DNA from: Victivallales bacterium
GTDB lineage: Bacteria; Verrucomicrobiota; Lentisphaeria; Oligosphaerales; Lenti-02
Direction: 5' to 3'
Assembly (NCBI GenBank): GCA_018648945.1
Contig: JABGQJ010000349.1
Location: forward strand, 1-7,913
DNA: 7,913 nt
Of the stretch, positions 1-7,913 are shown one piece after another. The translations under genes were made by a program, and so were the position numbers. The number at the start of each line of letters is the position of its first letter. The stretch's first letter is position 1. Below the pieces are notes generated by a model. It did not search any database and had not been told where the DNA came from. It saw only the letters and a list, made by a program, of their open reading frames with translations.

Positions 1-846
1 ATAGGGCAGCGTGCAGTCTTGCACGGCCAGCGCGTTCATGTACTTCTCGTAGGCGGCTTGATCGGGAATCTTGATGTTGTGGCTTTCCGGCCGATTCTCC
101 ACCGCCAGATTGCCCTTGCCCTTGATGGTATGGGCGAGGATCATGGTCGGGCGACCCTCAACCTTCTGAGCGGCGGTCAGCGTCTCGTACAGCGCGTCCC
201 AGTCGTGCCCATCCACCTCCATCACTTCCCAGCCGAAGGCGCGCCACTTGTCGGCGAGGGGTTCGAGGTCCAGCACTTCCTCGGTGAAGCCATCGATCTG
301 CAGCTTGTTGTAGTCGCAGATGGCGACCAGATTGTCCAGCTTGTTGTGGGCGGCGAACATGCCCGCCTCCCAGTTCTGCCCCTCGTTGCTCTCGCCATCG
401 CCGATGATGCAGAACACGGTGTGGTCCTGGCCATCCATCTTGCCGGCGAGGGCCGCACCACAGGCGCAGGAGAGTCCCTGACCCAGCGAACCGGTGGTCA
501 TGTCCACTCCCGGCACAAACCGCTCGTCCGCGTGGCTGGGCAACTTGGTGCCGTCGGCGTTCAGCGTCCCCAACCAGTCCTTGGGGAAGAACCCCTCATA
601 GGCCAGGGCCACATACAGCACCGGCGCGGCATGGCCCTTGGAGAGAACCAGCCGGTCCCGGTCCTCCCACTTGGGGTTGGCCGGGTCATATCGCATCACC
701 CGCTTGTAGAGAGTCAGCACGACCTCCACCAGCGAGAGTGCCCCGCCCAGGTGTCCAGATCCCGCCCGGCAGATCATGTCGGTAATCACATACCGCCACT
801 CGCCCGCCAAGCGGTCGAATTCCACTCGCTCAAAGGTGTCTTTCAC
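1..846 (-). CDS. Transketolase N-terminal subunit (split type), 3' end cut off
   Basis: This encodes the thiamine-diphosphate (ThDP) binding half of a two-subunit transketolase, which moves two-carbon ketol units between sugar phosphates. The 282 visible residues contain GSGHLGG (about 29-35), SKGHAAP (about 69-75), the ThDP/metal motif beginning GDGESNEG (149-156) and closing at DYN (178-180), and LAHTIKGKG near 237-245. Family members of this split form are roughly 270-285 residues, so little is missing; the stop lies beyond position 1. The start is GTG at 844-846, overlapping the TGA of the transporter gene in a GTGA junction, with GGAAAGGGA ending about 6 nt upstream. A C-terminal (pyrimidine-binding) subunit gene is expected just outside the window. 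Being last in the operon, it probably serves the same sugar pathway. Besides general pentose phosphate use, split transketolases occur in dedicated pathways such as apulose-4-phosphate and sulfofructose cleavage; the substrate here cannot be read from sequence. Confidence 0.95.
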   Translation of the reverse strand, partial: MKDTFERVEFDRLAGEWRYVITDMICRAGSGHLGGALSLVEVVLTLYKRVMRYDPANPKWEDRDRLVLSKGHAAPVLYVALAYEGFFPKDWLGTLNADGTKLPSHADERFVPGVDMTTGSLGQGLSCACGAALAGKMDGQDHTVFCIIGDGESNEGQNWEAGMFAAHNKLDNLVAICDYNKLQIDGFTEEVLDLEPLADKWRAFGWEVMEVDGHDWDALYETLTAAQKVEGRPTMILAHTIKGKGNLAVENRPESHNIKIPDQAAYEKYMNALAVQDCTLPY

Positions 847-1799
847 GTCGATTCCCTTTCCGTCGCCGCACACATTTCAGAGTCAGCGGGCGCGGCTTCT
901 GCCGCCGTCGCCCGACCGGCCCGCAACCACACGATTCCCGCCGCGCCCAGCAGGATCAACAACATGCCTGGAATCTGCCCGCTCTCGGGGGACTTCCCCT
1001 GGAATCCCCAACTCACCACCGCTGCCACCACCGGCGCCAGCAGGCAGATCAGCCGCGCTTCCCACGCCGGGCATGTCCGCAACCCCACGTTGTAGCAGGC
1101 GAAGAAGATGTAGGCCAGCACGCCGAGCCCAATCAGGGCCATACCCGTCTCGCCACGCAGAGCGGCGGGGATCGCCGACAGGGAATCCGTGCAGCCCACC
1201 ACCACCACGAACATCACCGCGTTGAGGGTGCAGTTCATGAAGCCTACCGCCAACCCGTTCAGACGCCGCAGGGCCCGCTGGGCCGCGAACGCGTTGGCGG
1301 CAACAAAGAACGCCGAGATCAGCACCAACCCATCCCCGATCGACGCGGCTTCCATCGCCCCCCTGAACACACCGACAAGCAAACACGCCCCAAGGAGCAT
1401 GACCGGCACAAACAGGTACGCCTGCCGCGCGATGCGCTCGCGAAACACAAGCACCGAGATAAGCAGCGAGAACAGCACGTCGCTCCGAGCCAAGGCAGCC
1501 ATATTGACCGGCGTGGTCAGGCTGGCGCCCTGGAGGCCAGTCAGATTGGCGGTGATCCCGAACGCGCCGACCAGGAGGGTGGGAGACAACGCCGACCAAC
1601 CAGGCCAGGGGTTTGCCTTGCCGGTCCGCCCCATATAGGCATGGCGCGCCAACAGGCTCGCACCGAGGAGAAGGCTGCTGACCACGAATAGGCACGCACC
1701 CGTGACCGGCATGCCCACTGCCCGGGTAGCCGAGGTCATCAGCGGATACTCCAACCCCCAGGCTATCGCTGCAACCAGGATGAAGAGGGGACCTCGCAT
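843..1799 (-). CDS. EamA/DMT-superfamily membrane transporter
   Basis: This is an integral membrane permease of the drug/metabolite transporter superfamily, with two EamA repeats (about residues 4-145 and 155-293) and about ten hydrophobic segments over 318 residues. Typical signs are the N-terminal helix ending in WGLEYP, the glycine and small-residue-rich helices, a conserved-looking glutamate in VFRERI after the fourth helix, and a charged C-terminal tail. The family exports or imports small metabolites, including sugars, amino acids and nucleotide sugars; direction and substrate are not predictable here. The start is uncertain. ATG at 1797-1799 places the first helix right at the N-terminus and lies 17 nt after the upstream stop, with GGAG 12 nt before it. 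ATG at 1809-1811 has GGAG too close, and GTG at 1836-1838 would overlap the NagB-like gene by 22 nt and has no clear ribosome binding site. The stop overlaps the transketolase start. Within the operon it is the likely uptake or efflux partner of the pathway. Confidence 0.92.
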   Translation of the reverse strand: MRGPLFILVAAIAWGLEYPLMTSATRAVGMPVTGACLFVVSSLLLGASLLARHAYMGRTGKANPWPGWSALSPTLLVGAFGITANLTGLQGASLTTPVNMAALARSDVLFSLLISVLVFRERIARQAYLFVPVMLLGACLLVGVFRGAMEAASIGDGLVLISAFFVAANAFAAQRALRRLNGLAVGFMNCTLNAVMFVVVVGCTDSLSAIPAALRGETGMALIGLGVLAYIFFACYNVGLRTCPAWEARLICLLAPVVAAVVSWGFQGKSPESGQIPGMLLILLGAAGIVWLRAGRATAAEAAPADSEMCAATEREST

Positions 1800-1816
1800 G
1801 CAGTCGATCATCTCCG

Positions 1817-2662
1817 TTAGAGGGCGTTCCCAGGACACGCCAGGGTTTCACGGTCGGTCGCAATCACGTAGTCCAAACCACGAATGTGGGTCACTGGATA
1901 GTCGTCGCCAGGCGCGCCGAATAGGGCCACCCGGAGGATCGTGTTCGCCCAGTCGAAGGGACAGCCATTGCGACAGTAAAGGCGAATGCGCCGCGCCCCC
2001 AGAATCTGGGCCATGCCCAGCGTAAAGGCCGCGCGGGGGAAACACTCGAGATTGCCGCCAACCTGAGCGCGCACGGCGTTGATGGTCACTGTGAAGTCGT
2101 TCAGCCGCACCCGTCGCGGCCCCAGCTCGGCCACGCCCGGCTCCGGCTCGTTGAAGGCCACGTGCCCGTGGATGCCGATGCCGCCGAAGCACGTATCAAG
2201 CCCGCCGATCTCGTCGATCAGCGCCGCAAGCTCATCGATATTGCGCTCGTCCGGGAACACAATCTGTTCAGCTGGCGGCAGCAACTCGGGATCGATCCTG
2301 CTCAGGAACTGCTCCCGTGCAATCGCCTGGAAACTCAGCGGATGCTCCGGACCAATCGCCCGCCCGTCCTCGCCAATGTACTCATCCATGAAGAACAGCC
2401 ACGCATTGGCCAGCGAGAGCCGCTCCCGATTCACGATCTCGGCAAAGTAGGGGTATTGCCCCACCGGCCCGACGGGCACGATCCAGCGGCTAGGTTCACC
2501 CGCCGCATTGCGCGTCCGCAGCTCGGTCGCCAGATCCTCGGCGAATCCGCGATGCAGCATATCGAGATTCCCGTAGACCACCAACCGGTCGCCGGCGCGA
2601 GCCACCACCTGGTCGGGGCTCAGCCGGTTCAGCTCGCGGATCTCTTCACGGCGCTCAGCCAT
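1817..2662 (-). CDS. NagB-like sugar isomerase/deaminase, divergent active site
   Basis: The 281-residue product belongs to the glucosamine-6-phosphate deaminase/6-phosphogluconolactonase fold family. The NagB landmarks are FFMDEYIG (Asp93, equivalent to E. coli Asp72) and GGIGIHGHVAFNEP (160-173), which keeps the ring-opening His167 and Glu172 (E. coli His143 and Glu148). The residue matching catalytic Asp141 is His165, read directly as codon CAC. The phosphate-binding loop TGGTP of E. coli NagB is replaced by VGPVGQ (64-69). I infer that the enzyme works on a different or non-phosphorylated amino sugar, or performs isomerisation without ordinary deamination. The start ATG at 2660-2662 is chosen because GGAGGAG (2670-2676) sits 7 nt upstream; longer readings to 2734 overlap the amidohydrolase further and have no family similarity. 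The start overlaps the amidohydrolase stop by 8 nt. Membership of the fold family is firm, but the exact reaction is open. Confidence 0.88.
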   Translation of the reverse strand: MAERREEIRELNRLSPDQVVARAGDRLVVYGNLDMLHRGFAEDLATELRTRNAAGEPSRWIVPVGPVGQYPYFAEIVNRERLSLANAWLFFMDEYIGEDGRAIGPEHPLSFQAIAREQFLSRIDPELLPPAEQIVFPDERNIDELAALIDEIGGLDTCFGGIGIHGHVAFNEPEPGVAELGPRRVRLNDFTVTINAVRAQVGGNLECFPRAAFTLGMAQILGARRIRLYCRNGCPFDWANTILRVALFGAPGDDYPVTHIRGLDYVIATDRETLACPGNAL

Positions 2663-3506
2663 CGCCCTTCTCCTCCACGACATAGCCCACGGTCTGGTAG
2701 TCGCTCTGTATCTCGCCCAGGAATTCCCGCGCATTGTCCCGGTACACCCGCGCTTCCTCTTCCGGCGTCAAGGCCAGCGCCGACAGCAGACGCCGGTGAT
2801 GGCCGATGGCGGCAGGCAGGTCGCGGTAGTGGACATCCGTCCCGAAGATCAGCTTCCGGCCCCAGGTCTCCCAGTGGAAGAGACCGGCCATGAACTCCGC
2901 CGACTTGGCCGTGTACCAACCGCCGTTCGGGCTGCCCGTGGCATCCACGTAGATGTTCGGCACAATCCGGGCCAGTGTCGTCGCGGTCTCGTATTCTGGC
3001 ACTCCCAGATGCGCGATCTGGAGACGCAGATCTGGGAACCGCCGCGCGACCCCATCCAGCCGCATCGGTCGCATGAACTCAGCACTGGTATAGACGCCCC
3101 TCACATGCGCCATCACCCCGGAGTGGAACAAAATGGGCAACCCCAGTTCCTCGGCCTTCGCATAGATCGGGAAGGCCCGCTCGTCGTCATACGAAATCAG
3201 CGGCTGGGTCATTTTCAGCCCCCGGAATCCGCGACTCTTCGCCGCCGTCACTACATCGACCCCGGCCCGGCCCAACACGAGGAAACAGAGCGGCACCAGC
3301 TGCTCCGGGAAGGCCTCCGCCGCCGCCAGGACGCCCGCGTTGTCCAGCATCCCCCACGTTGAACCCAGGCCCGAAACCACCACCCGCTCGATCCCGCACG
3401 CTGCCGCTGTCTCTAGATGACGCGCCGCGTAGTCCGGTTCGGCCAGCAGATGGGCGTGACCGTCGACCGCGCCGGAGACACCAATCACGTTGTCCGTCGC
3501 ACTCAT
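2655..3506 (-). CDS. Amidohydrolase family protein (ACMSD/lactonase-like TIM barrel)
   Basis: This 283-residue metal-dependent hydrolase is of the amidohydrolase-2 type, whose relatives include ACMSD decarboxylase, 2-pyrone-4,6-dicarboxylate lactonase and sugar lactonases. The expected TIM-barrel metal and active-site residues are present in order: DGHAH (His17, His19) at the end of strand 1, Lys98 in GLKMTQP, His128 in ILFHSG, His166 in LQIAHLG, and Asp224 in FGTDVHY. No signal peptide is seen, so it should act in the cytoplasm. The ATG at 3504-3506 overlaps the ROK stop as ATGA, with a GGGGG tract about 10 nt upstream. Upstream in-frame codons reach 3767 but lie wholly inside the ROK gene and encode unrelated sequence. 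With its neighbours it may open a sugar lactone or remove an acyl group from an amino sugar before the NagB-like step. Family assignment is secure; the substrate is unknown. Confidence 0.93.
   Translation of the reverse strand: MSATDNVIGVSGAVDGHAHLLAEPDYAARHLETAAACGIERVVVSGLGSTWGMLDNAGVLAAAEAFPEQLVPLCFLVLGRAGVDVVTAAKSRGFRGLKMTQPLISYDDERAFPIYAKAEELGLPILFHSGVMAHVRGVYTSAEFMRPMRLDGVARRFPDLRLQIAHLGVPEYETATTLARIVPNIYVDATGSPNGGWYTAKSAEFMAGLFHWETWGRKLIFGTDVHYRDLPAAIGHHRRLLSALALTPEEEARVYRDNAREFLGEIQSDYQTVGYVVEEKGDG
2670..2676 (-). promoter_or_regulatory. Strong Shine-Dalgarno for the NagB-like gene
   Basis: GGAGGAG on the minus strand, 7 nt before the ATG at 2662. It lies inside the last codons of the amidohydrolase gene, which fits translational coupling and decides the start of the NagB-like gene. 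Confidence 0.75.
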
Positions 3507-4633
3507 GCCGCATTGCCCCCTGCAAGCAGAGCCGTGAAATAGCCAGGCAGGACCTGTGCGCCCGCGCGCAACGCCGCCCCAATCGCGGTCTTGAACTCCG
3601 CCTGCTCCCCGAACACCAACCGGGGCTGGGTCAGAGGCAGACTCCCAAACTCCTCGCCAATCGCTGCCGTCAGCAGCGGCCGAAGCTCGTCCGCGAACGG
3701 GTTGTAGACACCGTTCAGCAGCACCATCGGCGGATGAAATACCTTCAGTAGATTCGCGATCCCGCACCCCAGCGCCGCCGCTCGAATACGCAAGACTGCG
3801 TGTCGTTCGTCCTCGGCCAGGTCAGCGAGCACGGGCAATGTCCGTCCCGAAGCCCGTACGTCCAGACACCCCGGCAGGCCACAGACACAAACCGGACCAT
3901 CGGCAAACAGCCGCATGTGCCCGAACTCCCCCGCAAAATCGGCCTCCCCCGAGAGCAGCCGCCCCTTGCCATACAGCGCCGCACCCAGACCATAGCGGAC
4001 CAGGATACTCAGGAAGCCCTCTTCGCCACGGGCTACGCCCACCCGCCGTTCGTACTCCGAGACACATAGCACGTTGTTCGCCGCCATCGCCGGGACCCCA
4101 TGCGTGCCAAGAGGCACCTGGGCATCCAGTTCGGCCCACTGCCCGGGGGGCAGAAAGGCCCGCGTCCGGAACCCCTGCCGTGCCACCACCCCCGGCAGAC
4201 CGCCACCCACCGCCGCCAGACGCCCCGGCGGAACCGCCGCGCGTTCGATCACTCGCGCCACCAGTTCCTGCCACTCGACGAGCATCCGTTCCACTGGCCA
4301 GTCGGCCCCAATCTGGCAAATCTCGCCCGCCACCACCTCGCGCCGACCGTCCAGCACACAGGCCCGCAACGCCCCACCCTCCAGATCGGTCCCCAAGAGG
4401 TACACGCAATCCGGGCACGCCGACAACGGCACCGTCCGCCGCCCCGGACCGCCCTTCTCACGCTCCGTCGCCTCCCCCTCGCGCACCAATCCGCACTCCA
4501 GCAACGGCCCCACCGTACGACTCACCGACGCCTTGCTGATCCCCAACGCCGCCGCCAGATCCCGGCGACAACACGACGCCTCCGTGACCAGATAGGTCAG
4601 GATTCGCGCCGCAATCTGTCCACGTCCACTCAT
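3503..4633 (-). CDS. ROK-family transcriptional regulator
   Basis: The 376-residue product is a NagC/XylR-type sugar-responsive repressor. An N-terminal winged helix-turn-helix occupies about residues 8-52 (CRRDLAAALGISKASVSRTV region), followed by a ROK sugar-binding domain. The ROK zinc signature is intact: GEFGH (His239) and CVCGLPGC (Cys249, Cys251, Cys256). By eye alignment the position of the catalytic Asp of ROK kinases (NDAN motif) is Ala185, in AANN before Glu193, so it should sense a sugar without phosphorylating it. The ATG at 4631-4633 is preceded by a modest GGGGTGG about 7 nt upstream. It is the first gene of the operon and sits directly behind a promoter overlapped by an inverted repeat, which suggests it represses its own operon and is released by the pathway sugar. 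The regulator class is clear; the effector is unknown. Confidence 0.95.
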   Translation of the reverse strand: MSGRGQIAARILTYLVTEASCCRRDLAAALGISKASVSRTVGPLLECGLVREGEATEREKGGPGRRTVPLSACPDCVYLLGTDLEGGALRACVLDGRREVVAGEICQIGADWPVERMLVEWQELVARVIERAAVPPGRLAAVGGGLPGVVARQGFRTRAFLPPGQWAELDAQVPLGTHGVPAMAANNVLCVSEYERRVGVARGEEGFLSILVRYGLGAALYGKGRLLSGEADFAGEFGHMRLFADGPVCVCGLPGCLDVRASGRTLPVLADLAEDERHAVLRIRAAALGCGIANLLKVFHPPMVLLNGVYNPFADELRPLLTAAIGEEFGSLPLTQPRLVFGEQAEFKTAIGAALRAGAQVLPGYFTALLAGGNAA

Positions 4634-4663
4634 TCGTCAGCCACCCCGGACCATCAGAATGAA

Positions 4664-4683
4664 AAAGTTTACAATGAAACTAA
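4664..4683. promoter_or_regulatory. Candidate ROK operator (inverted repeat)
   Basis: AAAGTTT (4664-4670), spacer ACAATG, AAACTAA (4677-4683). The inner AGTTT/AAACT arms pair perfectly. On the minus strand it starts TTAGTTT, the same half-site found in the Bacillus xyl operator bound by the ROK repressor XylR, though with a shorter spacer. It is an AT-rich island in a GC-rich window, overlaps the predicted -10 box and lies 31 nt before the ROK start. Autoregulation is inferred. Confidence 0.5.
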
Positions 4684-4708
4684 TACATCTAGTGAACTGC
4701 CAAAGCAA
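4680..4708 (-). promoter_or_regulatory. Sigma-70-like promoter of the five-gene operon
   Basis: The minus strand reads TTGCTT (-35, 4703-4708), a 17-nt spacer, then TATTAG (-10, 4680-4685). The boxes match consensus only partly, but the spacing is ideal and the position, about 50 nt before the ROK start codon, is right. No other AT-rich promoter-like stretch is seen in the operon. Confidence 0.5.
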
Positions 4709-4725
4709 ACCGCCCAGACGGGTTT
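4707..4725 (-). terminator. Weak terminator-like hairpin after the oleC-like gene
   Basis: On the minus strand AAACCCG pairs with CGGTTT across a TCTGGG loop with one bulged C, followed by GCTTTGG. It starts 8 nt after the oleC stop. The T tract is poor and the hairpin touches the -35 box of the next operon, so the call is tentative. Confidence 0.25.
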
Positions 4726-4733
4726 TCTTGCCG

Positions 4734-6398
4734 CTACCCGCTCTGCTTCGCGGCCCATTCGGCCAGCACTTCCCGCCGGATCTTGGCGTTGTGCCGGATA
4801 TCCACGGGGAAAGACCTGTGCAGGAGGATGCGCTCGATGCCAGCAGTCTCGGGGTTGGCAAGGAGTAGGTCGCGGACTTGCTGCCGCAGGGCTGCCTGCG
4901 CCGACTCGCTCTCCGGGAGTTGACCAGGCATGGGCTCCAGGATCAGGATGGGGGTCTGGCGCATGCGGTCGGGGCCGATCCCGACCAGGGCGGAGCGGTA
5001 GACGGCGGGATGCTCGTTGGCGATGGCTTCGCAACGGACGGTGAAGAGGGTTGCCTCACCAGTCTCGACGCGGTGGGTCTTGCGGCCGCAGAACCAGATC
5101 CGGCCCTGCTCGTCGAGGTAGCCCACGTCGCCCATGCGGTGCCAGACGGTCTCGCCATCCCGCATCTTGGCCAGGCGGGTCGCCTCGGGCAGGTTGTGGT
5201 ACTGGCGGGTGACCACATCGCCCTTCACGCAGATCTCGCCGATGGTTCCGTCGGGTACCACCATGCTCGGGTCCCAATCGGTGATGGGCTCGTCGGAAAT
5301 GCGGATGATGTGGCACTCCACGGTTGGCAGTGGTTTGCCCACGCACATGCCCTGCCCGGCCTGGGTCTTGTCCGCCGTCTCGGCCAGCATCTCGCTACCC
5401 GCGAAGTTGGCGACGGGCAGGGATTCCGTGGCCCCATAGGGCGTATAGGTTTCTGCCCCTGTCGGCAACACGCTCCCGAGCAGACGCTCATGTACGTAGC
5501 CGGGCACGGGTGCGCCGGCCATGATGATGCGGGTCAGGGTCGGGAAGCGGATGCCATTCTCGACGCAATACTCGCTCACCCGCGCCCACAGGGTCGGTGA
5601 CCCGAAAGAGTAGGTGACGCCCTGGTTCAGAATCGGTTCGATGATGCGTTCCGGGTCCACCAGAGCCGGCTTCGATGGATCCATGTCCGGAATCACCGCC
5701 GTGGCGCCCAAGGCCGTGCTGAACAAGGCGAACAGCGGGAAACAGGGCAGATCGATGTCGCCTGGACCAATGCCGTATTGCTCGCGCAGAATCTCGGTCT
5801 GCGTCGTGAAGATGCGATGACTGTAAACGACCCCTTTGGCCGGACCGGTGCTGCCCGTGGTGAACAAGACCGCCGCCATGTCCTGCGGCTCGACTGCCTG
5901 CACCGGGAATGGCTCGTCGTGCTCAGGCATCTCGTCCACCGAACACCCGCCCCAGAACCACCGTTTGCCCAAGGTCACCGGAATCTGGATGCTGCGGAAG
6001 AACTTCCGGCGCACCAGTCGCAACACATGCGCCGCCGGAATTCCCAGGAACGCCTCTGGTGCCGACTGCTCCACGCAACGCATGAACTTCCCCCAGCCCA
6101 TGCCCGGATCGATCAGTACCGGCACCGCCCCGATCTTGAAGATCGCGAAGGTGAGCGCAAAGAAATCCAGCGATGGCTTCACCATCAGCAAGGTCTTCAT
6201 GCCCTGCTTCACGCCGGCCTCCTGCAAGCCCCAGGCATACCGATCGCACAGCCGGTCCAGTTGGGCAAAGGTCAACTGGGTATAGGCCACGCGCCCCGAG
6301 CGGTCGCGGGAATCAGGATACACCACCGCCCGCGCAAACGGGATCTGCCGGGCCATCTCGGGGAGGTAGTGCGCGATGTTGTGACAAGCGTCGGGCAT
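4734..6398 (-). CDS. oleC: OleC-like AMP-dependent ligase (beta-lactone synthetase family)
   Basis: The 554-residue ANL-superfamily enzyme closely follows OleC, which uses ATP to close beta-hydroxy acids to beta-lactones in long-chain olefin biosynthesis. OleC was earlier annotated as a fatty acid-CoA ligase. Visible motifs are NIAHYLPEMA at the N-terminus, the P-loop TTGSTGPAKG (180-189), YTPYGATES (318-326), WHRMGDVGYLDEQG with adenosine-binding Asp424, FCGRKTHRVET (436-446) and the C-terminal catalytic lysine in DIRHNAKIRRE (Lys539). These match OleC more specifically than general acyl-CoA synthetases. The ATG at 6396-6398 fits the family N-terminus and has AGGA about 8 nt upstream; the reading frame stays open to 7073, but that extension is translated repeat and antisense-like sequence. 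The stop is TAG at 4734-4736. No oleA, oleB or oleD lies next to it in this window, so its substrate could be another beta-hydroxy acid. A convergent CoA-ligase role is the main alternative. Confidence 0.92.
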   Translation of the reverse strand: MPDACHNIAHYLPEMARQIPFARAVVYPDSRDRSGRVAYTQLTFAQLDRLCDRYAWGLQEAGVKQGMKTLLMVKPSLDFFALTFAIFKIGAVPVLIDPGMGWGKFMRCVEQSAPEAFLGIPAAHVLRLVRRKFFRSIQIPVTLGKRWFWGGCSVDEMPEHDEPFPVQAVEPQDMAAVLFTTGSTGPAKGVVYSHRIFTTQTEILREQYGIGPGDIDLPCFPLFALFSTALGATAVIPDMDPSKPALVDPERIIEPILNQGVTYSFGSPTLWARVSEYCVENGIRFPTLTRIIMAGAPVPGYVHERLLGSVLPTGAETYTPYGATESLPVANFAGSEMLAETADKTQAGQGMCVGKPLPTVECHIIRISDEPITDWDPSMVVPDGTIGEICVKGDVVTRQYHNLPEATRLAKMRDGETVWHRMGDVGYLDEQGRIWFCGRKTHRVETGEATLFTVRCEAIANEHPAVYRSALVGIGPDRMRQTPILILEPMPGQLPESESAQAALRQQVRDLLLANPETAGIERILLHRSFPVDIRHNAKIRREVLAEWAAKQSG

Positions 6399-6487
6399 GG
6401 GGCATCCTGGTCGGGAGAGAAAGGCGATGGGGAAACATACCGTGGCCCAACCCGACTGCCACCGCCGGTGGGGAGAGGGAGAATGGC

Positions 6488-6531
6488 GGGGCGCTGCCCC
6501 GGAACCCCGCCGGGGAGACGTGTCTCCCCGG
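6488..6531. repeat. Nested GC-rich palindromes including a 22-bp palindrome
   Basis: GGGGC-GCT-GCCCC forms a hairpin at 6488-6500. At 6510-6531 the arm CCGGGGAGAC is followed by GT and its exact reverse complement GTCTCCCCGG, a 10-bp-arm palindrome. CCCC/GGGG at 6505-6515 can pair alternatively, so the two hairpins compete. There is no T tract on either strand, so a simple intrinsic terminator is not supported. The palindrome adjoins the structured element copy 1. Confidence 0.8.
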
Positions 6532-6617
6532 ACCCCACATGAAGGGTTGGCGGTACGGTCGGCGCGATGCGCCGTGCCGCAGAGCGGCACCAACCGACTG
6601 CCACTGCTCGCGCACCG
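6526..6617 (-). repeat. Structured dispersed element, copy 1
   Basis: Read on the minus strand, a 23-nt block (6595-6617) leads into a 49-nt variable middle (6546-6594), then CCTTCATGTGGGGTC (6531-6545). The middle begins and ends with GTTGG/CCAAC, extended by the flanks to GGTTGG/CCAACC. It encloses two hairpins: GTGCCGC-TCT-GCGGCAC (6574-6590) and CGGCGC-ATC-GCGCCG (6560-6574), which share one boundary base. Both flanking blocks recur in inverted orientation at 7826-7908, with a different middle that also folds. This may be a mobile palindromic repeat or a structured RNA; neither is shown. Confidence 0.7.
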
Positions 6618-6630
6618 CCACGACGTCCCC

Positions 6631-6663
6631 AGAGTGGAAGCGGCGTCTCGCCGCTTGGTCTTC
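6631..6663 (+). repeat. REP-like hairpin repeat, copy A
   Basis: Core AAGCGGCGTCTCGCCGCTT (6638-6656) is a perfect 8-bp stem with a TCT loop, flanked by AGAGTGG and GGTCTTC. Copy B at 6783-6814 is the same sequence on the other strand with two substitutions and one indel. Confidence 0.8.
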
Positions 6664-6732
6664 AGTACCAATGACCCCGGCCAGGAGGAAAGCAGGGAGA
6701 TGGGATTTGCCGATGCACAAGCACCAGCGAAC

Positions 6733-6759
6733 GTGAAAGCGGCCCCCCGCCGCTCGGCC
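6733..6759 (+). repeat. REP-like hairpin repeat, degenerate copy C
   Basis: GTGAAAGCGGC, CCCCC, GCCGCTCGGCC. It matches copy A at 21 of 27 positions and keeps the AGCGGC/GCCGCT stem, while the loop is changed to five C. It has the same orientation as copy A. Confidence 0.55.
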
Positions 6760-6782
6760 CCAGCACCACTGGCCCAGCTCAG

Positions 6783-6814
6783 GAAGACAAGCGGCAAGAT
6801 GCCGCTTCCACTCT
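6783..6814 (-). repeat. REP-like hairpin repeat, copy B
   Basis: On the minus strand the core AAGCGGCATCTTGCCGCTT (6789-6807) is a perfect 8-bp stem with a TCT loop. Relative to copy A the closing pair is A-T instead of G-C, a compensatory change. It starts about 20 nt after the isomerase stop and is followed by GTCTTCC, so it could also end that transcript. Confidence 0.8.
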
Positions 6815-6828
6815 CGCCAGCGCCTTCA

Positions 6829-7647
6829 TTACCCGAGCACGGACCGGCAGAGGGCATCGAGACAAGCGCCAGTTTCGGCGCAGGCCTGTTCCATGTCGGG
6901 CTCTTCGAGCTCGATGTCGATACTACCCCGGAAGCCAATTTGGGCGAGGCCACGGAATGCCTGGGCCATGTCGATGGCACCGGAAACGACACTGCGATGG
7001 TCGCGCCAATCCGCCACCCGAACATTGTGGGCGTGCACGGCAACCACCCGGTCGCCGAGTTCAGTGAGAACATCGCTGATGGTCTGGTTGAGCAACCCTA
7101 CGCGCCGACCCAGATCGGGTTGGGCGGTGACTTCGACGAAGTAGGCGCAATGGCCAAGGTCGATGGTCGCGCCCACAGCGGGGTGATCCACCTCCCGAAT
7201 CAGCCGCAGGTAGGTGTCCCTCGCACCCCCCTCGTTCTCGATCCCTACGCGAATGCCGTGCGCCTGCGCATAGTCCCCGACCACGCGCCAGTGCCGTGCC
7301 GTCGCCGCCAGCCACTCGCTCGGATCGCCCTGGCAGATCCCCGCATGCACAGCGACCACCTGGGCCCCGACCAGCTTGGCGCAGTCGATCCAGCCTTGCC
7401 AGTCTTGATCCCAGGCTTGGTGAATGGATACCCGGGCGAAGCCGTCGAGCAATCCCTGAAGCTGCCCTCGTCCCGCCGGATCATCATAGCCCAGTGTCGG
7501 GAACGGGCCGAGAGAGTGTTTGGCATTGGGGCCACCGGGCAGCGACATCACTGACTGGAAACCCAGTTCCCGCGCCTTGACCAGCGCCTCTGGCAACGAG
7601 TACCCAGCCAGGGAAGGCAACCCAAGACAGATGCATTCGTGAAACAT
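6829..7647 (-). CDS. Sugar phosphate isomerase/epimerase-like TIM-barrel protein
   Basis: The 272-residue product belongs to the xylose isomerase-like TIM-barrel (AP endonuclease 2) family, cytoplasmic enzymes that isomerise or epimerise sugars or act as sugar-ring hydratases and dehydratases. Likely metal ligands appear in the usual order: VGIENEG (Glu137/Glu139), GATIDLGH (Asp163, His166), VVAVHAHN (His205/His207) and DIELEEPD (Glu246/Glu248). VAVHAG near 98-103 marks an earlier strand. The length is normal. The ATG at 7645-7647 gives an N-terminus (MFHECICLGLP) that suits the family and has GGAG at 7659-7662, 11 nt upstream. A longer reading to 7710 has no ribosome binding site. The stop is TAA at 6829-6831. 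It stands alone between repeat-rich spacers and need not belong to the operon at 1-4633, although a related sugar role is plausible. Substrate unknown. Confidence 0.93.
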   Translation of the reverse strand: MFHECICLGLPSLAGYSLPEALVKARELGFQSVMSLPGGPNAKHSLGPFPTLGYDDPAGRGQLQGLLDGFARVSIHQAWDQDWQGWIDCAKLVGAQVVAVHAGICQGDPSEWLAATARHWRVVGDYAQAHGIRVGIENEGGARDTYLRLIREVDHPAVGATIDLGHCAYFVEVTAQPDLGRRVGLLNQTISDVLTELGDRVVAVHAHNVRVADWRDHRSVVSGAIDMAQAFRGLAQIGFRGSIDIELEEPDMEQACAETGACLDALCRSVLG

Positions 7648-7717
7648 GGTCCGGCATTCTCCGCAGTTCGGTGGCTTGCCGTAGACTAGCGCGGCATGCG
7701 GCAATGTCATTCTGGGG

Positions 7718-7757
7718 GGAATGATGGAATGATGGAATGATGGAATAGTGGAATGGG
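7718..7757. repeat. Octamer tandem repeat (GGAATGAT)
   Basis: Three perfect copies of GGAATGAT (7718-7741) are followed by two degenerate units, GGAATAGT and GGAATGGG (to 7757). The array is upstream of the isomerase gene, 71-110 nt before its start codon, so it could affect promoter spacing. It may equally be neutral slippage. Confidence 0.85.
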
Positions 7758-7825
7758 AGAGGGTTGGGGGTTCAGATGGTTCAGCTGCGGGCTGGAAGTT
7801 GCTTCCCTTCAGGCGAGCTCCGCTT

Positions 7826-7913
7826 CGGTGCGCCAGCAGCGGCAGTCGCTTTGCGGAGGGGGTTGTCGCGGCGCGACGGCCCGCTCCGCAAAGCCTTCAT
7901 GTGGGGTCGGGGG
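7826..7913 (+). repeat. Structured dispersed element, copy 2 (runs off the window)
   Basis: The first block (7826-7848) matches the reverse complement of 6595-6617 at 21 of 23 positions. A 45-nt middle (7849-7893) follows, then CCTTCATGTGGGGTC (7894-7908), identical to copy 1. The middle is bounded by CTTTGCGGAG and CTCCGCAAAG; with one flank base on each side this makes an 11-bp stem (7848-7858 with 7884-7894). It encloses GTCGCG-G-CGCGAC (7865-7877). The middle sequence is unlike copy 1, yet a stem is kept in the same place. The stretch 7758-7825 between the tandem repeat and this element holds only a small GGAAG-TTG-CTTCC hairpin. Confidence 0.7.

Follow-up and report, generated by a model that had tools for sequence, protein, structure and literature searches.

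A lineage-restricted family of intergenic hairpin repeats whose variable stem is probably kept paired at the DNA level

Hairpin repeats that invade intergenic DNA and have a patchy distribution include the double-hairpin elements (DHEs) of fungal mitochondria, and the attC sites of integrons were considered for comparison as well because their stems vary between sites. In the repetitive hairpin-forming elements (RHEs) of sponge mitochondria, which invade intergenic DNA in the same patchy way, substitutions are located in the loops and the stems stay conserved, as outlined in PMC2800124. The REP, BIME and REPIN sequences of other bacteria are dispersed, palindromic and intergenic (for REPs, features summarised in PMC3733652 and PMC3116915), lie mostly downstream of genes, are often arranged as inverted pairs and are restricted to particular lineages. 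The REP unit measures 20-40 bp, and REPs are defined in the outline of PMC3733652 by a tag, GTAG or CGTC, next to the palindrome. A MITE-like comparison is offered by the enterobacterial RU repeats (in the outline of PMC2759123). Finally, template switching has been proposed, in the summary of PMC8794818, to make and keep the hairpins of RNA genes, and template-switch mutation at quasipalindrome hotspots in E. coli is outlined in PMC7202029.

The window, by which we mean the whole analysed stretch of 7,913 nucleotides from a Victivallales bacterium, carries on its minus strand the N-terminal part of a transketolase, an EamA transporter, a protein without Pfam match, an amidohydrolase, a ROK-type protein with a helix-turn-helix, an AMP-binding enzyme (4734-6398; OleC-like, to judge from source names) and a xylose-isomerase-like TIM-barrel protein (hereafter the isomerase; end at 6829). 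The AMP-binding enzyme is 86% identical to that of locus L002 from SZUA-436 (best segment, residues 1-414) and 81% identical to that of locus L001 from Lenti_02. The region is rich in GC and in hairpins. The original prediction described two inverted structured blocks on either side of the isomerase gene, and its measurements were reproduced when checked on the sequence: GACCCCACATGAAGG at 6531-6545 (plus strand) is the complement of 7894-7908 in 15 of 15 positions, 6595-6617 (plus strand) matches 7826-7848 (minus strand) in 21 of 23, and the 49-nt and 45-nt middles carry the complementary arms GGTTGG/CCAACC and GCTTTGCGGAG/CTCCGCAAAGC, respectively. The blocks are real, but their extent was underestimated, as the first copy (copy A) begins ~40 nt earlier and includes two further hairpins, H1 and H2.

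Copy A (6487-6617, plus strand; 92.3 bits with the covariance model R1 described below) is complete as modelled. It consists of the short hairpin H1 (CGGGGCGCTGCCCCG, 6487-6501; columns 2-6 with 10-14 of alignment A3), the hairpin H2 (CCGGGGAGACGTGTCTCCCCGG, 6510-6531; columns 26-34 with 41-49), a conserved spacer seen in both sequence and alignment (ACCCCACATGAAG, 6532-6544), the variable hairpin H3 (6545-6595; columns 72-84 with 110-122) and a conserved tail (CGACTGCCACTGCTCGCGCACCG, 6595-6617), all on the plus strand. By sequence and fold, H3 has the outer arms GGTTGG (6545-6550) and CCAACC (6590-6595) and encloses two small hairpins, and the tail that copy B shares in 21 of 23 positions is conserved in relatives too. 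Copy B (7826-7913, minus strand; R1 52.3 bits, E 3.4e-7 in 245,575 bases, model positions 39-129, cut at 5') passes the window end, leaving H1 and the greater part of H2 out of view. What can be seen of it, again on the minus strand, is the conserved tail (7826-7848, within BLAST stretches 83-92% identical at six places in genome G002), an H3 that folds with 11-bp arms at 7848-7858 and 7884-7894 (7848-7894 in all), and the 3' end of H2 with the spacer (7895-7913), recognised through the 15-of-15 block. The arm sequence of this H3 recurs in the G002 copies L081 and L085. Copies A and B form the longest inverted pair (I1) listed among the repeats of the window, and they are oriented tail to tail around the isomerase gene, 1,208 nt apart.

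Both blocks belong to a single dispersed, lineage-restricted family of non-coding, structured intergenic hairpin repeats from an order of the Lentisphaerota. BLAST with copy B found six places, all of them in the SZUA-436 genome G002, among three genomes of its family that were searched, and these places share one plan: H1 GGGGCGCTGCCCC, H2 CCGGGGAG..CTCCCCGG, GGACCCC, a variable H3 and the conserved tail. The aligned units measure 111-139 nt and comprise three hairpins plus the tail; some units then carry a lineage-specific extension, or a second inverted unit that faces the first tail to tail. Alignment A3 contains 23 copies (copy A of the window and copies from G002 and G006), and the covariance model R1 was built from them. 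Copy A is thereby one of the 23 training sequences, and its family status came through the relatives. Further copies, which the original prediction had named as support for its element, are indeed many in relatives.

The distribution of the repeat is uneven even among genomes of one family. Among the matches listed, R1 matched 13 times in G002, 52 times in G006 and not at all in G001, three genomes of one family. Within the order, 8 of 47 genomes had matches (13, 50, 51, 37, 5, 4, 3 and 1 among those listed), and the four richest held 13 to 52 each among the matches listed, counts that differ from exact copy numbers since a palindromic place may count on both strands. The exact H1-H2 head pattern was present in six of the eight members of the order that were searched and in none of 46 other genomes (54 in all), the latter having record titles that name other groups or no group; the reversed control pattern gave no match in any of the 54. 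In a phylum-wide sample of 387 genomes the exact pattern occurred in one genome, which is G002, with no control match among the rows listed, and it was absent from G008 and G012, two genomes of this sample with weak R1 matches. When the best 11 candidates per genome were scored with R1 across 288 genomes of the phylum, two had matches, namely G002 and, weakly, G198 (E 6.4e-6). G198 lies outside the 47 genomes of the order. The exact flank blocks of the window were found in no viral contig, no genome contig and none of five relatives, but the head block of the relatives differs, and these negatives therefore show only that the patterns were over-strict. BLASTN of 6500-7913 against plasmids gave no match, and, judging by titles and abstract openings, no published description of the repeat was found.

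For the genomic position of the copies we used a frame-aware gene finder, which still mispredicts the start of the isomerase; an earlier gene finder had misread GC-rich loci including the window (34 of 105 hits over genes; 48 of 66 genes pointing) and was superseded. The 106 R1 hits correspond to 105 distinct ones, as L101 is the same place as L086, and the 105 cannot be taken as fully independent, because seven places have partly overlapping hits on the two strands. Outside predicted genes lay 93 of the 105 (13/13 in G002, 25/25 in G006, 31/31 in G011, 2/2 in the window and 22/34 in G003), the other 12 of the 34 G003 hits overlapping predicted genes. The gene on the H1 side was known in 88 cases; it pointed at the element in 61, among them 47 with the gene end no more than 35 nt away. 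Unlike these 61 copies, copy A faces the start of OleC. Of the spaces that hold an element, 4 of 69 lay between divergent genes, compared with 12 of 92 empty ones; few elements are thus found there, but the difference is not clear. The left edge of the element at H1 is sharp in G006 and G003, where shared sequence was seen 40 nt further left in 0 of 25 and 2 of 31 copies, respectively; it is less sharp in G011 (8 of 27). On the side away from H1, similarity between copies fades over ~130-380 nt. After hits overlapping by more than 30 nt had been merged, and with three slightly overlapping close pairs excluded, all nine adjacent non-overlapping pairs less than 600 nt apart in the examined loci were oriented tail to tail, and three such pairs in G006 share their interior. 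Some members of these pairs are weak (34-37 bits, L172), and many other copies are single.

The hairpins of the family differ in how they vary. In A3, 92.9% of the cells of the structure are paired, compared with 81.6% in shuffles, and 79 cells are changed on both sides compared with 25.9; two-sided change affects 12 of 30 pairs (7.9 in shuffles), the score is 0.305 versus 0.096, and sliding the partner columns abolishes the pairing signal. Further pair types are weakly above the shuffles (28 vs 23.5, a value reached by 17 of 500). H1 is paired in 94.8% of cells and H2 in 92.8%. Two-sided change is absent from H1 and from the tail hairpin of A3, and in H2 it affects a single pair of nine, with 14 of the 23 sequences showing it. 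A pseudoknot between the tail and an inner hairpin, considered by eye, was rejected, since G002 does not preserve it. H3, on the other hand, has 11 of its 13 pairs in A3 changed on both sides, and in 19 copies from G011 this holds for 13 of 18 pairs (score 0.397 versus 0.115). The middles of the relatives' copies both fold and covary, so that the check proposed with the original prediction turned out in favour of it, and since H3 changes on both sides in A3 as well as in G011, the original suggestion of a preserved structure with a changing sequence holds for H3. That suggestion went together with the statement that the two middles do not align clearly. Copies A and B do align poorly there, but the middles are not unrelated cores, as those of the relatives align as one changing hairpin. 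In A3, H3 is clearly more variable than its surroundings (column identity 0.72, against 0.88 for head and tail); in G011 it is hardly more so (stem 0.81, loop 0.80, head 0.85, tail 0.87).

Covariation of this strength in A3 and G011 would be expected if the repeat were a structured RNA element at the 3' ends of messages, be it a terminator, a stabiliser or a small RNA, in which selection for RNA pairing preserves H3. The proximity of the H1-side genes would also suit such an element, as a fixed side toward stop codons would fit, and the REPs of other bacteria lie downstream of genes, many of them plausibly transcribed according to the outline of PMC3733652. The kinds of mismatch found in the stems point elsewhere. 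G-U pairs are tolerated in an RNA stem and A-C pairs are not, whereas a DNA palindrome treats both alike, and our stem scoring accordingly counted G-T and A-C both as mismatches. In 103 H3 stems (from the 106 R1 hits, leaving out L101 as a duplicate of L086, one stem with an N and one hit without a stem), the 2,044 positions comprised 1,867 Watson-Crick pairs, 37 G-T, 49 A-C and 91 other mismatches, so there is no wobble signature on either strand, whereas the acceptor stems of 12 predicted tRNAs in the same loci, a small control, had 9 G-T versus 2 A-C. Per alignment, G-T and A-C numbered 7 and 6 in A3 and 3 and 11 in G011. In addition, changed cells without a wobble path outnumbered those with one (GC-AU type) by 72 to 39 in A3 and G011 together. 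All these pair counts are of cells or stems of related copies rather than of independent events, which is the main weakness of the DNA-versus-RNA comparison.

Other properties of the copies agree poorly with an RNA at message ends. No Rfam family reached its gathering score in the window, 11 loci searched at E<=1 gave four sub-threshold matches of microRNA type, no run of five Ts occurs in 105 elements plus 20 nt downstream (TTTT in 10), and the matches listed drop from 52 to 0 within one family. Two of the sub-threshold matches fall on H3 of L096:2469-2599 (E 0.16-0.21) and two beside the L105 copy. The folding that the original prediction attributed to selection is kept and covaries, but the structured-RNA reading of the family is weakened by the mismatch pattern, and we regard selection on a 3'-end RNA as unlikely.

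How the arms change can be followed between copies. Copies whose flanks diverge by 10-20% show more double than single Watson-Crick differences (112 vs 44 in G011; 219 vs 135 in A3); among the closest copies, with less than 10% flank divergence, the double ones are not in excess (0 vs 1 in G011; 8 vs 8 in A3). In L117:3054-3184, a multi-base segment of one arm exactly complements the opposite arm at a site where seven aligned siblings are unpaired. This is the one clear case of a one-arm rewrite that was seen. Taken together, the symmetry of the mismatches, the changes without a wobble path and the one-arm rewrite favour correction of the palindrome at the DNA level over a selected RNA. Template-switch (quasipalindrome) mutation has the same hallmarks, namely both arms changing together and a multi-base arm segment rewritten to an exact complement; the difference is that it has been described for RNA genes and E. 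coli hotspots, at least in the outlines of the two reports introduced above, and would here act across a whole repeat family.

The explanation we consider probable is therefore that of a dispersed non-coding hairpin repeat, a non-autonomous mobile palindrome of REP/BIME- or MITE-like kind, in which the pairing of H3 is maintained by DNA-level repair. The unit of ~110-140 nt (H1, H2, variable H3 and tail) would behave as such a palindrome, tolerated just downstream of stop codons. Its H3 palindrome would be repaired when replication switches template and copies one arm from the other, and this copying would explain why the H3 arms change together; template switching may thus be the general cause of H3 covariation. 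What the original prediction called an exchangeable core is accordingly better described as a stem whose sequence is rewritten in the DNA itself. A more far-reaching version, which we put forward tentatively and with more doubt than confidence, is that the repeats represent a lineage-specific class of serial-hairpin mobile DNA, in which H3 is repeatedly rewritten by templated copying and so covaries without RNA selection, while H1, H2 and tail form the recognition part and H3 is a changing address or a by-product. Covariation usually counts as the strongest sequence-based sign of a functional RNA, and this family passes the counts easily, yet its mismatches point to DNA. The family therefore warns against naming such repeats RNA families. 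With dozens of related hairpins per genome, it also offers a place to measure palindrome correction by template switching, and it adds a repeat family for a poorly studied group of bacteria.

The mobile, palindromic nature of the element was the better half of the original prediction: an empty site and the differences in copy number fit it, but no excision and no linked transposase for the repeat, nor a target duplication, were found. The repeat is presumably mobile, and its behaviour is REP/MITE-like. With REP, BIME and REPIN sequences it shares all the general properties listed at the outset: dispersal between genes, a palindromic make-up, a location mostly downstream of genes, frequent inverted pairing and restriction to a lineage. 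It differs from them in its unit of 111-139 nt with three serial hairpins and a tail instead of 20-40 bp, and in having one hairpin that varies between steadier flanks (clearly in A3, slightly in G011). With MITE-like elements it has in common that it is short and non-coding, has inverted ends in some copies and varies in copy number between relatives; unlike them, it has many copies with one end only, and neither a target-site duplication nor a parent transposon was identified. Inverted units at both ends are present in L117, L128, L162 and L172; of 14 G011 copies viewed, L162 has a second inverted end and none was seen by eye in the others. From the mitochondrial RHEs and DHEs it is set apart by residing in a bacterial chromosome and by an H3 stem that itself changes on both arms, in contrast to the conserved stems of sponge RHEs.

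A narrower version of this relationship would make the copies REPINs proper, that is, inverted REP doublets moved by a RAYT (Y1) transposase. The tail-to-tail arrangement of all nine close non-overlapping pairs, the intergenic location behind genes and the occurrence of Y1_Tnp matches in all eight genomes with the repeat would agree with this. Y1 genes, however, are found in 40 of the 47 genomes of the order, with or without the repeat. In 26 Y1 regions, covering 28 of the 32 Y1 matches of G002, G003, G006 and G011, R1 copies were present in two, one ~1.2 kb from the Y1 gene and the other ~3 kb away in a stretch that had been extended to take in a known copy; a copy within 2 kb of a Y1 gene was thus seen in one of 26 neighbourhoods from these four genomes, and the RAYT-type linkage, with a Y1 gene flanked by copies, was seen in none of them. 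Moreover, neither GTAG nor CGTC nor their complements occur in the majority consensus of A3, a consensus with unresolved positions, and the unit size and the three hairpins disagree as well. By the features tested, the family is outside the GTAG/CGTC REP families, and we consider it improbable that the copies are REPINs in the strict sense.

In the window, the tail-to-tail position of copies A and B on both sides of one gene could suggest a composite element with the two copies as its ends and the isomerase as cargo. In L002, however, an isomerase 72% identical to that of the window (P0003) lies directly upstream of OleC, across a gap of 35-41 nt that contains no element, and R1 found no copy in this locus at E<=0.01. 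Since the isomerase adjoins OleC in this copy-free locus, it is a bystander rather than cargo, and the bracketing that the original prediction emphasised has no special meaning. The pairs P0004/P0105 and P0005/P0106 have equal longest-contig values, which suggests the same linkage elsewhere, and no predicted gene lies in the 19-459 nt between the partners of the other nine close pairs, all of which makes a composite element very improbable. For the mobile hairpin repeat that we favour, the gene pair in L002 without an R1 copy means either that copy A was added to a conserved gene pair or that L002 has lost it; at this single empty site no junction or target-site duplication could be read, as the flanks are too diverged. 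That the likeness of A and B is a chance product of two GC-rich intergenic hairpins is hardly conceivable even in a GC-rich, hairpin-rich region, as the two match with an E value of 5e-7 (BLASTN, copy A against the window and 80 loci), copy B was recovered by a model trained without it, and homologous places number in the dozens in relatives.

A second inverted repeat was observed between copy A of the dispersed intergenic hairpin family and the stop of the xylose-isomerase-like gene. Its 27-nt arms (6631-6657 and 6788-6814) are 93% complementary, and each of them also folds singly as a hairpin (AGTGGAAGCGGC..GCCGCTT). Since a motif built for this repeat gave two matches within the window and none in the scanned loci of four relatives, it may represent another, separate repeat family. 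Upstream of the isomerase gene, at 7718-7757, an 8-nt unit (GGAATGAT) is present four times head-to-tail, with the later units being imperfect. The minus-strand gene for an AMP-binding enzyme at 4734-6398 is OleC-like, is named olefin beta-lactone synthetase by one source, and adjoins sugar-metabolism genes.

In one relative (G011, contig C303), the locus L172:4710-6742 carries inverted pairs of the hairpin family in successive intergenic spaces, with units 19-21 nt apart; the second units scored weakly with the covariance model (34-36 bits). In another locus, a hairpin located ∼110 nt from a copy (L105:1315-1398) matched a microRNA family with an E-value of 4e-7, but its score was below the gathering score (48.6 vs 70 bits), and it is probably merely another strong hairpin.

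Predicted genes were overlapped by 12 of the 34 matches in the G003 genome, and two similar copies from this genome (L143:1511-1636 and L146:1459-1584) lie within long predicted genes. Such copies are possibly intragenic insertions or gene-prediction errors. After some G003 copies (L145:1555-1667, L139:1525-1665, and L149:941-1054), the tail region contains an additional long hairpin, which differs from copy to copy.
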